Of a stretch of DNA of 54,341 nt, positions 1 through 54,341 are shown piece by piece; within the stretch, counting starts at the first letter, position 1; the number at the start of each line of letters is the position of its first letter. The position numbers were made by a program, and so were the translations under genes. The notes beneath the pieces are model-generated. The model was not told the origin of the DNA. It did not search any database and worked only from the letters and a program-made list of their open reading frames with translations. The DNA comes from Falsiroseomonas oryzae (lineage in GTDB: Bacteria > Pseudomonadota > Alphaproteobacteria > Acetobacterales > Acetobacteraceae). Location: NCBI RefSeq assembly GCF_027856955.1, contig NZ_JAPSMD010000006.1, positions 1-54,341 of the forward strand, written 5' to 3'.

Positions 1-402
1 GAGGCGCTGCGGATCGCCGGCGCGCTCTACCTGCTCTGGCTCGGCTTCGGCGCGCTGCGTGCGGCGTGGCGGGGCGGGGCGCGGCTGCAGCCGGCGGCGC
101 CGGCCCGCGCGGCCTACCGCGACGGCCTGGTCACCAACCTGACCAACCCGAAGGTCATCCTGTTCTTCCTGGCCTTCCTGCCGCAGTTCGTGGATCCCGG
201 CCGTGCGCCGGCGTGGCTGCAGATGGCGATCCTGGGCCCGCTGGTGCCGCTGATGGCGCTGCCGGTCTATGGCCTGCTGATCGCCGGCGCGGACCGCGCG
301 GCGGCGCGGCTCTCGGGCTTCGCGCGCTGGCTGGACGGCGTGGCGGGCGTTCTGTTCGTGGCGCTCGGCCTGCGGCTGCTGCTGGGCGGGCGCCCGGCCT
401 GA
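1..402 (+). CDS. LysE/RhtB-family amino-acid exporter, C-terminal part
   Basis: The gene is cut by the left window edge, and 133 residues are visible. It is an inner-membrane exporter of the LysE/RhtB type, a family that exports amino acids or their derivatives. The family signature NLTNPKVILFFLAFLPQF is present around residues 44-61, and three hydrophobic segments follow or overlap it. The protein ends in a hydrophobic helix and a short basic tail, as is usual for the family. Substrate cannot be read from this half. The family assignment is firm and the specific function is unknown. Confidence 0.9.
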   Translation, partial: EALRIAGALYLLWLGFGALRAAWRGGARLQPAAPARAAYRDGLVTNLTNPKVILFFLAFLPQFVDPGRAPAWLQMAILGPLVPLMALPVYGLLIAGADRAAARLSGFARWLDGVAGVLFVALGLRLLLGGRPA

Positions 403-445
403 GCGGCTTGCATGGCGGGGCGATCCCGCCCTATCCGGGCGGACC

Positions 446-775
446 ATGTCCGCCGCCCTCCTCGCCGCGCTGCTGCTCTCGGTGGCGGCCTACATCCACA
501 CCCGCTCGGCCGATCCGCGCATGCGGCCGGAGAACCCGGTCGCGGACCTCATCTGGCGGGGCCTGGCCTTTGTCTCGCTCATCGGCTGGGGGGCGCTGAT
601 TGCGCGCGGCTTCTACCAGGCGCACTGGGCCGATGCGACCGCCGCGCTGCTCGGCTCCTTCGCGCTGAATTGGTATTTCGGCTATCGGGGCCCGCGGCCC
701 ACCTGGCCCGGCCTGTCCATGCTGTTCGCCGTCGTCGGGCTCGGCCTGGCGGCCTGGTCCTTCGCCAACGAGTAG
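446..775 (+). CDS. Small multi-pass membrane protein of unknown function
   Basis: A 109-residue protein with about four hydrophobic segments (roughly residues 2-15, 39-57, 66-83 and 88-105). It should therefore sit in the inner membrane. No catalytic motif is visible and the family is not recognised. It follows the LysE-type gene on the same strand after 43 bases and could be cotranscribed with it. Codon use looks like that of its neighbours, so it is probably a real gene rather than a chance frame. Confidence 0.7.
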   Translation: MSAALLAALLLSVAAYIHTRSADPRMRPENPVADLIWRGLAFVSLIGWGALIARGFYQAHWADATAALLGSFALNWYFGYRGPRPTWPGLSMLFAVVGLGLAAWSFANE

Positions 776-834
776 CGAAGGTTCCGGGCCGGCCGATTCA
801 CGCCTCCGGTCTGCGCCCTTCGGCGATCGGACGG

Positions 835-1623
835 CTACGCGACCGGCGGCAGGTCGAGCCGCACCACCTCCCCCTCCGCGTCCATCGCCGGGTAGCGCCT
901 GCGCACCAGCGGGTCGTGGCCCGGGATGACCAGGCTCTCGTCGCCGCCGGCCAGCTGCCGCGCGCGCCGCCAGCCCTGCACCATCGCACCCAGGTCGAAC
1001 AGGATCGGGAAGGGGTTCTGGCGTTCCGCGTTGGCGTAGAAGTGCGCGGCGTCCACGGCCAGCACGAGCGGCCCGCGCGCGGTGGCCACGCGCACCATCT
1101 GCATCCCGTCCGTATGCCCGCCGACGCGATGCACGGTGACGCCCGGCGCGACCTCGCCCTCGCCGTCGTGGAAGCAGACGCGGTCGGCATAGACGGCGCG
1201 GACCAGCTTCACCACGTCCTCGACCTCGAAGGTGGTGCGCAGGCAGGTGCTGCACATGTGCCGGCCGGTCGCGAAGGCGACCTCCCGGTCCTGGATGTGG
1301 AAGGTGGCGTTCGGGAACAGGCCGAGATTGCCGGCATGGTCGTAATGCAGGTGGCTGATGATGACGTCGCGGATCGCCTCCGGCGTGGTGCCGACGGCGC
1401 GCAGGCAGTCGGCGACCGTGCGCATGATCGGGCGGTTGCGGCGCGCCGCCGTCTCCGGGTCGAAGCCCGTGTCCACCAGGATCTCGCGGCCGCCCGGCCC
1501 GCGCAGCAGCCAGACGAAGTAGTCGATCGGCATCGCGTCATGCGCGTCCGCCACAGGCATCAGGAAATTCGCCTGCGCCATCCGCTCATGCGCGCCGTAG
1601 CGCAGCGCCAGCACCTGCCACAT
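835..1623 (-). CDS. Metallo-beta-lactamase-fold hydrolase, N-acyl-homoserine-lactonase-like
   Basis: A 262-residue cytoplasmic protein with no signal peptide. The full dinuclear metal site of the MBL fold is visible: HLHYDH at 91-96, H170 in GGHTDG, D191 in VDAAHFY and H236 in PGHD. Spacing and the SHLHYDHAGN context match the AHL-lactonase-like branch (AiiA/AttM-like), which opens lactone rings. Many members of this branch have other esters or lactones as substrates, so quorum quenching is only a possibility. The gene lies 4 bases downstream of the dehydrogenase at 1628-2545 on the same strand, which implies an operon and perhaps a shared catabolic route. Confidence 0.85.
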   Translation of the reverse strand: MWQVLALRYGAHERMAQANFLMPVADAHDAMPIDYFVWLLRGPGGREILVDTGFDPETAARRNRPIMRTVADCLRAVGTTPEAIRDVIISHLHYDHAGNLGLFPNATFHIQDREVAFATGRHMCSTCLRTTFEVEDVVKLVRAVYADRVCFHDGEGEVAPGVTVHRVGGHTDGMQMVRVATARGPLVLAVDAAHFYANAERQNPFPILFDLGAMVQGWRRARQLAGGDESLVIPGHDPLVRRRYPAMDAEGEVVRLDLPPVA

Positions 1624-1627
1624 CGGA

Positions 1628-2545
1628 TCAGCCCTTCCTAGCGACCTGCGGCGAGGTCAGCTCCCCCGCCGCCAGCGCCTCCGCGAAGCGGGCGGCGGCG
1701 GTGTGGTCCTGGCCCGGCCCGAGCAGCGCGGCGGCGGCGGCCCAGAGCTCCCGCGTCTGCGCCGCCAGCGGCGCGGGCGTGTTCGTCTCCCGCCCCACCT
1801 GCAGCGCGATGGAGAGGTCCTTCACCATCAGGTCCAGCCCGAACCCGGAATCGAAGCCGCGCGACAGCACGAACTGCTTCAGCTTCTTCTGCGTGCTGTT
1901 GTTCATCCCCGTCGAGGCGTTCAGCACCTCCACCATCGTCGCGGGATCCAGCCCGAAGCGGCTGCCGATCAGCAGCGCCTCCACGCTGACCAGGAAGCCT
2001 GCCGCGCTCACCAGGTTGTTCAGCGCCTTCATCGCCTGGCCGGCACCGACATCGCCGCAGCGGGTGATGGCGGTGCCCATGGCGCGCAGCACTGGCGCGA
2101 CGCGATCGAGCACGGCGGGATCGCCGCCGGTCATGATGGCGAGTTCACCGGTCTCCGCCCGTGCGACGCCGCCGGAGACGGGCGCATCCACCAGGCTGAC
2201 GCCCTGCCCGGCCAGCGACTGCGCCATGGCGCGCGTGGCGGAGGGCTCGCCGGACGACATCTCGACCAAGACGGCGCCGGGCGCCAGAACGGGGCGTATC
2301 GCCGCGACGACGGCTTCCACCTCGCGGCTGGTGGGCAGGATGGTGACCACGGCATCCGCGCCCGTGGCGGCTTCCGGGGCGCCAGCCGCCGCATGGCCGC
2401 CGCAAGCCGCCGCGAAGGCGGCCGCGCGGCCCGGGACGGCGTCGTGCACGGCAACCGCGAAGCCGGCCTCCACCAGCCTTCGTGCCATCGGCCAGCCCAT
2501 GCGGCCGATCCCGATGAACCCGATCCGTCCGATCGAGCCGCCCAT
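1628..2545 (-). CDS. NAD(P)-dependent beta-hydroxyacid dehydrogenase (3-hydroxyisobutyrate dehydrogenase family)
   Basis: A 305-residue oxidoreductase. The N-terminal Rossmann motif GFIGIGRMG (residues 9-17) binds NAD(P). The family substrate motif is seen as VDAPVSGGVARAETG, and the catalytic-lysine helix as GQAMKALNNL. The family oxidises beta-hydroxyacids such as 3-hydroxyisobutyrate or tartronate semialdehyde, and substrate cannot be told from motifs alone. An in-frame start 57 bases upstream exists, but the ATG at 2545 places the nucleotide-binding strand at the usual distance from the N terminus. It sits in an operon with the lactonase-like gene. Confidence 0.9.
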   Translation of the reverse strand: MGGSIGRIGFIGIGRMGWPMARRLVEAGFAVAVHDAVPGRAAAFAAACGGHAAAGAPEAATGADAVVTILPTSREVEAVVAAIRPVLAPGAVLVEMSSGEPSATRAMAQSLAGQGVSLVDAPVSGGVARAETGELAIMTGGDPAVLDRVAPVLRAMGTAITRCGDVGAGQAMKALNNLVSAAGFLVSVEALLIGSRFGLDPATMVEVLNASTGMNNSTQKKLKQFVLSRGFDSGFGLDLMVKDLSIALQVGRETNTPAPLAAQTRELWAAAAALLGPGQDHTAAARFAEALAAGELTSPQVARKG

Positions 2546-2650
2546 GCGCTGCCTCCCTGCCCTTGCCGGGCAAGGCTGCGCCGTGCGCCGGGCGAGGGTC
2601 AACCGGGCGAGTCGCGGCTACACTTCAGGCGGTCCAGAGATGGAGGCGAC

Positions 2651-3541
2651 ATGTTCGAGGGCTTCACGGAAGAACGACGCCAGGGCGATGGCGTGGATCT
2701 GCGGCTGCGCCGGGGCGGCTCGGGACCGCCGCTGCTGCTGCTGCACGGCAACCCGCAGACGCACGCGATGTGGCACAAGGTCGCGCCGGTCCTGGCGCAA
2801 CGGTTCACGGTCGTCTGCCCGGACCTGCGCGGCTACGGCTTCTCCGGCAAGCCGCCGGTCTCGGCCGACCATGCCGCGTATTCGAAGCGCGCCATGGCGG
2901 GCGACATGCTCGCGCTGATGCGGGGCCTCGGCTTCGAGCGCTTCCAGGTCGTCGCGCATGACCGCGGCGCGCGCGTCGCGCATCGGCTGGCGCTGGATGC
3001 CCCGGGGGCGGTGCAGCGACTCTGCGTGATGGACATCGTCCCGACGCTGCACCATTTCGAGACGACCGACATGGCCTTCGCCATGGGCTACTATCACTGG
3101 TTCTTCCTGGCCCAGCCGCACCCGAAGCCCGAGCGCATGATCCAGCGCGACGTCGAGGACTGGTTCGACCTCCACACCTCGCGGGAGCCGAAGGACAAGG
3201 GATTCTTCCACCCCGATGCGCGCGCCGACTACCTGGCTGCGCTGCACGCGCCCGGCACGGTGGAGGCGATCTGCGAGGACTACCGCGCCGCGGCGACGAT
3301 CGACCTCGACCACGACCGCGCCAGTCGCGCGGCCGGCGACCGCGTCGCCTGCCCGCTGCTGGCGCTGTGGGGCGCGAAGGGGAAGGTCGGGGTCTGGTAC
3401 CGCCCGCTGGAGGTCTGGCACGACTACGCCAGCGGGACGGTGACGGGCGGCCCGGTGCAGTCCGGCCACTACCTGGCCGAGGAAGCGCCGGGGGAGGTGC
3501 TGGCGGCGCTCGACGGCTTCCTGGACGCGCGGGCGAGGTAG
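2651..3541 (+). CDS. Alpha/beta hydrolase, probable fluoroacetate/haloacetate dehalogenase
   Basis: A 296-residue alpha/beta hydrolase. Oxyanion motif HGNPQT is at 32-37. The nucleophile elbow HDRGAR carries D104, with R105 and R108 in the carboxylate-binding positions. The acid residue is D128, the halide pocket H149-W150 is in YYHWFF, and a tyrosine is at 211. The catalytic histidine is H273 in SGHYLAEE. These match the residue set known from fluoroacetate dehalogenase (Asp104, Arg105, Arg108, Asp128, His149, Trp150, Tyr212, His271), nearly with identical numbering. Such enzymes hydrolyse the C-F or C-Cl bond of haloacetates to glycolate. The gene stands alone and is divergent from the dehydrogenase at 1628-2545. 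Activity is inferred, since non-defluorinating relatives share part of this set. Confidence 0.85.
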   Translation: MFEGFTEERRQGDGVDLRLRRGGSGPPLLLLHGNPQTHAMWHKVAPVLAQRFTVVCPDLRGYGFSGKPPVSADHAAYSKRAMAGDMLALMRGLGFERFQVVAHDRGARVAHRLALDAPGAVQRLCVMDIVPTLHHFETTDMAFAMGYYHWFFLAQPHPKPERMIQRDVEDWFDLHTSREPKDKGFFHPDARADYLAALHAPGTVEAICEDYRAAATIDLDHDRASRAAGDRVACPLLALWGAKGKVGVWYRPLEVWHDYASGTVTGGPVQSGHYLAEEAPGEVLAALDGFLDARAR

Positions 3542-3542
3542 A

Positions 3543-4658
3543 TCAGGCGAATTCCAGCGTGACGATGGAGACGTCGTCCTCGAAGGGCTCGCCGCCCGCC
3601 AGCGCTTGCGCCGCGCGCAGCAGGCGCTCGGGCTCGGGCAGGCCCGGCACCGGCGGCTCGGACAAGGCGGGCAGGAAATCGGGCAGCGCGTTCTGCTTTC
3701 CGCCCGGTCCCTGCGTCTCGAAGGCGCCGTCGCTGAACAGGTGCAGCCGCGCCCCCGGCGGCACCGTGACGGAGCCGGTCTGCGGGGCACGGCCGGGGAT
3801 GCCGCTGCCGACCGGCAGGTTGCGCGTGCCGACCGGCTCCGGCGCGCCGCCGGCGATCAGGTAGGCGGCATGGTGGCCACCGGAGACGTGGTCCAGGCGC
3901 CGCGTCGCCGGGTCGAACACGCCGTACCACAACGTGAAGAACAGCCCGCCATGCCGGTCCATCTCGAACACGGCGTCGAGCGCGGACAGCACCGCGCCGC
4001 AATCGCCGGGATCGGCACCGGGCGGGCCGCCTTCCCGTAGCATGGTCATCACCGAGGCGGCGAGCAGCGCCGAGCCCACGCCATGCCCGGCCACGTCGAT
4101 CAGCCAGACCACGAAGCGGCCGTCCAGCAGCGTGCGGTAGCCGAAGCCGTCGCCGCCGACCGAGACCGACGGCACGAAGCGCCAGTCAACCCGCACGGGA
4201 CCGGTCGGCAGGACAGGCGGCAGCAGCGCCTGCACGTAGTGCGCGGCCCGATCGAGGTCACGCTCGATCTCCGCCGCGCGTTCCAGCGCACGCCGGGGGC
4301 CGCGGAGATAGACCAGCGTGAAGGGTCCGACGCGGAAGCGCGTGCCGGCGCCGAGTTCCGTCGGCTGCGCGATCCGCTCCCCATCGACGATCGTGCCGTT
4401 GGTGGAGCCGAGGTCGGTCACCACCGCCCGCCCGTCCCTCAGGGCCAGGCTGCAATGGGCACGGGAAACCTCAGGCGAGGCGAGGACGAGGTCATTGCCC
4501 TCGATGCGCCCGATGCGCACCGGCAGTTCGCCCAGCACGATGCGCTTGCCGGGCGCCGAGCCCTCGCCTTCCACCTGCACCACGTGCAGCACCGAATCCT
4601 CGACCGGCGGTGGCGAAGAGCCGGGGCGGCGGATCGTCGTGCGCTCGGTATCGTCCAA
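3543..4658 (-). CDS. FHA-domain protein with SpoIIE-type PP2C phosphatase
   Basis: A 371-residue soluble signalling protein. An N-terminal FHA domain (about 30-115) keeps the phosphothreonine-binding signature residues S65-R66-A67-H68 and the STNGT loop at 85-89. A short linker helix with LLPP leads to a SpoIIE/RsbU-type PP2C domain (about 155-371). That domain has GGDG at 168-171, the metal aspartate in IDVAGHG (D188) and a late DDVS motif. Such proteins dephosphorylate serine/threonine on partner proteins, often anti-sigma antagonists, and the FHA domain would recruit a phosphothreonine partner. No kinase, anti-sigma factor or STAS gene is nearby. The stop lies 1 base past the convergent dehalogenase gene. 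Confidence 0.9.
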   Translation of the reverse strand: MDDTERTTIRRPGSSPPPVEDSVLHVVQVEGEGSAPGKRIVLGELPVRIGRIEGNDLVLASPEVSRAHCSLALRDGRAVVTDLGSTNGTIVDGERIAQPTELGAGTRFRVGPFTLVYLRGPRRALERAAEIERDLDRAAHYVQALLPPVLPTGPVRVDWRFVPSVSVGGDGFGYRTLLDGRFVVWLIDVAGHGVGSALLAASVMTMLREGGPPGADPGDCGAVLSALDAVFEMDRHGGLFFTLWYGVFDPATRRLDHVSGGHHAAYLIAGGAPEPVGTRNLPVGSGIPGRAPQTGSVTVPPGARLHLFSDGAFETQGPGGKQNALPDFLPALSEPPVPGLPEPERLLRAAQALAGGEPFEDDVSIVTLEFA

Positions 4659-4723
4659 AGCCGGCGACCTTCATGAATGACGGAACTGCAACATGACGTC
4701 ACCGGGACGGTTCAGGCAAGGAC

Positions 4724-5245
4724 TCAGCCCAGGCCGAGCGCCTGGAGGTCCAGGATGAAGGGCAGGTCGGTGTCGCCGGTCGCCGCGCCTTCGGCCGTGA
4801 GCAGGGCATGGGCCTGTCCGCGGTGATGGGTCTGGTGGTTGAAGAAGTGGGTGACCAGCACCCAGCGCGGCCGCGTGACGTCGCGCCCCAGCGCGGCGCT
4901 GGACCAGCTCAGGGTGCCGTCGAGCCAGGCGGCGTCGAGTCGCGCGGCCCAGGCCTCGATGCCGGCATCGGCCTCCGCGCGCGCGGCCTTCAGCGCTGAC
5001 CAATCGGCGTAGAGGCCAGGGCTGGACTTGATGCCGCCCTCAGGCTTCTCCCAGGCGGCGAAGCGGTGCATCCAGGTGCGGTCGCCCCAGAGCAGGTGGC
5101 TCAGCGTGCCCTGGATGGAGCCGAAGAAGGCGCCGCGATCCGCCTGTCGCTGCGCGGGCGCCAGCCCGTCCGCGGCGGCGTAGAGGCGGCGGTTCATCTC
5201 CGCGTTGTACGCGGCCATCAGCCGCACCCAGTCGGGCGTGATCAT
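4724..5245 (-). CDS. DinB-family (YfiT-like) metal-binding protein
   Basis: A 173-residue four-helix-bundle protein of the DinB family. The metal-binding histidine triad is H50 in LSHLLWGD plus H137 and H141 in THFFNHQTHHRGQ. Family members include metal-dependent thiol transferases and damage-inducible proteins of unknown role, so no reaction can be assigned. The ATG at 5245 overlaps the stop of the upstream GNAT gene by 4 bases (ATGA), so the two are translationally coupled. Confidence 0.9.
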   Translation of the reverse strand: MITPDWVRLMAAYNAEMNRRLYAAADGLAPAQRQADRGAFFGSIQGTLSHLLWGDRTWMHRFAAWEKPEGGIKSSPGLYADWSALKAARAEADAGIEAWAARLDAAWLDGTLSWSSAALGRDVTRPRWVLVTHFFNHQTHHRGQAHALLTAEGAATGDTDLPFILDLQALGLG

Positions 5246-6243
5246 CGGATCGCCTTCCAGAAGAACACCGCATCGGCCGGGGCGCGGTCCGGGCCGAGTT
5301 CGAAGCCGGGGATGGTGCCGACCTCCACCCAGCCCAGCTCGCGATACAGCGCCTCCGCCGCGGTGCCGAGCCGGGTGTCCAGCACCAGCAGGCTGCGGCC
5401 GATGCCGCGCGCGGCCTGCTCCGCGCGGCGCATCAGCGCACGACCGACGCCCCGGCGCCAGCAGTGCGGATCGACCATCAGCTTGGAGAGCTCGGCGCGG
5501 TGCGGGGCATTCTCCGGCATGTCCAGGCCGAGCTGCACGGTGCCGACCAGCTCCCCGTCCAGCCAGGCCACCAGCAGCACCGCCTTGCCCAATGCCACCT
5601 GGGACGAGACCTGCTTCCAGTAGGCCTGCGCGACGGCGGGCACGAGGGGCGGCAGCCAGGTGAGGCTGGCGCCGCTGGCGACGCAGGCGATCAGCAGGTC
5701 CGAGAGGCGCCGCTCCGCGCTGGCGGCCGCCGCGGCGTCCAGCGCCTCCACCACCAGTCCGGCCACCGGCTTGGCGTAGCGGAACTCCAAGCTGTTGGAG
5801 ATGTCGTCCAGGATGCGGATCGAGCCCTGGCGGACATAGCCGCGCTTCTCGTAGAAGCGGTGCGCCGCCTCGAAGCGCGTGTCGGTCCACAGCACCAGGC
5901 GCTGCGCACCGCCGGTGCGGGCGTGCGCCTCTGCCGTGCCCAGCAGGTCGTGGGCCAGGCCGGTGCCGCGGCACGCCTTCGCCACATAGACCTTGCAGAT
6001 CTCCCAGGCCGCGTCCTGCTGCATCGGGCGGGTGGCGGCCATGCCCACCACCTGCCCGTCCTGCTCGGCGGCCCAGAGCGCGCCGCCGTCCCGGCCGAAA
6101 TAGGTCGCCAGCGCGCGCAGCTCCGGCAGCTCGCCGTCCACGTCGAGGATGCAGCCGGGATAGTCGGCCCAGCACTCGCCGATCAGGCGGATGAAACCCT
6201 CTGCGTCGCTGTCCCGTCCTCCCCGGATCCGCGCGCCCGTCAT
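5242..6243 (-). CDS. Double-domain GNAT acetyltransferase
   Basis: A 333-residue protein with two GNAT folds in tandem. The first has its acetyl-CoA loop region around ACRGTGLAHDLLGTAE followed by ahRFYEKRGY. The second has CWRRGVGRALMRRAEQ followed by AEALYRELGW. Both RxxGxG/A pyrophosphate loops are intact, so both halves may bind acetyl-CoA. The substrate is unknown. The start overlaps the stop of the aminotransferase at 6240-7442 by 4 bases, and its own stop overlaps the DinB start, giving an aminotransferase-GNAT-DinB string. Confidence 0.88.
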   Translation of the reverse strand: MTGARIRGGRDSDAEGFIRLIGECWADYPGCILDVDGELPELRALATYFGRDGGALWAAEQDGQVVGMAATRPMQQDAAWEICKVYVAKACRGTGLAHDLLGTAEAHARTGGAQRLVLWTDTRFEAAHRFYEKRGYVRQGSIRILDDISNSLEFRYAKPVAGLVVEALDAAAAASAERRLSDLLIACVASGASLTWLPPLVPAVAQAYWKQVSSQVALGKAVLLVAWLDGELVGTVQLGLDMPENAPHRAELSKLMVDPHCWRRGVGRALMRRAEQAARGIGRSLLVLDTRLGTAAEALYRELGWVEVGTIPGFELGPDRAPADAVFFWKAIR

Positions 6244-7442
6244 GCCAGCCCGCGGCAGAACTCCTGGATGCGCGTGCAGGCCTCGCGCAGGCTGTCGGTG
6301 TCCGTCGCGTAGGAGATGCGGATGTAGGGGCTCATGCCATAGGCGGCGCCCTGCACCACGGCGACATGCTTCTCCTCCAGCAGCGCCAGGGCGAAGTCGG
6401 TGTCGGTCGCGATGCGCCGACCGCCCGCGCTGGTCCTGCCGAGACAGCCCGCGACGTTGGGGAAGACGTAGAAGGCGCCTTCCGGCTTGTGGCAGGCGAT
6501 GCCGGGCGCCTGGTTCAGCATCTCCACCACCATGTCGCGCCGCGCCTTGTAGATCGCGGCCCGCTCCTTCACGAGGTCCTGCGGGCCGTCCAGCGCGGCG
6601 GCGGCGGCCGCCTGGCCGACCGTGCTGATGCCGCTGGTCAGCTGGCTCTGCATGTTGACCATCGCCGCGATCAGCGCCTTCGGCCCGCCGCAGAAGCCGA
6701 CGCGCCAGCCCGTCATCGCATAGGTCTTGGATGCGCCGTTGACGGTCAGCACGCGATCCTTGAGGCGCGGCTCGACCTCCGCGATCGTGCAGAACTCGAA
6801 GCCGTCGTACACGAGGTGCTCGTACATGTCGTCGGTCAGCACCCAGACATGCGGGTGCTTCAGCAGCACCTCGGCCAGCGCCTTCATCTCGGCGCGCGAG
6901 CAGGCCGCGCCGGTCGGGTTGTTCGGGAAGTTCAGGAACAGCCACTTGGTCTTCGGCGTGATCGCGGCGTCCAGGTCCTCCGGCCGCAGCTTGAAGCCGT
7001 TGTTCTGCGGGCAGTTGACCAGCACCGGCTTGCCGCCCGCCAGCTTCGCCATGTCGGCGTAGCTGATCCAGTAGGGCGCGGGGATCAGCACCTCGTCGCC
7101 CTGGTCGCAGGTGGCCAGCAGCGCGTTCATGATGACCTGCTTGCCGCCGTTCGAGACCATGATCTCGTCCAGCGCGTAGTCCAGGCCGTTGTCGCGCTTG
7201 AACTTGCGCTGCACGGCCTGCTTCAGCGCCTTCGTGCCGTCCTGCGGCGGATACTTGGTGTCGCCGGCCAGCGCCGCCTGGTAGGCGGCCTCGATCGCGT
7301 GGCGGGGCGTGTCGAAGTCGGGCTCGCCGATGGCCAGCGAGATCACCTTGATGCCCTGCGCGGCAAGCTCGCGCGCCTTGGTCGTCATCACCGCGGAGGC
7401 GGAGATCTCGATGTCCTTCAGGCGGCTGGCGAGCGCGGGCAT
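6240..7442 (-). CDS. Class I/II PLP-dependent aminotransferase, aspartate-aminotransferase-like (copy 1)
   Basis: A 400-residue fold-type I aminotransferase. The PLP-binding lysine is K239 in NGASKTYAMTGWR. N175 in NFPNNPTG, D205/Y207 in DDMYEH and the carboxylate-binding C-terminal arginine in YIRISYA are present. The sequence resembles the subgroup Ib aspartate aminotransferases common in alphaproteobacteria, which also use prephenate or aromatic acceptors. A second paralogue lies at 7932-9131, separated by a GNAT gene. Substrate specificity cannot be settled by eye. Confidence 0.92.
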   Translation of the reverse strand: MPALASRLKDIEISASAVMTTKARELAAQGIKVISLAIGEPDFDTPRHAIEAAYQAALAGDTKYPPQDGTKALKQAVQRKFKRDNGLDYALDEIMVSNGGKQVIMNALLATCDQGDEVLIPAPYWISYADMAKLAGGKPVLVNCPQNNGFKLRPEDLDAAITPKTKWLFLNFPNNPTGAACSRAEMKALAEVLLKHPHVWVLTDDMYEHLVYDGFEFCTIAEVEPRLKDRVLTVNGASKTYAMTGWRVGFCGGPKALIAAMVNMQSQLTSGISTVGQAAAAAALDGPQDLVKERAAIYKARRDMVVEMLNQAPGIACHKPEGAFYVFPNVAGCLGRTSAGGRRIATDTDFALALLEEKHVAVVQGAAYGMSPYIRISYATDTDSLREACTRIQEFCRGLA

Positions 7443-7500
7443 GGCGGGCGGGATCTCCGGGCAGGGGGAAGGCGCAACCTAGTCCGCTGCCGCGCCCCGC

Positions 7501-7931
7501 TCAATCCGCGCCGCGTTCCATGATCCAGTCATGCGGCTGTTCGCCGACCAGCACGAAGCCCTGGCGTTCCCAGAAGCGTCGCGCGGGGCTCTCCTTCAGC
7601 ACCTCGATCCACCAGCCGCGGCCGGGATGGCTGGCGCGCAGCGCGGCGAAGACCTCCGCGCCCACCCCCCTGCCCTGCAGCGCCGGCTCCAGGAAGAAGC
7701 TGTGCAGCTCCATGCGGTCGCCGCGGTCGTAGAGGCCGAGGCAGCCGATGACGGTGCCGTCGCGTTCGATGAGTCGGAGGCTGCGGGCCTCGAAGTGCTG
7801 GCGCATGCGCGCGCGCCGGCGTGCCGGGTCGAACCGCCCGATCCGCTCCAGATGCGCGCGCATCGTGCGGATCGAGAGGTCCAGCACATGGTCGAAATCG
7901 GCCTCCGTCGCGGGACGGAAGCCGATCGGCA

Positions 7932-7932
<1 letters not shown>
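7501..7932 (-). CDS. GNAT-family N-acetyltransferase
   Basis: A 143-residue single-domain GNAT. The acetyl-CoA loop is ALQGRGVGAEVFAAL, followed by SPARRFWERQGF, the typical motif A/B arrangement. I chose the GTG at 7932 because it overlaps the TAG of the upstream aminotransferase by one base and places the first GNAT strand (IGFRPATEADF) directly at the N terminus. A longer frame would run into the aminotransferase. It lies between two aminotransferase paralogues. The acceptor substrate is unknown. Confidence 0.85.
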
Positions 7933-9230
<1,298 letters not shown>

Positions 9231-9596
9231 TTATTCCAGGCGGAGCGGGCGGTAGCCCTGGAAGGTGAAGCCCTTGGCCCGCATGCATTCCCGCCGCCAG
9301 GCGTCGCGCGGTCCGCTGGCCACGTCCACCCAGGCATAGCGCGCCGGCCGCCAGCGGGAGAAGGTCTCGCACACCTCGCGCCCGTCCCGTTGGCGCCAGC
9401 ACCGACGGTCCCGGTCGTAGCCGGCGGGTTCCACCATCTGCCAGACCATCTGGGGCGGCACCGCCAGTTCCGAGCGGTCCTGACAGACGGCATTGGTGGC
9501 ATCCGCCTCGGCCTCGGTCGTGCCCGGCCGCACCCAGCGCTCGGCGCAGCCGCCGACGAGCAGGACGAGCAGGAGAAGCAGGGCGCGTGGCATCAC
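9231..9596 (-). CDS. Small lipoprotein, tandem paralogue A
   Basis: A 121-residue predicted lipoprotein. A hydrophobic leader ends in the lipobox LLVGGC, so it would be lipid-anchored and periplasm-facing. The mature part begins with AERWVRPGTT, contains three more cysteines and ends with a GFTFQGYRPL motif. It is clearly related to the next gene (9593-9970), which has AENWQRPGTT in the same place and GYTLDGLR at the end. The start overlaps the stop of that gene by 4 bases. Function is unknown. Confidence 0.8.
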   Translation of the reverse strand: MMPRALLLLLVLLVGGCAERWVRPGTTEAEADATNAVCQDRSELAVPPQMVWQMVEPAGYDRDRRCWRQRDGREVCETFSRWRPARYAWVDVASGPRDAWRRECMRAKGFTFQGYRPLRLE

Positions 9597-9970
9597 GGTC
9601 GCACCGTGGTGGGCGGGCCGGCCCGCAGGCCGTCCAGGGTGTAGCCCTGCTGCCGCATGCAGGCCCGCGCAAGCTCCATCCGCGCGTCGCGGTTCACGTC
9701 CACGTTCTCGTAGGTCGCCGCGACGCGGTGGGAGTATTCGTCGCGGCAGACCTCCCGGCCGCCCTGGTTGCGGCAGACGCGGCGGTAGACCGTGCGCTCT
9801 GGGGAGCTCTCGCGGCGCTCCATCCGCGCGGGAATGGAAGCGGCGGCGGCCTGCTGGCAGCGGGCGAAGTCGCGGTCGGCCTGCTCCACGGTCGTGCCGG
9901 GGCGCTGCCAGTTCTCGGCGCAGCCGGCCAGCGGCAGGCTCAGCAGCAGGGCGGGAAGCAATCGGCGCAT
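9593..9970 (-). CDS. Small lipoprotein, tandem paralogue B
   Basis: A 125-residue predicted lipoprotein with the leader ending in lipobox LPLAGC. The mature protein starts AENWQRPGTT, has a cysteine-containing middle (RVCRNQGGREVCRDE) and ends with GYTLDGLR. It forms a tandem pair with 9231-9596. The shared architecture shows a gene duplication. The order is B then A in the direction of transcription. No function is recognised. Confidence 0.8.
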   Translation of the reverse strand: MRRLLPALLLSLPLAGCAENWQRPGTTVEQADRDFARCQQAAAASIPARMERRESSPERTVYRRVCRNQGGREVCRDEYSHRVAATYENVDVNRDARMELARACMRQQGYTLDGLRAGPPTTVRP

Positions 9971-10016
9971 CGCGTCGTCAGGCTGGCGCGGGAGAGCGCC
10001 GGGATTGTGGCAAGGA

Positions 10017-10814
10017 TCAGGCGCGCGGTGGGCGGAAGCCGAGCCGCAGCGCCAGCAGCAGGGTGGCCGCCACCGCCAGCACGGTCAGCGTGGCCAGCGC
10101 GTAGAGTTCAGGCGTCAGGCCGAGCCGCACGGCGGAGAACACCACCATCGGCAGCGTCGAGGCGCCCGGCCCGGAGACGAAGCTGGCGATCACCAGGTCG
10201 TCGAGCGAAAGGGTGAAGGCCAGCAGCCAGCCGGCTGCGATCCCCGGCGCTGCCAGGGGCAGCGTGATCAGCAGGAACACCCGCCAGGGCCGCGCGCCGA
10301 GGTCCATCGCCGCCTCCTCGAGGCTCAGGTCAAGGTCGCGCAGCCGGGCCTGCACGACCACCGCCACGTAGGCGGCACCGAAGGTGGCATGCGCGATCGC
10401 CACCGTGGTGGCGCCGCGTCCGGCCGGGAAGCCGAAGGCCTGCTCCAGCGCGACAAACAGCAGCAGCAGCGACAGGCCCGTGATGACCTCCGGCATCACC
10501 AGCGGTGCCGCCATCATGCCGGCGAAGGCGCCGCGCCCGCGGAACCGCCCGAAGCGCGCCAGCGCGAAGCCGGCCAGGGTGCCGAGGATGGTCGCCATGG
10601 TGGCCGAGACGGCGGCGATGCGCAGCGAGAGGAACAGCGCCTCCATCAGCGCCTCGTTGCGCCACAGCGCCACGTACCAGCGGGTGGAGACGCCGGTCAG
10701 GCTGGTGACCAGCCGGCTCTCGTTGAAGGAGAACACGGCCATCAGCAGGATCGGCAGGTAGAGGAAGGCGAAGCCGAAGCCGAGCGGCACCAGCAACCGG
10801 CCGAGACCACTCAT
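10017..10814 (-). CDS. potI: Putrescine/polyamine ABC transporter permease (PotI/PotC type)
   Basis: A 265-residue inner-membrane permease with about six hydrophobic segments. The EAA loop that contacts the ATPase is EAAMDLGARPWRVFLLITLP, at the usual cytoplasmic position. It is the last gene of a four-gene potFGHI-like operon, and its ATG overlaps the stop of the preceding permease by 4 bases. Together with potF, potG and potH it would import putrescine or a related polyamine. The pairing is inferred from order and from the binding protein. Confidence 0.9.
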   Translation of the reverse strand: MSGLGRLLVPLGFGFAFLYLPILLMAVFSFNESRLVTSLTGVSTRWYVALWRNEALMEALFLSLRIAAVSATMATILGTLAGFALARFGRFRGRGAFAGMMAAPLVMPEVITGLSLLLLFVALEQAFGFPAGRGATTVAIAHATFGAAYVAVVVQARLRDLDLSLEEAAMDLGARPWRVFLLITLPLAAPGIAAGWLLAFTLSLDDLVIASFVSGPGASTLPMVVFSAVRLGLTPELYALATLTVLAVAATLLLALRLGFRPPRA

Positions 10815-11695
10815 CGCTCCGCATCCCTCGTCGCGCGCGACTGGAACAGCGCGATCGGCAGCACGAGCAGCAGCAGCAGCACGACCGCCAGCGCCGAGGC
10901 CAGGGGCCAGTCGCGGTTCTGGAAGAACTCGGTCCAGAGCACGCGGCCGATCAGCTGCGCGCCCGGGCCGCCCAGCAATTCCGGGATGACGAACTCGCCG
11001 ACGGCAGGAATGAACACCAGCAGGTAGCCGGCGACCACGCCGGGCAGGGAGAGCGGCAGCGTCACCGCCAGGAAGCCGCGCCAGGGCCGGGCGCCGAGGT
11101 CCGCCGCCGCCTCGAGCAGCGCCGGATCCAGCCTGGACAGGGAGGCGTAGAGCGGCAGCACCATGAAGGGCAGGTAGCAATAGGTGATGCCCAGATACAT
11201 CGCGAGGTCGGTGTAGAGCAGCCGCAGCGGATCCTCGATCAGGCCCAGGGCGAGCAGCGCGCCGTTGATCCAGCCCTGGTCCTGCAGCAGTCCGATCCAG
11301 GCGGTGACGCGCAGCAGGAAGGAGGTCCAGAAGGGCAGCACGACCAGCATCAGCAGCGTGTTGCGCCAGCCCTCCGGCGCGCGCGCGATGGCCAGCGCCA
11401 TCGGGTAGCCGACCAGCAGGCAGAGCGTGGCGGAGACCGCGGCCACGCGCAGGCTGCGCAACGCGGCCTCGGCATAGAACGGGTCCTCCAGCAGCAGCTG
11501 CAGGTTCGCCATGTTCAGCTGCAGCTGCAGCGCGCCGTCCTCGCCCCGCCGCAGCAGCGGCGCGTAGGGTGGGATCCCCTCCGCAGGTTCGGCGAAGCCG
11601 ATGGAGAGCACGATGGCGAAGGGGGCCGCGAAGAACAGCAGCATCCAGGCCGCCGGCAAGGCCAGCACCAGGGCGCGGCGGAGGCGCGGCGTCAC
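10811..11695 (-). CDS. potH: Putrescine/polyamine ABC transporter permease (PotH/PotB type)
   Basis: A 294-residue permease with six hydrophobic segments and the EAA loop EAAADLGARPWRGFLAVTLP. The first membrane segment follows a short basic N terminus, as in PotB/PotH. Its start overlaps the stop of the ATPase gene by 4 bases and its stop overlaps the start of potI, so translation of all three is coupled. It forms the heterodimeric membrane channel with PotI. Confidence 0.9.
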   Translation of the reverse strand: MTPRLRRALVLALPAAWMLLFFAAPFAIVLSIGFAEPAEGIPPYAPLLRRGEDGALQLQLNMANLQLLLEDPFYAEAALRSLRVAAVSATLCLLVGYPMALAIARAPEGWRNTLLMLVVLPFWTSFLLRVTAWIGLLQDQGWINGALLALGLIEDPLRLLYTDLAMYLGITYCYLPFMVLPLYASLSRLDPALLEAAADLGARPWRGFLAVTLPLSLPGVVAGYLLVFIPAVGEFVIPELLGGPGAQLIGRVLWTEFFQNRDWPLASALAVVLLLLLVLPIALFQSRATRDAER

Positions 11696-12861
11696 TCCGG
11701 CAGCACCAGGCTGGCCTGGCCGTCCCAGGTGACGACGACCTGGTCGTCCCAGTCCACCGGGCGCTCCGTGATGCGGCGCAGGTTGGGCTGGCTGACGCGC
11801 AGCACGCGGCCGCCATCCAGCTCCACATGGTACATGAAGAAGTCGCCGAAATAGGCAATGTCGCGCACGCGGCCGGCGAGGCGGTTCTCGCCGTGCCGCG
11901 CCTCCGCGGCGTCGACCCGGTCGATCCTCAGCCGCTCGGGCCTCAGCGCCACGTAGACACGGCTGCCGGGCGGCTTCGGCGCCGGCGCGTCGGAGAGAAT
12001 GGCCATGTCGAACTCGGCCGAGCCGATGCGCGTGCCGGCCGGCCCCGTCGTTTCCACCACGCCGTCCAGGATGTTGGCAGTGCCCAGGAATTCGGCGGTG
12101 AAGCGGCTGTTCGGGAGCTCGTACACCTCGCCGGGCGTGCCGACCTGCGCCAGCGTGCCGCGGTCCATCACGCCGAGCCGCGTGGCCATCGTCATCGCCT
12201 CCTCCTGGTCGTGGGTGACGATGACGAAGGTGGTGCCGGTGCGCTCCTGGATGGATTGCAGCTCGAACTGCATGGATTCCCGCAGGTTCTTGTCGAGCGC
12301 GGAGAGCGGCTCGTCCAGCAGCAGCAGCTTCGGCCGCTTCGCCAGGGCCCGCGCCAGCGCGATGCGCGCGCGCTGCCCGCCGGACAGCGCAGCCGGCCTG
12401 CGCGCCTCGAAGCCCTCCATGCGCACCAGCGCCAGCATCTCGGCCACGCGCTCCCGCGCCGCGGCGCGCGGCACGCCGTCCATGCGAAGGCCGAAGGCGA
12501 TGTTCTGCGCGACGGTCATGTGCGGGAACAGCGCGTAGGACTGGAACATCATGTTCACCGGCCGCGCATGGGCCGGCACGCCGGCCATGTCCTGCCCGTC
12601 CAGCACGACGCGACCGGCGTCCGGTCGCTCCAGCCCCGCCAGGATGCGCAGCAGCGTGGACTTGCCGGAGCCCGACCCGCCGAGCAGCGCGAAGAACTCG
12701 CCGCGGTAGATCGACAGATCGATGCCATCCAGAGCGGCGAAGCCGCCGAAGCGCTTCGTCACGCCCTCGATGCGCAGGAAGGGCTCGGCCGCCGGATCGC
12801 GCCAGGGCTCGTCGAAGCGGCGCGACCGCGCCGGGATGGCGGTGCCGGGCGCTGCGCTCAC
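11692..12861 (-). CDS. potG: Polyamine ABC transporter ATP-binding protein
   Basis: A 389-residue ABC ATPase. Walker A GGSGSGKS is at 61-68, the Q-loop is in MFQSYALFPH, the signature is LSGGQRARIAL, Walker B is LLLLDEPLSALD, and the switch histidine is in VTHDQEEAM. A C-terminal TOBE domain follows, as in the PotA/PotG group. I chose the GTG at 12861 because it overlaps the potF stop by 4 bases (GTGA). It energises uptake through PotH/PotI. Confidence 0.92.
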   Translation of the reverse strand: MSAAPGTAIPARSRRFDEPWRDPAAEPFLRIEGVTKRFGGFAALDGIDLSIYRGEFFALLGGSGSGKSTLLRILAGLERPDAGRVVLDGQDMAGVPAHARPVNMMFQSYALFPHMTVAQNIAFGLRMDGVPRAAARERVAEMLALVRMEGFEARRPAALSGGQRARIALARALAKRPKLLLLDEPLSALDKNLRESMQFELQSIQERTGTTFVIVTHDQEEAMTMATRLGVMDRGTLAQVGTPGEVYELPNSRFTAEFLGTANILDGVVETTGPAGTRIGSAEFDMAILSDAPAPKPPGSRVYVALRPERLRIDRVDAAEARHGENRLAGRVRDIAYFGDFFMYHVELDGGRVLRVSQPNLRRITERPVDWDDQVVVTWDGQASLVLPE

Positions 12862-13958
12862 CGACCCGCCTTGAACCGCGCCCAGACCCGCGACCGGGCG
12901 CGCTCCGCGGCCTGCGGCACCGGGCCGATGGTGAAGAAGCGCGCGCGCAGCGCCTCCGGCGGGAAGACCGCCGGGTCGTCGGCCACCTCCGGCGCGACCA
13001 GCGCGCGGCTGGCCGGCACGCCGTTCGGGTAGCGGACGTGGTTGGTGATGGCGGCCATCACGTCCGGCTGCAGCAGGAAGTTGATGAAGGCGTGCGCGGC
13101 TTCGGGGTTCGGCGCGTCGGCGGGGATGGCGAGCAGGTCGAACCAGAGCTGCGCGCCCTCCCGCGGCGCCACGTATTGCACGGCCACGCCGCGGTTCGCC
13201 TCGCGCGCGCGCAGCCCGGCCTGGATCATGTCGCCGGAATAGCCGAAGGCGAGGCACGACTGGCCGCCGGCCAGCGCCTCGATGGCGCCGCCGGTCGAGA
13301 AGTTGCGGATGAAGGGCCGGATCGCCAGCAGCGCTCGCTCCACCTCGCGCAGGTCGCCCGCATCGGTGCTGTTCGGATCCTTGCCGAGGTAGTGCAGCAC
13401 CGTCGGGATCACGTCGATCGCGCTGTCCATCATGGTGATGCCGCAGCGGGCGATGCGGCGGGCGTGCTGCGGGTCCATCAGCAGCGCCAGGCTGTCCATC
13501 GGCGCATCGGGCGCCAGCGCGCGGATGCGCTCGGCATTCAGGCCGAGCCCGATGGTGCCCCAGAGATACAGCGCGCCGAAACGGTTCTCGGGATCGGAGG
13601 CGGCGACCTGCGCCTGCAGCGCCGGGTCCAGGTTGCGCAGGTTCGGCAGCAGCGCGCGGTCCAGCGGCCGGAAGGCCCCGGCGCGCGCCAGGCGCGAGAA
13701 GGTGGGCTCGCTGGTCGGCACCACGATGTCGTAGCCCGTGCGCCCGGCGGACAGCCGGCCCTCCAGCGTCTCCAGGCTGTCGAACACGTCGTAGCGCACG
13801 CGGATCCCGGTTTCCCGCGTGAAGCGCTGGACCATGTAGGGGTCGATGTAGTCGTTCCAGTTGAACACGTTCAGCACGCGTTCCTGTGCCGCCAGGGGTG
13901 CGGCGAGCAGCGTCGCGGCCAGGCAGGCGCCGAGCAGGAACAGGCGTCGCATGGGCAT
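12858..13958 (-). CDS. potF: Putrescine/polyamine ABC transporter periplasmic binding protein
   Basis: A 366-residue extracytoplasmic binding protein. A Sec signal peptide ends near LAAPLAAQE. The mature N terminus carries the PotD/PotF hallmark LNVFNWNDYIDP (about 29-40), and later GYSGDMIQA and PREGAQLWFDLLAIP match the polyamine-binding family. It is the first gene of the potFGHI operon, so the promoter should lie in 13959-14100. Preference for putrescine over spermidine is inferred from the F-G-H-I order and is not proven. Confidence 0.92.
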   Translation of the reverse strand: MPMRRLFLLGACLAATLLAAPLAAQERVLNVFNWNDYIDPYMVQRFTRETGIRVRYDVFDSLETLEGRLSAGRTGYDIVVPTSEPTFSRLARAGAFRPLDRALLPNLRNLDPALQAQVAASDPENRFGALYLWGTIGLGLNAERIRALAPDAPMDSLALLMDPQHARRIARCGITMMDSAIDVIPTVLHYLGKDPNSTDAGDLREVERALLAIRPFIRNFSTGGAIEALAGGQSCLAFGYSGDMIQAGLRAREANRGVAVQYVAPREGAQLWFDLLAIPADAPNPEAAHAFINFLLQPDVMAAITNHVRYPNGVPASRALVAPEVADDPAVFPPEALRARFFTIGPVPQAAERARSRVWARFKAGR

Positions 13959-14056
13959 CTCCCGGATGGGGCCGATTCGGGTGGGCAGACCCTACCACGC
14001 ATGGCCGTCTGCGCCGCGAGGCAGGACAGGATACCGCTGTTCTAGGATATTTTTCT

Positions 14057-14086
14057 TGACTTCGTTGCGCCGCCCGGGCTAGACCG
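14057..14086 (+). promoter_or_regulatory. Possible sigma70-type promoter of the phage-tail-like module
   Basis: TTGACT at 14057-14062 and TAGACC at 14081-14086 are separated by 18 bases. They sit in an otherwise GC-rich 342-base gap (13959-14300) that has a short T-rich run just before the -35. The -10 is weak (three of six consensus bases). The position suits the module at 14301-18097, whose first gene starts about 215 bases downstream. The gap must also hold the divergent potF promoter. I see no other structure in it. Confidence 0.35.
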
Positions 14087-14300
14087 GCGCTGCCACGGGG
14101 CGAGGTGCGTCCAGCCTCGCCCGGCAACACCCCCATCTCGCGCAGGCCCTGCGCCCGGCACCGCCGGCACGCAGGCCACGCGCGCCCCCGTGCCGCCCGA
14201 GCCGCGCGCGGGTGCCATCCCGTCCCTCGTCCGTACTCCCGAGGTCCCGGCACGCGCAGCCGCGCGCGCCGCGGCCGCGCGCGCCCGACCGGAGACCCGC

Positions 14301-14951
14301 ATGCCTTTCGACAACGCCTCGCTCGTCCCGCTCGTCGCCAATGGCGGGTTCACCATCTGGCTCTATCGCACCACCGATACGCGGGCGGCCGCGCTCGCGC
14401 CCGGCTACTTCGCCGGCGCCGCCGCGCGCCTGGTCAGCGGCGACGTGATGTTCCTGCAGGCCGCCGATGCGCTCACGCTGACCACCGTGCGACTGGGCAC
14501 GGACATGGCGCCGGGCCTGGTGGTGGATACCTTCGCCGTGCCCTTCCGCGTCAACCGCACCTCCGCGCAGCGCTTCTCGGTCCGGCAGGTGGCCAGCGCG
14601 GTGGCAATGAGCGTCCTGCTTGCGCCGCTCGCCGGCAACCCGATCGCCGGCGGCACCGTGCAGGCCGAGGCAGCGGTCGCGGGCCCGGTGGCGCAGGTCG
14701 CCTTCTCGATCAGCGACGCCGGCGGCACGACGGTTCGCGGGCCGCAGACGGCAGCGGTCAGCGGCGGCTCCGCCAGCGCCACCTTGCCGGCGCCGGCGGC
14801 CGGCACGGGCTACCGGCTGCGCGTGGAGGCGGTCGGCTTCCCGCAGGTCGCGGATCTCTCCGCGCCGTTCGCGGTCAGCGCGCCGTACGTGCTGCTGACC
14901 CAGGCGGGCGACGTGCTGGTCACGCAGGCGGGCGACCGGCTGCTGATCTGA
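14301..14951 (+). CDS. Phage-tail-module protein of unknown function
   Basis: A 216-residue protein with no signal peptide. The N-terminal half is a beta-rich stretch (ANGGFTIWLYRTTDTRAA). The middle (about 110-180) looks like a beta-sandwich with repeated V/A-S-G-G patterns. The C terminus contains a short internal repeat, LLTQAGDVLVTQAGDRLLI. I used the ATG at 14301, because the longer frame adds an Ala/Arg/Pro leader that looks non-coding. It precedes a tail-spike gene and two small tail-type genes on the same strand, so a structural or adaptor role in that module is likely. The family is not recognised. Confidence 0.65.
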   Translation: MPFDNASLVPLVANGGFTIWLYRTTDTRAAALAPGYFAGAAARLVSGDVMFLQAADALTLTTVRLGTDMAPGLVVDTFAVPFRVNRTSAQRFSVRQVASAVAMSVLLAPLAGNPIAGGTVQAEAAVAGPVAQVAFSISDAGGTTVRGPQTAAVSGGSASATLPAPAAGTGYRLRVEAVGFPQVADLSAPFAVSAPYVLLTQAGDVLVTQAGDRLLI

Positions 14952-15002
14952 CGGCCCCTCCCCTCCCCGCTCCCCGATCCGCGCAACGAACGAGAGGGCC
15001 CG

Positions 15003-17357
15003 ATGGCCGACACACGCATCTCCGACCTTCCGGTCGCCACCGAACTGGCGGCCGCCGATCTCGCGCCCGTGGTGCAGGGCATCGGCGTGGCGGCGCAGAC
15101 GCGCCGCGCCAGCTTCGCTCAGATCACCGCCGGCATCTTCGTCGAGCGGATGTTCCATGTCCGCGACTACGGCGCAGTCGGCAACGGCACCGCTGACGAC
15201 ACGGCCGCTATCCAGGCAGCGATCGACGCGGCGGCGGCGGCCGGCGGCGGCATCGTCCGGCTCGGCCCGCGGCGCTACCGCGTCGCGGCGGCCGAGCTGG
15301 TGGTGAAGGAGAATGTCTGCCTCGAGGGGCCGATCTTCCCCGGCGGCCAGCGCCCGGCCGGCGATTACCGCACCATCCCCGGCACCATACTGCTGGATGC
15401 GGCACGCACCGTCCGGGTGATGCGCGCCGCCACGCTGCGCCGCGTCGCGGTGATCCGCGACGGCATGGGCGCGCCGCCGGCGACGATGCGCGCCGGCATC
15501 AACCTGCGCGCCGCGATGGCCGGCACCGCCATCACCATCGGCGACGCGTCGGGCACGCATCACGACGTGCTGGTGGAAGACGTGCTGGTGCTGGGCTTCG
15601 ACCTGGCGCTGCGATCCGACAACAGCCAGCGCCTGAATATCCGGCGCATGCGCGGGGACTGCCGCAACGGCATCTGGCTGTCGCGCACCTACGACGTCAC
15701 GCGCATCCACGATGTGCATTTCTGGCCCTTCCTGACCGGCAACCTGGGCACCGTCTCGCTGGTGCAGTTCACCGTCACCGGTGCCGCGAACAACGGCGCG
15801 GGTCTGGTGCGGATCACCACCGCCACCGCGCATGGCCTGGTCACCGGGGATCTGGTGAACGTCACCGGCCTGGGCGGCATCCCGCCCGGCAACATCCGCG
15901 CGCTCGCCACCGTGGTCGATGCGACGCGGGTGGACCTGCAGGGCGTCGGCTTCTCCGGCGGCTGGACAGGCGGTGGGGTGCTCTCGGTCTGGAACAACCG
16001 TCGCCAGGGCACCGCCTTCCGCGTCGAGAGCAGCGACGTGGCGGAGTTCGTCAACTGCTTCTGCTACGGCTTCGACATCGGCTTCGACCTGGGCGACGGC
16101 GCGCAGTCGATCCAGTTGCACAACTGCAGCGTCGACGACCTGCTGACCCTGCGCGACCCCTTCACGCTCGGCACCTGGATCCGCGGCAGCGCCTTCCGCA
16201 CCAAGTGGGTGGGCGGCTTCATCAGCAGCATGGCCACCGCCATCCGCGTGCAGAGCAGCGCCTCCAACAACGGCGACAACCAGTTCGTCGGCGTGATGGT
16301 GGGCGGCGGCGGCTCCGGGCGCACGGCGGAGGTGCTGGATGGCGGCCTGACGCTGGTCGCCTGCGATCTGCCCGCGGCCTCGGTCTTCCTGGCCAGTACC
16401 GGCGACAGCCTCTCCGTCGTCGCCTCGGACACGCGCAGCGCGACCTTCACCGGCCAGACGCCGGCCGACACCTCCCGCATCGTGCTGGTCGGCAACCGCA
16501 CCCAGGCCGCGCGCGGCTCGGCGGACGGGACCATCACGGTGCTCTCCCGCCGGTCCGAGACGCAGGGCGCCGAGCTCGACTTCGAGAACCAGGACGCGGC
16601 GACGGCCTATGCCGTCTCGATCGGCACCGGGTCGCTGGCGCCGCTGCAGATCGGCGGCACGCCGGGCACCAACCCGAATGGCGGCCTGCTGCTCGGCGCC
16701 AATGCGTCGATGACGGCGCCCATGACCGTCACGCTGCGCCGCGTCTCGGCCACCCCCGCAAATGGCCACACGCTCGGCCAGGTGGTGTTCAGCGGTCACA
16801 ACGCCGCCGGCACCGAGACCGCCTTCGCCCGCGCCGGCGGCATCAGCGAGACCGTCGCCGCCGGATCCGAAACCGGCGCCTTCGTGGTGGAGACCCGCGG
16901 CACGGGCGGCCTGGCGGAGCGGCTGCGCATCGCCTCCACCGGCACGGTGACGCTGCAGGGCCCGCTGGTGCTTCCCGCCGACCCGACCGCCGCGCTGCAG
17001 GCCGCGACGAAGGGCTATGTGGACGCGCAGTTCACCGCCCGCCGCCTGCCGGTGGTCGCCACCGCATCGACCACCGCGCTGACGCTCGCCGCGCATAACG
17101 GCCGCCTGGTCAGTGCCAATGCCGGCACGACGCTGTCCATCGACTGGGCGGCGACAGGCGACGGCTTCTCCTGCCTCGTCGTGAACCGGACCGGCGCCGA
17201 TCTCGCCCTCACCCTGGCCGGCTTCACGGCCGCGACGCCGACCAACCCGGACGGGCTGACCAGGATCCGCGCCGGCGGCCTTGCCACGCTGCTCGCCTTC
17301 AGCCCGGACGGCGGCACCACGCGTGTGCTGCTGCTGTCCGGCGCCGCCGCGCCCTGA
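15003..17357 (+). CDS. Phage-type tail spike with pectate-lyase-like beta-helix
   Basis: A 784-residue protein. The first 45 residues (MADTRISDLPVATELAAADL and following) resemble the particle-attachment or capping segment found at the start of phage tail spikes. A Pectate_lyase_3/GH28-type right-handed beta-helix starts at about 50 with FHVRDYGAVGNGTADDTAAI and runs to about 500. The C-terminal part has the tail-fibre motif ATKGYVDAQF near 667 and a compact beta-rich end domain. Such spikes bind and often cut surface polysaccharide. No secretion signal is visible. RBS-like GAGAGGG lies just before the ATG. Whether the beta-helix is catalytic cannot be read here. Confidence 0.85.
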   Translation: MADTRISDLPVATELAAADLAPVVQGIGVAAQTRRASFAQITAGIFVERMFHVRDYGAVGNGTADDTAAIQAAIDAAAAAGGGIVRLGPRRYRVAAAELVVKENVCLEGPIFPGGQRPAGDYRTIPGTILLDAARTVRVMRAATLRRVAVIRDGMGAPPATMRAGINLRAAMAGTAITIGDASGTHHDVLVEDVLVLGFDLALRSDNSQRLNIRRMRGDCRNGIWLSRTYDVTRIHDVHFWPFLTGNLGTVSLVQFTVTGAANNGAGLVRITTATAHGLVTGDLVNVTGLGGIPPGNIRALATVVDATRVDLQGVGFSGGWTGGGVLSVWNNRRQGTAFRVESSDVAEFVNCFCYGFDIGFDLGDGAQSIQLHNCSVDDLLTLRDPFTLGTWIRGSAFRTKWVGGFISSMATAIRVQSSASNNGDNQFVGVMVGGGGSGRTAEVLDGGLTLVACDLPAASVFLASTGDSLSVVASDTRSATFTGQTPADTSRIVLVGNRTQAARGSADGTITVLSRRSETQGAELDFENQDAATAYAVSIGTGSLAPLQIGGTPGTNPNGGLLLGANASMTAPMTVTLRRVSATPANGHTLGQVVFSGHNAAGTETAFARAGGISETVAAGSETGAFVVETRGTGGLAERLRIASTGTVTLQGPLVLPADPTAALQAATKGYVDAQFTARRLPVVATASTTALTLAAHNGRLVSANAGTTLSIDWAATGDGFSCLVVNRTGADLALTLAGFTAATPTNPDGLTRIRAGGLATLLAFSPDGGTTRVLLLSGAAAP

Positions 17358-17376
17358 CCTTCCACAGGAGCCTGAG

Positions 17377-17646
17377 ATGACCGACTGGACCCTCTGCCGC
17401 TGGCACGGCCCGCCCGAGGCGGTGGCCGCGGCGCTGCGCACGCTCGGCTGGAACGGGCCGGAGGACGCGCCCGGCGCAGCCATCGACCCGCGCGTCGGCG
17501 GCTTCATCCCGCCCGCCGGCGAGGCCCCGCGCGAGGTGGATGGCGTGGCCTATGCCGCGCTGGTGGCGCGCGAGGCGCTGCCACTGCCGGCCGGGCTTGC
17601 CGAGACCCCGGCGGAGCTCTCCGCGACGCTGATCGGCAGCTTCTGA
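17377..17646 (+). CDS. Small tail-module protein, unknown
   Basis: An 89-residue protein. I chose the ATG at 17377 because AGGAG sits at 17366-17370, 6 bases upstream, and just after the spike gene stop. A longer frame would overlap the spike gene with cysteine/proline-rich nonsense. It contains FIPPAGEAPREVDGVAYAAL, a pattern of the kind seen in small proteins encoded next to tail fibres, but I do not recognise a named family. Likely an assembly or accessory factor for the spike. Confidence 0.6.
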   Translation: MTDWTLCRWHGPPEAVAAALRTLGWNGPEDAPGAAIDPRVGGFIPPAGEAPREVDGVAYAALVAREALPLPAGLAETPAELSATLIGSF

Positions 17647-17722
17647 CACCCGCCCTGCCGCCGCCACCGCCAGGCCGCCTGCGCGGCTGGCTCCGACACC
17701 GACCCGAAAGGATCCCGACCGG

Positions 17723-18097
17723 ATGACCGACCTGACCGACCACGCGAAGAACCTGCTGGCCCGGGCGCTGTGCGGACGCCTGCCGAGCCTGCCGACTGCG
17801 GCTTGGGCCGCGCTGGGCACCGGCGGCTCGGACGCCGCCGGCATCACCGGCGAGCCGGCCGGCACCGGCTATGCCCGCCAGCGCGTGACCTTCACGGGCA
17901 CCGGCGCGCAGCGCAACGCTGCGGCGCTGAGCTTCACCTTCACCAGCGCGGCCGGGACGCTGACCCATCTCGGCCTCTTCGACGCCGCGACGGGCGGCAA
18001 TCCGCTGACCTGGGCGCCGCTCTCGGCGTCCGTCACGGTGGCCGGGCCAGGGACCGTCACGGTTGCCGTCGACGCCCTGACCGTCACGCCCGAGTAG
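17723..18097 (+). CDS. Phage tail-fibre-like small structural protein
   Basis: A 124-residue protein starting MTDLTDHAKNLLARALCG, an N terminus characteristic of small phage tail-fibre-associated proteins. It continues with a beta-rich body (RVTFTGTGAQRNAAALSFTF, then THLGLFDAATGG). No signal peptide or catalytic motif is present. It ends the module and is followed by a strong hairpin at 18172-18211. The resemblance to tail-fibre accessory proteins is by pattern only. Confidence 0.65.
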   Translation: MTDLTDHAKNLLARALCGRLPSLPTAAWAALGTGGSDAAGITGEPAGTGYARQRVTFTGTGAQRNAAALSFTFTSAAGTLTHLGLFDAATGGNPLTWAPLSASVTVAGPGTVTVAVDALTVTPE

Positions 18098-18171
18098 CCC
18101 GCGATAGCCCTGAGTGTGCACACCGAAGGTGGGCACGGCGAAGGGCGTTAATCGCCGGGCCAGAGAAGCGA

Positions 18172-18211
18172 GACCGGCGTAGCCCTGAACGCAGTCAGGG
18201 CTACGCCGGTC
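18172..18211. terminator. Perfect 17-bp stem hairpin after the tail module
   Basis: Left arm 18172-18188 and right arm 18195-18211 are perfect reverse complements with the 6-base loop ACGCAG. The arms contain TAGCCCTGA, which also occurs once more, alone, at 18105-18113 just after the last tail gene. There is no T-run after the stem, so it could be a terminator lacking a U-tract, a REP-like repeat or the scar of an inserted element. It separates the tail module from the FNR-type gene. Confidence 0.6.
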
Positions 18212-18298
18212 GAGCCTTCAGGTGTACGGCCGTCGTGACACGGCCGAACGTTGCCCAGCCAGCCTGACACCGCGACTGTCAAAGCCTCTTGAAGCCGA

Positions 18299-19096
18299 GT
18301 GACGGGGTCGGATATCTTCGCGGTGTCGGGGTTGGGGAGTGAGACGGGGGTGAACCCGCTTGATGCTGCCCGTCGCATGGCGCGCGAGGCGCTGGGCGAG
18401 GGCGAGGTATGCGCCACCTGTGGGTCCAGGGTTGCCGGCCTGTGCCGTCCGCTCGACGCGGCAAGCCTGGACGACGTGCTGGCCGAGACGGAACAGCTCA
18501 GCCTGTCGCCGCGGGACATGCTGTTCGGCGAAGGTGACAAGGCCGCGCACATCTACACCCTGGTCCAGGGCACCGCGAAGCTCACGCGGCTGCTGCCGGA
18601 CGGGCGCGAGCAGGTGCTGGGCTTCCGGTTCGCCGGCGACGTGCTGGGCTATACCGGCGCGGACCATTATCCCTTCGCCGCGCAGCTGCTGACGCCCGCG
18701 CAGGTCTGCCGGATCGAACGCCGGCGGCTGGATGGCTTGCTGCGGCGCTATCCCGCCCTGGAGCGACGGCTTCTCGATCTCTGCGTCCAGGAACTTGCGG
18801 CCACGCAGGAGCAGCTGGTCACCGTCGGCCGCCGCACCGCCGAGGCGCGCGTCGCTGCCTTCCTGCTGTCCCTGACCGAGGCCGGCCGGCGGCGCCACCA
18901 GGTCGGGGCGGTGCTCGATATGCCGATGACGCGGGGCGATATCGCCGATTTCCTGGGCCTGACCCTGGAGACGGTGAGCCGCACCCTCACCGCCTTCCGG
19001 CGCCGCGGCTGGGTGCGGGAGCCCAGCCACGGCCGCGTCGAGCTGCTGAAGCGCGAGGCGCTGCTGGAACTGACCGACGGCAGCATGGAGGACTGA
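18299..19096 (+). CDS. Crp/Fnr-family oxygen-sensing regulator (FNR/FnrL type)
   Basis: A 265-residue regulator. N-terminal cysteines C38, C41 and C49 have the C-x2-C-x7-C spacing of alphaproteobacterial FnrL, and a fourth cysteine is at C137, so a [4Fe-4S] oxygen sensor is expected. A cNMP-type beta-roll (about 60-150) leads to a dimerisation helix and an HTH with TRGDIADFLGLTLETVSRTL. The E-x2-S-R recognition helix typical of TTGAT-binding FNR proteins is present. The frame opens with GTG at 18299; a second GTG (V18, NPLDAARR) is an equally plausible start and keeps all cysteines. It lies upstream of the CoA-transferase/GNAT gene on the same strand. Confidence 0.88.
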   Translation: MTGSDIFAVSGLGSETGVNPLDAARRMAREALGEGEVCATCGSRVAGLCRPLDAASLDDVLAETEQLSLSPRDMLFGEGDKAAHIYTLVQGTAKLTRLLPDGREQVLGFRFAGDVLGYTGADHYPFAAQLLTPAQVCRIERRRLDGLLRRYPALERRLLDLCVQELAATQEQLVTVGRRTAEARVAAFLLSLTEAGRRRHQVGAVLDMPMTRGDIADFLGLTLETVSRTLTAFRRRGWVREPSHGRVELLKREALLELTDGSMED

Positions 19097-19199
19097 CCCG
19101 GCACCGCCCCTGGCGCCGCGGCCTTCCACTTGCGAAGATCGCGCGGCGGCCGCCGGCTTCCCCCGGAGCGCCGCCAGATGGCCAAGAGGCGGGCGGACC

Positions 19200-21053
19200 A
19201 TGGACATCCGCGCCACAGGTGCGGCACCGGATATCCTGACGCCGGAGGCGGCGGTGCGCAGCATCACGCCCGGCAGCCGCATCTTCCTGGGCTCCGCCTG
19301 CGCGACGCCGCAGGCCCTGATCGCCGCGCTGGAAGCCATGGCCTCCCCGCCCGCCGACGTGGAACTTGTCAGCTTCGTCGCCGGCATGCCGCCCGGCGGG
19401 TCGCCCGCGCTGCGTTCCCGCTTCCGCCACCGCATCTTCTTCGTCGGCAGCGACATGCGGGCGGCGGTGGCCAGCGGGCTGGCCGACTATGTCCCGATCG
19501 CGCTGGACGAGGTGCCGGCCCTGCTGGCGAGCGGGCGGCTGCGCATCGACCTCGCGCTGCTGCAGGTCTCGCCACCCGATCCGCGCGGCTTCGTCAGCCT
19601 CGGCGTCTCGGTCGAGCTGGGGCCGGCCGTGCTCGCCACGGGCTGCCGGGCGATCGCGGAGATGCTGCCCGGCATGCCCCGCACCCATGGCGAGAGCTTC
19701 GTGCCGGCGGGACGCTTCGCCGCGCTGGTGCCGGTGACGGGCGGGGTCGCCGAATACCTCCACCCGCCACTGGACGCCGAGGTCGCGCGCCGCGTGGCGC
19801 GGCACGCCGCCTCCGTCATCGAGGACGGATCGACGCTGCATGTCGGCATGGGCCGCCTGCCGAACGAGGCGCTGCGCCATCTGGCGGACCGTCGCGACCT
19901 GGGCTTCCACGGCGACGTGGTGATGGACGGGGTGCTGGACCTCGTCGAGGCCGGGGCGCTGACCGGCGCGCGCAAGCGCAGCTATCCCGGCCGCGTCGTC
20001 GCAAGCCGGGCATTCGGTAGCGCGCGGCTCTATGCCGCGCTGGACGACAACCCGCTCTTCGCCTTCCTGCCCATCGAGCGCGCCTGCGACCAGGCGCTGC
20101 TGGCCTCCGAGCCGAAGCTGGTCTCGCTGACGCAGGCCTTCGCGGTAGACCTGACCGGCCAGGCGACGGTGGACCATGCCGAGGGCACGCTCTACGGCGG
20201 CATCTCCACCCAGCCTGCCTTCCTGCGCGCCGCCGCGCGCTCCGCCGGCGGCAAGCCGATCATCTGCCTGCCCGCCACCGCGCCGGACGGCCAGTCCAAC
20301 ATCCGCGACCTGCTGCCGCCCGGGGCCGCCGTGGGCGTGCCGCGCGCGGATGTGCACTTCGTCGCCACGGAGCACGGCATCGCGCATCTGTTCGGGAAAT
20401 CCCTGCGCGAGCGCGCCCTGGCCCTGATCGAGATCGCCGACCCCGCGCATCGCCCCGCTCTGCTCGATGCGGCCAAGGCGCGCGGCCTGCTGCCCGCCGG
20501 GCAGCGCCTCGCCTCGCAACGCCCCTATCCGGTGGAGGAGGAGCGGCGCGTTGCGCTCAAGGACGGGGCCGAGGTGTTGATCCGCCCGACCCGCGCCGGC
20601 GACGCGCCCGCGGTGCAGGCGCTGTTCCATCGGCTGAGCGAGGAGGACCGCTACACGCGCTTCTTCGCACGGCTCCGCAGCCTGTCGCAGCAGGAGGCCG
20701 AGCGGCTCTGCAACGTGGACCATGACACCGCCGTCGCCTTCCTGGCCGTCACCGGCCCGCGCGAGGCGGAGGAAGCTGTGGCCAGCGCCTGCTATTTCCT
20801 CGATCCGCGCAGCAACCTGGCGGAGGTGGCCTATATGGTCGCACCGGCGTGGCAGGGGCGCGGGCTCGGCGCTGCGCTGCAGTCCCGCCTTCAGGACTAT
20901 GCCCAGGCGCGCGGCGTGCGCGGCTTCGTCGCGGCGATCCTGCCGCGCAACGCGCGCATGAAGCGCCTCGCGGCCACCTCGGCCGGACGGGTGACGATCG
21001 AGCGGGAGGAGGACGAGGTGCGCATGACGATCATGTTCGAGGCCCCGGCATGA
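19200..21053 (+). CDS. Acetyl-CoA hydrolase/CoA-transferase fused to a GNAT domain
   Basis: A 617-residue fusion. The N-terminal ~430 residues are a class I CoA-transferase/acetyl-CoA hydrolase (Cat1/4-hydroxybutyrate CoA-transferase type). Its landmarks are HVGMGRLPNEAL, VDLTGQ, YGGISTQP and the late family motif TEHGIAHLFGKSLRERA. The C-terminal ~150 residues are a GNAT domain with AYMVAPAWQGRGLGAALQSRL. This two-domain architecture is known in bacteria, but the acceptor is not established. The motif before VDLTGQ reads QAFA, where many CoA-transferases have a glutamate-containing version. The gene overlaps the next one by 4 bases (ATGA) and follows the FNR gene by 103 bases, so redox-linked expression is plausible. 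Confidence 0.88.
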   Translation: MDIRATGAAPDILTPEAAVRSITPGSRIFLGSACATPQALIAALEAMASPPADVELVSFVAGMPPGGSPALRSRFRHRIFFVGSDMRAAVASGLADYVPIALDEVPALLASGRLRIDLALLQVSPPDPRGFVSLGVSVELGPAVLATGCRAIAEMLPGMPRTHGESFVPAGRFAALVPVTGGVAEYLHPPLDAEVARRVARHAASVIEDGSTLHVGMGRLPNEALRHLADRRDLGFHGDVVMDGVLDLVEAGALTGARKRSYPGRVVASRAFGSARLYAALDDNPLFAFLPIERACDQALLASEPKLVSLTQAFAVDLTGQATVDHAEGTLYGGISTQPAFLRAAARSAGGKPIICLPATAPDGQSNIRDLLPPGAAVGVPRADVHFVATEHGIAHLFGKSLRERALALIEIADPAHRPALLDAAKARGLLPAGQRLASQRPYPVEEERRVALKDGAEVLIRPTRAGDAPAVQALFHRLSEEDRYTRFFARLRSLSQQEAERLCNVDHDTAVAFLAVTGPREAEEAVASACYFLDPRSNLAEVAYMVAPAWQGRGLGAALQSRLQDYAQARGVRGFVAAILPRNARMKRLAATSAGRVTIEREEDEVRMTIMFEAPA

Positions 21054-22210
21054 GCGCCGGCGACACCGCCGGCGTGCCGCCCGGCATCTCCGCCGCCGCG
21101 CGCCTCTACGGCCCAGCCGAGGAGGTGGTGCATGCCGGCGAGCCGGGGCGCGAGATGTTCGTCGTGATCTCCGGCGAGGTGGAGGTGCTCGGCACGGATG
21201 GCGCGACGGAAAGCCGTCTGGGCCCCGGCGGCGTGTTCGGCGAGATCGCTCTGGTGGATGGCGGCCCGCGGATGCGCAGCGTGCGCGCCGGCCCGAGTGG
21301 CGCACGGCTGCTGCCGGTGGACGAGGCACGCTTCGTCTACCTGGTCAGCCAGCAGCCTGCCTTCGCGCTCTCGGTCATCGCGTCGCTGGTGCGCTACCAG
21401 CGCGGCACGCCGGCGCCGCCCCCCCGCGATGCCACGTTCCGTCGCGCGCCGGGCGGCTTCCAGGCCGTGGAGCTGCGGCCGGGGCTGCTGCAATTGCGGT
21501 CCCTGTCACGCGCCGCCAACGCGTACCTGATCGTCGGCGACCGCCGCCGCGTGCTGGTCGATGCCGGCTTCGCCTCGACAGCGCCGGCCCTGGCCGCGGC
21601 GCTGACCGAGGCCGGCCATCCTGCCGACACGCTCGACCTGGTGGTGCTGACGCACGAGCATGCCGACCACGCCGCGGGGGTCGGCTGCCTGCCGGCTGGG
21701 CCGCTGGTTGCCGCGCATCGGCTGGCGGCGACGAAGATCGTCCATGGCGACGACTTCGCCACGGTGCGCGACCTGTTCGGCGAGAACGCGCCCCCCGCCC
21801 GCGTGGACCTGACGCTGGAGGAGGGATCCGTCATCGCGGCGCCGCCCTGGCGCTTCACCGTCCTGCACACCCCGGGCCACACCTCCGGCAGCATCTCGCT
21901 GCACGATCCGGACAGCGGGACGCTGATCTCCGGCGACACGGTGATGGGCGGAGGCGCGCTGGGCGGCATCTTCGCGTCCGGCAACATCAGCGACTACGCG
22001 CTGTCGCTCGAGCGCCTGGCCGCGCTGCGCCCGCGGCTGCTGCTGCCTGGGCATGGCGCCGTGTCGGGCCAGGCGGAGGCGGAACTCGGCGTCGCGGTTG
22101 GCCGAGCGCGGGGGTTGCTGGCCGAGACGCGCGACATCTTTGGCGCGATGGGCAGCATGACACAGGGGTTGGAAGCGATCCTGCGCTCGGTGCGGGCGTT
22201 GGCCAGGTGA
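21050..22210 (+). CDS. Cyclic-nucleotide-binding domain fused to metallo-beta-lactamase-fold hydrolase
   Basis: A 386-residue fusion. Residues ~18-118 form a cNMP-binding beta-roll with the phosphate-binding cassette FGEIALVDGGPRMRSVRA (63-80). Residues ~135-386 are an MBL-fold hydrolase with HEHADH at 202-207, HTPGHTSG, SGDTV and PGHG completing the metal site. The ATG at 21050 overlaps the stop of the CoA-transferase/GNAT gene, so the proteins are made together. A ligand-gated hydrolase acting on a CoA thioester or related metabolite is a reasonable guess. The substrate and the nucleotide are unknown. It ends 24 bases before the left attachment repeat of the island. Confidence 0.85.
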   Translation: MSAGDTAGVPPGISAAARLYGPAEEVVHAGEPGREMFVVISGEVEVLGTDGATESRLGPGGVFGEIALVDGGPRMRSVRAGPSGARLLPVDEARFVYLVSQQPAFALSVIASLVRYQRGTPAPPPRDATFRRAPGGFQAVELRPGLLQLRSLSRAANAYLIVGDRRRVLVDAGFASTAPALAAALTEAGHPADTLDLVVLTHEHADHAAGVGCLPAGPLVAAHRLAATKIVHGDDFATVRDLFGENAPPARVDLTLEEGSVIAAPPWRFTVLHTPGHTSGSISLHDPDSGTLISGDTVMGGGALGGIFASGNISDYALSLERLAALRPRLLLPGHGAVSGQAEAELGVAVGRARGLLAETRDIFGAMGSMTQGLEAILRSVRALAR

Positions 22211-22233
22211 CAGCCGCAACACGCCGGGCCGCC

Positions 22234-22263
22234 GCTGGTGCTGCTGGAGAGGATTGAACTCTC
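22234..22263 (+). repeat. Left attachment site (attL), tRNA-Thr 3'-end fragment
   Basis: Thirty bases identical to 53013-53042. They cover the T-arm, acceptor strand and encoded CCA of tRNA-Thr plus two flanking bases. No tRNA body is present here, so this is the displaced copy produced by integration. It lies 24 bases after the stop of the CNB/MBL gene. Confidence 0.9.
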
Positions 22264-22818
22264 TCCAGAAGCCACGAATTGCCAGGAAAACCAAGCATGA
22301 ATCGAGGGTGCCGAACGAAGACTTTGTAGCACATCGGTGTAGTCGCTCCTAGAGCGCGGCCATACCGAGTGTGAGGTTCCGACATACCCCTTCTGGCGCC
22401 ACGTAGCCGCGCTGGCGTGAGCAAAGGCCGCGCAACTCGGTCGCCAATGCCGGCCGCGTCGACCAATTGGTGACCGCTGCCGCGATCCGGCGGGCCCTGC
22501 CCAGCAAGATCAAAGGTTGTCCGCGCCCGAGCCAGTCCGCGATAGCGGCGGGCGCCTCGTCGAGCGCGTTGCGGAGTGGGCGCTGGCAGGGTGCGGCCGC
22601 TACGTGGTGGCATCCGCCATGGTCACGACGAGCGCGCCCTGTTGCCCGCGGGTGCGGTCTGACCGATGGAGCGCTGACCCATCCGCGCTGCCGTCGGCGC
22701 GTGCCGAAGCCCAAACGTGCGGAAGGTTGATCGACGGCCGATGGCAGGACCGCTCCCCACCCTTGCGGAAGCTCCGTCAAAGCGCGTCAGAGCACGCGCC
22801 CAGCTGCCCAGCACCGAC
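22264..22818. other. Left-end inner region of the island, no convincing gene
   Basis: About 555 bases without a supportable gene. The 11-mer CTTTGTAGCAC at 22322-22332 recurs beside the integrase at 52946-52956 in the same orientation and may be an integrase arm-type site. Open frames here (for example 22349-22780 on the minus strand) have no recognisable motif and an unlikely Arg/Pro/Gly-rich composition. I see no other structure. Confidence 0.5.
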
Positions 22819-23070
22819 TCACGACAGCGCCCGGTAATGCCGGACCACCGCGCCCACGATCGCACCCAGGGTGCGCGCTCGGGCGATGCGGTCGTCTGCG
22901 CCCTCGCGCCGTGCCACCCAGTTCCCGCCAGCGCGCTCAAGGCGGACCCGGTAGCCCTCGGCGAGGTCGAGCCAGCGGAAGCCGTCGCCGCGGTGGATGC
23001 GGATGTCGCGGCCGTCCACCCGCCGCACCAGCGGGCGCGGCAGGCGCCGGTCGGATCGATAGCCGGCCAC
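22819..23070 (-). CDS. Small protein of the ku operon, unknown (hypB)
   Basis: An 83-residue basic protein (RSDRRLPRPLVRRVDGRDIRIHRGDG) without signal peptide or membrane segment. The C-terminal part, TLGAIVGAVVRHYRALS, is a short amphipathic helix. It begins 4 bases after the stop of hypA and is the last gene of a four-gene minus-strand run: ku, SRAP-like, hypA, hypB. The basic surface and position suggest a nucleic-acid-linked or accessory role in end joining. This is inference from context only. Confidence 0.6.
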   Translation of the reverse strand: MAGYRSDRRLPRPLVRRVDGRDIRIHRGDGFRWLDLAEGYRVRLERAGGNWVARREGADDRIARARTLGAIVGAVVRHYRALS

Positions 23071-23074
23071 GGCC

Positions 23075-23440
23075 CTACCCCGCCGCGAACATCAGGCGCA
23101 GGTCGCGACGCGCCCCGGCCGGCACCACCGCGACGAACAGGATCGCGCCGCCTGTCCCGGCCAGCACCTTCGCCCGCACGCGCCGCAGGTCGGCGAGCGC
23201 CGCGTCCACCTGGGCCGCGAGCGCCGCGCGGTCGGGCTCGTCCATCCCGGCGGCACAGTCCGCCACGTCGCGCATGAGGTCCGCGAAGGTGTGCCAGGCG
23301 TCCTGCCTTGCCTCGTCCCGCTCGAGCTCGTCGGCGCCGACCACCTGATGCACCGCCGCCGCTGCCGCCATCCGCACCAGCTCCGTGCCGGTGGCGGGTC
23401 GCATCGGCGGCAAGGGTCCCGGCCCTTCACCCCAGGGCAT
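23075..23440 (-). CDS. Small protein of the ku operon, unknown (hypA)
   Basis: A 121-residue protein, mostly helical, with two likely long helices (about 24-65 and 70-95). It then has a hydrophobic strand, ILFVAVVPAGARRDLRLMF, at the end. I used the ATG at 23440, which overlaps the SRAP-like gene by 14 bases. An alternative ATG at 23404 gives a 109-residue form without overlap. No known family is recognised. Its place between the SRAP-like gene and hypB makes cotranscription with ku likely. Confidence 0.6.
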   Translation of the reverse strand: MPWGEGPGPLPPMRPATGTELVRMAAAAAVHQVVGADELERDEARQDAWHTFADLMRDVADCAAGMDEPDRAALAAQVDAALADLRRVRAKVLAGTGGAILFVAVVPAGARRDLRLMFAAG

Positions 23441-24101
23441 GGGGATGTGCCCCCAGCTTTGACGTCGCAAGGTCCGTCCGCTGCTCGCGCGGCGCCCAGA
23501 AGCGGCTGCCGGGAGCCCAGTCGGCGAGCTGCCGCGCCACTGGCAGCGGCGATGGCCGGGATTGCGTGCCCCGGACCGCCTGGGCGCGCAGCCACGCCGG
23601 CGGCGCGGGGCGCTCGACGAGGGCAAGGTCCGCCGCGGTCAGCGCACCCTCGGCAATCCAGCTCGGCCACATCGACGCGGGCAACAGCACCGGCATCCGG
23701 GCGTGCGCCGGTGCGAGAAGCTCGTTGGCCTCCGTGGTGACGATCGCGAAGCGCGGCCCGCCGGGGCCGTCCTCCCACACCGCCGCGATAGCGACGCTCA
23801 CCCCGTCCGCGACCCGCACCGCGATCGGCGTGCGCTTCACCCCGCGCTGCGTGTAGCCGTCCATCGCGACCAGGCAGCGCCCGCGCCGCGCCATGCGCCG
23901 CCCGCGCATCCGCTCGACCGGCACCTGCAGCACCGGGCGGCGCGGGTCCGATGGCGTGGGGATGCCCCAGCGCATCGCCGCGGGCACCACATCGCCCGTG
24001 TCGGGCGCGCGCATCAGGACGAGGCAGGGATCCCCGGGCCGCCGGTCGTAAGGCGGCACGCCGAGCACCTCCGGCTCACCCTGCAGCACGCCGCGGGGCA
24101 T
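23427..24101 (-). CDS. Degenerate SRAP-family (YedK/HMCES-like) protein
   Basis: A 224-residue SRAP-fold homologue. Landmarks are PPYDRRPGDPCLVL (usual YNxAPxQ strand), MRWGIPTPSD, RCLVAMDGY (usual RCLVPADGFYEW) and VTTEANELLAPAHARMPVLLP (usual TTEAN..HDRMPVIL). Canonical SRAP proteins start MCGR, and Cys2 crosslinks abasic sites. Here residue 2 is Pro, the supporting Asn is Asp19, and the Glu of FYEW is Gln85, while the histidine H133 is kept. The protein is therefore probably unable to make the canonical thiazolidine crosslink, though it may still bind DNA. The start overlaps the ku 3' end by 26 bases. An upstream ATG at 24140 adds 13 residues and no MCGR. Confidence 0.8.
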   Translation of the reverse strand: MPRGVLQGEPEVLGVPPYDRRPGDPCLVLMRAPDTGDVVPAAMRWGIPTPSDPRRPVLQVPVERMRGRRMARRGRCLVAMDGYTQRGVKRTPIAVRVADGVSVAIAAVWEDGPGGPRFAIVTTEANELLAPAHARMPVLLPASMWPSWIAEGALTAADLALVERPAPPAWLRAQAVRGTQSRPSPLPVARQLADWAPGSRFWAPREQRTDLATSKLGAHPHALG

Positions 24102-25011
24102 GGGAGCCTCCCTTGCGGGGCGGCGCGCGGCGCTCCCCACTGCCGCCCCCCTTGGCGGTGCTCCCCTTCTTCGCCGCGCCCCGCGCTGGCGCGGCCCGGC
24201 GCTCTTCCTTCTTGTCGCTCGCCACCGGGCCCTGCGGCGCCTTCAGCGATCGGCGCAGCGCCTCCATGAGGTCGATGACGTTGCTCTCGGCCGGCTCCTG
24301 CGTCGGCCGGTGGACGACGCGCTCGCCCTCGGCCTTGCTCTCGACCAGCTCGCGCACGGCCTCCTTGTAGCGGTCGTGGAACTCGGCCGGGTCGAAGGGC
24401 CCCTTGGCCTGGGCGATGATCTGCTGGGCGATCTCGACCATGCGCTTGTCGATCTTCACCTCGGCGATCGTCTCGAAGGCGTCGTCCTCGCTGCGCACTT
24501 CGTCGTGGCTGTGCAGGGTGGAGAGCAGCATGCCCTTGCCGCGTGCCTCGACGGCGACGATCCGCTCCCGGCTGGACATCACCAGGCGGCCGAGGGCGAC
24601 CTGGTGCTCACCGCGCATCGCCTCGCGGATCACCGCATAGGCGTCCTGCGCGGGCTTGCCGTCGGGCACGAGGTAGTAGGGCTCGTCCCAATAGAGGCGG
24701 TCGATCTCGCGGCCGTCCACGAAGCGCTCGATGTCGATGACCTTCGTGCTCTCCAGCTTGAGCTTCTTCAGCTCCTCGTCCTCGACGACGACATACCTGT
24801 CCCGCTCGACCTGGTAGCCGCGCACCAGGTCCTTGCGTTCGACGAGGCCGTCATCCGGGTCCTTCCAGGCCTGCCGGACGCGGTTGAGGGTCTCGCGGTG
24901 CAGGAGATTGAAGTGGACCTGATCGCCCTCGCCCACCGCCTTGAAGAGCCGGACAGGGCAGGTGACGAGCGACAGTCGAAGGTGCCCCTCCCATGTCGGT
25001 CGTGCTGCCAT
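24076..25011 (-). CDS. ku: Bacterial Ku, non-homologous end-joining protein
   Basis: A 311-residue Ku protein that forms a homodimeric ring on broken DNA ends and recruits LigD. It starts MAARPTWEGHLRLSLVTCPVRLF, the standard Ku N terminus, which is why I chose the ATG at 25011 over the in-frame ATG 117 bases upstream. The beta-barrel core (about 1-200) contains GYQVERDRYVVVEDEEL and RLYWDEPYYLVPD. The C-terminal end is a long Lys/Arg/Gly/Ala-rich tail after NVIDLMEALRRSL, as in extended Ku proteins that bind DNA more tightly. It leads a four-gene minus-strand operon and faces ligD across a 300-base gap. Confidence 0.95.
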   Translation of the reverse strand: MAARPTWEGHLRLSLVTCPVRLFKAVGEGDQVHFNLLHRETLNRVRQAWKDPDDGLVERKDLVRGYQVERDRYVVVEDEELKKLKLESTKVIDIERFVDGREIDRLYWDEPYYLVPDGKPAQDAYAVIREAMRGEHQVALGRLVMSSRERIVAVEARGKGMLLSTLHSHDEVRSEDDAFETIAEVKIDKRMVEIAQQIIAQAKGPFDPAEFHDRYKEAVRELVESKAEGERVVHRPTQEPAESNVIDLMEALRRSLKAPQGPVASDKKEERRAAPARGAAKKGSTAKGGGSGERRAPPRKGGSHAPRRAAG

Positions 25012-25314
25012 GCGCGTGGTCTCGCCTGCGGTTGGTGTCGATCGTCGGGTGGTGAACGGGGGCCCGGATCGGGCGGTTTCTGTCTCTGTTCCGTCGCAGG
25101 CAGCTGACTGGAAGCTCGTGTTTTTCATGCGCTTTCCGGCCTAGTCGGCTGGACTCATTCCCAAGTTCGACAGGCGCTGGCGAACCGCCTCTCATTTCGC
25201 AGCCGAGGCTGTGGATATGTGGATACTGTGCGGATTCGGGCGGGCAACGGCCACCCAGCCGCTGCGACCGCCTGTGCAGATCGGCGTTGCCATCGTGCTT
25301 CCCGGAAGCCGCGG
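25012..25314. other. Divergent intergenic region between ku and the ligD side
   Basis: About 300 bases between outward-reading genes, so it should hold promoters for both the ku operon and the 25315-28307 genes. The minus frame continues open upstream of the ku ATG, but that extension has no Ku similarity. I see no clear -35/-10 pair or dyad operator. Confidence 0.4.
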
Positions 25315-25743
25315 ATGATCCGACTCGCGAACCTCACGTTCACGGCACTTCTCGACCACGTGCACGCGCGGCTGCTCCGCACGGCACGTGGCCGCAGCGC
25401 GCTGCCAGCGCGCGCCTACCTTGCCGACGAGGCGGGACACGTGACGATGGTCGGACTGCCGGCGCTGGAGGGCACGGCGGAGCACGAGGCGGCGGGGGCC
25501 GTGCTCGGCGTCCTGATGCGCGACCACGCGGCAGCCCATGCCGTGCTGCAACTGCCCCACCTTGCGGACCAACCGGATGGCGCCGAGGAGATCGTCGGGC
25601 TCTACGCCATCGGCGCGGCTGGGCGCGCGCTGGGGCAGCGCCGGTTCGCGGTGGAGCGTGGCGTGGACGGCCGCATCGCCCGTCTCGTGCAGCTGGCCAC
25701 GCCGCGCGGGCGGCAGACCAGGGCCGCCTCGGCGGTGGGCTGA
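25315..25743 (+). CDS. Unknown protein between ku and ligD
   Basis: A 142-residue protein starting [20 protein letters not shown], with an alpha/beta pattern and histidine-rich middle ([31 protein letters not shown]). I chose the ATG at 25315 because upstream in-frame sequence is Arg/Ala-rich and unlike protein. No family is recognised. It is followed by ligD after 47 bases on the same strand, so an NHEJ-linked role is possible but rests only on position. Confidence 0.55.
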
Positions 25744-25790
25744 GGCGCCGCCCCTCAGAACGCAACCGCAAGGGAGGCGTTCAGGCGGTC

Positions 25791-28307
25791 ATGGCCCCAC
25801 GCTCCTCCGCTTCGCGGGCGACGACGCCCGACCCGCTTGCTGCCTATCGCGGCAAGCGCGACTTCTCCCGCACGCCGGAGCCGCGCGGCGCCCCGGCGCC
25901 GGCGCGCGCGGCGGGGCTGCGCTTCGTCGTCCAGAAGCACGATGCGACAAGGGTGCACTTCGACCTCCGGCTTGAGCTCGGCGGCGTCCTGAAATCCTGG
26001 GCGGTGACGCGCGGCCCCTCCCTCGACCCGGCGGACAAGCGCCTGGCGGTCCAGACGGAGGACCACCCGATGGACTACGCCCGCTTCGAGGGCGCCATCG
26101 AGGAGGGCTACGGCGCAGGGACGGTGATGGTCTGGGATGAGGGCAGCTGGGGGCCGGCGCCGCAGATCCCCGACGCTGCCGAAGCGCTTGCGAAGGGCAA
26201 CCTGAAATTCGTGCTGCACGGCACGCGGCTGCGCGGCGGCTGGGACCTCGTGCGCATGAAGCCGCGGCCGAAGGAACGAGCGCCGCAATGGCTGCTGATC
26301 AAGCGCCGCGATGACGAGGCCCGGCCCGGCGCGGGTGGCGTGCTCGTCGAGGAGGCGACGACCTCCGTCATCAGCGGGCGCACAATGGAGGCGATCGCGG
26401 CGGGTAAGCCTGGGGTTGCACCGAAGGCTGGTGCACCGACGAAGACCGCAGGACGCGCCGCGACACCGAAAGCCGGTGCCGCCGCGCCGCTGGGCTTCGT
26501 GTCGCCGCAGCTCTGCAGGCTGGTGGACCGCGCGCCGGAGGGCGAGGGCTGGCTGCACGAAGTGAAGCTGGACGGCTACCGCATCATCGCCGTGATCAAG
26601 GACCGCAGGACGACGCTGTGGACAAGGAACCGCAACGACTGGACCGCGCGCTTCCCCGAGGCCGCGGCCGCGCTGGCGCGGCTCGGCGACTGTGTCCTGG
26701 ATGGCGAGCTCTGCGCGCTCGACGAGGCGGGCAACCCCGATTTCGGCATGCTCGGCTCGGCGATGGAGCAGAAGGCGACCGCCGACCTCGTCTACTTCGC
26801 CTTCGACCTGCTCGCGGCCGGCGGCGAGGACCTGCGCGACCTGCCGCTGACGCAGCGCAAGGCCCGGCTGCAGCGCATGCTGGCGAAGGCGCCGCCCGCG
26901 CTGCGCTACGTCGAGCCCTTCGCGGCGGCCGGCGAGGCGGTGCTGCGCAGTGCCTGCCGCATCGGGCTGGAAGGCGTCGTCTCCAAGCGCGCCGACGCGC
27001 CGTATCGCCCGGGCGACCGCGGCGGAGACTGGGTGAAGGCGAAGTGCCGCGGCAACGACGAGTTCGTGGTGATCGGCCATGGCGAGGGCGCGAAGGGCCG
27101 CCTGACGCTGCTGCTTGGCGCCTGGCGGGGCGGCAGGCTGGTCCATCTCGGCCGCGTCGGCAGCGGCATCGGCGCGCGGGAGACCGAGAAGCTGCTGCGT
27201 CTGCTGAAGCCGCTGCGCCGCGACGCGCCGGCGGCGGCGGGCGTGCCGGCGAAGGAGCGCCGGGCCACGACCTGGGTGGAGCCGCGCCTCGTGGCGGAGA
27301 TCGACTACACCGGCTGGACCCCCGACGGCTTGATCCGCCAGGCGAGCTTCAAGGGCCTGCGCGAGGACAAGCCGGCCGGCGAGGTCGGCGTGCCGCGACC
27401 GGACGAGCCACCGCCGCCCACCACGCCCGCGAAGCGCCCGGCATCGAAGGCGGCGGCCGGCGGCATCACGCTCACCAACCCCGACAAGCTCCTCTGGCCG
27501 GAGGAGGGGATCACCAAGCGCGACCTCGCCGCCTACTACGCCGCCGTGGCGGAGCCGCTGCTAGCCTATGCGGGGGGCCGGCCGCTCTCCCTGGTGCGCG
27601 CGCCCGATGGCATCCACGGCCAGCGCTTCTTCCAGCGGCACGCCATGGCCGGCACGTCGCATCTGATCCGCCTGGTCGAAGTGGCCGGAGAGACGAAGCC
27701 GCTGCTCGCGATCGAGCGGCCGGAAGCCTTGCAGGCGCTCGCGCAGGCCGGCGTGCTGGAAATCCATCCCTGGGGCTCGCGGGTCGGCGACGAGGACCGC
27801 CCCGACCGGCTGGTCTTCGACTTCGACCCGGATGAGGGCCTACCCTTCGCGCAGGTCGTGGACGCCGCGCTGGAGATGCGGCAGCGGCTGGAGAAGCTCG
27901 GCCTCGGCGCCTTCTGCAAGACGACGGGCGGCAAGGGCCTGCATGTGGTGGTGCCGCTGACGCCGCGCGCGTCCTGGGCGGAGGCGAAGGCGTTCTGCCG
28001 GGCGATGGTCGAGCTCATGGCAGCCGACAGCCCGGAGCGCTTCACGACCAGCTTGGCGAAGCGCGCGCGGGCAGGCCGGATCTTCCTCGACTATCTCAGG
28101 AACGACCGCGGAAGCACAGCCGTCGCCGCCTGGTCGCCGCGTGCCCGTCCCGGCGCGACGGTCTCGATGCCGGTGTCCTGGCGCGAGGTCGGGCCGAAGC
28201 TCGATCCGGGCGCCTTCACCATCGGCTCGGCTCCGGCGGGAGTGCGGAAAGCCACGGTCTGGGATGGCTACAACGCTGCGGCACGGCCGGTTCCGGCGCT
28301 ACGCTGA
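25791..28307 (+). CDS. ligD: Multifunctional NHEJ DNA ligase D (phosphoesterase-ligase-polymerase)
   Basis: An 838-residue LigD with all three domains. The 3'-phosphoesterase spans about 38-185 (H50, H56 and D58 in [14 protein letters not shown]). The ATP-dependent ligase spans about 235-540 (adenylated lysine K259 in EVKLDGYR, motif EGVVSKR, and the OB-domain end). The primase-like polymerase spans about 556-830 (metal pair in [32 protein letters not shown]). It trims, fills and seals ends held by Ku. The domain order PE-Lig-Pol is that of Pseudomonas LigD. The ATG at 25791 is used because the longer frame overlaps the preceding gene. Confidence 0.95.
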
Positions 28308-28469
28308 CGGGCACCGCCGCGGATTGCCTGACAAGGGCGGTAACTCGCCTGGTCGAGCGGCTACAGCGTAGTCCGACCCGGAGCGGTGATTCGAGGTCAG
28401 AGGTCGCCGCCGAAGGTCGCGCATCGGCGGGTTGTCGTCGGCGCCTCCCCCCGGGGGACCCCCGCGGCC

Positions 28470-28985
28470 TTACTGAGGCGAGGCCCGCCGCCAAACGGTG
28501 TTCAGGGTCACGCCGCTCGGCGTCCTCGGGTTGCTGAACGCCAGATCGGTCGGAGTAAGCGTCGTGATGATGCGCCGCTGCGGCGCGCTGCCCATGAGGT
28601 TCGTGTAGGTGCTGCCCACGAGTGTCAGCGAGAACTCCCGCGCGGCCTCGTTGACGGTGTAGCTGCCGTAGTAGGCGATCGAGTCCCGCACCACCGTCAT
28701 CGCCTCCTCCGGCGTCGCCCGGGCGCGGTCGTTGGCCGCCAGTCGGGGGAGTTCAGCTGTCGACTGGAACAGCGAGAAATGGCCATCAGGCGTGAAGATG
28801 ATGATGCCCTTCGGGCTCGCGCCGAAGGGTTCGCCGCGCCTGCCGTCGTCGGACTGGCTCACCACCGACACAAAGGACCATGCGCCAACGAGCATGTCCC
28901 TGACCGAGGTCGCCTGGGCCCAGGCGCTCGGCGGCGCGAGCAGGGTCACTGCGAGGAACGCCGCGAGGCTTGAACGTCGGATCAT
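28470..28985 (-). CDS. Secreted lipocalin-like domain protein
   Basis: A 171-residue exported protein. A Sec signal peptide ends near APPSAWAQA, followed by a lipocalin-like fold starting VRDMLVGAWSFVSV, with GIIIFTPDGHFSLF and YYGSYTVNEAAREFSLTL. This pattern is typical of the small bacterial lipocalin-like family of unknown ligand. The ATG at 28985 is chosen because it puts the basic MIRR directly before the hydrophobic core. It is convergent with ligD and has no obvious functional link. Confidence 0.8.
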   Translation of the reverse strand: MIRRSSLAAFLAVTLLAPPSAWAQATSVRDMLVGAWSFVSVVSQSDDGRRGEPFGASPKGIIIFTPDGHFSLFQSTAELPRLAANDRARATPEEAMTVVRDSIAYYGSYTVNEAAREFSLTLVGSTYTNLMGSAPQRRIITTLTPTDLAFSNPRTPSGVTLNTVWRRASPQ

Positions 28986-29543
28986 GTTGGCTCCCTTCCG
29001 GCACATGAACTCTGGGCACCTTCCGAGAATGTCGAGCCTTGGCGTCTGCCGACACGGCCGCCAGGACCCGGCACCTCTTTCCGCCGGGTGGCTCCCGGCG
29101 CGCCCATACTACCGAGCCTGGCCGTTGCGGTCCGGAAATCTGCCCGAAGATCTTCCGAAGTCGTGCCATGCGGCGCGGGTGATCAGCGCGATACCTGACC
29201 GGCAAAGGGTCGACGCGCCATGACAGTCCGGAGTCCGCGCCGGATCGGCGCCGTTGCCTTCGTCCTGATCGGCGGGGAGCCGAAGATTGCACGCCGCTGG
29301 GTCGCGCCTGCAGGTCCGCTTCCCGCCCTCCCCGGCCCTAGCTCTGCACGGGTCGCTCACTGTGCGCCGCGTGCTCGGTGCCGTGCAGCACGACGCAAGA
29401 CCTGGCCGGCGCGAGAGCCATCGACCGCGGTCAGCGATCATGCCGCGCCGTAGTGCCCAGGCACCCTACACGCGGCTTTGCGAGGCCTACCCGGGTTGCC
29501 CGACCTAACCTGGGCAGACCAGCTTCCAACAAGGCCATGCACG
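28986..29543. other. Intergenic stretch without a convincing gene
   Basis: About 560 bases. Short open frames on both strands have no recognisable domain and look Arg/Ala-rich. The stretch lies next to a ligD remnant, so it may be decayed sequence. I see no hairpin, repeat or RNA gene. Confidence 0.4.
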
Positions 29544-29972
29544 ATGCGCGCCTGCCTGCTCGCCATGCCGCTGATCCTTCTCGCCACCTACGCCGCCGCC
29601 CAGGACCGCGCGGGGCAGCGGCCCGCGCTGCAGGACTGTTCCGTGGTGCAGTCTGAAGGCCTGGGCCCAGACGAGGCATCGATCGGATTGGCGCTCACCG
29701 GCGACGGACCAGACCGACACGTCGTGGCCGCGCAGCCCCGTGCCGGCCAGGCGCCGGCGCCGGAGGTGGTGATGCAGGCCATGCGGCAGGGCGTGTCCTA
29801 TGGTGCCGCACTCGCGCCGCCCGCAGGGCAAGCAGAGCCCGAGGCCGCCTTCACTCTGGCCACCGTCGAGCAGGCTGGGACTGTGCTTCTGGAGACGTGG
29901 CGGTGGCGCGCGACGACGCCCGGCTCGCCGCCGCCACGCTATGCTTGGGCGCGGCTGCGCTGCGGCCCCTGA
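29544..29972 (+). CDS. Small exported protein of unknown function
   Basis: A 142-residue protein with a signal peptide (MRACLLAMPLILLATYAAAQ, cleavage after AAA). Two cysteines (in LQDCS and the terminal LRCGP) could form a disulfide in the periplasm. The middle resembles invasion-associated-locus-B-like proteins in general layout, but I cannot confirm the family. Its stop is directly followed by the ligD remnant at 29976, so its 3' end may be close to a rearrangement junction. Confidence 0.6.
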   Translation: MRACLLAMPLILLATYAAAQDRAGQRPALQDCSVVQSEGLGPDEASIGLALTGDGPDRHVVAAQPRAGQAPAPEVVMQAMRQGVSYGAALAPPAGQAEPEAAFTLATVEQAGTVLLETWRWRATTPGSPPPRYAWARLRCGP

Positions 29973-29975
29973 TCG

Positions 29976-30247
29976 GGCGGCAAGAGCCTGCACGTCGTCG
30001 TGCCGGTCATGTCGCGCGCCACTTGGCCGGAGGCGAAGCAGCTCTGCCGGGCGATGGTCGAACTGATGAGCGCCGACAAGCTGGAGCACTTCATCACCAG
30101 CATGGCCAAGAGCACGCGGGCAGGCCGGAACTTCAGGACGGACCGCGGATCGACGGCGGTAAATCGGCGACGCCGCGGGCGAGGGAAGTCACAGCCTGGG
30201 ACGATTATGGGGCGACGGCACTACCGCTTCCGGAGCTGCGCAAATGA
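29976..30247 (+). pseudogene. Remnant of a second ligD (polymerase-domain C terminus)
   Basis: In frame from 29976, [36 protein letters not shown] and DRGSTAV align with residues of the intact LigD polymerase domain ([34 protein letters not shown]). The IFLDYLRN block is shortened. The final LigD segment recurs in another frame as VTAWDDYGATALPLPELRK at about 30191-30247, matching [18 protein letters not shown]. Start, ligase and phosphoesterase domains are absent. The sequence differs enough from the nearby ligD that it comes from a distinct allele or older copy rather than a fresh duplication. Confidence 0.85.
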
Positions 30248-30385
30248 TTTCTGCCGGATCGAACGCGTCATCCGTCGTTGGGGATGGTCGCAGACAGGCG
30301 GCAGCATGCTCGATCGTGCGGCTACAGCGTGGTTCGACCCCTGCTGGGACGTCCCGGCGCCGTTCAGAGGCGGCCTCCTCTTCCT

Positions 30386-31729
30386 TTAGCAGACCGCGAT
30401 GCGGCTGATCGCGGCGCCGATGGCCGCCTGGCGCTCATCGGGTGCCAGATCGTCGGCTGCGATCACGGCGTCCCGGACCAGCGTCCCAAGCTGCTTGAGC
30501 TGCTCCCGCTCGGCGGCGCTGCCGGGCGGTGAGGTCCATGCGCGGGCGAAGACCACGTTGCAGGTCATGGTGGGCAGAGGATCCTCGCCGGAACCCAGCC
30601 CATGCGGCTGCCGCGGGTCCACCTGGCCCGCCAAAGCGGCACGCAGCTGCCGGCGCAGCGTCACCACCCCCACATCGGTTGCTCCGCGATGCTCCAGCGC
30701 ATGGATGGCGATCGGCCGCTGGCTGACCTGCGCCTCCCAATCGCCGGGGTTGGCCTGCATCTCGGCATAGGGGCGATGACCGGACTGGCCATAGATGTCG
30801 AGGCTGTCGTGCCCGACCAGGCTGCGGTTCCCTTGGCCGAGACCAGGCGGCTCCACCTCCGGTCCGAAATGCCGCCACCCCAGGATCCAGCAGGATTCGT
30901 CATCCGCCGGCACCGTCCATCGCGTGATGCCCACCCGCTGGAAGATCCGCGGCACCTCGCCGCTCTCCCACAGCGCGGCCACCTGTCCCACGTTGGGCAC
31001 GATCACCTCGTTGATGCGGACCCAGACGTGATCGCCGACGCGCCGCACGGCGACATAGTAGGTGCGATCGCGATGCGTGCCGTAGATCAGCACCGGCATC
31101 TCGCCCCAGGCGGGCGTGAAATGCGTCTCGCCCATGCGCGTGTGGAGGAACACCGCATGCATCGGGTCCATCTGGTTCTCGTGCACCTGCAGCCAGTTGC
31201 AGGGGTAGTGCAGGGAGTAGGGAACCAGTTCGACATCCGGCAGGCCGATCGTGTCGAAACGCGGGAAAGGCGGGCGGTGCTCCGGCGGGCCGAGATAGGC
31301 GAAGACGAGGCCGTGGACCTCCTGCACCGGATAGGCGCCCTGGCACGCCGTGCGCAGCAGCGGCGTGCCCTCACGCTCGCCCGGCGCCTCGAGCAGGCGG
31401 CCGTCATGCGCGAACAGCCACCCGTGATAGCAGCAGCGCAGCCCGCGCTCCTCCACCCGCCCGTATTCGAGAGATGCGCCGCGATGCGCGCAGTGGCGGT
31501 GCAGCAGGCCCAACGTGCCGGACGGCGAGCGGAAGAGCACGAGATCCTCGCCCAGCACGCGCAGAGCAAGCGGATGCACGCCGATACGCGAGGCCAGCGC
31601 GACCGGTTGCCAGTGGCGGCGGAACAGCTCGCCGAGCGGCGTTCCCCGACCCGTGCGCGTGATCTCCGCATCCTCGGGCGCGTCGAGCGGCCTGTGGTAG
31701 CCGGAATACGGTGCGGGTGCAGTGCGCAT
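30386..31729 (-). CDS. Rieske [2Fe-2S] aromatic-ring-hydroxylating-type oxygenase, alpha subunit
   Basis: A 447-residue oxygenase. The Rieske cluster ligands are C80-x-H82 and C99-x2-H102 (CAHRGASLEYG, CCYHGWLF). The mononuclear iron ligands are H191 and H196 with bridging D188 in NQMDPMHAVFLH. The type resembles phthalate 4,5-dioxygenase or demethylase-like oxygenases. These need a reductase, and none is encoded nearby. The start at 31729 is the first ATG after the divergent livH region. It faces a Liv-type importer 240 bases away, suggesting the imported compound is its substrate. This is inference. Confidence 0.9.
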   Translation of the reverse strand: MRTAPAPYSGYHRPLDAPEDAEITRTGRGTPLGELFRRHWQPVALASRIGVHPLALRVLGEDLVLFRSPSGTLGLLHRHCAHRGASLEYGRVEERGLRCCYHGWLFAHDGRLLEAPGEREGTPLLRTACQGAYPVQEVHGLVFAYLGPPEHRPPFPRFDTIGLPDVELVPYSLHYPCNWLQVHENQMDPMHAVFLHTRMGETHFTPAWGEMPVLIYGTHRDRTYYVAVRRVGDHVWVRINEVIVPNVGQVAALWESGEVPRIFQRVGITRWTVPADDESCWILGWRHFGPEVEPPGLGQGNRSLVGHDSLDIYGQSGHRPYAEMQANPGDWEAQVSQRPIAIHALEHRGATDVGVVTLRRQLRAALAGQVDPRQPHGLGSGEDPLPTMTCNVVFARAWTSPPGSAAEREQLKQLGTLVRDAVIAADDLAPDERQAAIGAAISRIAVC

Positions 31730-31969
31730 GCTGGCGTCCCTCCTCGCTGCGATGGAGGATAGCCGCGCCCGGCCACGCGCCACCAAAGAATGCTTTGCAG
31801 GCCCGAACCGGTGGCGATAGCCTGACCTCGTTCGCCACGCGAATGCGTGTGCGCGGGGCGGCATCGCCGCTGAGGAGGGGGAGAAACGATGATCCGCGAC
31901 ATGCGGACGCCCGTGTCCATTGCGCGGCCGCGTCGCCGACGCGGCGCCACGCGCTAGGCTGGCATCGCC

Positions 31970-32845
31970 TTGGACCTCGCGCTCCAGCTCCTGCTCCAGG
32001 GCGTAGGATCGGGCGCGATCTACGCCGTCGTCGGCCTCTCCTTCGGCCTGATCTTCAACACCACGCGCGTGTTCCACTTCGCGCACGGCGCCATCCTCAC
32101 GCTCGGCGGCTACACGATCCTGCTCGGCGTGCAGGAACTCGGCGCGCCGCTGCCGCTCGCAATGCTGGGCGCTGCGGGCGTGGCGGCGATCGCCGGCATG
32201 GCCTGCGAGATCCTGCTCTACCGACCGCTGCGACGGCGCGGCGCACCGCCGCTGCTCTGGTTCCTCGCCTCCTTCGCGCTGCTGGTCATCCTGCAGAACA
32301 TCCTGCTCCTCATCTTCGGCGGCGTCCCGCTCTCGCTGTCCTCCGGCGCCATGGGCCGCGTCGCGCTCGGGCCGTTGAACGTCTCGGAACTCGTGCTGTG
32401 GAAGGTGGCGGCGGGTATCGCGGCAACGCTCACGATCGCCTGGGTCCTGGTCGGCACGCGGCTCGGCAAGGAGCTGCGCGCCGTCGTCTCCAACCCGGAG
32501 ATGGCACGCATCGCCGGCATCGACCTCGACCGGCGCTACCTGCACGCCTATGCGCTCGGCTCCGCGCTCACCGTGCCAGTGGGCGCGATCGCGCTGTTCG
32601 ACCAGGGCGTCTCGCCCGACCTTGGCGAGACGCAGCTGCTGATCGCCACGGTCGCCGTCTTCGCCGGCGGCATCGGGTCCTATCTCGGCGGGGCGCTGGG
32701 CGGGCTGGTGCTCGGGCTGGTCGGCGCCGTCGCGGTCTACGTCACCAACGCCTCCTTCCAGACGACGCTGGCGCTGGCGGCGATGACGGCCTTTCTGCTG
32801 CTGCGGCCGAACGGCCTGCTCGGCATCGGGCTGAGGCGGGCATGA
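31970..32845 (+). CDS. livH: Branched-chain-type ABC transporter permease (LivH)
   Basis: A 291-residue permease with about eight hydrophobic segments. It has the LivH hallmarks GAIYAVVGLSFGLIFNTTRVFHFAHGA near the N terminus and GIGSYLGGALGGLVLGL near the end. The start is a TTG at 31970, which puts the first helix at the usual position, and no upstream ATG is in frame. First gene of livH-livM-(binding protein)-livG-livF. Liv-type systems carry amino acids, amides, urea or aromatic acids, so substrate is open. Confidence 0.9.
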   Translation: MDLALQLLLQGVGSGAIYAVVGLSFGLIFNTTRVFHFAHGAILTLGGYTILLGVQELGAPLPLAMLGAAGVAAIAGMACEILLYRPLRRRGAPPLLWFLASFALLVILQNILLLIFGGVPLSLSSGAMGRVALGPLNVSELVLWKVAAGIAATLTIAWVLVGTRLGKELRAVVSNPEMARIAGIDLDRRYLHAYALGSALTVPVGAIALFDQGVSPDLGETQLLIATVAVFAGGIGSYLGGALGGLVLGLVGAVAVYVTNASFQTTLALAAMTAFLLLRPNGLLGIGLRRA

Positions 32846-32873
32846 CCACGATGCGGCCGGGGCGCTGAGGCGG

Positions 32874-33800
32874 ATGGAAGCCTACATCCTCGCCGTGCTC
32901 GCCATGGCCGGCATCTACGCCATGCTGGCGGTCAGCTACGATCTCGCCTTCGGCTACGCCGGGCTCTTCTCCGTGGCGCATGGCGCGTTCTTCGGCATCG
33001 GCGCCTATGCCGGGGCGCTGTCCATGCTGAACCTCGGCCTGCCCTTCCCGCTGGCGCTGCTCGCTGGCGCCGCGGCGGCGGGCCTGGTCGCGGCCGCCAT
33101 CGCGCTGCCCGCCAGCCGGCTGGAGGGCGACTACCTCATCGTCGGCTCGCTCGCCTTCGCGGTGATCTGCCACGAGCTGATGCTGAATCTGACCGAGGTC
33201 ACGCGCGGGCCGATGGGCATTCCCGGCATCCCGCCGCCCTCGCTGTTCGGCTTCGACTTCGATACCCCCTGGCTGCAGCTTCTCGTCATCCTCGCCGTGC
33301 TGGCGGTGATCGGGCTCGTCGCCTGGCGCATCGCCGCCTCTCCCTATGGCCGCGTGCTGCGGGCCCTGAAGGATGACCCGACCGCGCTGGAAGCGGCCGG
33401 CAAGAGCGTGCGGCGCCGCAAGCTCGAGATCCTGACGGTCAGCGCGGCGATGGCCGGTGCGGCCGGCGTCACCTACGCCTCCTACGTCGCCTTCATCGAC
33501 CCGGAGAGCTTCATCGCCCGCACCTCCTTCGTGATCATCGTCGCCACAGTGCTGGGCGGCGCCGGCACGCTGTGGGGCCCGGCGATCGGCGCCCTGGTGA
33601 TCTGGTGCGTGCCGGAAGCGCTGCGCTTCGCTGGCATCCCCGCAACGCTGCGCGGGCCTCTCAACGAGATCGTCTACGCCGCGCTGCTGATCCTGATCGT
33701 CATGCTGCGCCCGGAGGGCATCGCGGGCCGGCGCCGGCTGCGCACCCGCACGGAGACGGGAACCACCACTACGGCCTCGACCACGACACCAGCCAATTGA
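32874..33800 (+). CDS. livM: Branched-chain-type ABC transporter permease (LivM)
   Basis: A 308-residue permease. Early YDLAFGYAGLFSVAHGAFFG and later GRVLRALKDDPTALEAAGKSV (the LivM cytoplasmic loop contacting the ATPase) and TVLGGAGTLWGPAIGAL are all typical. A Thr-rich tail follows the last helix. It lies 28 bases downstream of livH and 13 bases upstream of the binding-protein gene. Pairs with LivH in the membrane. Confidence 0.9.
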   Translation: MEAYILAVLAMAGIYAMLAVSYDLAFGYAGLFSVAHGAFFGIGAYAGALSMLNLGLPFPLALLAGAAAAGLVAAAIALPASRLEGDYLIVGSLAFAVICHELMLNLTEVTRGPMGIPGIPPPSLFGFDFDTPWLQLLVILAVLAVIGLVAWRIAASPYGRVLRALKDDPTALEAAGKSVRRRKLEILTVSAAMAGAAGVTYASYVAFIDPESFIARTSFVIIVATVLGGAGTLWGPAIGALVIWCVPEALRFAGIPATLRGPLNEIVYAALLILIVMLRPEGIAGRRRLRTRTETGTTTTASTTTPAN

Positions 33801-33813
33801 GGAGGGAACACGC

Positions 33814-35025
33814 ATGACACAGCTCACGTTGCGCCGCCGCGGCCTCGGCCGCCTCGCGCTCGGGCTTCCCGCCGTCGCCGCCGGGCTCGCGCCGTCCGCT
33901 GGCCGCACCCAGGCCCGCTACCCCGAGCTGTGGCGCATGGGCGCCGTGCTGAACCTCTCCGGGCCGACCGCAGCGCAGGGCGCGGATTTCCGGGCCGGGC
34001 TGGAGTTCGCGGCGGCCCAGTGGAATGCCCGCGGCGGCCTCGGCGGCACCCGCATCGAGATCATCTTCGAGGACAGCGCCGCCCAGCCGGCTCGCGCGGT
34101 CACGGCCGCGCAGAAGCTGATCCAGGTGGATCGCGTGAACGTGCTGGCGAATGTCTATTCCAGCCCGGTCCTGGCCGTCGTGCCGATCACGGACCGCGCC
34201 CGGGTGCTGCAGATCAGCGCCGGCGCCACCAGCCCTCGGCTGGTCGGCATCAGCCGCTACTTCATGACAAGCGTCGCCAATGCCGCGCTGGAGGCCGAGG
34301 TCGCGCTGGCTTTCGCGAAGCAGGCCTTCAACGCACGGCGCGTCAGCATCTTCTACGGCAACGACGATTTCGGCACGGGCATGCGCGATGCGGTGCGCCG
34401 CCTCTGGCCGGCTGCCGGCGGCACGATCGTGGAGGACGAGGGCGTGGACCCGACGCGCGCGGATCTCGCCGCCGTGTCGGCCAAGCTGGCGGCCAGCCGC
34501 CCGGACGCGATCTACATGGCGCTCTCCGGGGCCTCGATAGGCGCGGCGGTCAAGCAGCTGCGGGAAGCGCGTTTCACCGCGCCGATCCTCAGCCACCAGG
34601 GCTTCGAATCGCGCGACCTCTTCTCCGTGGCCGGCAGTGCCGCCGAGAACAGCTTCTGGACATCCTCCTCCAATCCGGAAGGCGGTCCGCAGGAAGCCGC
34701 CTTCGTCGCGGCGTTCCGCCAGGCCTACAACCGCGACCCGGCGATCTTCGTGCGCACCCACTATGACCTGGGCATGTCACTGTTCGAGGCGATGGCGCGC
34801 ATGCGCCAGCAGGGCCAGGACTGGACGGCGGAGAACATCCGCGCCGGCCTGCTCGGGCTCGGCACCTTCACCGGCGTGCTCGGCCCCTTCTCCTACCGCG
34901 AGGACGGCACGGCGCTGCGCGAGCTGGACATTCGCACCTACCGCCGGGGCGAGGCGGCCGTGCATCTCTCGGCCGCCGAGATCCAGCAGCGCGGCATCTT
35001 CGACTTCGGCGCCCGCCGCACGTGA
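33814..35025 (+). CDS. ABC transporter substrate-binding protein (Leu/Ile/Val-binding type)
   Basis: A 403-residue periplasmic binding protein of the type I fold. The N terminus has a twin-arginine-like leader (RRRGLGRLALG) ending near GRTQA. The mature part has VLNLSGPTAAQGADF, the classic opening strand of LivJ-like proteins, then FYGNDDFGTGMRDAVR. GAGG-type SD sequence (GAGGAGGG) precedes the ATG. It is encoded inside the liv operon, and its stop overlaps the livG GTG start by 4 bases. Ligand unknown. Confidence 0.9.
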   Translation: MTQLTLRRRGLGRLALGLPAVAAGLAPSAGRTQARYPELWRMGAVLNLSGPTAAQGADFRAGLEFAAAQWNARGGLGGTRIEIIFEDSAAQPARAVTAAQKLIQVDRVNVLANVYSSPVLAVVPITDRARVLQISAGATSPRLVGISRYFMTSVANAALEAEVALAFAKQAFNARRVSIFYGNDDFGTGMRDAVRRLWPAAGGTIVEDEGVDPTRADLAAVSAKLAASRPDAIYMALSGASIGAAVKQLREARFTAPILSHQGFESRDLFSVAGSAAENSFWTSSSNPEGGPQEAAFVAAFRQAYNRDPAIFVRTHYDLGMSLFEAMARMRQQGQDWTAENIRAGLLGLGTFTGVLGPFSYREDGTALRELDIRTYRRGEAAVHLSAAEIQQRGIFDFGARRT

Positions 35026-35813
35026 CGGCAGCGGCGCGGCCGGCGCCGATGCCAGAGGTCCCTGCGCTGCGCCTGCACGGCGTGCGCAAGGCCTTCGGCG
35101 CCGCGGTCGTCGTCCACGACGTCTCGCTCGACATACGGGCCCGCGCCACCACCGGCCTGATCGGCCCGAACGGCGCGGGCAAGACGACCCTGTTCAACCT
35201 GGTCGCCGGCGTCGTCGCGCCGGATGCAGGCCGCATCGAGATGCACGGCCAGCCGCTGCTCGGGCTCTCCGCCGCGGCGCGCGCCGCCCGCGGCATCAGC
35301 CGCACCTTCCAGGAGATCCGCCTGTTCCCGACGCTCACGGCGCTGGAGAACGTGATGGTGGCCTGCCAGGGCAACCGGGGCGAGCGCCTCGGCACGGCGA
35401 TCCTCCGCTGGGGTATTGCCGCAGCCGATCAGCGGCGGGTGCAGGCCCGCGCGGAGGAATTGCTGGCCGCCGTCGGCCTCGCCCATCTCGCGGACCGTCT
35501 GCCGACCGAGCTGTCCTACGGGCAGCAGAAGCGCGTCGGCATCGCCCGCGCGCTGGCGACCGGCCAGGAGCTCCTGCTGCTGGACGAGCCCGCGGCGGGC
35601 CTCGACCCCGATGCGGTGCGCGACCTGGCGGCCCTGCTCCGCCGCCTCGCCGGGCAGGTCGGCACCATCCTGCTGATCGAGCACAACCTGGAGCTGGTGC
35701 GCGAGCTGTGCGACGAGGCCGTCTTCCTAGATGCCGGCCGCGTCGTGGTCGCCGGGCCGCCCGCGGAAGTGCTCGAGGATCCGCGCGTCTGGCGTGCCTT
35801 CATGGGGCTGTGA
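35022..35813 (+). CDS. livG: Branched-chain-type ABC transporter ATPase (LivG)
   Basis: A 263-residue ABC ATPase of the LivG type. Walker A is GPNGAGKT, the LivG-specific segment is SRTFQEIRLFPTLTALENV, the signature is LSYGQQKRVGIARAL and Walker B is LLLLDEPAAGLDP. The GTG at 35022 overlaps the binding-protein stop (GTGA), and its own stop overlaps the livF GTG in the same way. Works with LivF as the motor pair. Confidence 0.92.
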   Translation: MTAAARPAPMPEVPALRLHGVRKAFGAAVVVHDVSLDIRARATTGLIGPNGAGKTTLFNLVAGVVAPDAGRIEMHGQPLLGLSAAARAARGISRTFQEIRLFPTLTALENVMVACQGNRGERLGTAILRWGIAAADQRRVQARAEELLAAVGLAHLADRLPTELSYGQQKRVGIARALATGQELLLLDEPAAGLDPDAVRDLAALLRRLAGQVGTILLIEHNLELVRELCDEAVFLDAGRVVVAGPPAEVLEDPRVWRAFMGL

Positions 35814-36526
35814 CGGTGGCCGCCCCCCTCCTCGCCGTCTCCAACCTGCGGGCGCGCTACGGCAGCCTGCCCGTGCTGCGCGGCCTCGGCCTGTCCGTCG
35901 CGACGGGAGAGGTGCGGCTGCTGATCGGCCGCAACGGCAGCGGCAAGTCCACGGCGCTGAAGGCGATCCTCGGGCTGATCGCCATCGATGGCGGCTCCAT
36001 CCGCCTCGGTGAGGAGGAACTGGTGCCTCTGACCACGCGGGCGCGCCTGGCCCGCGGCGTCGCGCTGGTGCCTCAGGCCGGCAGCGGCGGCCGCGGCGTC
36101 TTCCCGCACCTGACCGTGCGGGAGAACCTGGAGCTGATGGGCGCGGTCGCCGGCGATACGCCGGATTTCGGGATCGCGTGGCGGCTCTTCCCGATGCTGG
36201 AGGGCATGGCGCGTCGCCGCGCCACCATGCTCAGCGGCGGCCAGCAGCAGATGCTGGCGGTGGCGATGGCGATGATGGTGCGGCCGCGGGTGCTGCTGCT
36301 GGACGAGCCGACCTGCGGCCTCGCGCGCGGCCCCTCGCTCGAGCTGATGGCACTGCTGCGCCGGCTGGCAGACGAGCAGGGCCTCGCCGTGCTGCTGGTG
36401 GAGCAGAATGTCAGCCTCACCCTGGACCATGTGGACAGCGTATCGGCCTTGCGGGCCGGCGCCGTGGTGGCTGAGGTCGCCCCCGACACGCTGCGCGATC
36501 CCGCCTGGTTCACGCGCGTGCTGTAG
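35810..36526 (+). CDS. livF: Branched-chain-type ABC transporter ATPase (LivF)
   Basis: A 238-residue ABC ATPase. Walker A GRNGSGKST, LivF-type VPQAGSGGRGVFPHLTVRENLEL, signature LSGGQQQMLAVAMA and Walker B LLLDEPTCGLA are present. The GTG at 35810 is chosen for the 4-base overlap with livG. Last transport gene of the operon, followed after 21 bases by a ProC-like gene, so that enzyme is probably cotranscribed. Confidence 0.92.
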   Translation: MTVAAPLLAVSNLRARYGSLPVLRGLGLSVATGEVRLLIGRNGSGKSTALKAILGLIAIDGGSIRLGEEELVPLTTRARLARGVALVPQAGSGGRGVFPHLTVRENLELMGAVAGDTPDFGIAWRLFPMLEGMARRRATMLSGGQQQMLAVAMAMMVRPRVLLLDEPTCGLARGPSLELMALLRRLADEQGLAVLLVEQNVSLTLDHVDSVSALRAGAVVAEVAPDTLRDPAWFTRVL

Positions 36527-36547
36527 CGAAAACCGGAGGACAACGTC

Positions 36548-37399
36548 ATGAGCGCGACGCGCCCTGCCACAGCCTTCATCGGCGTCGGCACGATGATGGA
36601 GGCGATGATCGACAAGGCGATCGCCGCCGGCTGGCCGCGGGAGAAGCTGCTGCCGACGCACCGCCGCGCCGACCGCCGGGCGGAGCTGGCGCAGCGCTAC
36701 GGCCTGCCGGTCGGCGACGACAACCTCGCCGCGGCCACCTCTGCGGAGCTGGTGGTGGTCGGCGTGCGGCCGCAGGAGATGCCCGGCCTGCTGCAGGAAC
36801 TCGCCCCCGCCTTCCGGCCGAGCCACGTCCTTCTGTCCATCGCGGCCGGGCTCACAGTGGAATGGCTGCAGGCGCGGCTGCCGGCCGGAACGACGGTGAT
36901 CCGCGTCACGCCCCCGCCCACCGCCTGGGTCTCGGCCGGCGTCACCCTGTTCTCCGCCAGCGAGGGTGTGACAGCCGACCAGCGCGCCACCGTCGAGGCG
37001 CTGGTGGAAGGCACCTGCGAGCGCATCGAATGGGTGCCGGACGCGCTGATGGAACCGATCACCGGCGTTGCGCTCGGCCTGACCCCCTACACCTGCATGG
37101 TGCTCAAGACCCTGATCGAGACCGGCGTGGAGCAGGGCTGCGACGAGGCCTTCATCCGCCGCATGGTCGCAGACGGGCTGCGCGCCACGGCGAAGCTGCT
37201 CAGCGAAGGGGGCTTCCAGCCCGAGCAGGTGATCGAGATGGTCGCCACCCGGCAGGGCCTCACCTGGAGCGCGCTGCACACCATGGAAGTGCGTGGCGTC
37301 TTCGCCGGCATCCGCGCGGGCGCCCGGGCCATGACGGGTCGCAGCTACGAGCTGCGTGGCGAGACGGTGCCCGACGATCACATGGGCTTCCTGCGCTGA
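36548..37399 (+). CDS. Pyrroline-5-carboxylate-reductase-family oxidoreductase (ProC-like)
   Basis: A 283-residue NAD(P)-dependent enzyme. The N-terminal Rossmann motif is AFIGVGTMMEAMI, the middle LLSIAAGLTVEWLQ and VIRVTPPPTAW match the ProC core, and the C-terminal helical dimer domain holds GLRATAKLLSEGG and RQGLTW. ProC makes proline from pyrroline-5-carboxylate, and many divergent ProC-like proteins reduce other cyclic imines. GPNxP, usual in ProC as MPNTP, is here VTPPP, so a different substrate is likely. It rides on the liv operon. Confidence 0.8.
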   Translation: MSATRPATAFIGVGTMMEAMIDKAIAAGWPREKLLPTHRRADRRAELAQRYGLPVGDDNLAAATSAELVVVGVRPQEMPGLLQELAPAFRPSHVLLSIAAGLTVEWLQARLPAGTTVIRVTPPPTAWVSAGVTLFSASEGVTADQRATVEALVEGTCERIEWVPDALMEPITGVALGLTPYTCMVLKTLIETGVEQGCDEAFIRRMVADGLRATAKLLSEGGFQPEQVIEMVATRQGLTWSALHTMEVRGVFAGIRAGARAMTGRSYELRGETVPDDHMGFLR

Positions 37400-37433
37400 G
37401 GGCGGAGGCCCTCCGGCGCCGGCATTACCTAAC

Positions 37434-37661
37434 TTAGGACGGGCCGTTGACGTCGATGGTGGCGCCGGTGAGGTGGCGCACCTTGCCGGTGACGAGGAAG
37501 GCGATCAGCTCGCCGAGGTCTGCCGGCCGCAGCCGTTCGCCCGTGGTCAACCCGGCGGTGACCTTGTCCTCCCCGCCCGAGATCGCCGCCGCATCCACGC
37601 TCCGACGACGCCAAGCCCTGAGCGCCGCCTGACGGATCGCGGATGGGGTGGCCCAGCCCAC
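37434..37661 (-). pseudogene. C-terminal fragment of a short-chain dehydrogenase
   Basis: The minus frame ends GELIAFLVTGKVRHLTGATIDVNGPS, a standard SDR C terminus (A-F-L-x-S..-x-I-T-G..-x-V-D/N-G). The Rossmann GxxxGxG and YxxxK motifs are missing upstream, so only the last third remains. It sits at the junction between the liv operon and the low-GC origin-like region, consistent with truncation by recombination. Confidence 0.7.
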
Positions 37662-37676
37662 CTCTTCAACCTAGTT

Positions 37677-37779
37677 GTTGCGTGATGTTGCGCGCCCCGC
37701 TGCGCCGTAAGTATCTGTTTTTTATATAGTATCTTCCCGTTGCGGCCGCGAACGCAACACGGCCTGCGCGTTGCGCAAC
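37677..37779. repeat. A/T-rich patch flanked by GTTGCG repeats, origin-like
   Basis: GTTGCG occurs at 37677-37682, 37687-37692, 37739-37744 and 37770-37775, and its complement CGCAAC at 37753-37758 and 37774-37779. The last two form the palindrome GTTGCGCAAC. Between the second and third copies lies an A/T-rich run (about 37711-37735, containing TTTTTTATATAGTAT) that is exceptional in this GC-rich DNA. The layout resembles a small replication origin or iteron cluster. A Rep-like gene starts 570 bases downstream. Confidence 0.45.
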
Positions 37780-38351
37780 AGCCTAGGCGCCTCGGCGCGA
37801 TGGGCAGAGGACCGACCAAGTATCCGGCGAGATTGGCCATCTGCACGATGGCTGCGCGGGCGCATGCGGATCCCAGCATGGCGCGCACCCGGATGCCACA
37901 GGATCCGCTGCACAGACGGCAGGTGCCGCGGCGCGGTCCCGAACGGTTCCAGGAATGACCAGCAATCGGCTCTCCAGCCTGCCGTAGGCGCGACCGCCAA
38001 GTCGCTGTCGCCAGCCACCTATCCTCCCACTTTGGGCCGCCACCTTGCAGCGATCAGCTCCTGACCCCTGCCGCGCGGCGCGAGCCGACCCGGCTTCAGG
38101 CACGATGTGATGAAACTGCGCGCCCTCCCTATAGTGCAGGGTAGGAGAAGTCCAACCTGGGCTCCTCCGCTTAGGCGACAAGTTTCGGAAGGACCAGACG
38201 CGTGCCTGAAGCCCCCAACGACCAAATCACTCTCGCGCTGCGGTCGCAGATGAACTGCGGGTTATCCAGCGATCGAGCTGTTGTAACTACTACGCTTTCT
38301 CGCCGGCGACCGGGGAGAACAAATAAGGGCAGTCATTATTGGCGCAGCTAA
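37780..38351. other. Lower-GC leader region before the HUH Rep-like gene
   Basis: About 570 bases with visibly more A/T than the surroundings and no supportable gene. Open frames on the minus strand (37783-38181 and others) are Arg/Ser-rich and lack motifs. Together with the repeat patch at 37677-37779 it may form the non-coding origin/leader of an integrated replicon. Confidence 0.4.
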
Positions 38352-39128
38352 ATGGGTGCCCACCTATTCTTGCAGCAGACGTTACAAGCCCGCTCCCGCA
38401 ACCGGCAGGTGAAGGCGATGAAGGGGCTTGTCGTTCGTGATCGACAACCTCGTCCCCGCCGCAAGTGCTCTTCGCGCTTCGCTTCCCTTGCGGACCTCTT
38501 CGCCCTGGCTAATGCCATGTCATTTGCGGCAAGGCGCGGCACACGGTTGACGGCCCACCTCACCGTCTACTGGAAGGACCACGCCGCCTTCCGCGAGAAG
38601 GGCTGGCAGAAACTCGACGAGCAGCTCATTCGCTTGGCCCGGGCGTTCCTGGAGAGGCAGGGGATCGCGTTTGTATACGCTTACGTGCGGGAGAACGTGC
38701 AGGGCCGGGGACCCCACACCCACTACGTGATCCAAGTCCCGCGCGACCGCTGGCACAAGCTTGTCCCGGCCCTCGAGCAGCACCTCTACGACGTTTTCGG
38801 TTTCTCGCCGCGCGAATCTGGGAGACCTGTCGCGCTGAAGATCACTGGCAATGCATTTGGATCGCGGGGCAGCCAAAACCATGAACAGAACGCGGGACTC
38901 GCGCGCTATCTGAGCAAGACGATCCACCCCCGGGAGATCTATCTGGACCGTCCCATGGCCGCGTATCTCGGCATCGAGCCGAAGCCTCATGCCGCGGTGC
39001 ATACCCGGCGCGTCAGTTCCTCGGAGAACATTGGCCCCGCCGCGAGAGCACTGGCTGGCTGGCATGAGATCCGCACGCCGGAGCAGCTCCGAGCGTTCCT
39101 GAATCCCTCGTCCAGCACCATCAGCTAG
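38352..39128 (+). CDS. Putative HUH-type replication initiator (Rep-like)
   Basis: A 258-residue protein whose motif order fits HUH rolling-circle endonucleases. A motif-1-like strand LTAHLTVYW is at 66-74. The HxH motif H122-T-H124 sits in GPHTHYVIQVP, and the candidate catalytic motif Y186-L-S-K189 (YxxK) is in GLARYLSKTIHP. These nick an origin and stay covalently linked to the 5' end. The central residue of HxH is Thr rather than a bulky hydrophobic, so activity is not certain. Several later ATGs exist (for example M23), but all motifs are retained in each. The gene is less GC-rich than neighbours and isolated, which suggests transfer. Confidence 0.6.
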   Translation: MGAHLFLQQTLQARSRNRQVKAMKGLVVRDRQPRPRRKCSSRFASLADLFALANAMSFAARRGTRLTAHLTVYWKDHAAFREKGWQKLDEQLIRLARAFLERQGIAFVYAYVRENVQGRGPHTHYVIQVPRDRWHKLVPALEQHLYDVFGFSPRESGRPVALKITGNAFGSRGSQNHEQNAGLARYLSKTIHPREIYLDRPMAAYLGIEPKPHAAVHTRRVSSSENIGPAARALAGWHEIRTPEQLRAFLNPSSSTIS

Positions 39129-39474
39129 GCGCCGGCCGCGGGCATCGCAGCCGGCAGGGAGGGGCCGGCTGCATTGCGGCTCGCTGAGCACCGGCGTCGC
39201 AACTGCGATGGATCGGGTATTCTGGCTCGGGCGCTGCCCGTCGCTGCCGCGGCCTTCGCGGAGCATCTCGGCCGCGCGCTGGACGCACGGCGAACCACGC
39301 CGATGCTCCCCGAGCCAACCCAGGATCCAGGGACACGCGTTGCCGGGAGACGCCACAGCCCTCGCAAGGCTACTGCAGCGCGCCTTACGTGCGCGTCCCG
39401 TGAGGCAATGCTCGACGGGGCCAGGGGCCAACGGCGACCTGAGCCTCCCCGGGAGAAAGCGACCGGCGCGGGCG
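39129..39474. other. Gap downstream of the Rep-like gene
   Basis: About 345 bases. Frames in both directions are open by virtue of high GC, but none shows a known motif or a plausible start with SD. It contains the end of the Rep-like region and the terminus of the TauD operon. Nothing further is seen. Confidence 0.4.
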
Positions 39475-40377
39475 CTACCCGACGGGCCTCACCCGATCGA
39501 GCAGGATCAGCCGGTGCAGCCGGCGACGGTGCCGGCCCTCATCCCATTCGGTCGCGCGGTGCAGGCTGCAGCGGTTGTCGCTCATCAGCACGTCGCCTGG
39601 GCGCCAGTGGTGCTCGTAGACGAAGCGCGGCTCCGTCATATGTGCCAGCAGGCGCGCGAACAGTGCCTTCGCCTCTTCCTTGGGGATCCCCTCAATGAGC
39701 GAGCCCCACTCGCCGCCAAGATAGAGCCCGCGACGGCCGGATTCCGGATGCGTGCGCACCAGCGGATGCACCACGTCCGGGAATCGCGCGGCCTCCGCCG
39801 CGACCTGCGTCTCCGTCGCATCGGGGAAGAGCTCGCGGTAGAGCCGCCCGCGGCTGTGCCGCACCTTCAGCCCGGAGATGCGGGCGCGGGTCGGCTCGTC
39901 CAGCGCCTCCCAGGCGGCGATGCCGTTGGCGTAGCGCGTCTCGCCGGCGACAGGCGGCACCTCGATGGCGTGCAGGAAGGTGAAAAGCGCGGGGTGTTCC
40001 AGGTGGTAGTGGTCGGTGTGCCAGTTCAGCCCGACCTTCGCGGCGCCGGCGGCGCGGCCGTTCTCCACCACGTTGCCGACCACGAAGATCTCGTGATGGT
40101 CGGGGTGGCACAGGTCGCGCCGGCTGTGCAGGTCCAGTTCGTCGCCGAAGCGCCGGGCGAAGGCGACGTAGCCGGCCGGCGTCAGCCTTTCCTGCCCGCG
40201 CAGCAGCAGCAGCGTGCGCTCCACGCAGGCGCCGCGCAGGATGCCGGTGATCTCCTCATCCTCCGGCGCGGTCAGGTCCACGCCCTCGATCTCGACTCCG
40301 ATGGCGGGACCGAGATCCCGCACGACAAGGCCGCGCCGCGCGGCGGCGGCGCGCCAGAAGGTCAGGCCCGAGCCCAT
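39475..40377 (-). CDS. TauD/TfdA-family Fe(II)/2-oxoglutarate dioxygenase
   Basis: A 300-residue dioxygenase. The facial triad is H120-x-D122 in NWHTDHYHLEHP and H273 in SLHRATEWD, with arginines in GRHRRRLHR for 2-oxoglutarate. The family hydroxylates sulfonates, aryloxyacetates or small carboxylates, and substrate is unknown. A strong SD (AAGGAGGAG) precedes the ATG at 40377, which overlaps the end of the FAD-oxidoreductase gene by 16 bases. Last gene of the seven-gene TRAP/oxygenase operon. Confidence 0.9.
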   Translation of the reverse strand: MGSGLTFWRAAAARRGLVVRDLGPAIGVEIEGVDLTAPEDEEITGILRGACVERTLLLLRGQERLTPAGYVAFARRFGDELDLHSRRDLCHPDHHEIFVVGNVVENGRAAGAAKVGLNWHTDHYHLEHPALFTFLHAIEVPPVAGETRYANGIAAWEALDEPTRARISGLKVRHSRGRLYRELFPDATETQVAAEAARFPDVVHPLVRTHPESGRRGLYLGGEWGSLIEGIPKEEAKALFARLLAHMTEPRFVYEHHWRPGDVLMSDNRCSLHRATEWDEGRHRRRLHRLILLDRVRPVG

Positions 40378-41642
40378 GTCCTCTCCTCCTTCGGGGAAAG
40401 CGCGCCCGGCCCGGCGAAGCGGCCGGGGGCGTAGGGCGCCAGATCAATGCCCGGCCGGCGGCCGAGCGCGATGTCGGCCACCAGCCGGCCGGTGACGGCG
40501 GCCATGGCCAGCCCGGCCTGCCCGTGCCCGGCGGCCAGGATCAGGCCGGGATGGCCGGGCACCGCACCGATCACCGGCAGGGAGTCCGGCGTGGAGGGCC
40601 GCGGCCCCACCCAGTGCCGCGCAACCTGCGCCACGGGACCCCGCAGATAGGGCGCGGCCAGTCGCGGCAGGCGATCGGCCAGCGACCAGCGCGGCGGATC
40701 CTCCGGCGCGGCGAATTCCGACACGCCGGTGATGCGGAGCCCGTCCTGCATCGGCGTCAGCACGACGTTGCGGTCGGACAGCGTGGTCGGCACTGCGAAG
40801 CCCTCCGGCAACGCGGTCATCACGTGGTAGCCGCGCTCCGCGGCGATGGGCAGGCCGAGGCCGAGCGGCGCCACAAGCGACGGCGTCCAGGCGCCCAGCG
40901 CCAGCACAACGTGGTCGGCGGCAAGCCGCTCGCCGCCCGCCAGCGTCACGGCGGGGCCGGGGCTGGTCGCCGCCACCTCCGCCTGCCGCAGCGTGCCGCC
41001 GAGCGCCCGGAAGCGCGCGACCAGCCGCTGCGTCAGCGCGAGCGGCGAGACGGTGTGACGGTTGTTCGGGAAGAACAGCGCCGCCTGCACCGCATCCGAC
41101 AGGGCGGGGTTCATCCGCCGCGCGTCCTCCGCCGGGATGGCGTGCACCTCGACACCCGCGCCGCGCAGCAGCGCCAGCATGGCGTCCAGCCGGCGCGGCC
41201 CGTCCGGCCGGGCGAAGACGAACAGCATGCCCGCGGCCTTGATCAGCCCGGCTGCGCCAGCCTCCGCCGCCAGGTCGTCCCAGGCATCCAGCGCGCGGGA
41301 GAGCAGCGCGTGGCGGGCCGCGGTGATGCGCGCCACCTCCGCGGGCGCGGAGGTCGCCAGGAAGCGGCGCCCCCAGCCGACCAGGCGCGGGATCCGCGCC
41401 AGGCGGATCGCCAGCGGCTCGTCCGGATGCAGCCAGAGCCGCGGGAGCTTCGCCGCGATGCCCGGCATCGCCTGCGGCGCCACCAGCCCGACGCCGAAGG
41501 AGCCGGAATTGCCGAAGCTGCACGCCTCGCCCGGCGGGCCGCGGTCCAGCAGCGTCACCGCCACGCCCGCGCGCTGCAGCTGCAGCGCCGCGCAGACGCC
41601 GACCACCCCGGCGCCGACCACCAGGGCGGTCGGCGCGCTCAC
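40362..41642 (-). CDS. FAD-dependent amino-acid/amine oxidoreductase (DadA-like)
   Basis: A 426-residue flavoprotein of the DAO family. The FAD-binding motif is VVGAGVVGVCAALQLQRAG (about 8-26), followed by the DadA-like CSFGNSGSFG. The C-terminal FAD motif is PVIGAVPGHPGLILAAGHGQ. D-amino-acid dehydrogenases and sarcosine/glycine-betaine-type oxidases share this fold. I used the GTG at 41642 because it overlaps the PhyH stop (GTGA). The longer open frame runs into PhyH. It probably oxidises an amine or amino acid released or hydroxylated by neighbours. Confidence 0.88.
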   Translation of the reverse strand: MSAPTALVVGAGVVGVCAALQLQRAGVAVTLLDRGPPGEACSFGNSGSFGVGLVAPQAMPGIAAKLPRLWLHPDEPLAIRLARIPRLVGWGRRFLATSAPAEVARITAARHALLSRALDAWDDLAAEAGAAGLIKAAGMLFVFARPDGPRRLDAMLALLRGAGVEVHAIPAEDARRMNPALSDAVQAALFFPNNRHTVSPLALTQRLVARFRALGGTLRQAEVAATSPGPAVTLAGGERLAADHVVLALGAWTPSLVAPLGLGLPIAAERGYHVMTALPEGFAVPTTLSDRNVVLTPMQDGLRITGVSEFAAPEDPPRWSLADRLPRLAAPYLRGPVAQVARHWVGPRPSTPDSLPVIGAVPGHPGLILAAGHGQAGLAMAAVTGRLVADIALGRRPGIDLAPYAPGRFAGPGALSPKEERTWARA

Positions 41643-42454
41643 GTCGCGGGCTCCAGTGGGAAGACGCGCGGGAACAAGTCGGAGCGGTCGAGGCCGTCGC
41701 CGGGCCTGAGGCCGGGGTCGCGGATCAGCTTCGCCGTCCGTCCCGGCCGCTGCACCCAGCGCACGTCGTCCCCCGCATAGCGGAAGGAGATCGCCCGGCG
41801 CCGCGCGGCGGAGCGGTTGCCGGGCGCGCCATGCACCGTCAGCGCATGGAAGGCCAGCGCGTCGCCGGGCGCCATCTCCCAGCACAGGAAGCGATGCCGG
41901 TCGCGTTCCCTGTCCATGTCCGGGCAAGGCTCCAGCCCGTCGTCCTCGGCCGGCGCGAAGGTGGCGCCGCTGCGGCCGAAGCTGTCGGAGCGGAAGCGCC
42001 GGCCCCAGAGATGCGACCCGGCGACGAACTCCACCGCCCCGTTCTCCCGCGTCACCGGATCCAGCGCGACCCAGAGCGAGGCGATCTGCGCACCCTCGAT
42101 GGGCCAGGCCTGCAGGTCGTGGTGCCAGGGCGTCGGCTGGCCGGTGCCGGGCTCCTTCACCAGCACGTGGTCGCAGTAGAGCCGCACTTCCCGTGCGCCG
42201 AGCAGTGCGGCGATCGCCGGCCCGCCCGGCCCGTGCCGCACGCAGTCCTCGATGGCCGCATCGCGGGTCCAGACGAAGCGGTCGCCGTAGAAGCCGCCAT
42301 CCCCGCCATAGACCTCCGCCAGCGGACCGGGATCCGCGCGTAGCCGGTCCAGCGCCGCGCGCAGCCTCTCCACCTCCCCGGCGAAGAGGCCGGGCAGCAG
42401 CACGGCGCCGTCGGCCTGGAAGGCGGCGATGGCCGCGGGCGCGATCTCAGCCAT
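41639..42454 (-). CDS. Phytanoyl-CoA dioxygenase (PhyH)-family oxygenase
   Basis: A 271-residue Fe(II)/2-oxoglutarate enzyme. The metal motif is H111-x-D113 in TPWHHDLQAWP, and the distal histidine is in FHALTVHGAPGNRS, with the 2-oxoglutarate arginine just after. PhyH-family members hydroxylate acyl-CoAs, ectoine, aminophosphonates and other small molecules. Presence beside TauD gives two oxygenases of the same cofactor class in one operon. The ATG at 42454 overlaps the previous gene by 8 bases. Confidence 0.88.
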   Translation of the reverse strand: MAEIAPAAIAAFQADGAVLLPGLFAGEVERLRAALDRLRADPGPLAEVYGGDGGFYGDRFVWTRDAAIEDCVRHGPGGPAIAALLGAREVRLYCDHVLVKEPGTGQPTPWHHDLQAWPIEGAQIASLWVALDPVTRENGAVEFVAGSHLWGRRFRSDSFGRSGATFAPAEDDGLEPCPDMDRERDRHRFLCWEMAPGDALAFHALTVHGAPGNRSAARRRAISFRYAGDDVRWVQRPGRTAKLIRDPGLRPGDGLDRSDLFPRVFPLEPAT

Positions 42455-43403
42455 GGCGGCCGCGCAGGAACAGCTGCGCCGGGTTGCGGGCGGACATCGT
42501 CCGCAGCTCGGCCTCGGTGAATCCGCAGGAGTGGATCATCACCAGCATCTCCCGGAAGGCCTCCACCGGCGGCGGCAGCACATAGGAGCCGGAGTCGGAG
42601 GACAGCACGGTGCGGCCCGGCCCCGCCGCACGGATGCAGGCGGCGACATGCTCCAGCGTGACCGGCGCGAAGCGGTGCTTCTGCTCGTCGCTCATCGTCT
42701 GGCCGATGGCGGTGGCGTGGCTGAGGACGAAGAAGGCGAACTCCACGAAGGCGCCCTGCTCGGCGATGGCGCCGCAGTCCTCGGGCGTGAAGTAGGCGGC
42801 GGGGCAGAGGATGTGCCGCACGCCGCGCCGCCGCGCCTCCGTCACCAGGCGCAGCGCCTCGTCGCCGGTGACATGGCCGGTGTTGAACACGGCATCCGCC
42901 GCGGCGATCAGGTCCAGGATCTCCGGCAGCGGCTCGGGGATCGGCGTGCCGCGGTCCCAGGCGAAGCAGCGTGCGACGAAGTCCGCCGGGCGGCGCTCTG
43001 CCTCGGCCACGAAGCGCGTGGCGTGGCAGGGCAGGGAGACGAAGCGCGCCCCGCTTCCCGGCCCGTAGCCCATGCCGAGCGCCATGCGCACCGTTCGCGG
43101 GTCCACGCCGCCTACGTAGGGCTCCAGGATGATGCCCCCGAACACCTCGACCCCGAGATGGCCGAGTTCCCGCATCGCCAGCGCCGCGAGGCCGGAGGTG
43201 TTGGCGAAAACGTCCATGACGCCGAGGCCGACCAGCCCGGCCGCGGCGGCGTCGCGCACCGCGTCGAAGACGGTGACGGTGCGCGGGTTGATGTGCGGGC
43301 CGCAATGGACATGGCTGTCCACCGCGCCATCCAGGAGTTCCGCGAAGGGCAGGCGCCGGACGTCGGTGGTGGCCGGCGCCGGGCGTTGCGCGGGGTCGCT
43401 CAC
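42447..43403 (-). CDS. Amidohydrolase-like protein (DUF6282-like)
   Basis: A 318-residue TIM-barrel hydrolase-like protein. The early metal motif is AVDSHVHCGPHI (HxH), later histidines are in FNTGHVTGDEA and LCPAAYFTPEDCG, and the terminal aspartate is in LSSDSGSYVLPP. This order matches metal-dependent amidohydrolase relatives annotated as DUF6282. I used the GTG at 43403, which overlaps the TRAP binding-protein stop by 4 bases. It could hydrolyse the imported compound. The reaction is unknown. Confidence 0.8.
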   Translation of the reverse strand: MSDPAQRPAPATTDVRRLPFAELLDGAVDSHVHCGPHINPRTVTVFDAVRDAAAAGLVGLGVMDVFANTSGLAALAMRELGHLGVEVFGGIILEPYVGGVDPRTVRMALGMGYGPGSGARFVSLPCHATRFVAEAERRPADFVARCFAWDRGTPIPEPLPEILDLIAAADAVFNTGHVTGDEALRLVTEARRRGVRHILCPAAYFTPEDCGAIAEQGAFVEFAFFVLSHATAIGQTMSDEQKHRFAPVTLEHVAACIRAAGPGRTVLSSDSGSYVLPPPVEAFREMLVMIHSCGFTEAELRTMSARNPAQLFLRGRHG

Positions 43404-44398
43404 GTCATCTCCTGCACCGTCCTCAGGCGGCGCCGGTCGGCCTCGGAGGTGAGGAAGCGGGCATAGAGCGGTTCCGCGGCGCGGCGGAAGGGCGCCTTGT
43501 CGGGATCGGTGACGGTGACGCCCTGCGCCATCACGGTCCGGTGCAGCGCCTCCTCGCCTTCGACCACCAGGTTGCGCTCGAAGGTCGCGGAGTCCTCGGC
43601 CGCCTGCTGCACGGCCTGGCGGATATCGGCGGGCAGGGCCTGGAAGCGGCGTTCGGAGAGGATCACCGGCGCGGTCAGGCTCAGCCACGCCACGCGCGCC
43701 CAGTGCTTCGCCACCTCGTAGAACTTCTGCCCGACATAGTTGGTGTAGGCGGCCTCCGCCCCGTCCACAACGCCGACCTGCAGCGCGCCGTAGAGCTCGC
43801 CATAGGCCAGCGGCGTGGCATTGGCGCCGAAGGCCTGGAAGGCCGCGACATGCACGGGGTTCTGCTGCACGCGGATCTTGCGGCCGCGCAGGTCGTCCAT
43901 GCTGCCCACCGGCCCGCGCGCCATGACGTGGCGGATGCCGGAGGAATACAGCGCCAGCAGCCGGAAGTTCCGGCCGCGCGCGGCCTCCGCCAGCTCGCCC
44001 ATCACGGGCGACCGCGCGACCTTGTCCAGATGCGCGTAGTCGCGGATCAGGTAGGGCATGTCGAACAGCTGGAACTCGCGCACGAAGTTCGTGAAGGCGG
44101 CGTGCGACGGCACCGCGACGTCGATGGTGCCGAGCGCGACGCCCTCGATCATCGGCAGCTCGTTGCCGAGCTGGCCGTTGGGGAAGATCTGCAGCCCGGC
44201 GCGGCCGCCGGTGATCTCCCGCAGGCGCCGGTCCATGACCTTCAGGCCCTCGTCCTGCACCTCGCCCACCGCATTGGTATGGGCGGCGCGCAGGATCACG
44301 GGTGCCTGGGCCAGCGGCAGTCGCGGCAGCGCCGGCGCGGCCAGCGCCCCGAGCGCGAGTGGGCCAAGGCCCCTGCGGCGGATCGGTCGGTGCATCAT
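43400..44398 (-). CDS. TRAP transporter substrate-binding protein (DctP type)
   Basis: A 332-residue extracytoplasmic binding protein. A twin-arginine-like leader (RRRGLGPLALG) ends near PLAQA. The mature part has LRAAHTNAVGEVQDEGLKVM, GGRAGLQIFPNGQLG and GRKIRVQQNPVHVAAFQAFGA, the hallmark DctP helix with the carboxylate-binding arginine. The SD AGGAGGGGG precedes the tandem ATGATG start. TRAP binding proteins usually take carboxylates. It lies between the DctM gene and the catabolic genes. Confidence 0.92.
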   Translation of the reverse strand: MMHRPIRRRGLGPLALGALAAPALPRLPLAQAPVILRAAHTNAVGEVQDEGLKVMDRRLREITGGRAGLQIFPNGQLGNELPMIEGVALGTIDVAVPSHAAFTNFVREFQLFDMPYLIRDYAHLDKVARSPVMGELAEAARGRNFRLLALYSSGIRHVMARGPVGSMDDLRGRKIRVQQNPVHVAAFQAFGANATPLAYGELYGALQVGVVDGAEAAYTNYVGQKFYEVAKHWARVAWLSLTAPVILSERRFQALPADIRQAVQQAAEDSATFERNLVVEGEEALHRTVMAQGVTVTDPDKAPFRRAAEPLYARFLTSEADRRRLRTVQEMT

Positions 44399-44468
44399 GT
44401 CTTCCCCCTCCTGGTGGACCAGTCTCGACGGAACGCGACGCGCCCGGGTCCCGGATCGGGACGAGCGG

Positions 44469-45746
44469 CTACAGCAATGTCCGCGGCAGCCACAGCACCA
44501 CGTCGGGGACGTAGGTGCTGAGCAGCAGCATGAGGATCAGCGGGATCAGCGGGATCCAGACGACGCGCGAGATCTGCATCACCGACCGCCCGGCGACGGT
44601 GGACGCCACGAACAGGCAGATCCCGTAGGGCGGCGTGACCAGGCCGATGGAGAGGTTGATCGCGACCACCACGCCGAAGTGCAGCGGATCCACGCCCATC
44701 GCGATGGCCACCGGCATCAGCACGGGCATCAGGATCAGCAGCGCGGAGATGCTTTCCATGAACATCCCGACGACCAGTAGCAGCAGGTTCGCCGTCAGCA
44801 GGAAGGCCCAGGCCGATCCGACGTTCGCCTCGAACCAGGCGCTGATCAGCCGCGGCACGTCCTGCACCGCCACCAGCCAGGAGAAGATCGAGGCGGTGCC
44901 GATAATGATCATGACCGCGGAGGAGATGCCGGCGGTGCGCAGCATCATCCCCGGCAGGTCGGCGAGCTTCATCTCGCGATAGACGAAGAGGCCGATGAAC
45001 AGCCCCGCCACCACCGCCAGCGCAGCCGCCTCGGTCGGTGTGACCACGCCGCCGATGATGCCCACCACGACGATCACCGGCATGGCCAGCGCCGGCAGCG
45101 CGGCGACGAAGGCCTGGCCCAGGCGCCGCAGGCTGAACGGCTCGGCATCCGCGTAGCGCATGGGCTCGCGCCGCGCGTAGAGCCAGTGGCCCACCATCAT
45201 GCCTGCCGCGCCGATCAGGCCCGGCACGACGCCGCCCAGGAACATCGCGCCGACCGACAGGTCGGAGATCATGGCCAGCACCACCATGATGATGGAGGGC
45301 GGGATGATCGGCCCCAGCGCGCCCGCCGCGGCGACGGTGGCGGCGGCATAGTCGATGTCGTAGCCGCGCCGCCGCATCTCCGGCAGCAGGATGGAGGAGA
45401 CCGCCGCCGTATCCGCACTGCCCGAGCCGGAGATGGCCGACAGCCCGGTGGCGGTCACCGTCGAGACCATGAAGAGGCTGCCGCGGATCCAGCCGACCAG
45501 CGCCGTGGCCAGGCCCACCATGGCGCGCGCGATGCCGCCCTGCTCCATGATCAGCCCGGCCAACACGAAAAAGGGGATCGCCAGCAGCGGGAAGCTGTCG
45601 AGCCCGTTGTAGAGGCGCTGCGCCACCACCACGAGCGGCGTCTGGCCGGTGACTGCGAGCGTCAGCGCGCCGGCCACGCCGAGCACGAAGACCATCGGCG
45701 CACCGGCGACGAGTAGGGCGAGAAAGGAGCCGAAGGTGAGCAGCAT
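44469..45746 (-). CDS. TRAP transporter large permease (DctM type)
   Basis: A 425-residue integral membrane protein with about twelve hydrophobic segments. Typical DctM stretches are PFFVLAGLIMEQGGIARAM, ISGSGSADTAAVSSILLPEM, LGPIIPPSIIMVV and GLVTPPYGICLFV. The start ATG at 45746 shares one base with the stop of the small permease (TGATG). It is the sodium-coupled transport subunit. Confidence 0.93.
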   Translation of the reverse strand: MLLTFGSFLALLVAGAPMVFVLGVAGALTLAVTGQTPLVVVAQRLYNGLDSFPLLAIPFFVLAGLIMEQGGIARAMVGLATALVGWIRGSLFMVSTVTATGLSAISGSGSADTAAVSSILLPEMRRRGYDIDYAAATVAAAGALGPIIPPSIIMVVLAMISDLSVGAMFLGGVVPGLIGAAGMMVGHWLYARREPMRYADAEPFSLRRLGQAFVAALPALAMPVIVVVGIIGGVVTPTEAAALAVVAGLFIGLFVYREMKLADLPGMMLRTAGISSAVMIIIGTASIFSWLVAVQDVPRLISAWFEANVGSAWAFLLTANLLLLVVGMFMESISALLILMPVLMPVAIAMGVDPLHFGVVVAINLSIGLVTPPYGICLFVASTVAGRSVMQISRVVWIPLIPLILMLLLSTYVPDVVLWLPRTLL

Positions 45747-46270
45747 CAATCCAGCCTCACCCCGCCGCCGCCCGTCACCGGCGCCCGTCCGAGCACGGCC
45801 GCCCCAAAGGCGAGCACCGCCTCCAGCCCGAAATAAGCGGCGCTGACCGGCAGAGCGATGTAGGGGATCTGCATCGAGATCTGCAGGGCCGCGCTCGTCT
45901 GGATGGCGCCGACCTCGATGAGCTGCAGCCCGCCCTCGAACACCACCCAGAGGAACCAGAGGCAGAGCGCAGCGACCGGCACCAGCAGTGCCCGCGCGAC
46001 CGCCGGCGGCAGCATCGCCACCAGGACGTCGATCGACACGTGCAGCCGCGACCGCATCGCATACCCGGCGCCGAGCAGCACCATCCAGATCTGCGCGAAG
46101 GTGGCGAGCTCGGTCGCGCCGGCAATGGAGAAGTTGAAGACGTAGCGCCCCGCCACCTGCACGAGCACCGACACGACCATCACCGCGAGGAGCAGCATCA
46201 GGCAACCGTCAACGACCCGACGCAAGGCGCACAGGACGAGCTTTGCCGCCTGGAGGCCAGGCAATGCCAT
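45746..46270 (-). CDS. TRAP transporter small permease (DctQ type)
   Basis: A 174-residue membrane protein with four helices and the DctQ signature VAGRYVFNFSIAGATELATF. It is followed by RSRLHVSIDVLVAMLP. I chose the ATG at 46270 since it puts a short basic N terminus before the first helix. A longer frame adds 30 residues of unconvincing sequence. First gene of the operon that runs to 39475, so the promoter should lie in 46271-46471. Confidence 0.88.
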   Translation of the reverse strand: MALPGLQAAKLVLCALRRVVDGCLMLLLAVMVVSVLVQVAGRYVFNFSIAGATELATFAQIWMVLLGAGYAMRSRLHVSIDVLVAMLPPAVARALLVPVAALCLWFLWVVFEGGLQLIEVGAIQTSAALQISMQIPYIALPVSAAYFGLEAVLAFGAAVLGRAPVTGGGGVRLD

Positions 46271-46471
46271 CGTCGGCGATGACCGCTCCCGCGGAAGGTC
46301 GTGCACGCGCGACGCCCCTTTCCCGGGCCACCAGCGAACCCAGCCCGATGACTGCAACAAATCGACATGAGACGGTCAAGCAAATCCCGCGCCAACATCG
46401 TCACGATGATCGATGGGCGTGCTGGCGGCAGAATACCGGCGGTCCGCGGCCGCGACGCACTTGGCGCCCGG

Positions 46472-47464
46472 CTACACCGCGTCCGGCCTCATGTTCGGCT
46501 CGATCGTCCCCGCTGGCAGCCCGCCCAGGTCCAGCCAGCCGAACTCGACCTGCAATTCCGCCCGCGCCACTGCCTCATTCAGCAGCGGGAACACGTGCTC
46601 TCGCAGCAGCGGGTGGATGTCGGCGCTGGCGAGCCGTGCCCGGATGCGGCGGCTGCCGCAGATCTGAGCGAGCGTGACGGCGTCCCGCGAAAGGCCCTGC
46701 GCCGCCGGCTTCAGCCCGATCCGCCCGCGCCGCAGATCCTCGAGGATCGCCGCATAGAAGAGCAGCTCGGAAAGCGCGCCCACCGTCGCATTGCCAGGCG
46801 CCTTCAGCTCAAGCAGCCAGACATCGCCTGCGGCATCACGGCCCAGCAGGTCGATCGCGCTCTTGCTGGCCGTGAAGATCTCCGTGCCCTTCGTCACGAC
46901 CCGATCGAAGACGCCGACGGCGACCTGGCGGTCCAGGGCCGTCACGCCGGTCCGCTCCTCCAGCCAGCGCCGCTCCGGCGTGCCGGGCTGCGCGAGGCGC
47001 TTCTCCAGCCACGCCTCGGAGCCCTCCGCCGAGGCACCCTCGCCACCGCCCGAGGACCGGTTGAGGACCGGCACGGCGTCGGGAGCGCCGAAGGGTGCGA
47101 TGGCGTCGGATGGCATCGTCACCAGGTCGACCTGCGCCTCGCCCATCAGCGCCGCGAAGCGGACCAGACGATAGAGGAAGCGCCGATAGTGCCGCAGCGC
47201 GACCGGTCCTGCGTCTCGCTGCGGCGGCTCCCAGGCGATCCGCACGCCGCCCGCGCCCAGCCACGCCATCAGCGCCAGCGCCCAGCCCTCGAAGGCCGCG
47301 GCGTTCGTCTGCATGTTCGCCGCGACACCCGCGGCGGAGAGGGTGAGCGTCGGCCGGTGTCGCTCGCCGTCGACGCGCAGCGTCCGCTCGGCCGGCAGCT
47401 TCACGCCCTTGGCGTGCGGCAGCGCCCTGGTGAGCTCGGCGCTGAACTCGGCATGCGTCGGCAT
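46472..47464 (-). CDS. PD-(D/E)XK nuclease-like protein A
   Basis: A 330-residue soluble protein. The core AIDLLGRDAAGDVWLLELKA gives D205, E219 and K221 in the D-x(13)-E-x-K arrangement of PD-(D/E)XK nucleases. A helix (ALSELLFYAAILEDL) follows, as expected for the fold. The N-terminal half (1-145) has no recognised domain and may be specificity-determining. It starts 10 bases after the ADP-ribosylglycohydrolase gene and is the last gene of a three-gene coupled operon. Nuclease activity is inferred from the motif. It is not one of the named restriction families I can identify. Confidence 0.7.
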   Translation of the reverse strand: MPTHAEFSAELTRALPHAKGVKLPAERTLRVDGERHRPTLTLSAAGVAANMQTNAAAFEGWALALMAWLGAGGVRIAWEPPQRDAGPVALRHYRRFLYRLVRFAALMGEAQVDLVTMPSDAIAPFGAPDAVPVLNRSSGGGEGASAEGSEAWLEKRLAQPGTPERRWLEERTGVTALDRQVAVGVFDRVVTKGTEIFTASKSAIDLLGRDAAGDVWLLELKAPGNATVGALSELLFYAAILEDLRRGRIGLKPAAQGLSRDAVTLAQICGSRRIRARLASADIHPLLREHVFPLLNEAVARAELQVEFGWLDLGGLPAGTIEPNMRPDAV

Positions 47465-47474
47465 CGCGGATCGG

Positions 47475-48545
47475 TCAGTGCCCGGGATAGCGCGCCCAGG
47501 CCTCGCCGGGATCGAACAGGCCCGTTGCCGCCGCGTCGAGGTCGGCGCCGACCTGCGCGATCTCGTCCCGGAGTTCGAGTGCGGCGAGCCAGGCCGCCGG
47601 GATCGCCGCGTCGCCGAGGACCGCGCCGAGCAGGTTGCCGGCTATGGCGCCCGTGCTGTCGCTGTCGCCCGAGTGGTTCACCGCCAGCCGGAGCCCAGCC
47701 GCCAGGTCGCTGCCGGCGGCCAGCGCGCAGCAGACGGCGATCGCCAGCGCCTCCTCCCCGACCCAGCCGCCGCCGAGAGCCCGCTCGATCTCCTCCGCCG
47801 TCGGCGTCCGGCTGCCGTCGCCCGCGAGACCCCTCGCCGTGTCGAGCGCCCGCAGCGTCTCCTCCGCCCCGGCACGGCGGCGGAGCAGCGCGGTCGCGTC
47901 GTCCAGCGCGGCCGGAAGCGCCTGCCCCTCGATGAGCCCTGCGACCGTCGCGGCCAGCACGCCGGCCGGCAGCGATCCGCTCGGATGGCCATGCGTCAGG
48001 GCGGCCACGTCCACGCCGAGTTCGAACACGGCATCCAGGTCGCCGACCGGCAGCAGCCCGACCGGTGCCGCGCGCATCACCCCACCGCAGCCCTTGCTGG
48101 CGTTCCTCGCCGCTGCTGGCTGGCCGAACCCCTTCGCCGCCTTCAATGCGGCGAGGCAGGTCCTGCCCGGGGCGCGCGGATGGTGCAGCGCCTCGAGGCT
48201 CCAGAGCCAGCCATTCGTCGCGACAGCAACTCTCCCGGAGCCCAGCCGCTCGCCCTGGGTCAGCAGCCAGCGGAGATAGGCGTGATGCACCACGGACGGC
48301 ACGTGGCAGATGCCCTTCTCGCGCTGCCGCACCCAGGCGCGCAGCAGCCCCTCGGCGGTGAACAGTGTCATCTGCGTGTCGTCGGTGATCGCCCCCACGC
48401 GACCATAGGCCGGCGCGTAGTCGCGGATGCCTTCGGGCCCGAAGCTGGCCCGGATGGAAGCAAGCGACATGAACTCGACCGGTGCCCCGAGCGCGTCGCC
48501 CACGGCGCCGCCCAGCAGGCAGCCGATGCGGCGCGACAGGGCCAT
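47475..48545 (-). CDS. ADP-ribosylglycohydrolase family protein (DraG/ARH-like)
   Basis: A 356-residue enzyme of the ADP-ribosyl-hydrolase fold. The N-terminal motif GCLLGGAVGDALGAPVE (8-24), the first metal site TDDTQM (D55, D56), ASKGCGGVMRAAPVG, and the second metal site SGDSDSTGAIAGN near the C terminus are all intact. A working dinuclear Mg2+ centre is therefore expected. The family removes ADP-ribose from arginine, serine or nucleic-acid bases. The ATG at 48545 is used because it shares one base with the stop of the upstream gene. No ADP-ribosyltransferase or nitrogenase-linked DraT is nearby. Confidence 0.9.
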   Translation of the reverse strand: MALSRRIGCLLGGAVGDALGAPVEFMSLASIRASFGPEGIRDYAPAYGRVGAITDDTQMTLFTAEGLLRAWVRQREKGICHVPSVVHHAYLRWLLTQGERLGSGRVAVATNGWLWSLEALHHPRAPGRTCLAALKAAKGFGQPAAARNASKGCGGVMRAAPVGLLPVGDLDAVFELGVDVAALTHGHPSGSLPAGVLAATVAGLIEGQALPAALDDATALLRRRAGAEETLRALDTARGLAGDGSRTPTAEEIERALGGGWVGEEALAIAVCCALAAGSDLAAGLRLAVNHSGDSDSTGAIAGNLLGAVLGDAAIPAAWLAALELRDEIAQVGADLDAAATGLFDPGEAWARYPGH

Positions 48546-49354
48546 CACGCCGCGACCTGCGCGGGCAGGCTCCGCGCCAGCACCCACATCGGCGTGTCAT
48601 CCACGTCGATCTCGCGCTCCCACATCGCAGACGGGAACACCCCGGCCGTCTCGGCGTGCAGCACCGCGCGCCAGTGGTCGCCGTCGCGCAGCATCGCCGC
48701 CGCGCCCGCGACCGCCGCGTCGCCGGTGAAGCCGAGATAGACCAGCACGACCGGCACGCCGCTCGCGGCCAGCCTCCAGGCCCAGGCGATCCTGTTCGAG
48801 AACTGGTAGTGCCGGTCGCGTGAGATGCGCACGCCGGCCGCCTCGCCGCCCAGCGCCTCCGCCGCCTCGCCGATCGCCGCGCCGATGCGCTCATGGTTCT
48901 TCAGGTTGGAGCTGGGCGTCAGCGGCTTGCCCGCTGCGGCCCCGACGATCTCCTTCAGGTGCGCCTTCGCCTCGACCAGCACCAGGCCCTGCCGGCCATC
49001 GGGGAAGGTGGCCACGACGGCCAGATCCCAGGTGGGCTCCTTCGTCGTCGGCTTGTCCACGGCAAGCCACCAGCCACGCAGTTGCTTTCCCACCGCGCCG
49101 TCCAGCAACGGCGGCGCGACCGGCACGCCGAGCATTGCCTCCCTGGGGTCAACGCGGCCAAGAGGCCGGCGCGGGGCGGCAGGCGCCACGACCACGCCGG
49201 TCGGCTCCAGCAGGCTGTTGAGCGAAGTGGCGAAGCCCGGCTCGCCCATGCCGATCCAGTCGAGCACATGCCGCGCGCTCCCGGCGGTCGCGGCCTTCTG
49301 CATCGTTGCCATGCCGTTGAGCATGCGGAATGTCGCGGTGGCCGTCGAGAGCAT
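48545..49354 (-). CDS. PD-(D/E)XK nuclease-like protein C
   Basis: A 269-residue protein (from the ATG at 49354). The core EPTWDLAVVATFPDGRQGL followed by VLVEAKAHLKEI gives D110, E128 and K130, the PD-(D/E)XK triad. HYQFSNRIAWAWRLA supplies the glutamine-containing helix common in restriction-like folds, then PVVLVYLGF. Internal ATGs at 49324, 49312 and 49303 are possible starts and keep the whole core. Its TGA shares one base with the glycohydrolase ATG. First gene of the three-gene unit. Not visibly homologous to protein A outside the core. Confidence 0.7.
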   Translation of the reverse strand: MLSTATATFRMLNGMATMQKAATAGSARHVLDWIGMGEPGFATSLNSLLEPTGVVVAPAAPRRPLGRVDPREAMLGVPVAPPLLDGAVGKQLRGWWLAVDKPTTKEPTWDLAVVATFPDGRQGLVLVEAKAHLKEIVGAAAGKPLTPSSNLKNHERIGAAIGEAAEALGGEAAGVRISRDRHYQFSNRIAWAWRLAASGVPVVLVYLGFTGDAAVAGAAAMLRDGDHWRAVLHAETAGVFPSAMWEREIDVDDTPMWVLARSLPAQVAA

Positions 49355-49370
49355 GCAACAAAACGACTGC

Positions 49371-49493
49371 TCAGCCCGCGCGGCTGAACTGCGCTGCCAC
49401 CTCCGCCAGCACGCCCTCCACCTCCTCCCGGTTCGCCACGTCCACCATCCCGTCCTCCCGGTCGAGGCCAAGCCGCCGCAGGAACAGGAACAT
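49371..49493 (-). CDS. Possible 40-residue small protein upstream of nuclease C
   Basis: ATG at 49493 to TGA at 49371 encodes a protein beginning MFLFLRRLGLDREDGMVDVA and ending in a helix (REEVEGVLAEVAAQFSRAG). The amphipathic pattern and charged composition look protein-like. It could be a tiny gene translated just before nuclease C or the tail of a decayed gene. No clear SD is seen. Confidence is low. Confidence 0.35.
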   Translation of the reverse strand: MFLFLRRLGLDREDGMVDVANREEVEGVLAEVAAQFSRAG

Positions 49494-49495
49494 TG

Positions 49496-49689
49496 CGGTG
49501 CTCGACCCCGATCGCGCCGACAAGACCGAGCCGGCGCGCACCCTGCTCACGACCGGGCGGGTCCATTGTGTTGTGCCTGCCGACTACCGCGCTGGCGGTG
49601 ATCTTGAGCGGCGCGTGCTGGCCATCCTTGATCTCATCAAGGCACGGGCAATCGTGACATCTCCGTCTACGGTCATCGCCGAGCCGTAG
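49496..49689 (+). pseudogene. Possible coding fragment, unknown
   Basis: On the plus strand, a stretch reading VLDPDRADKTEPARTLLTTG and then VVPADYRAGGDLERRVLAIL ends at a TAG at 49687. It looks like the end of a globular protein rather than a chance frame, but there is no start codon with support. It may be the remnant of a gene broken during island assembly. I do not recognise the family. Confidence 0.3.
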
Positions 49690-49789
49690 GTGCGGCCACA
49701 CGGGAACGCACGTGGAGCGCACCCCAAGTCGCCATTGAAGTGACCGCTTGGTCTACAGCATTGGCGAAGATCACAAGCGCCCGGAGGCG

Positions 49790-50335
49790 TCATACCTCAT
49801 CCCGCCGCCGCCGCACCGGCGTGCGGTCCTCGAGGTCGGCCTCCATCACCGGCACTCCTGCCTCGAGCAGCGCCCGCGCGATGAGTTGCTTCTGCGTCAA
49901 GCCTCGCTCCTTCGCGACCCTGGCGATCGCCAGCAGCGTGCCTTCGCGGAAGCGGTGGCTCAGGACGTTCGAACGGTTGGGGTCGAGCCCGTGAAGCTCG
50001 GTGCCCCAGGGCGTCACCGGCACCGCGGGAACCCAAGGGCCCACTGGTGCTGTGTGCTGCTCGGCGTGACTGCGGCCGGGATCATCGTCGCCACCGACAA
50101 TGCCGTAATCGTCGAGCCAGAGGCGCACCAGCAGAGCCGGGTCGAGACCGAGCGCGAAGGCCAGCGCAGGCACGCTGTCGAGGGGCAACAGGACGTCGCC
50201 CCGGCGCATCTCGGCAGCGACCCTGGAACCCAGGACTGCCGCGATGGCGGCATCGGTCTCGGGAGAGGCTGGGGCGAGCTGATCGAGAGCCACGAGGAAT
50301 GCACCGCGGCGCACGTCGTGCAAGTCGGTGGTCAT
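49790..50335 (-). CDS. Putative regulator with XRE-like N terminus and ribbon-helix-helix-like C terminus
   Basis: A 181-residue protein. Residues ~10-75 (RGAFLVALDQLAPASPETDA to LDPALLVRLWLDDY) match the layout of the neighbouring 103-residue protein and look like a divergent XRE-type helical domain. Residues ~125-165 (HRFREGTLLAIARVAKERGL, then TQKQLIARALLEAGV) look like a ribbon-helix-helix DNA-binding domain. A two-domain repressor or antitoxin is a plausible reading. It lies 16 bases after 50352-50663 and upstream of the nuclease/glycohydrolase operon on the same strand. Confidence 0.6.
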   Translation of the reverse strand: MTTDLHDVRRGAFLVALDQLAPASPETDAAIAAVLGSRVAAEMRRGDVLLPLDSVPALAFALGLDPALLVRLWLDDYGIVGGDDDPGRSHAEQHTAPVGPWVPAVPVTPWGTELHGLDPNRSNVLSHRFREGTLLAIARVAKERGLTQKQLIARALLEAGVPVMEADLEDRTPVRRRRDEV

Positions 50336-50351
50336 GATGACGGCGCTCCGC

Positions 50352-50663
50352 TCAGGTGCTGGCCTGCCGCTGCTCGCCGAGCACTTCGTCGAACAGCGGC
50401 AGCAGCCAGGCGGAGTGTCCCCCGAGCCAGACGCGAGTCAGCGCGAGGTGATCCGCGCCGATCGCCTCGGCGATCGCGCGCAGCTTGCTGCCAGGCACGG
50501 TGATCAGCCCGCCATGCGCACCCGTCAGGGCCGCGAGCGGCAGTCCGACGGTCGCGGCGACATCCTCGACGCGGCGCCCGGACAGGGTGGTCAGCCGGTT
50601 CACTTCACGCAGGAACGCGCCGCGCACTGGAACACCGGGAAGGCGGGTGATCGCGTTGGTCAT
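50352..50663 (-). CDS. Small XRE-like putative regulator, paralogue of the next gene
   Basis: A 103-residue protein with RGAFLREVNRLTTLSGRRVEDVA, a helical HTH-like core (VAATVGLPLAALTGAHGG), then VPGSKLRAIAEAIGADHLAL and TRVWLGG. The same order is found in the first 75 residues of the protein at 49790-50335, so the two are paralogues. I chose the ATG at 50663 because GAGAGAGA precedes it at SD distance. Likely DNA-binding. The target is unknown. Confidence 0.6.
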   Translation of the reverse strand: MTNAITRLPGVPVRGAFLREVNRLTTLSGRRVEDVAATVGLPLAALTGAHGGLITVPGSKLRAIAEAIGADHLALTRVWLGGHSAWLLPLFDEVLGEQRQAST

Positions 50664-51128
50664 GTGTCTCTCTCGCTGTTCGATTCCCCGAGCATCGGGC
50701 CACACGAGAAGTATAGAGCGCGCGCTGCACCCGCGCCCGAGCTTCGCGACCCGGTCCGTCGGAGATGTGCAGCGGACCGCCACCTGCGCAGAACCCATGC
50801 ACCCCAGCACTTCGATCACATCCGGCGCAGCGCGCGAAGCGCCTCTGGACGGCGCGGTAGCCCGTTCACCGCGATCGACGGGCGCCCCCGCCTCTCAGCG
50901 ACGGCAAGCCGCCGCCACCCGCTCACCGCCGGGAACGGCTGCGATCCGGCACAGCACCATAGGACAAAGTCCTATCGCCGTTCGCGCCGTCGCACCCGGC
51001 TGCAGGCGCCACCTGGCGCTTCGGCGGGTGACCCTTGGAGCGCCAGCCGGGGTCCTGCGACAGGGTGCGAGAAGTGCGATTGTCGATCGCGCGCATTCAC
51101 TGGGTAAACGGCGAGCAATCGTGCCGTT
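50664..51128. promoter_or_regulatory. Non-coding gap with a perfect dyad (50959-50975)
   Basis: About 465 bases between the small regulator and the integrase stop. The dyad ATAGGAC-AAA-GTCCTAT at 50959-50975 has perfect 7-base arms and is A/T-rich relative to its surroundings. It resembles an operator for a small dimeric repressor or a short terminator of convergent transcripts. No gene or other repeat is seen in this gap. Confidence 0.4.
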
Positions 51129-52934
51129 TCATCGCGAAAGGCTGCGATACAGGTCTCCACCTGGCGGCAAGCGCTTCGTCAGGCCATCAACAGGGGGCGG
51201 GTCCGGTCGGTAGACTAGGTCGCCTTCCGCCCAATGAATGCGAGCCTGCTCGATGGCCTTGGATGCCAGGAGCGCCCAGGCAGCGACAATGTCGAACGCC
51301 AGCGATCCGCGGGGAACCTTCTTCCTGACCATCAGGCCGACGATCTCTTCGGCGGCGGCGCGCCCCGCCGCGACACCCGTCTCCGCATACCCGATCTCCA
51401 CAGCCTCGATACGGCGGCTCGCATCCTCGGCCGTCATGTGCGCGTGGTGTTCGGCCAGCTCGGCGTCGCTGGCGTCCTCTGGAGCGACCGCGGATGCGAA
51501 AGAGTGGTCAGCAAAGAGGCGGTATGCGGCGCTGACTTTGCGCTCGAACCATGCCTGCATCGCCGCCTGCACGTCATCCACCCAGCGGGGCTGCGGCAGG
51601 ACCTCGACCGGTGAGAGTGCAATCTCTGGCGAAGGCGAGGCGCGTGGCGAGCTCAGGGGGGACGGAATGCGCTGGAGGTCATCCAGCACCTCGTCAGGCA
51701 TCCCTCGAAAGCCCCTGCCATAGCCGTCGCCGGCATTGCGAGGATTATGGCGGCCGGTGATGGCGTCGATGATCTCCGGGTGTGCCCTGATCTTCCGCAG
51801 TTCATCCTGGATGCGGTGTCGCCAGGAGTGAGCCGGCGCCACCGCCGGGTCGGTGATGCCCACGATCGCCTTGAGCCAACGTCCGTGCTGGTTCTGGGCT
51901 GTCGTGGTGCGGGTCCCGTCCGCCGCTACGCGGAGATCACCGAAGAGCGGCGCAGTGCGATCGGCATGACAAGCGTCGGCACGGGTCCGGACAAAGTCCA
52001 GGAAGCCCTCAACCTGGAGCGCCGGGTGAACTGGCACCATGCGCTGGAACACGCTGTTCTTTCCTGCCCGGACCTCGAGCGGCACGAAGTCGAACACCCA
52101 GATTGCCTGTGCTGTCTTGCCTGGCTTCCGGCAGATTTCCTCTCTGACATCGCACAGGCGAAGCTCGGCTGCTTCGCTGAGGCGGCAGCCAGTGAAGGCC
52201 AGGATCCACGGCAGCCACCGCAGCCAGCCGCGCTCCTGCCGGCTCGCTTCAAGGATGCGCCGCGCATGCTCGTCGCTATACGGTGCCCGCGGTGCCGGGC
52301 CGCGCCGCTTCGGCTTGGGCGCCAGCCCCTGGAAGGGGCTGCTCGCGAGCCTTCGGTTCTTGACCGCCCAGCTGCACACGGCACCGCAGGCGAGGATGTC
52401 GTCCTGAACGGTGCCGGGGTCGCGGCCCTGCTTCAGGCAGGCCTCCTTGAATTTCACGACGTCGTCGGGCATGAGCCGACTGATGTCATCGAAGCCGACG
52501 ATCGCCGCGAGTTGCCGAAATGCCGCCCCATACTTCTTCAACGTGGCGCTCGACGGCTGCTGCTCGAGACTCCAGGCATCCAATAGCGCCAAGCCCGTCA
52601 GGACAGGCCCGGCGACGGCACCACCTTTCGCGGGCTCTTGGGGCATTGTCCCGGCCGGCATACCGGCCTGCTCCGCGGGAGCAACCGCGACATGCCTCGT
52701 TGTCGCCGGATTCGCCTGGCCCTGGTCGGCAGACCTGGCCGCGGCAATCACAGCCTCGAATTTCGCGATGACGTCCGCCGCCCGGCGCTTCGCCTCCACT
52801 CGGTCCTTGGTTCGCAGGCTCTCGGTCAGTTCGCGCTTGCCGACGACAGAGCGCAACGGCGCGGGCACGCCCTTCCTCACCCAGTAAACACCGGTTCTCG
52901 CGTGTCGGGTGGTTCGGGTCATGGCCAGGGCCAT
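51129..52934 (-). CDS. Tyrosine-type site-specific integrase of the island
   Basis: A 601-residue integrase. The N-terminal part (HARTGVYWVRKGVPAPLRSV) is the short arm-binding-like domain, followed by a core-binding domain and a catalytic domain. Numbered from the ATG at 52934, the catalytic residues are R251 (FTGCRLSEAAEL), H369 and R372 (HSWRH), H396 (GRHNP) and Y405 (GDGYGRG). About 195 residues follow the tyrosine, which is unusually long. I chose 52934 because the upstream extension is built from the arm-site repeats. It lies beside the intact tRNA-Thr and recombines the 30-bp site. Confidence 0.92.
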   Translation of the reverse strand: MALAMTRTTRHARTGVYWVRKGVPAPLRSVVGKRELTESLRTKDRVEAKRRAADVIAKFEAVIAAARSADQGQANPATTRHVAVAPAEQAGMPAGTMPQEPAKGGAVAGPVLTGLALLDAWSLEQQPSSATLKKYGAAFRQLAAIVGFDDISRLMPDDVVKFKEACLKQGRDPGTVQDDILACGAVCSWAVKNRRLASSPFQGLAPKPKRRGPAPRAPYSDEHARRILEASRQERGWLRWLPWILAFTGCRLSEAAELRLCDVREEICRKPGKTAQAIWVFDFVPLEVRAGKNSVFQRMVPVHPALQVEGFLDFVRTRADACHADRTAPLFGDLRVAADGTRTTTAQNQHGRWLKAIVGITDPAVAPAHSWRHRIQDELRKIRAHPEIIDAITGRHNPRNAGDGYGRGFRGMPDEVLDDLQRIPSPLSSPRASPSPEIALSPVEVLPQPRWVDDVQAAMQAWFERKVSAAYRLFADHSFASAVAPEDASDAELAEHHAHMTAEDASRRIEAVEIGYAETGVAAGRAAAEEIVGLMVRKKVPRGSLAFDIVAAWALLASKAIEQARIHWAEGDLVYRPDPPPVDGLTKRLPPGGDLYRSLSR

Positions 52935-52956
52935 TCGTAGCACCCCTTTGTAGCAC
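52935..52956 (+). repeat. Integrase arm-type repeats upstream of the integrase start
   Basis: TCGTAGCAC (52936-52944) and TTTGTAGCAC (52947-52956) lie in tandem directly before the integrase ATG. The 11-mer CTTTGTAGCAC at 52946-52956 recurs at 22322-22332 inside the left end in the same orientation. They are candidates for the integrase N-terminal-domain binding sites and may also control the integrase promoter. Confidence 0.5.
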
Positions 52957-53012
52957 TGAGGCACCCTGAAGGCCTTGGAAATCCTGATTTCTTCGCGGTT
53001 TCAGCCACTTGG

Positions 53013-53089
<77 letters not shown>

Positions 53090-53289
53090 GGACCGAGGCG
53101 AAGGCGGCCGGCTTCCTAGCGGTTCGGGGGGGGCGCCGCAAGCCCCGGTGCGGAGAGCAGGCGCCGGAGGCGGGCCAGGCAGCCCCTGCCGCAGGAAGGC
53201 CCGGCTCGGGCAGCGTGCCTGCCTCCCCGCTGATCGGGCCCGGCCGACCAGCACCCTGGCACGCTCCGGACCCGCCCCCCCTAGCATCC

Positions 53290-53682
53290 AGTCCGGAACG
53301 GACCTTAGCCGCCCTGGACCGTGTCGGCCTGTCCCACAAGATGGACGCCTTTCCGCGCCACGTGTCGGGCGGCCAGCAGCAGCGTGTCGCAATCGCCCGC
53401 ACCGTGGTGATGCGCCCTCGCCTGATGCTGTTCGACGAGCCGACATCGGCGCTCGACATCGAGATGGTCGCCGAGATGCCGCAGGTCATGCGTGACCTGT
53501 TGACGGAGGGCATGACGATAGTGGTGGTCAGGCACGAGATCGGGTTCCTGCGCAGCGCCGCCGATCGCATCATCGTCCTGGCCGAGGGCCGCATCATCGA
53601 GGACCGCCCCGCGCGCGACTTCCTGGAGGAGTGGGCGGAGCGGCGCTCGCGTCGCTTCCTCTCCGCGATCCTCGTGGCCTGA
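53290..53682 (+). pseudogene. 5'-truncated amino-acid ABC transporter ATPase (GlnQ-like)
   Basis: From about 53290 the frame reads LAALDRVGLSHKMDAFPRHV, then SGGQQQRVAIARTV (signature), LMLFDEPTSALD (Walker B) and VVVRHEIGFLRSAADRIIVLAEGRI. The Walker A domain and Q-loop are missing, and the frame upstream is the tRNA flank with no ATPase similarity. The switch motif reads RHE where THE is usual. It is the C-terminal half of a polar-amino-acid ATPase, probably decayed. Confidence 0.85.
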
Positions 53683-53781
53683 AGGGGCCGCGGCGGGCCG
53701 CCCCTCTTGCCTGCGACGTCCGGCAACGGGAGCATGCGCCGCGCGGCCGAGCGGCATGCGGCGGCAAGCGAGGAGACGACG

Positions 53782-54081
53782 ATGTTCCTGGAGATCGCGC
53801 AGATCGAGGTGAAGCCCGGCACGGAGGCCAGGTTCGAGGAGGGCGTCGCGCAGGCCGCCCCGCTGTTCCGCCGCGCGAAGGGCTGCCATGGCATGGAGTT
53901 GCAGCGCTCGGTGGAGTTCCCGCAGCGCTATCGGCTGATCGTGACCTGGGCGACGGTGGAGAACCACACCGTGGATTTCCGCGGCTCCGCCGATTTCCAG
54001 GAATGGCGCCGGCTGGTCGGCGACTGCTTCGCCGCGCCTCCGGCCGTAGAACACGCGGCGCAGGTGCTGAAGGCGTTCTGA
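53782..54081 (+). CDS. Antibiotic-biosynthesis-monooxygenase (ABM)-domain protein
   Basis: A 99-residue single-domain protein of the dimeric ferredoxin-like ABM fold. It opens MFLEIAQIEVKPGTEARFEE, continues with the family's GCHGMELQRSVEFPQRYRLI strand and ends with HTVDFRGSADFQEWRRLV. SD GAGGAG lies about 8 bases before the ATG at 53782. Members are small monooxygenases or heme/quinone-related enzymes, mostly of unknown substrate. It stands alone between the ATPase remnant and a convergent transporter. Confidence 0.85.
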   Translation: MFLEIAQIEVKPGTEARFEEGVAQAAPLFRRAKGCHGMELQRSVEFPQRYRLIVTWATVENHTVDFRGSADFQEWRRLVGDCFAAPPAVEHAAQVLKAF

Positions 54082-54092
54082 CAGACGCCGGC

Positions 54093-54341
54093 CTACGCAG
54101 CAGTGCGCCGGTGCGCCTGCAAGGCCACGGCCGCGCCGGCCAGCGGCAGCGCCGCGACGGCGGCGAAGGCGGCGCTGTAGGAGCCGAGCAGCGTCGCCGC
54201 GCCGAGGAAGACCAGCGGGCCCACCACGATGCCGACATAGGTCACAGCCATGACGCCGCCCGTCGCGGCGCCCGCCGCGCCAGGCGGCGCCAGCCGCGCC
54301 ACCTCCGCCATGGCGATGCCGGTCCAGCCCGCCGCGCAGGC
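54093..54341 (-). CDS. MFS transporter, C-terminal part
   Basis: The gene is cut by the right window edge, and about 82 residues are visible. The segment reads GWTGIAMAEVARLAPPGAAG, then TGGVMAVTYVGIVVGPLVFLG, two or three hydrophobic helices and a short basic tail (QAHRRTAA). The AEVARLAPPG-x-AG..TGG pattern is typical of the loop after helix 10 in MFS exporters. Direction and substrate cannot be told. Confidence 0.8.
   Translation of the reverse strand, partial: ACAAGWTGIAMAEVARLAPPGAAGAATGGVMAVTYVGIVVGPLVFLGAATLLGSYSAAFAAVAALPLAGAAVALQAHRRTAA

Follow-up and report, generated by a model that had tools for sequence, protein, structure and literature searches.

Phages take over host proteins with ADP-ribosyltransferases. 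Bacterial conflict systems that would undo this modification have been predicted in section 3.8 of PMC9503650 (2022), which describes loci centred on an ADP-ribosylglycohydrolase (ARH, there called ARG) and lacking a coupled transferase. According to that section, Nudix or WYL regulators occur in >42% and phosphatases in little over 55% of the ARG-centred systems, shares that mark both kinds of partner as optional, and the systems also include chaperones and variable restriction-fold genes, among them a new, rapidly evolving family. The hydrolase is proposed there to reverse viral ADP-ribosylation, with the nucleases serving as a second line of defence. In the open-licence PMC literature, we found no experimental test of an ARG-centred system and no account of the gene trio described below.

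Here, we analyse a three-gene operon of Falsiroseomonas oryzae (assembly GCF_027856955.1) within a stretch of 54,341 nucleotides, hereafter the window, which covers positions 1 to 54,341 of the forward strand of contig NZ_JAPSMD010000006.1. The original prediction, made from the letters of the window, held that nucleases governed by reversible ADP-ribosylation would be new; in view of the systems already predicted in section 3.8 of PMC9503650, the core idea, an ARH that counters phage ADP-ribosylation together with restriction-fold effectors, is largely in print already. What is new is the compact arrangement of an ARH between two candidate nucleases, the rare family to which gene A belongs and the identification of C as a partner-changing, probable restriction-fold protein.

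Operon layout and genomic island

The three genes follow one another on the minus strand in the order C-B-A, and every frame is open and intact. Gene C (48545..49354) encodes a probable PD-(D/E)XK-fold protein of 269 aa, gene B (47475..48545) an ADP-ribosylglycohydrolase of the ARH/DraG superfamily (356 aa when read from ATG at 48545, GTG at 48548 being another possible start) and gene A (46472..47464) a possible PD-(D/E)XK protein of 330 aa. The stop of C and the start of B overlap by 1 base in the junction GCGTGATGG, i.e., TGATG, and a 10-base gap separates the stop of B from the start of A; coordinates and sequence agree with the coupling proposed for the three genes, which would be made as a single transcript. 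The start of C at 49354 appears to be placed too early, because the majority of its relatives start at or shortly before C residue 24 and the C model has pLDDT <50 over residues 1-23; translation probably begins at an ATG further downstream, at 49312 or 49303. A terminator-like hairpin immediately upstream of C (49369..49389, minus strand) is a weak feature, with 1 found against a mean of 0.8 in shuffled sequences, and a promoter scan, which was uninformative, found none.

Two exact 30-bp copies of the tRNA-Thr 3' end, one at 53013..53042, the presumed attachment repeat, and the other at 22234..22263, presumably the far end, place the operon near the integrase end of an island of ~31 kb. The integrase gene (51129..52964, minus strand) lies beside the former repeat, and its product has a DUF6538 N-terminus and matches to XerC/XerD that fall under their cut-offs. 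This location had been correctly anticipated; the accompanying notion of a defence island finds no support in the cargo assigned to families, which consists of the DNA repair proteins SRAP, Ku and LigD together with a lipocalin-like protein, a TauD dioxygenase and components of TRAP transport. Five of the 10 ORFs in one cargo scan, which covered part of the island ORFs, had no family and, as far as scanned, the island carries mixed cargo.

The ADP-ribosylglycohydrolase and its relatives

B is a canonical ARH. It matches PF03747 (ADP_ribosyl_GH) with E 3.3e-74 and 250.6 bits (curated cut-off, 26.2) over profile positions 1-286 of 287, and its metal-centre motifs are intact, just as had been read from the sequence: T54-D55-D56 and G293-D-S-D-S (residues 293-297, with D294, D296 and S297), the residues of which we take to be metal-binding. 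Together with a third motif, T184-H-G-H (residues 184-187), these align with a solved dinitrogenase-reductase glycohydrolase chain. No extra domain precedes the ARH domain, and the search of the F. oryzae genome with B returned B as the sole match (E <= 0.001). In the scanned genes neighbouring B, a set that leaves out 44469-46205, there is no ADP-ribosyltransferase domain, consistent with the original observation that none lies nearby, nor could a WYL/Nudix regulator, a phosphatase or a chaperone be recognized there. A DarT search yielded no match in the F. oryzae genome, a draft of 1040 contigs, and a match in one control genome, but the DraT search, which matched neither this genome nor any control genome, is uninformative for that reason.

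At E <= 1e-20, ARHs are present in 8/250 genomes of the order and 3/190 of the class, F. oryzae being included in both counts. Besides its own region, we compared 16 ARH regions (L015, L023-L027 and L042-L051, of which L042 and L050 are short contigs and L051 contains the ARH only as a fragment). Just one of them, L015, contains A, and none contains C; in eight, the ARH is immediately preceded by a DSP-type phosphatase domain, and at least five contain a WYL (L023, L026 and L027) or Nudix gene (L015 and L048). Five of the 17 ARH-containing plasmid records were examined, and the three WYL regulators are found in these plasmid loci; L027 further encodes a PDDEXK_1 protein and a helicase annotated as UvrD. 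The ARH of L024 lies among ordinary-looking genes. Ten ARH loci from viral contigs contain neither A nor C, and in one IMG/VR contig (L052) genes for a McrB-like AAA protein, McrC and an ARH 55% identical to B stand in a row.

In a 16-row ARH tree, B groups with ARHs that belong to its taxonomic family and are unfused (support 84/90, not starred). The closest, that of L042, is 67% identical to B and lies on a 3.7-kb contig, which tells little on its neighbours; the next-closest, in L043 and L044, have neither A nor C nearby. An ARH fused to a phosphatase in genome G573, from another family of the class, is separated from B by a 100/100 split.

Two restriction-fold candidates

The D...E-x-K motifs ascribed to both flanking proteins are present, as D110, E128 and K130 in C and as D205, E219 and K221 in A, and the two proteins indeed differ otherwise: homology between A and C was considered and rejected, as their profile comparison gave a probability of 0.6 on a 0-100 scale. 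The description of both as PD-(D/E)XK nuclease-like proteins holds to different degrees, for C by motif and model and for A by motif.

C has no match above chance in Pfam, PADLOC or PHROG; its single NCBIfam match is to an unrelated model, far under the cut-off, and the seven rows of its alignment A3 produced one stray Pfam match. D110, E128 and K130 are invariant in 7/7 rows of A3 and in 8/8 rows of alignment A4, from which L021, with an internal stop, was excluded. The relatives of C (30-56% identity) keep these residues along with E135, Y183, Q184, N187 and R188, and a GSxxHxLDW motif at the start is found in 7/7 rows of A3 and is absent from the viral-contig relatives. With a model built from seven rows (pLDDT 82, pTM 0.83), Foldseek returned nothing at E <= 0.001. 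In a VIA comparison limited to Foldseek's own candidates, the first 14 of 50 rows are restriction-endonuclease-like, with modest Z values of 6.1-4.0, all <8, and unrelated folds appear from about Z 3.7 downward. These rows include BstEII (6.1), EndoMS (5.6), PaqCI, SfsA, which we take to have the restriction-endonuclease-like fold, Can2, McrC, EcoO109I and R.BspD6I. The best match of the C profile among PDB sequences was an oxidoreductase (E 0.62). The model thus points to C as a PD-(D/E)XK-fold protein, an assignment that we grade as probable because the Z values are modest.

C was found in 6/299 genomes of the order, at full length in four including the window (weak partial hits in G214 and G281 are not counted), and at seven loci in assembled genome contigs. 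Viral contigs gave no match to C alone and seven to the C alignment, three of them near full length; plasmids gave a single partial match to a C relative (L028). Besides the window, there are 11 distinct near-full-length C loci (L014, L016-L022 and L062-L064; the L021 copy has the internal stop). Neither A nor B was detected by tblastn in any of the 11, among which L018, L022 and L064 have sequence that is short on one side. The surroundings are of restriction type in five: C lies beside type I HsdM/HsdS in L022, within the rows HsdM-HsdS-C-McrBC in L062 and HsdS-C-HsdR in L063, and near HNH genes in L020 and L021, the latter also with a Schlafen-type helicase. In L017, one neighbour has no family and another has PLD and helicase matches slightly under the cut-off, and no restriction gene was seen in L014, L016, L018, L019 and L064, where the translations were mostly read by eye. 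A restriction-fold-like protein family, that of C, turns up repeatedly within type I, McrBC and HNH loci.

The motif of A falls within its C-terminal half, over a stretch with weak matches to NucS (E 0.02) and PDC-S11 (E 0.0014); the N-terminal half is well conserved and has no known domain. A single full-length homologue was found, in G573 (34-37% identity in three alignments). D205, E219 and K221 are present in both aligned full-length sequences, and the G573 protein matches no Pfam family and does not repeat the PDC-S11 match. A single-sequence model of A has pLDDT 41, and a search for PDB sequence relatives gave no convincing match. Judged by its sequence, A is possibly a PD-(D/E)XK protein and may carry a nuclease fold.

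In overlapping genome samples, A was found in 1/299 genomes of the order and 1/70 of the window's family (F. oryzae in both), in 1/149 of the family of G573 (G573 itself) and, by profile, in 2/349 of the phylum (these two genomes). Of 385 genomes of the class, three gave hits, these two at full length and G532 with a weak, partial piece containing two stops, which we do not count as A; a degraded fragment on another contig of the F. oryzae genome (C24; L009, L031) is likewise left out of the counts. Viral contigs contained no A, and plasmids no match to the window's A or C or to the G573 copy of A.

The G573 locus (L015) encodes a TOTE-type S1-domain protein, an XRE regulator and A, the end of which is overlapped by a metallo-beta-lactamase ORF; it also contains a Nudix gene on the opposite strand, with an NrtR winged-helix match under the cut-off, and the phosphatase-ARH fusion. 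This fusion gene begins 2.6 kb beyond A, with the ARH domain at a distance of ~3.2 kb from A. If clustering of defence genes is ignored, the chance that a randomly chosen position has an ARH within 4 kb is roughly 4e-5 to 6e-5; since such genes do cluster, the true chance is higher. This is the one recurrence of A near an ARH outside the window. As the ARHs of the window and G573 are divided by the 100/100 split, A is found with two ARH lineages, a pattern compatible both with a functional link to ARHs as a group and with random stacking in islands.

The three-gene neighbourhood, which the original prediction suggested should be sought in other genomes, did not reappear: none of the 11 other C loci has an ARH or A, and none of the 16 ARH regions has C. 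Such a lack of co-occurrence is an outcome that the original prediction had itself named as counting against it. A conserved C-B-A system is therefore rejected, the trio never having been re-encountered in the genomes, plasmids and viral contigs searched, where the pairing of A with an ARH recurs once.

Proposed function and relation to described systems

We favour, with moderate confidence, the interpretation of the operon as a compact variant of the ARG-centred conflict systems predicted in PMC9503650. Its predicted function would be as follows: B would strip the ADP-ribose placed on host molecules by the transferase of an invader, and C and A, as putative restriction-endonuclease-fold effectors made from the same transcript as B, would provide the second line by cleaving the DNA of the invader or, in a suicidal response, that of the host. 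The three proteins would thus act together, with phage ADP-ribosylation as the trigger. This interpretation is favoured by the coupling of the genes, the membership of B in PF03747, the presence around its ARH relatives of the kinds of partners listed in section 3.8 of PMC9503650, the position of the sole other full-length A near a phosphatase-ARH fusion and a Nudix gene, the restriction-type setting of five of the 11 C loci and the modelled PD-(D/E)XK fold of C. Against it stand the lack of a recognized regulator, phosphatase or chaperone nearby, the missing conservation of the trio, the L043 and L044 ARHs without A and C, the failure of the G573 homologue of A to match PDC-S11 or Pfam, and, for C, the modest VIA Z values and the empty Foldseek search. 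A more far-reaching version, in which the operon would be a self-contained immune unit of three proteins, an ADP-ribose eraser and two different PD-(D/E)XK nucleases, strikes us as unlikely; such a unit would tie the detection or removal of phage-made ADP-ribose directly to DNA cleavage, dispensing with a separate WYL/Nudix sensor, and A would represent a family of nucleases specialized for ARH systems.

A doubtful but tenable alternative is that three defence-type genes were stacked near the integrase into a coupled row that has no common mechanism, C being a free-moving restriction-fold gene. The 11 C loci that do without an ARH or A, five of which include type I RM, McrBC or HNH genes, are what such stacking would leave behind, as are the B relatives lacking both partners and the occurrence of A beside ARHs on two sides of the 100/100 tree split; however, the 1-base overlap of C with B and the 10-base gap between B and A speak for a closer union, and the one further full-length A, that of G573, likewise has an ARH nearby. 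The place of B between two nuclease-like genes, adjoining each, could also be read as that of a guardian: A and/or C would be toxic, and B, in an antitoxin-like role, would remove an ADP-ribose mark from the nuclease or from DNA. Hydrolases of the superfamily do act as partners in DraT-DraG, as described in PMC9503650, but the scanned genes hold no ADP-ribosyltransferase and the draft genome no DarT, and C relatives occur where no ARH is nearby, which makes such guarding improbable.

Still further down the scale is restriction of a type IV-like kind, with A or C cutting ADP-ribosylated invader DNA and B erasing marks from host DNA. The ARH beside McrBC in L052 would suit it, and a bacterial ARH-like enzyme is reported in PMC11833690 to have removed ADP-ribose from phosphate ends of RNA, but the ARH-like enzymes tested there were inactive on ADP-ribose attached to guanosine bases in RNA, and we regard this possibility as very improbable. 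It is equally hard to credit that B is an ordinary metabolic or nitrogenase regulator of the DraG type that came to lie here by chance: B belongs to the same superfamily and matches the DraG equivalog model TIGR02662, but its 87.3 bits are far under the cut-off of 337.05, it resides on a mobile island with nuclease-like genes on either side, and several of its relatives, though not that in L024, are found in conflict-type contexts.

If the operon is a variant of the ARG-centred systems, it would represent a minimal form of them, in which three genes supply an intact eraser and two candidate effectors; being small and easily cloned, it allows a direct test of whether ARG systems defend the cell and whether the nucleases depend on the eraser.

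Among described proteins, C shares the D...E-x-K motif and, judging from its model, probably the core fold with EndoMS/NucS, BstEII, Can2 and McrC (VIA Z 6.1-4.0) but differs from them in the GSxxHxLDW start of its A3 rows and in having no close PDB sequence match. The McrBC-ARH row of L052 resembles the setting of B in that the ARH directly follows a two-gene restriction system; there, however, the partners are a McrB-like protein and McrC rather than A and C, and the ARH has an extra N-terminal region of ~270 residues. DraT-DraG and DarT-DarG have in common with the operon a hydrolase that removes ADP-ribose. Yet B scores well under the DraG equivalog cut-off, DarT was not found in the draft genome of 1040 contigs, and DarG, as characterized in PMC11833690, is a macrodomain or NADAR protein rather than an ARH. 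The closest likeness is to the ARG-centred systems as set out in section 3.8 of PMC9503650. The operon differs from these in having no recognized regulator, phosphatase or chaperone and in the flanking of the ARH by restriction-fold-like genes on both sides. It shares with them an ARH core, for which no coupled transferase was found, tightly linked candidate restriction-fold genes and a variable make-up, the published Nudix, WYL and phosphatase partners being seen beside the ARHs of G573 and of the plasmid relatives of B. The operon thus fits the core of the ARG-centred prediction and, probably, its effector part as well.

Small ORFs and end-joining genes of the island

Two small, intact-looking ORFs (window 49790-50335 and 50352-50819, both on the minus strand) lie between the integrase gene and C, one of the two nuclease-like genes coupled to the ADP-ribosylglycohydrolase (ARH) gene B. 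Family scans returned no family above the cut-off for either ORF; they are possible regulators. The island end opposite to the C-B-A and integrase side carries a group of SRAP, Ku (both minus strand) and LigD (plus strand) genes (window 23427-28307), possibly a mobile end-joining set.

A-like genes elsewhere

A degraded piece of a gene resembling A, the other nuclease-like gene, is present on contig C24 of the same genome (L009/L031, about 21981-22130), where it adjoins an SDR-like gene. Given that the window contains a similar SDR-like remnant (37434-37661; translations compared by eye), a second, related island may exist elsewhere in this genome. The region of genome G573 holding the only other full-length A found (L015, 2845-16960) is an island-like conflict locus encompassing genes for a TOTE-domain protein, an XRE regulator, an MBL hydrolase, which overlaps A, a Nudix protein, a phosphatase-ARH and SNF2, as well as a weak GIY-YIG match.

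Relatives of B and C in restriction loci

In an IMG/VR contig (L052, 2073-7095), genes for a McrB-like AAA protein, McrC and an ARH stand in a row, the latter being 55% identical to B and carrying an N-terminal extension of ~270 residues. C-family genes adjoin type I restriction subunit genes or lie between them in three loci, namely, L062 (1220-8729), where McrBC is also present, L063 (3562-8806) and L022 (407-4512), a placement which suggests that the C family represents a hitherto unnamed accessory restriction protein.
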